Shown in pieces: positions 1 through 5,781 of a stretch of 5,781 bases of DNA. The notes under the pieces are model-generated. The model was not told the origin of the DNA. It made no database searches and was given only the letters and a program-made list of their open reading frames with translations. The DNA comes from Planctomycetota bacterium (GTDB lineage: Bacteria > Planctomycetota > Planctomycetia > Pirellulales > Pirellulaceae). The translations under genes and the position numbers were made by a program. The DNA is taken from the NCBI GenBank assembly GCA_026692885.1, contig JAPLNJ010000056.1, positions 1-5,781 on the forward strand, read 5' to 3'. The stretch's first letter is position 1. Every line of letters starts with the position of its first letter.

Positions 1-138
1 CCCGCCAACTCCTAACACCGCGGCGCCTCGCCGCGTTCCCCCGACGAGTCGGGCTGGTCGGATATGGGGCTCCGGGTTAGGCACAGGGCGGGAACACTCC
101 CACCGACTTACGTCGGGAGCTTCTCGGGGGCGATCACG
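1..138 (+). repeat. Left arm of long inverted repeat flanking the NACHT gene
   Basis: The reverse complement of this stretch matches 3741-3917 over its whole length. I count 7 mismatches in 138 aligned bases, plus a 39-nt stretch present only in the right copy. The arm contains a small hairpin at 19-35 (CGCGGCG / CGCCGCG, 3-nt loop) and another at 40-53 (CCCGAC / GTCGGG, 2-nt loop). The inner edge is sharp: identity stops after CGATCACG at 131-138. The outer edge coincides with the start of the window, so the element probably continues leftwards; the right copy has a further 35 nt there (3918-3952), including a terminal repeat. No coding frame in it looks real. Confidence 0.9.
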
Positions 139-357
139 ACACGGCTAGCACCAAACGGTTTTCGGGGTTGTCGGTGTCAAGAATGGGGTTTTACGGTTTC
201 GCATAGACGGACCGCCAGCTGGGGTCAGACGTCCGCCCAGTTTTGTGCGGGCCACCTACACCCTGTCCTACAACCTGGACATTGCAACAGGCCAAGCACA
301 AGCCCACAATGCTGGTTGTGAGTCGTCGGCAGCACACGAAGAGGCGGTGCAGGAATC
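139..357. other. Intergenic leader, no gene seen
   Basis: No frame here has a recognisable domain or a start with a ribosome site. The short frames on both strands run across the repeats on either side and look like chance frames in GC-rich DNA. The stretch begins right after the left inverted arm and ends at the REP palindrome. It is a reasonable place for the promoter of the NACHT gene, but the only candidate found is weak. Confidence 0.6.
282..310 (+). promoter_or_regulatory. Weak candidate sigma70-type promoter for the NACHT gene
   Basis: TTGCAA at 282-287 and CACAAT at 305-310 are separated by 17 nt. Each matches four of six positions of the sigma70 consensus. It would start transcription near 317, giving a leader of about 160 nt that includes the 358-415 stem-loop. 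Planctomycete promoters are poorly defined and a match of this quality arises often by chance, so this is a guess from spacing and consensus only. Confidence 0.2.
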
Positions 358-415
358 GTAGGGTGGGCTGTGCCCACCACAACTGTTTGTGCCTGGTGGG
401 CACAGCCCACCCTAC
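358..415. repeat. REP-like palindrome, GTAGGGTGGGC family
   Basis: Two perfectly complementary 22-nt arms (358-379 and 394-415) enclose a 14-nt loop. The left arm starts GTAGGGTGGGCTGTGCCCAC; the right arm ends CAGCCCACCCTAC. The outermost four bases are GTAG and CTAC, the foot sequence typical of REP elements handled by REP-associated tyrosine transposases. Within each arm GGTGGGC and GCCCACC-type sequences are also partly self-complementary. It ends 60 nt before the NACHT gene start and, if transcribed, would form a very stable stem in the leader. No transposase gene is nearby, so it is a non-autonomous copy. Confidence 0.85.
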
Positions 416-463
416 ACCTTGTGTAAGCATCGTCGGCCGATTGGATTCTTTCACAGCCTCGCA

Positions 464-469
464 AGGGAG
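464..469 (+). promoter_or_regulatory. Shine-Dalgarno deciding the NACHT gene start
   Basis: AGGGAG lies 6 nt before the ATG at 476. It fixes the start there rather than at the in-frame ATG at 389, which falls in the loop of the REP palindrome and has no such motif. Confidence 0.7.
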
Positions 470-475
470 ATCGCG

Positions 476-3400
476 ATGCAGGTTCGGCTGATCCAAGTTT
501 TCGTCTCGTCGCCGGGAGACGTGGCCCAGGCACGGCAAGTCCTGGACGAAGTGGCCGCGTCCATCAACCGGACGGACGGTCAGGCGGGCGGGTTCCGCTT
601 GGAGTTGTTCAAGTGGGAAGACAGCGTCACGCCGCAGATCGGTCCCCCACCGCAGCAGGTTGTCGATGCGCAGACGCCCGAGTACGACGTCTATATCGGC
701 ATCATGTCGACTCGCTTCGGGACGCCCACCGGCCACTACGGCAGCGGGACCGAGAAGGAATTCAAGGACGCGCTGAAGAAGTGGAAACAGGTGGGTGCGC
801 CGTGGATCACCTTTTACTTCGATGATCAGCCACCGGCTTCCAGCGACCCCGCCCAGGTCAAACAGTACTTCAAGGTCTGCGAGTTCCGCCAGCGAATGCA
901 GAAGCAGGGACTCTACGCCACCTATCGCGGCGTGCGTGGCAGTTCGGACAGCTTCTTTGAAAAGGTCTCGACCCACCTGCGCCAAATCGTCCATCGCCTG
1001 CTGCCCCCAGCGCGGCCGGGCGAATCGCCACCGCCGCCAACCGATCCCACCAAGTATTTGCTGGGGCTGAAAGAGCAGACGGCGTACATCGACATCCGCG
1101 GTTTGCCGGTGGGCGAAGGACGAGCCAACCGGTTCCCGATCGAGGAGTTGTTTATCTCGCTGACCACGACTCAGCTACCGGACGAGGCCGAACAAGGCAG
1201 CCGGCGGAGGCCGGGGCCAGGCGAGGATGCGAGAGGGGCTGCGGAAGGCGAAGGGCTTACGAGTCACACGGTGCCCCTGCACCAGGCGCTGGTGCACGAC
1301 CGGTTGGTCGTGGTCGGCGATCCCGGCGCCGGCAAGACGACCTTCCTGCGGCGCGTGGCGAACGCACTGTGCCGCCGACAACTGGGCGAGGCTTCCGCCG
1401 CGGACCAACTGCCTGGCCTGCCCGATCGGCCGTTGCCGATCTTCGTGCGGATCGCCGATCTGGCGCAACATCTTCAGCGGCATGACCAGCAGGCTGCCGC
1501 TCCCGGCGGCGACGATGCGGCGGGGTGGCTCGCACACTACCTGGGCGCCGCCAGCCAGGCGGCCGAGACTGGACTGGACGCCGATTTCTTCCGGCGTCAA
1601 TTGGACGCGGGCCGCTGCACCGTGTTGCTGGACGGTCTGGACGAGGCGCCGGACCGCGTGCTTCGCGAAGCCATTTCCCGCTTGATCGAAAACGTGACCG
1701 CGGCTTACCCCGGCTGCCGCTTCGTGGTCACCAGCCGCCCGGCGGCCTACAAGGGGAAAGTGGTCCTGCCGCAATTCACCCACGCCCGGATCGATCCGCT
1801 GTCGGACGCCGCGGTAGAAACCTTCCTGACCAAATGGTGCCGGGCCATCTACGTGGAGAGCGCGCCCGTCGCCGGCACGCACTGCACGGAACTGCTGGAC
1901 GCGGTCCGGGCCCGTCCCGAGCTGCGCCGGATGGCGCGCAACCCGGTCATGCTGACCGCCCTGGCCGTGGTGCATTGGAACGAGAGGCGGTTGCCCGAAC
2001 AGCGCGCCGATCTGTACAGCTCGATCATCACCTGGTTGTCTCGCGCCCGCGAGCAGCGTCCCGGCCGCGCGACCGCGGACCGCACCGTGGTGGTCTTGCA
2101 GGAGTTGGCGCTGGCCATGCAGGACGATGCGGAAGGCCGCCGGGTGCAGGTTCCCAAACGCTGGGCGGCGGAGAAACTGGCCGGCGAGTTCAACACCGGG
2201 CGGACGGCCCGAGCGGCGATCCGGCAGGCCGAGCAATTCCTGGACGAAGAGGAAGTCGACAGCGGCATCATGGTCGGCCGCGGTGACGAGGTCGCCTTTT
2301 GGCATTTGACCTTCCAGGAGTTCCTGGCGGCCCGAGCGATCGCCAGTCGTCTGGAGCAGGAGCAGAAGGCGATCCTGTTTGCCAAGCCGGACAAGCTCTA
2401 CCTGCCCGACTGGCGCGAAGCCATCTTGCTGCTGGGTGGAGCTTTGCACCAGCAAGGCAAGAAGAAAGTGGACTGGTTGATCGAAGCCGTTTTTGCCGCC
2501 CTGGGAGAGACTCCCACGCTGGCCCAGCAAGCGCGCTGCGCCGGCTTGATCAGCGGCATCTTGCGCGACCTGGAACCGCTGAAGTACCAGGCGTCTCATG
2601 CCCGGTATCCCGTGCTCCTGCAGCGCGTCATGGCGATTTTCGAGCGAGACCAATCCCAGACCGTGTCCCTCGAAGAACGCCTGGCGGCCGCCGACGCCCT
2701 GGGCCAGGCCGGTGATCCGCGGATCGACTTCACGCGCGCGGATTACTGGGTGACGATCCCGGCAGGTGAGTTCCTGATGGGGGCGCAGAAAAAGGATCCG
2801 CACGGAGAAAACTACGATTTGGAAGCGACGGACGACGGAGATGGGCGAGAGACGCCGCATCGGGTACGCTTGGACGCCTATCGCATCGCCCGCTATCCGG
2901 TGACCGTGGGCCAGTTTGAACAGTTCATCAAGCACGACGGATACGAAGATGAGCAATGGTGGAAGGCCGGGGGATTTGGTCAATTCTCGGAGCCTGGCAG
3001 TTGGGCCGACCAGCAGCCTTACCCCTCGCGCCCGGTCGTCACGGTCAGTTGGTACGAGGCGGCGGCGTTCTGCGCTTGGGCCGGCTTTCGGCTGCCGACC
3101 GAAGCGGAATGGGAGCGGGCAGCGCGCGGAACCACTGCGAGAAAATTCCCGTGGGGTGATGAGTCGGCAAACGCCGAGCGATTGAACTTCCAGAGCCAGG
3201 TAGGGCACCCGACGCCGGTTGGGATCTACCCCTTGGGAAACACGCCGGACGGGATTTGCGACTTGGCGGGCAACGTGTGGGAGTGGTGCGAGGACTGGTT
3301 CGCAGTCTACACTGCTGAGTCGGTGGCCAATCCGCGAGGGCCTGCTGGCGAGGTCTCGAACCGGGTGTACCGGGGCGGGTGCTGGTACTACTCGGCCGTG

Positions 3401-3490
3401 CTCTGCCGGTCGGCGTACCGCGACTGGCTCGGGCCGTCCAGCCGGGTCTTCGACCTGGGCTTCCGTGTCGCCCGTAGTTCCGTCCGGTGA
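476..3490 (+). CDS. DUF4062-NACHT-SUMF1/FGE-like NLR-type sensor protein
   Basis: The product has 1004 residues. An N-terminal DUF4062 domain (about 1-175) shows IQVFVSSPGDV at 6-16 and YDVYIGIMSTRFGTPTG near 70-86; its biochemical role is not established. A linker with YIDIRGL and RFPIEEL (about 203-225) leads to a NACHT NTPase: Walker A GDPGAGKTT at 281-289 (Lys287), Walker B VLLDGLDEA at 383-391, and VVTSRP at 417-422. HLTFQEFLAA at 610-619 marks the end of the NACHT helical part. Helices follow to about 750. A SUMF1/FGE-like domain runs from about 756 to the end (IPAGEFLMG 761-769, RLPTEAEWERAARG 872-885, GNVWEWCEDW 932-941, LGFR 994-997). Enzymatic FGE activity is unlikely: Cys977 matches the second catalytic cysteine of sulfatase-activating FGE, but the first is Tyr972. 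I see no signal peptide or membrane helix, so it should be cytoplasmic. Inferred role: ATP-switched conflict or defence sensor with the C-terminal domain as receptor. ATG 476 is chosen for its Shine-Dalgarno and because the domain starts at once. It appears monocistronic and sits between inverted repeats. Confidence 0.93.
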   Translation: MQVRLIQVFVSSPGDVAQARQVLDEVAASINRTDGQAGGFRLELFKWEDSVTPQIGPPPQQVVDAQTPEYDVYIGIMSTRFGTPTGHYGSGTEKEFKDALKKWKQVGAPWITFYFDDQPPASSDPAQVKQYFKVCEFRQRMQKQGLYATYRGVRGSSDSFFEKVSTHLRQIVHRLLPPARPGESPPPPTDPTKYLLGLKEQTAYIDIRGLPVGEGRANRFPIEELFISLTTTQLPDEAEQGSRRRPGPGEDARGAAEGEGLTSHTVPLHQALVHDRLVVVGDPGAGKTTFLRRVANALCRRQLGEASAADQLPGLPDRPLPIFVRIADLAQHLQRHDQQAAAPGGDDAAGWLAHYLGAASQAAETGLDADFFRRQLDAGRCTVLLDGLDEAPDRVLREAISRLIENVTAAYPGCRFVVTSRPAAYKGKVVLPQFTHARIDPLSDAAVETFLTKWCRAIYVESAPVAGTHCTELLDAVRARPELRRMARNPVMLTALAVVHWNERRLPEQRADLYSSIITWLSRAREQRPGRATADRTVVVLQELALAMQDDAEGRRVQVPKRWAAEKLAGEFNTGRTARAAIRQAEQFLDEEEVDSGIMVGRGDEVAFWHLTFQEFLAARAIASRLEQEQKAILFAKPDKLYLPDWREAILLLGGALHQQGKKKVDWLIEAVFAALGETPTLAQQARCAGLISGILRDLEPLKYQASHARYPVLLQRVMAIFERDQSQTVSLEERLAAADALGQAGDPRIDFTRADYWVTIPAGEFLMGAQKKDPHGENYDLEATDDGDGRETPHRVRLDAYRIARYPVTVGQFEQFIKHDGYEDEQWWKAGGFGQFSEPGSWADQQPYPSRPVVTVSWYEAAAFCAWAGFRLPTEAEWERAARGTTARKFPWGDESANAERLNFQSQVGHPTPVGIYPLGNTPDGICDLAGNVWEWCEDWFAVYTAESVANPRGPAGEVSNRVYRGGCWYYSAVLCRSAYRDWLGPSSRVFDLGFRVARSSVR
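3371..3475 (+). other. Candidate DGR variable region at the 3' end of the NACHT gene
   Basis: Residues 966-1000 form the C-terminal SUMF1/C-type-lectin-fold segment that DGRs diversify in other proteins. The frame residues are kept: RGG 966-968, Trp970, CRSA 977-980, Arg982, Pro987, Arg990, LGFR 994-997. Fourteen intervening positions (971-973, 975-976, 981, 983-985, 988-989, 991-993) are mostly Asn in ordinary family members but here are Y, Y, S, V, L, Y, D, W, L, S, S, V, F, D. Eleven of the 14 codons end in C, as expected if AAC codons of a template had been changed at both adenines. Only six adenines occur in the 105 nt. High genomic GC alone also favours C-ending codons and few adenines, so the codon argument is weak alone. 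No template repeat or reverse transcriptase lies in the window. Confidence 0.45.
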
Positions 3491-3544
3491 CCAGTCCGCG
3501 CCAAGCTCAAGTTCCCAGCAGCAAGCGGAGCCTGGAGCGTAGGC

Positions 3545-3582
3545 CGCGGGGAGTCGTGCGGAGCGGAGCCGCACTCCCCGCG
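3545..3582 (+). terminator. Strong hairpin after the NACHT gene, possible terminator
   Basis: CGCGGGGAGT (3545-3554) pairs perfectly with ACTCCCCGCG (3573-3582). An alternative fold keeps the outer 8 bp and adds GTGCGG (3556-3561) with CCGCAC (3569-3574) around a 3-nt bulge. It starts 54 nt after the stop codon. No T-run follows, so it is not a classical intrinsic terminator; it could instead end transcription poorly, protect the 3' end, or be another dispersed repeat. Confidence 0.4.
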
Positions 3583-3642
3583 AGCCGTAGCGGAAGGCGC
3601 AGCGCGAGCTCGTGGCATGGCTCTCCAGAGCCGTACCGTTAG

Positions 3643-3742
3643 CGGCCGTAAAGAAACAACTCTGCAGTTTCGTCGTAGAGCGGACTTCAGTCCCGCTCGG
3701 GCGGAATGAATTCCGCCCTACGAATTTGTTTCTTTACAGCCG
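3643..3742. repeat. Nested palindromic repeat with paired REP hairpins
   Basis: An outer inverted repeat joins 3643-3659 and 3726-3742 (16 of 17 pairs; core GTAAAGAAACAA / TTGTTTCTTTAC). Inside it, 3675-3721 begins GTAG and ends CTAC and holds two different hairpins side by side. The first is about 3679-3697 (AGCGGACT / AGTCCCGCT, with one extra C). The second is 3699-3718 (GGGCGGAAT / ATTCCGCCC around GA). Two hairpins sharing one GTAG/CTAC frame look like a REP pair. It lies between the NACHT gene and the right inverted arm, overlapping the arm edge by two bases. No coding content. Confidence 0.75.
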
Positions 3743-3917
3743 TGATCGCCCCCGAGAAGCTCCCGACGTAAGTCGGTGGGAGTGTTCCCGCCCTGTGTCT
3801 AACCCGGAGCCCCCTATCCGACCGGCCCGACTCGTCGGCTGCCCGCCGCCGGAGGCGGCGGGCAGCCGACGAGTCGGGAGAACTCGGTGAGGCGCCCCGG
3901 TGTTAGGAGTTGGCGGG
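3741..3917 (-). repeat. Right arm of long inverted repeat flanking the NACHT gene
   Basis: This is the inverted counterpart of 1-138, with 131 of 138 aligned bases identical. It is 39 nt longer because it holds one half of a large palindrome (inserted part about 3838-3876) that the left copy lacks. The inner edge CGTGATCG at 3741-3748 matches 131-138 exactly, and similarity ends there. Together the arms enclose about 3.6 kb that contains just the NACHT gene and its flanks. Confidence 0.9.
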
Positions 3918-3952
3918 ACTGCTCTCACCGACTTACGTCGGGAGCTTCTCGG
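3752..3952. mobile_element. MITE-like 201-bp element with 31-bp terminal inverted repeats
   Basis: Terminal repeats 3752-3782 and 3922-3952 are complementary at 30 of 31 positions. They begin CCGAGAAGCTCCCGACG and end CGTCGGGAGCTTCTCGG, and each contains the small palindrome CCGAC-GTAA-GTCGG. The interior carries no open frame of note and a perfect 53-nt palindrome. Small size, terminal repeats and no transposase fit a non-autonomous element. I see no clear target-site duplication. The match to the left arm extends 11 nt beyond the inner terminal repeat, so the true unit boundary may differ from the one given. Confidence 0.6.
3826..3878. repeat. Perfect 53-nt palindrome inside the right element
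   Basis: Arms 3826-3850 and 3854-3878 are perfectly complementary over 25 bp, with GGA as a 3-nt loop. The core is CTGCCCGCCGCC / GGCGGCGGGCAG. In DNA it could extrude as a cruciform; in RNA it would be an extremely stable hairpin. The left copy keeps only the short outer part (40-53). Confidence 0.95.
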
Positions 3953-4130
3953 ACGGAACCAGCTAGCAGTGACGGCATTTCGCAGCGTTACGATCAACGC
4001 CGAGGCCGCCATGCTCACGGACAGACCACGACGCTCCCGAGCACTTGCCGTGCAACCGAATTTCGGAACAATAGACGCGGGGTCGGTGGGGTAGTCCACG
4101 GGACAAATATGCGCAACTCTAAAGGCTGGC
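3953..4130. other. Intergenic spacer, nothing recognised
   Basis: This lies between the MITE-like element and the REP palindrome after the toroid gene. Short frames cross it on both strands without domains, good starts or ribosome sites. The heptamer GCTAGCA at 3962-3968 also occurs just after the left arm (around 144-150), at a similar distance from the same GAGCTTCTCGG motif, so a little more of the repeat family may extend here. Confidence 0.5.
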
Positions 4131-4154
4131 GTCAGGCTGGAAAGCCCGACCTAC
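4131..4154 (-). repeat. REP-like hairpin overlapping the toroid gene stop codon
   Basis: Read on the minus strand it is GTAG-GTCGGGCT-TTCC-AGCCTGAC: an 8-bp stem (one G-U pair in RNA) with a 4-nt loop. The GTAG foot at 4154-4151 includes the TAG stop of the toroid gene. The same type of sequence gives Gly-Arg-Ala-Phe-Gln-Pro-Asp in a shadow frame, a peptide often met in spurious planctomycete gene calls. It may also act as a transcript end, but no T-run follows. Confidence 0.65.
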
Positions 4155-5314
4155 TTCTTGGCGTCCCGATCGAACAACAGGAGTTTCCCGGTCTCCACCT
4201 GCAGCGTCAGCACGGACAAGCTGGTCACCATCAGCCGCCCGCCGTGCGTGCCCCACGTATCGGCGCTGGGCTTTTGCGGATCCCAGCTCCCGGCTGCGCA
4301 GCCGTCCTGACACTGGCTCGCGACCAGCTTCTGGCTCACACTCCGCTTCCATGCGTCCGCATCCGGCCCACCGGCGTGATGCAGCACCTGAGTCGCGAAG
4401 AACCAGTAGTAGCCATTGCGACCCGAACGGTCGGGAAGATTGGCCAGCAGGTACTGACGCCCCTCGATCAGCGCGGGGTCTTCGGGTTTGGCGCCCAGGA
4501 TTTGCCTGCTCAGCAGACCCACTGCGGTCATTGTCGGCGTGGGACCCGACCCAGGGGTATACGCGGATTTCCCCCCCTGCTCGCCCGAGGCCACACTCTT
4601 GAGCCACTTGCCGGCGTCCTCCAGCGATTCCGGCTTGACCTTTAGGCCCGCCAACCGGCCGCTCTGCAGCGCCTCCAGCTGCCAGCCCAACACGGAGGTG
4701 TCCCCTTCATCGCCGGGCGTGTAACGCCAACCGCCGGTGCGCTGGTTCTGGGCCTTCTGGATGAAATCGATGGCGGCCTGGGCCGCATAGCCGAATGCGG
4801 GGTCACCTGTCGGGCCGTACGCCTCGCACAGCGCCAGCGTCGCTAAGCCATGCGAATACATGTTCCCGCCGCCGCGCAGGTCACCATCCGGCTTCTGATT
4901 CCGCATCAGCCAAGATAAGCCGTTCGTGACTGTCGATCGATAGGGTCCCTGGGACTTGTGCGTTTGACCGGCAGCCAGGAACGGCAGCAGGCCGAAAGCC
5001 GTAGCGGCCGTGTCCGTTGACTGTGCGCCGGGGCCGCTGCAAGGTGGGTCTTTGCAGACGGTCTGGTACTTGGACAGGCTCCAACGACCGTCTGGCAACT
5101 GGTGACGGGCCAGCCAGTTCAGTGCGGCGGAGATGGCGAGTTCCGATTTCTTGGCGGCGCTCGAGTCTTCCGATTTCTGGGTGGTCGGATTCGAGGGGGT
5201 TTCGGCGGCAGGCTCCGGCTTGTTCGATTCCTCAGCGGCGCGTAGTTTCGCTACGCCAGGATAAAGGACTAGGCCCAGAACTACGCCAGACAGAAAACAG
5301 CGAATCGCAGGCAT
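4151..5314 (-). CDS. Secreted prenyltransferase/squalene-cyclase-like toroid protein
   Basis: The product has 387 residues. Residues 1-26 look like a signal peptide: Arg5, a hydrophobic stretch FLSGVVLGLVLYPGVA, then a likely cut after LRA at 24-26. A Pro/Ser/Lys-rich linker runs to about 55. The rest has helical repeats of the terpenoid cyclase/prenyltransferase alpha/alpha toroid, with QW-like segments: NWLARHQLPDGRWSL (66-80), SWLMRNQKPDGDL (134-146), GGWRYTPGDEGDTSVLGWQL (194-213), YYWFFATQVLHHAGG (302-316) and GGRLMVTSLSVLTLQV (358-373). GNMYSHGLATLALCEAYG at 150-167 is a strong family mark. The acidic DXDD motif of squalene-hopene cyclases is not seen, so terpene cyclisation should not be assumed. 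CKDPPC (87-92) and CQDGC (335-339) could form disulfides outside the cytoplasm. Such proteins are numerous in planctomycetes and of unknown function. ATG 5314 is chosen over the in-frame ATG at 5401 because it has a Shine-Dalgarno and puts the signal peptide at the N terminus. It converges on the NACHT gene; no operon partner is in the window. Confidence 0.9.
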   Translation of the reverse strand: MPAIRCFLSGVVLGLVLYPGVAKLRAAEESNKPEPAAETPSNPTTQKSEDSSAAKKSELAISAALNWLARHQLPDGRWSLSKYQTVCKDPPCSGPGAQSTDTAATAFGLLPFLAAGQTHKSQGPYRSTVTNGLSWLMRNQKPDGDLRGGGNMYSHGLATLALCEAYGPTGDPAFGYAAQAAIDFIQKAQNQRTGGWRYTPGDEGDTSVLGWQLEALQSGRLAGLKVKPESLEDAGKWLKSVASGEQGGKSAYTPGSGPTPTMTAVGLLSRQILGAKPEDPALIEGRQYLLANLPDRSGRNGYYWFFATQVLHHAGGPDADAWKRSVSQKLVASQCQDGCAAGSWDPQKPSADTWGTHGGRLMVTSLSVLTLQVETGKLLLFDRDAKK

Positions 5315-5320
5315 GATCAA

Positions 5321-5326
5321 CTCCTT
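5321..5326 (-). promoter_or_regulatory. Shine-Dalgarno of the toroid gene
   Basis: AAGGAG on the minus strand lies 6 nt before the ATG at 5314. It supports that start over the upstream ATG at 5401. Confidence 0.8.
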
Positions 5327-5380
5327 GTGACGGCGGATTGAAATGAGGTGGCGTCCGAGGTTGTCTAATGCACGCACGGT

Positions 5381-5397
5381 GCGAACATCTTGTTCGC
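5381..5397. promoter_or_regulatory. Short perfect palindrome upstream of the toroid gene, possible operator
   Basis: GCGAACA (5381-5387) and TGTTCGC (5391-5397) are complementary around a 3-nt centre, 67 nt before the toroid start. It resembles the CGAAC-N4-GTTCG LexA box but has five central bases, so it is not a canonical site. It could be an operator for another dimeric regulator, a leader hairpin, or chance. Confidence 0.25.
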
Positions 5398-5405
5398 CCA
5401 CGATT

Positions 5406-5499
5406 CCCCGCTCCCCCGGGGAGCGGGGTTAGGGGGTCCGGGTGAGCAATGCGCCCCTCACCCCTGGCCCCTCTCCTCGGAGTACCGTGGCGAGGGGAG
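5406..5499. repeat. Three tandem GC-rich hairpins, dispersed intergenic repeat type
   Basis: There are three stems in a row. CCCCGCTCCC (5406-5415) pairs with GGGAGCGGGG (5419-5428). GGGTGAG (5440-5446) pairs with CTCACCC (5457-5463). CTCTCCTCG (5471-5479) pairs with CGAGGGGAG (5491-5499), 8 of 9. The CCTCACCCCTGGCCCCTCTC stretch belongs to the type that gives spurious Leu-Thr-Pro-Gly-Pro-Ser-Pro-like peptides in many bacterial genomes; here it reads HPWPLSSEYRGEG. It lies upstream of the toroid gene and may carry no gene-specific role. Confidence 0.65.
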
Positions 5500-5621
5500 A
5501 AGGTCAGGCCGGCGCCCCTCTGGCTTGCGGCCGAGTGTCAGTGTGGCCGCGTTGCCCCGTTCACGATACAACATCGTCCCTGGATTGTCGATGTTTCCCA
5601 AGTGGCCCCGACGAAGTCCAA
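5500..5621. other. Intergenic spacer, no gene seen
   Basis: No credible coding frame on either strand. The one structure seen is AACATCG (5570-5576) complementary to CGATGTT (5589-5595) across a 12-nt loop. The upstream neighbour of the toroid gene must lie beyond 5781. Confidence 0.5.
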
Positions 5622-5738
5622 GTAGGGTGCATCAAGCGCTGCGCCGATGCACCGTGTCCGTGGCCGTGGCCGCCGACGGCGATCGGCAGCCGCGTCAGAT
5701 GCTCGTGGTGCATCGGCGCGGCGCTTGATGCACCCTAC
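5622..5738. repeat. Long REP-like palindrome, GTAGGGTGCATC family
   Basis: Two 32-nt arms (5622-5653 and 5707-5738) are complementary at 31 positions, and the odd one is a G-U pair in RNA. They enclose a 53-nt GC-rich loop. The left arm starts GTAGGGTGCATCAAGCGC and the right arm ends GCGCTTGATGCACCCTAC. It shares the outer GTAGGGTG/CACCCTAC with the palindrome at 358-415 but not the inner part. The loop holds CCGTGGCCGTGGCCG-type repeats and no gene. Confidence 0.85.
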
Positions 5739-5781
5739 GGCTGTCGCCACTCCGCTCGGGGTTGTCTTCCCGACGGGAGTC

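Follow-up and report, generated by a model that had tools for sequence, protein, structure and literature searches.

Is the C-terminal tail of this predicted sensor a stable enzyme-type domain, or a receptor face that is rewritten by a DGR? The question was raised by the initial annotation of the window (the whole stretch of DNA analysed, a contig of 5,781 bases), which had read the tail as a DGR variable region. Tests of residue reachability, of adenine specificity and of template and variable-region pairs in relatives supported this reading: 32 codons at the end of the sensor gene behave as a DGR variable region. Because the tail bears the marks of a bacterial targeted-mutation machinery, its binding face has probably undergone many rounds of rewriting.

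The sensor gene occupies positions 476–3490 of the + strand, which carries all features described here, and encodes 1004 amino acids in the order DUF4062 (TIR-like), NACHT and FGE/SUMF1. The DUF4062 domain (494–772) is a predicted TIR-like NADase effector, and the NACHT NTPase (1301–1843), a STAND switch, carries the Walker A motif GDPGAGKTT. The FGE/SUMF1 domain (2741–3475) has the C-type-lectin fold and is the putative receptor part. The ORF listing opens the gene at GTG 389, but ATG 476 is the likelier start. AGGGAG lies 6 nt upstream of ATG 476, and the corresponding Met 1 is nearly invariant (at least 90%) in alignment A2, which comprises the window and 44 of those 64 listed relatives that are annotated with DUF4062; GTG 389 lies inside a hairpin repeat, in the segment that separates its two arms. 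Counted from ATG 476, the frame residues were numbered correctly at the outset (W970, CRSA 977–980, R982, P987 and R990); counted from GTG 389 the numbers are 29 higher. Both a domain scan and a structure model (pLDDT 86) placed the Walker A-bearing NACHT and then the FGE domain towards the C-terminus, and the matches of a fold search with the model include NLRs as well as Treponema variable protein 1.

The variable-region core, RGGCWYYSAVLCRSAYRDWLGPSSRVFDLGFR, spans 3371–3466 in frame with the sensor gene. In L001, the best-scoring full-length relative of the sensor, template and variable region also agree fully over the 10 nt that flank the core on each side, and from these flanks we infer a probable full extent of 3361–3476 for the window. 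A count confirmed that the 105 nt at 3371–3475 hold six adenines, against a gene mean of 18.9 per 105 nt; among 194 windows taken along the gene in 15-nt steps, the tail itself was the only one with six or fewer. We found 15 variable slots rather than the 14 first proposed, while the number of C-ending codons stood at 11 (TAC, TAC, CTC, TAC, GAC, CTC, TCC, AGC, GTC, TTC and GAC). The remaining four are TCG, GTG, TGG and GGG. The suggestion that the slots are typically Asn does not hold for all of them; some slots are AGG, GAG or CAG in relatives' templates, and TGG, GTG and GGG in the window are single-A changes of template codons such as these. At the nine slots that we assigned to the AAC type, all nine codons of the window have C as their third base (P = 0.00024 with third-position C at 40% in the gene; P = 0.0003 given the residues and the gene's codon use).

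Such a pattern could in principle be a resemblance brought about by composition, the tail being a stable part of an ordinary enzyme domain of FGE/SUMF1 type encoded by GC-rich DNA. Third bases of the sensor gene are indeed G or C in 810 of 1004 codons, and FGE/EgtB-type enzymes head the matches by sequence as well as by fold. In the HMMER alignment to FGE, however, one of the two FGE cysteines, which we take to be the catalytic pair, aligns to a tyrosine in a diversified slot. The reachable residues argue in the same direction. Across 120 relatives, residues that no NNC codon can encode (E, K, M, Q and W) fill 17 of 1059 cells in the nine AAC-type columns, compared with 1036 of 3781 cells in 32 other high-entropy columns taken as a control. 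Slot entropy is 2.9–3.7 bits at all 15 slots; 11 of 13 frame columns lie below 0.6 bits.

Near-identical relatives differ at the slots, which also speaks against an ordinary enzyme domain. P0069 and P0077 share 96% identity in the constant part of the FGE domain and 7% at the slots. In the 11 pairs with at least 80% constant identity, mean identity was 0.21 at the slots (0.07 to 0.53), 0.63 in control variable columns and 0.96 in the frame, in agreement with the expectation that slots change between close relatives while frame residues are kept. Below 60% constant identity the slots were hardly more variable than the control columns (0.11 vs 0.14); the contrast rests on the closer pairs. Among the 120 listed relatives, the nearest to the window in the FGE part are P0001 (67% identity, 98% covered) and P0111 (71% identity, 65% covered); no closer ortholog or conspecific occurred in this set, in the 170 genomes from the family of G001 or in the 241 from the family of G003. 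Five of the latter 241 matched at 1e-150, the best at 62–65%. The viral contigs searched gave one weak relative (24%), and all 724 matching plasmid records lay below 60% identity, one of them with coverage of at least 80%.

Relatives of the sensor bear adenine-specific template and variable-region pairs next to DGR-like reverse transcriptases (RTs). The L001 locus runs from an RT fragment (YMDD, IGSLTSQ) through the template to the target. This target shares 67% identity with the window sensor over the N-terminal part, although its Pfam annotation has no DUF4062. L004, another of the relatives with such pairs, has the same Pfam domain order as the window sensor, and a motif scan found DGR-like RT frames adjoining both L001 and L004. 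In L100, an HRDC gene, an RT and a template precede an incomplete gene beginning with DUF4062; here, as in L001, the template lies within a few hundred bases upstream of the target gene. The best solved relative of the L100 RT is 8ub7 (E 6.6e-38; second-best 2.7e-13), which we take to be a DGR RT. On three RTs, NCBIfam returned group II, retron and DRT models and no DGR model. At a further locus, L002, the target breaks off at the tail, and the frame that comes after it resembles the L100 HRDC protein by eye; the break may be real or an assembly collapse.

All 17 mismatches between the L001 template and its variable region fall on template adenines. Compared with the same template, the window differs at 17 of 23 adenines and at 13 of 73 other bases (p 1.4e-6), a test that for the window used templates of relatives. 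All 10 templates and template-like stretches that were compared gave an excess of change at adenines (p ≤ 7e-4), three of them (L100, L017 and L046) lacking a fitting variable region in the data. Outside the tail, as a control, the window differs from L001 at 62 of 132 L001 adenines and at 154 of 474 other positions. Unfiltered pairs within loci had every mismatch, 12–20 in each, on adenines of the A-richer member in 9 of 19 cases. As a donor of its own locus's variable region, the L017 template was ruled out by 20 non-adenine mismatches. Together, the reachability, adenine and outside-tail control tests rule out a compositional accident as the cause of the tail pattern. The first two also contradict the counter-view, in which the SUMF1 domain is stable and its DNA simply GC-rich. 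We consider an ordinary enzyme domain a most improbable account of the tail.

By analogy with a related MAG described below, the 'template elsewhere in the genome' proposed in the initial annotation may feed the tail. The contig itself contains no template: besides the tail, its closest ungapped 96-mer has 49 mismatches, the 475 bases present upstream of ATG 476 hold none, and the RT motif scan picked none of the window's ORFs. The sensor might thus be a target that a DGR diversified in the past and that has since parted from its template and RT, for instance by moving between repeat elements, now drifting as an ordinary gene. Inverted repeat copies at 1–138 and 3741–3917 flank the gene, which would suit such a history, as would the situation in G003, where templates L100 and L019 misfit targets L003 and L044 by 12 to 26 non-adenine mismatches (16 and 12, respectively, for the L100 template of MAG PLA7, which was rejected as their donor). 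However, the tail retains its frame residues and an open frame, and the contig is short and starts in a repeat. Short-read assembly tends to break in repeats. Moreover, a related MAG has a template and a target on different contigs that agree at all non-adenine sites (17 of 17 mismatches at adenines), and therefore distance alone strands no target. We consider a past separation from the DGR unlikely, although it is the most serious of the alternatives.

The N-terminal part points to what a diversified receptor might control. The DUF4062 profile PF13271 scored 26.6 bits on the N-terminal piece (cut-off 24.7), and 23.1 bits, below the cut-off, on the whole ORF; residues 3–175 match the PADLOC candidate defence protein PDC-S60 (E 2.5e-34). 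S90, T92 and E95 are identical in all 45 rows of A2, and Glu 95 (codon 758–760), at the start of model helix 91–106, is a candidate catalytic residue as judged from the alignment. In the six-row alignment A3, Glu 93 is invariant and E95 is absent from L002, L003 and L044. The model of this part alternates strands and helices, with pLDDT 73–90 in 17 of the first 18 ten-residue blocks. The fold search of the whole model returned no row for the N-terminal part and no TIR row, which counts neither way. Modelled alone, the domain was poor (pLDDT 51 from 6 sequences), and a profile search found no solved relative, its single match standing at E 0.63.

We favour as the likely explanation that the sensor is a cellular DGR target, a hypermutated NLR-like receptor that triggers NAD+ depletion. 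In this build, DUF4062 would be the killing part, NACHT the switch and the FGE/C-type-lectin domain the receptor. A template RNA encoded elsewhere in the genome would be copied by an adenine-misreading DGR reverse transcriptase, and the cDNA would replace the tail codons, altering about 15 slots and keeping the frame residues. A tail variant could then bind a molecule from an invader, a phage protein being the likeliest; binding would cause NACHT to oligomerise and bring the DUF4062 domains together, and their clustering would lead to NAD+ hydrolysis and stop the infected cell. The domain order, the DGR signature of the tail and the templates and RTs next to relatives are observed, whereas the planctomycete origin (judged from the nearest relatives), the template and RT in the source genome, ligand binding, oligomerisation, NADase activity and the immune role are all inferred. 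A broader proposal, to which we give even chances, sees the sensor as a bacterial NLR with an adaptive receptor: DGR hypermutation would readjust its FGE face and couple unfamiliar invader shapes to TIR-like NAD+ destruction, with DUF4062 and NACHT in the order of human TEP1 and NWD1. The loci would form a widespread family that keeps the mutable receptor and exchanges the N-terminal effectors (DUF4062, TIR, caspase-like, phosphoesterase).

A live DGR target could also serve outside immunity, sensing kin, surfaces or small ligands, with NACHT and DUF4062 regulating development or programmed death in aggregates. The match to PDC-S60 speaks against this, as do two published sources: one describes the DUF4062 protein KpSwz as an antiphage abortive-infection NADase triggered by the phage portal (PMC13174449), and the other cites bacterial NACHT proteins as antiphage (Dore 2024, PMC10907252). 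We regard a non-immune role as improbable, more so than the parting of the target from its DGR. The probabilities given to the alternatives and to the favoured explanation overlap and do not add up to one.

DGR-diversified NACHT-FGE sensors have already been described, by Kaur 2021 (PMC8195603) and Dore 2024 (PMC10907252). The former describes fusions of a STAND switch to FGE, with DGR components often nearby or elsewhere in the genome and with N-terminal effectors or adaptors that swap, and proposes invader sensing. Its STAND NTPase-FGS (FGE) proteins share switch and FGE domain with the window sensor; DUF4062, which the sensor carries N-terminally, is absent from its main text, and it names a four-helical accessory protein, whereas HRDC lies beside the L100 RT. 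In Dore 2024, the DGR 3 and DGR 6 targets of Thiohalocapsa PB-PSB1 are likewise NACHT or nSTAND1 proteins, with the CLec/FGE variable region at the C-terminus; diversification of targets in the wild is described there, and some targets of other loci fit another locus's template, in trans. PB-PSB1 is, however, a purple sulfur bacterium whose targets have EAD8 or no identified N-terminal domain, and DUF4062 is absent from that main text too. Many DGR-STAND targets are described there as having N-terminal extensions that lack known domains, and their sensor role as awaiting testing. Treponema denticola variable protein 1 (2y3c) is a solved chain of 278 residues without NACHT or DUF4062, and the terms NACHT, FGE and formylglycine are absent from the accessible text of PMC8144416.

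No paper on a DGR target bearing DUF4062 was found in the open-access literature searched. The sensor belongs to a known kind of system but appears to be coupled to a recently described NAD-destroying domain, DUF4062. Hypermutated NLR-like sensors would represent a bacterial route of diversification comparable in idea to that of antibodies, and since DUF4062 offers a measurable output, NAD+ loss, a single protein and a phage panel would suffice to ask whether DGR-diversified receptors defend cells. The 2026 preprint on Swarozyc (KpSwz) and TEP1 (PMC13174449) describes DUF4062 as a TIR-like NADase that adjoins NACHT in human NWD1, NWD2, TEP1 and NPHP3, and does not contain the words FGE, SUMF1 or retroelement. 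KpSwz has a conserved catalytic Glu, E97; in the window sensor E95 and E93 are candidates for such a residue. The two proteins differ in how an invader would be recognised: KpSwz detects the phage portal through a fixed HTH/winged auxiliary domain, whereas the putative receptor of the window sensor is a variable FGE domain.

The sequence of the tail (3371–3466), its conserved frame residues and its shortage of adenines all matched the initial annotation, which had read this end of the NACHT sensor gene as the variable region of a diversity-generating retroelement (DGR) with 14 changed, typically Asn codons. We counted 15 such variable codons (slots) instead of 14, while the 11 codons ending in C were confirmed. 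Some slots are not of the Asn type; relatives' templates (donor repeats) carry AGG, GAG or CAG there, and the TGG, GTG and GGG codons of the window are products of single changes at the adenines of these slots.

A search with the protein's FGE part brought up 6521 relatives above threshold; the best 120 were all aligned, a few of them without NACHT among their listed domains. Residues unreachable by NNC codons occupied 17 of 1059 cells at nine AAC-type columns of this alignment, as against 1036 of 3781 in 32 high-entropy control columns outside the tail; the columns were picked after inspecting the entropy table and the relatives' sequences, whereas the residue classes were set by the genetic code. 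Pairwise comparison of the same 120 proteins (6903 usable of 7260 pairs) bore out the expected excess of slot change among close relatives. In the 11 pairs whose constant FGE parts were 80% or more identical, slots averaged 21% identity, frame residues 96% and control variable columns 63%, and two relatives' proteins, P0069 and P0077, agreed at only 7% of slots despite 96% identity in the constant part and 100% in the frame. At 50–60% constant identity (4786 pairs), slots (11%) and control columns (14%) were similar because both are near saturation.

A scan for the RGG-W...GFR tail motif across 80 genome loci, one viral locus, 30 reverse transcriptase (RT) loci and the window returned 70 matches. 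Nineteen equal-length pairs within loci were compared unfiltered, after exclusion of two loci that were duplicates and two pairs of unequal length. All mismatches (12 to 20) fell on adenines of the A-richer copy in nine pairs, and 15/17 and 14/17 did so in two more; the remaining eight ranged from 3/14 to 19/27, and some of these consist of two variable regions. The best-scoring full-length relative (L001, 64%), on a contig from a MAG filed under Planctomicrobium piriforme, shows the order RT fragment, template, target, with 17/17 mismatches on adenines. Over the N-terminal part, L001 and the window are 67% identical, but the L001 frame, which extends further at the N-terminus, has no DUF4062 listing in Pfam. 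At L004, where Pfam lists DUF4062, NACHT and FGE, one template fits two variable regions (12/12 and 14/14). A third locus, L100, in the same MAG (PLA7) as targets L003 and L044, encodes HRDC, a known DGR accessory (PMC10053308), followed by an RT, a template and a gene beginning with DUF4062, incomplete at the end of the stretch. This RT matched the solved RT 8ub7 at 6.6e-38, and retron-type or group II RTs at 2.7e-13 and weaker. DGR-like RTs were counted by hand in 16 of the 80 genome loci, using a motif scan that may miss cases and contigs of which many are short. At L002, the first target is cut short at the variable region, after which comes an HRDC-like frame (12800–13000), and a second tail is apparently divided between two frames in the assembly (16676–16935). 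Two variable-region-like tails (8417–8512 and 13140–13235) also occur at L078, a locus whose contig is labelled as archaeal (Methanophagales).

The window tail was compared with ten relatives' templates or template-like stretches selected from the motif matches; three of these (L100, L017 and L046) had no fitting variable region among the loci compared. In each of the ten comparisons, template adenines differed more often than other positions (p 7e-4 to 1.4e-6); against the L001 template, 17/23 adenines differed versus 13/73 other bases. Outside the tail, the window and L001 differed at 62/132 L001 adenines and 154/474 other positions, which indicates that some adenine excess exists there anyway, though smaller.

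Neither a template nor, by motif scan, an RT was found in the window contig, and the 475 bases upstream of the ATG lack a template, unlike L001 and L100, where it precedes the target. In one Phycisphaerae MAG, the L018 template fits both its own target (20/20) and L012 on another contig (17/17), which suggests that remote feeding may occur among the window's relatives. It is not general, because two MAG PLA7 targets fit neither of the two templates compared (17 template/target comparisons, four genomes). A comparable mix of cis and trans feeding is described by Dore et al. 2024 (PMC10907252). Given this mixture and the lack of a template or RT in the contig, the window gene is fed remotely, has been separated from its template by the contig end, or is stranded.

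The sensor gene (476–3490) is flanked by inverted repeat copies (1–138 and 3741–3917; 88–89% complementary) that may represent a mobile element or a REP-like one. The contig starts inside the left copy, and a palindromic element with 41-nt arms (3752–3952) overlaps the right one. No copies of the upstream stretch were found among the relatives' loci compared. Directly 5' of the gene lies a perfect 22-nt inverted repeat, GTAGGGTGGGCTGTGCCCACCA (358–415), and the mechanical GTG start of the ORF falls between its arms. Downstream, a squalene-cyclase-like repeat protein is encoded on the minus strand (4151–5401); its closest other relative is 76% identical and its named relatives are planctomycetes. 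A 32-nt inverted repeat follows (5622–5653 and 5707–5738; 97% complementary, 53 nt apart).

At the other end of the protein, residues 3–175 (482–1000) strongly match the N-terminus of PDC-S60, a candidate defence protein in PADLOC (E 2.5e-34). A 2026 preprint shows that DUF4062, the predicted N-terminal effector domain of the window sensor, is a TIR-like NADase, and that the bacterial Swarozyc system depletes NAD+ on sensing a phage portal, for which its active-site Glu is required (PMC13174449). DUF4062 is precomputed in 64 of the best 120 of 6521 relatives (hand count). When 44 of these 64 were aligned with the window, S90, T92 and E95 were identical in 45/45 rows; a structure model places this site at a helix start, and E95 is the candidate catalytic Glu. 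In L002, L003 and L044 the N-terminal part has no Glu at position 95 (Q, D and M there), and the invariant Glu of a six-row N-terminal alignment is E93, which together argue against a uniform NADase role. The effector domains of these three are possibly inactive. L003 and L044 keep a variable tail despite the absent Glu 95.

In other relatives among the best 120 of 6521, NACHT and FGE are accompanied by TIR_2 (5 cases), a metallophosphatase (6) or a caspase-like domain (2), the pattern expected of exchangeable effectors. STAND-FGS proteins have been linked to DGRs (Kaur et al. 2021, PMC8195603), and Dore et al. 2024 describe NACHT/nSTAND targets diversified by DGRs, with N-terminal effectors that include TIR domains and hosts that include filamentous planctomycetes. 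Within the open-access library searched, we found no paper that joins DUF4062 and DGRs. The window sensor is thus a further example of a known DGR-sensor type, and its new part is a testable link from DGR targets to DUF4062 NADases.
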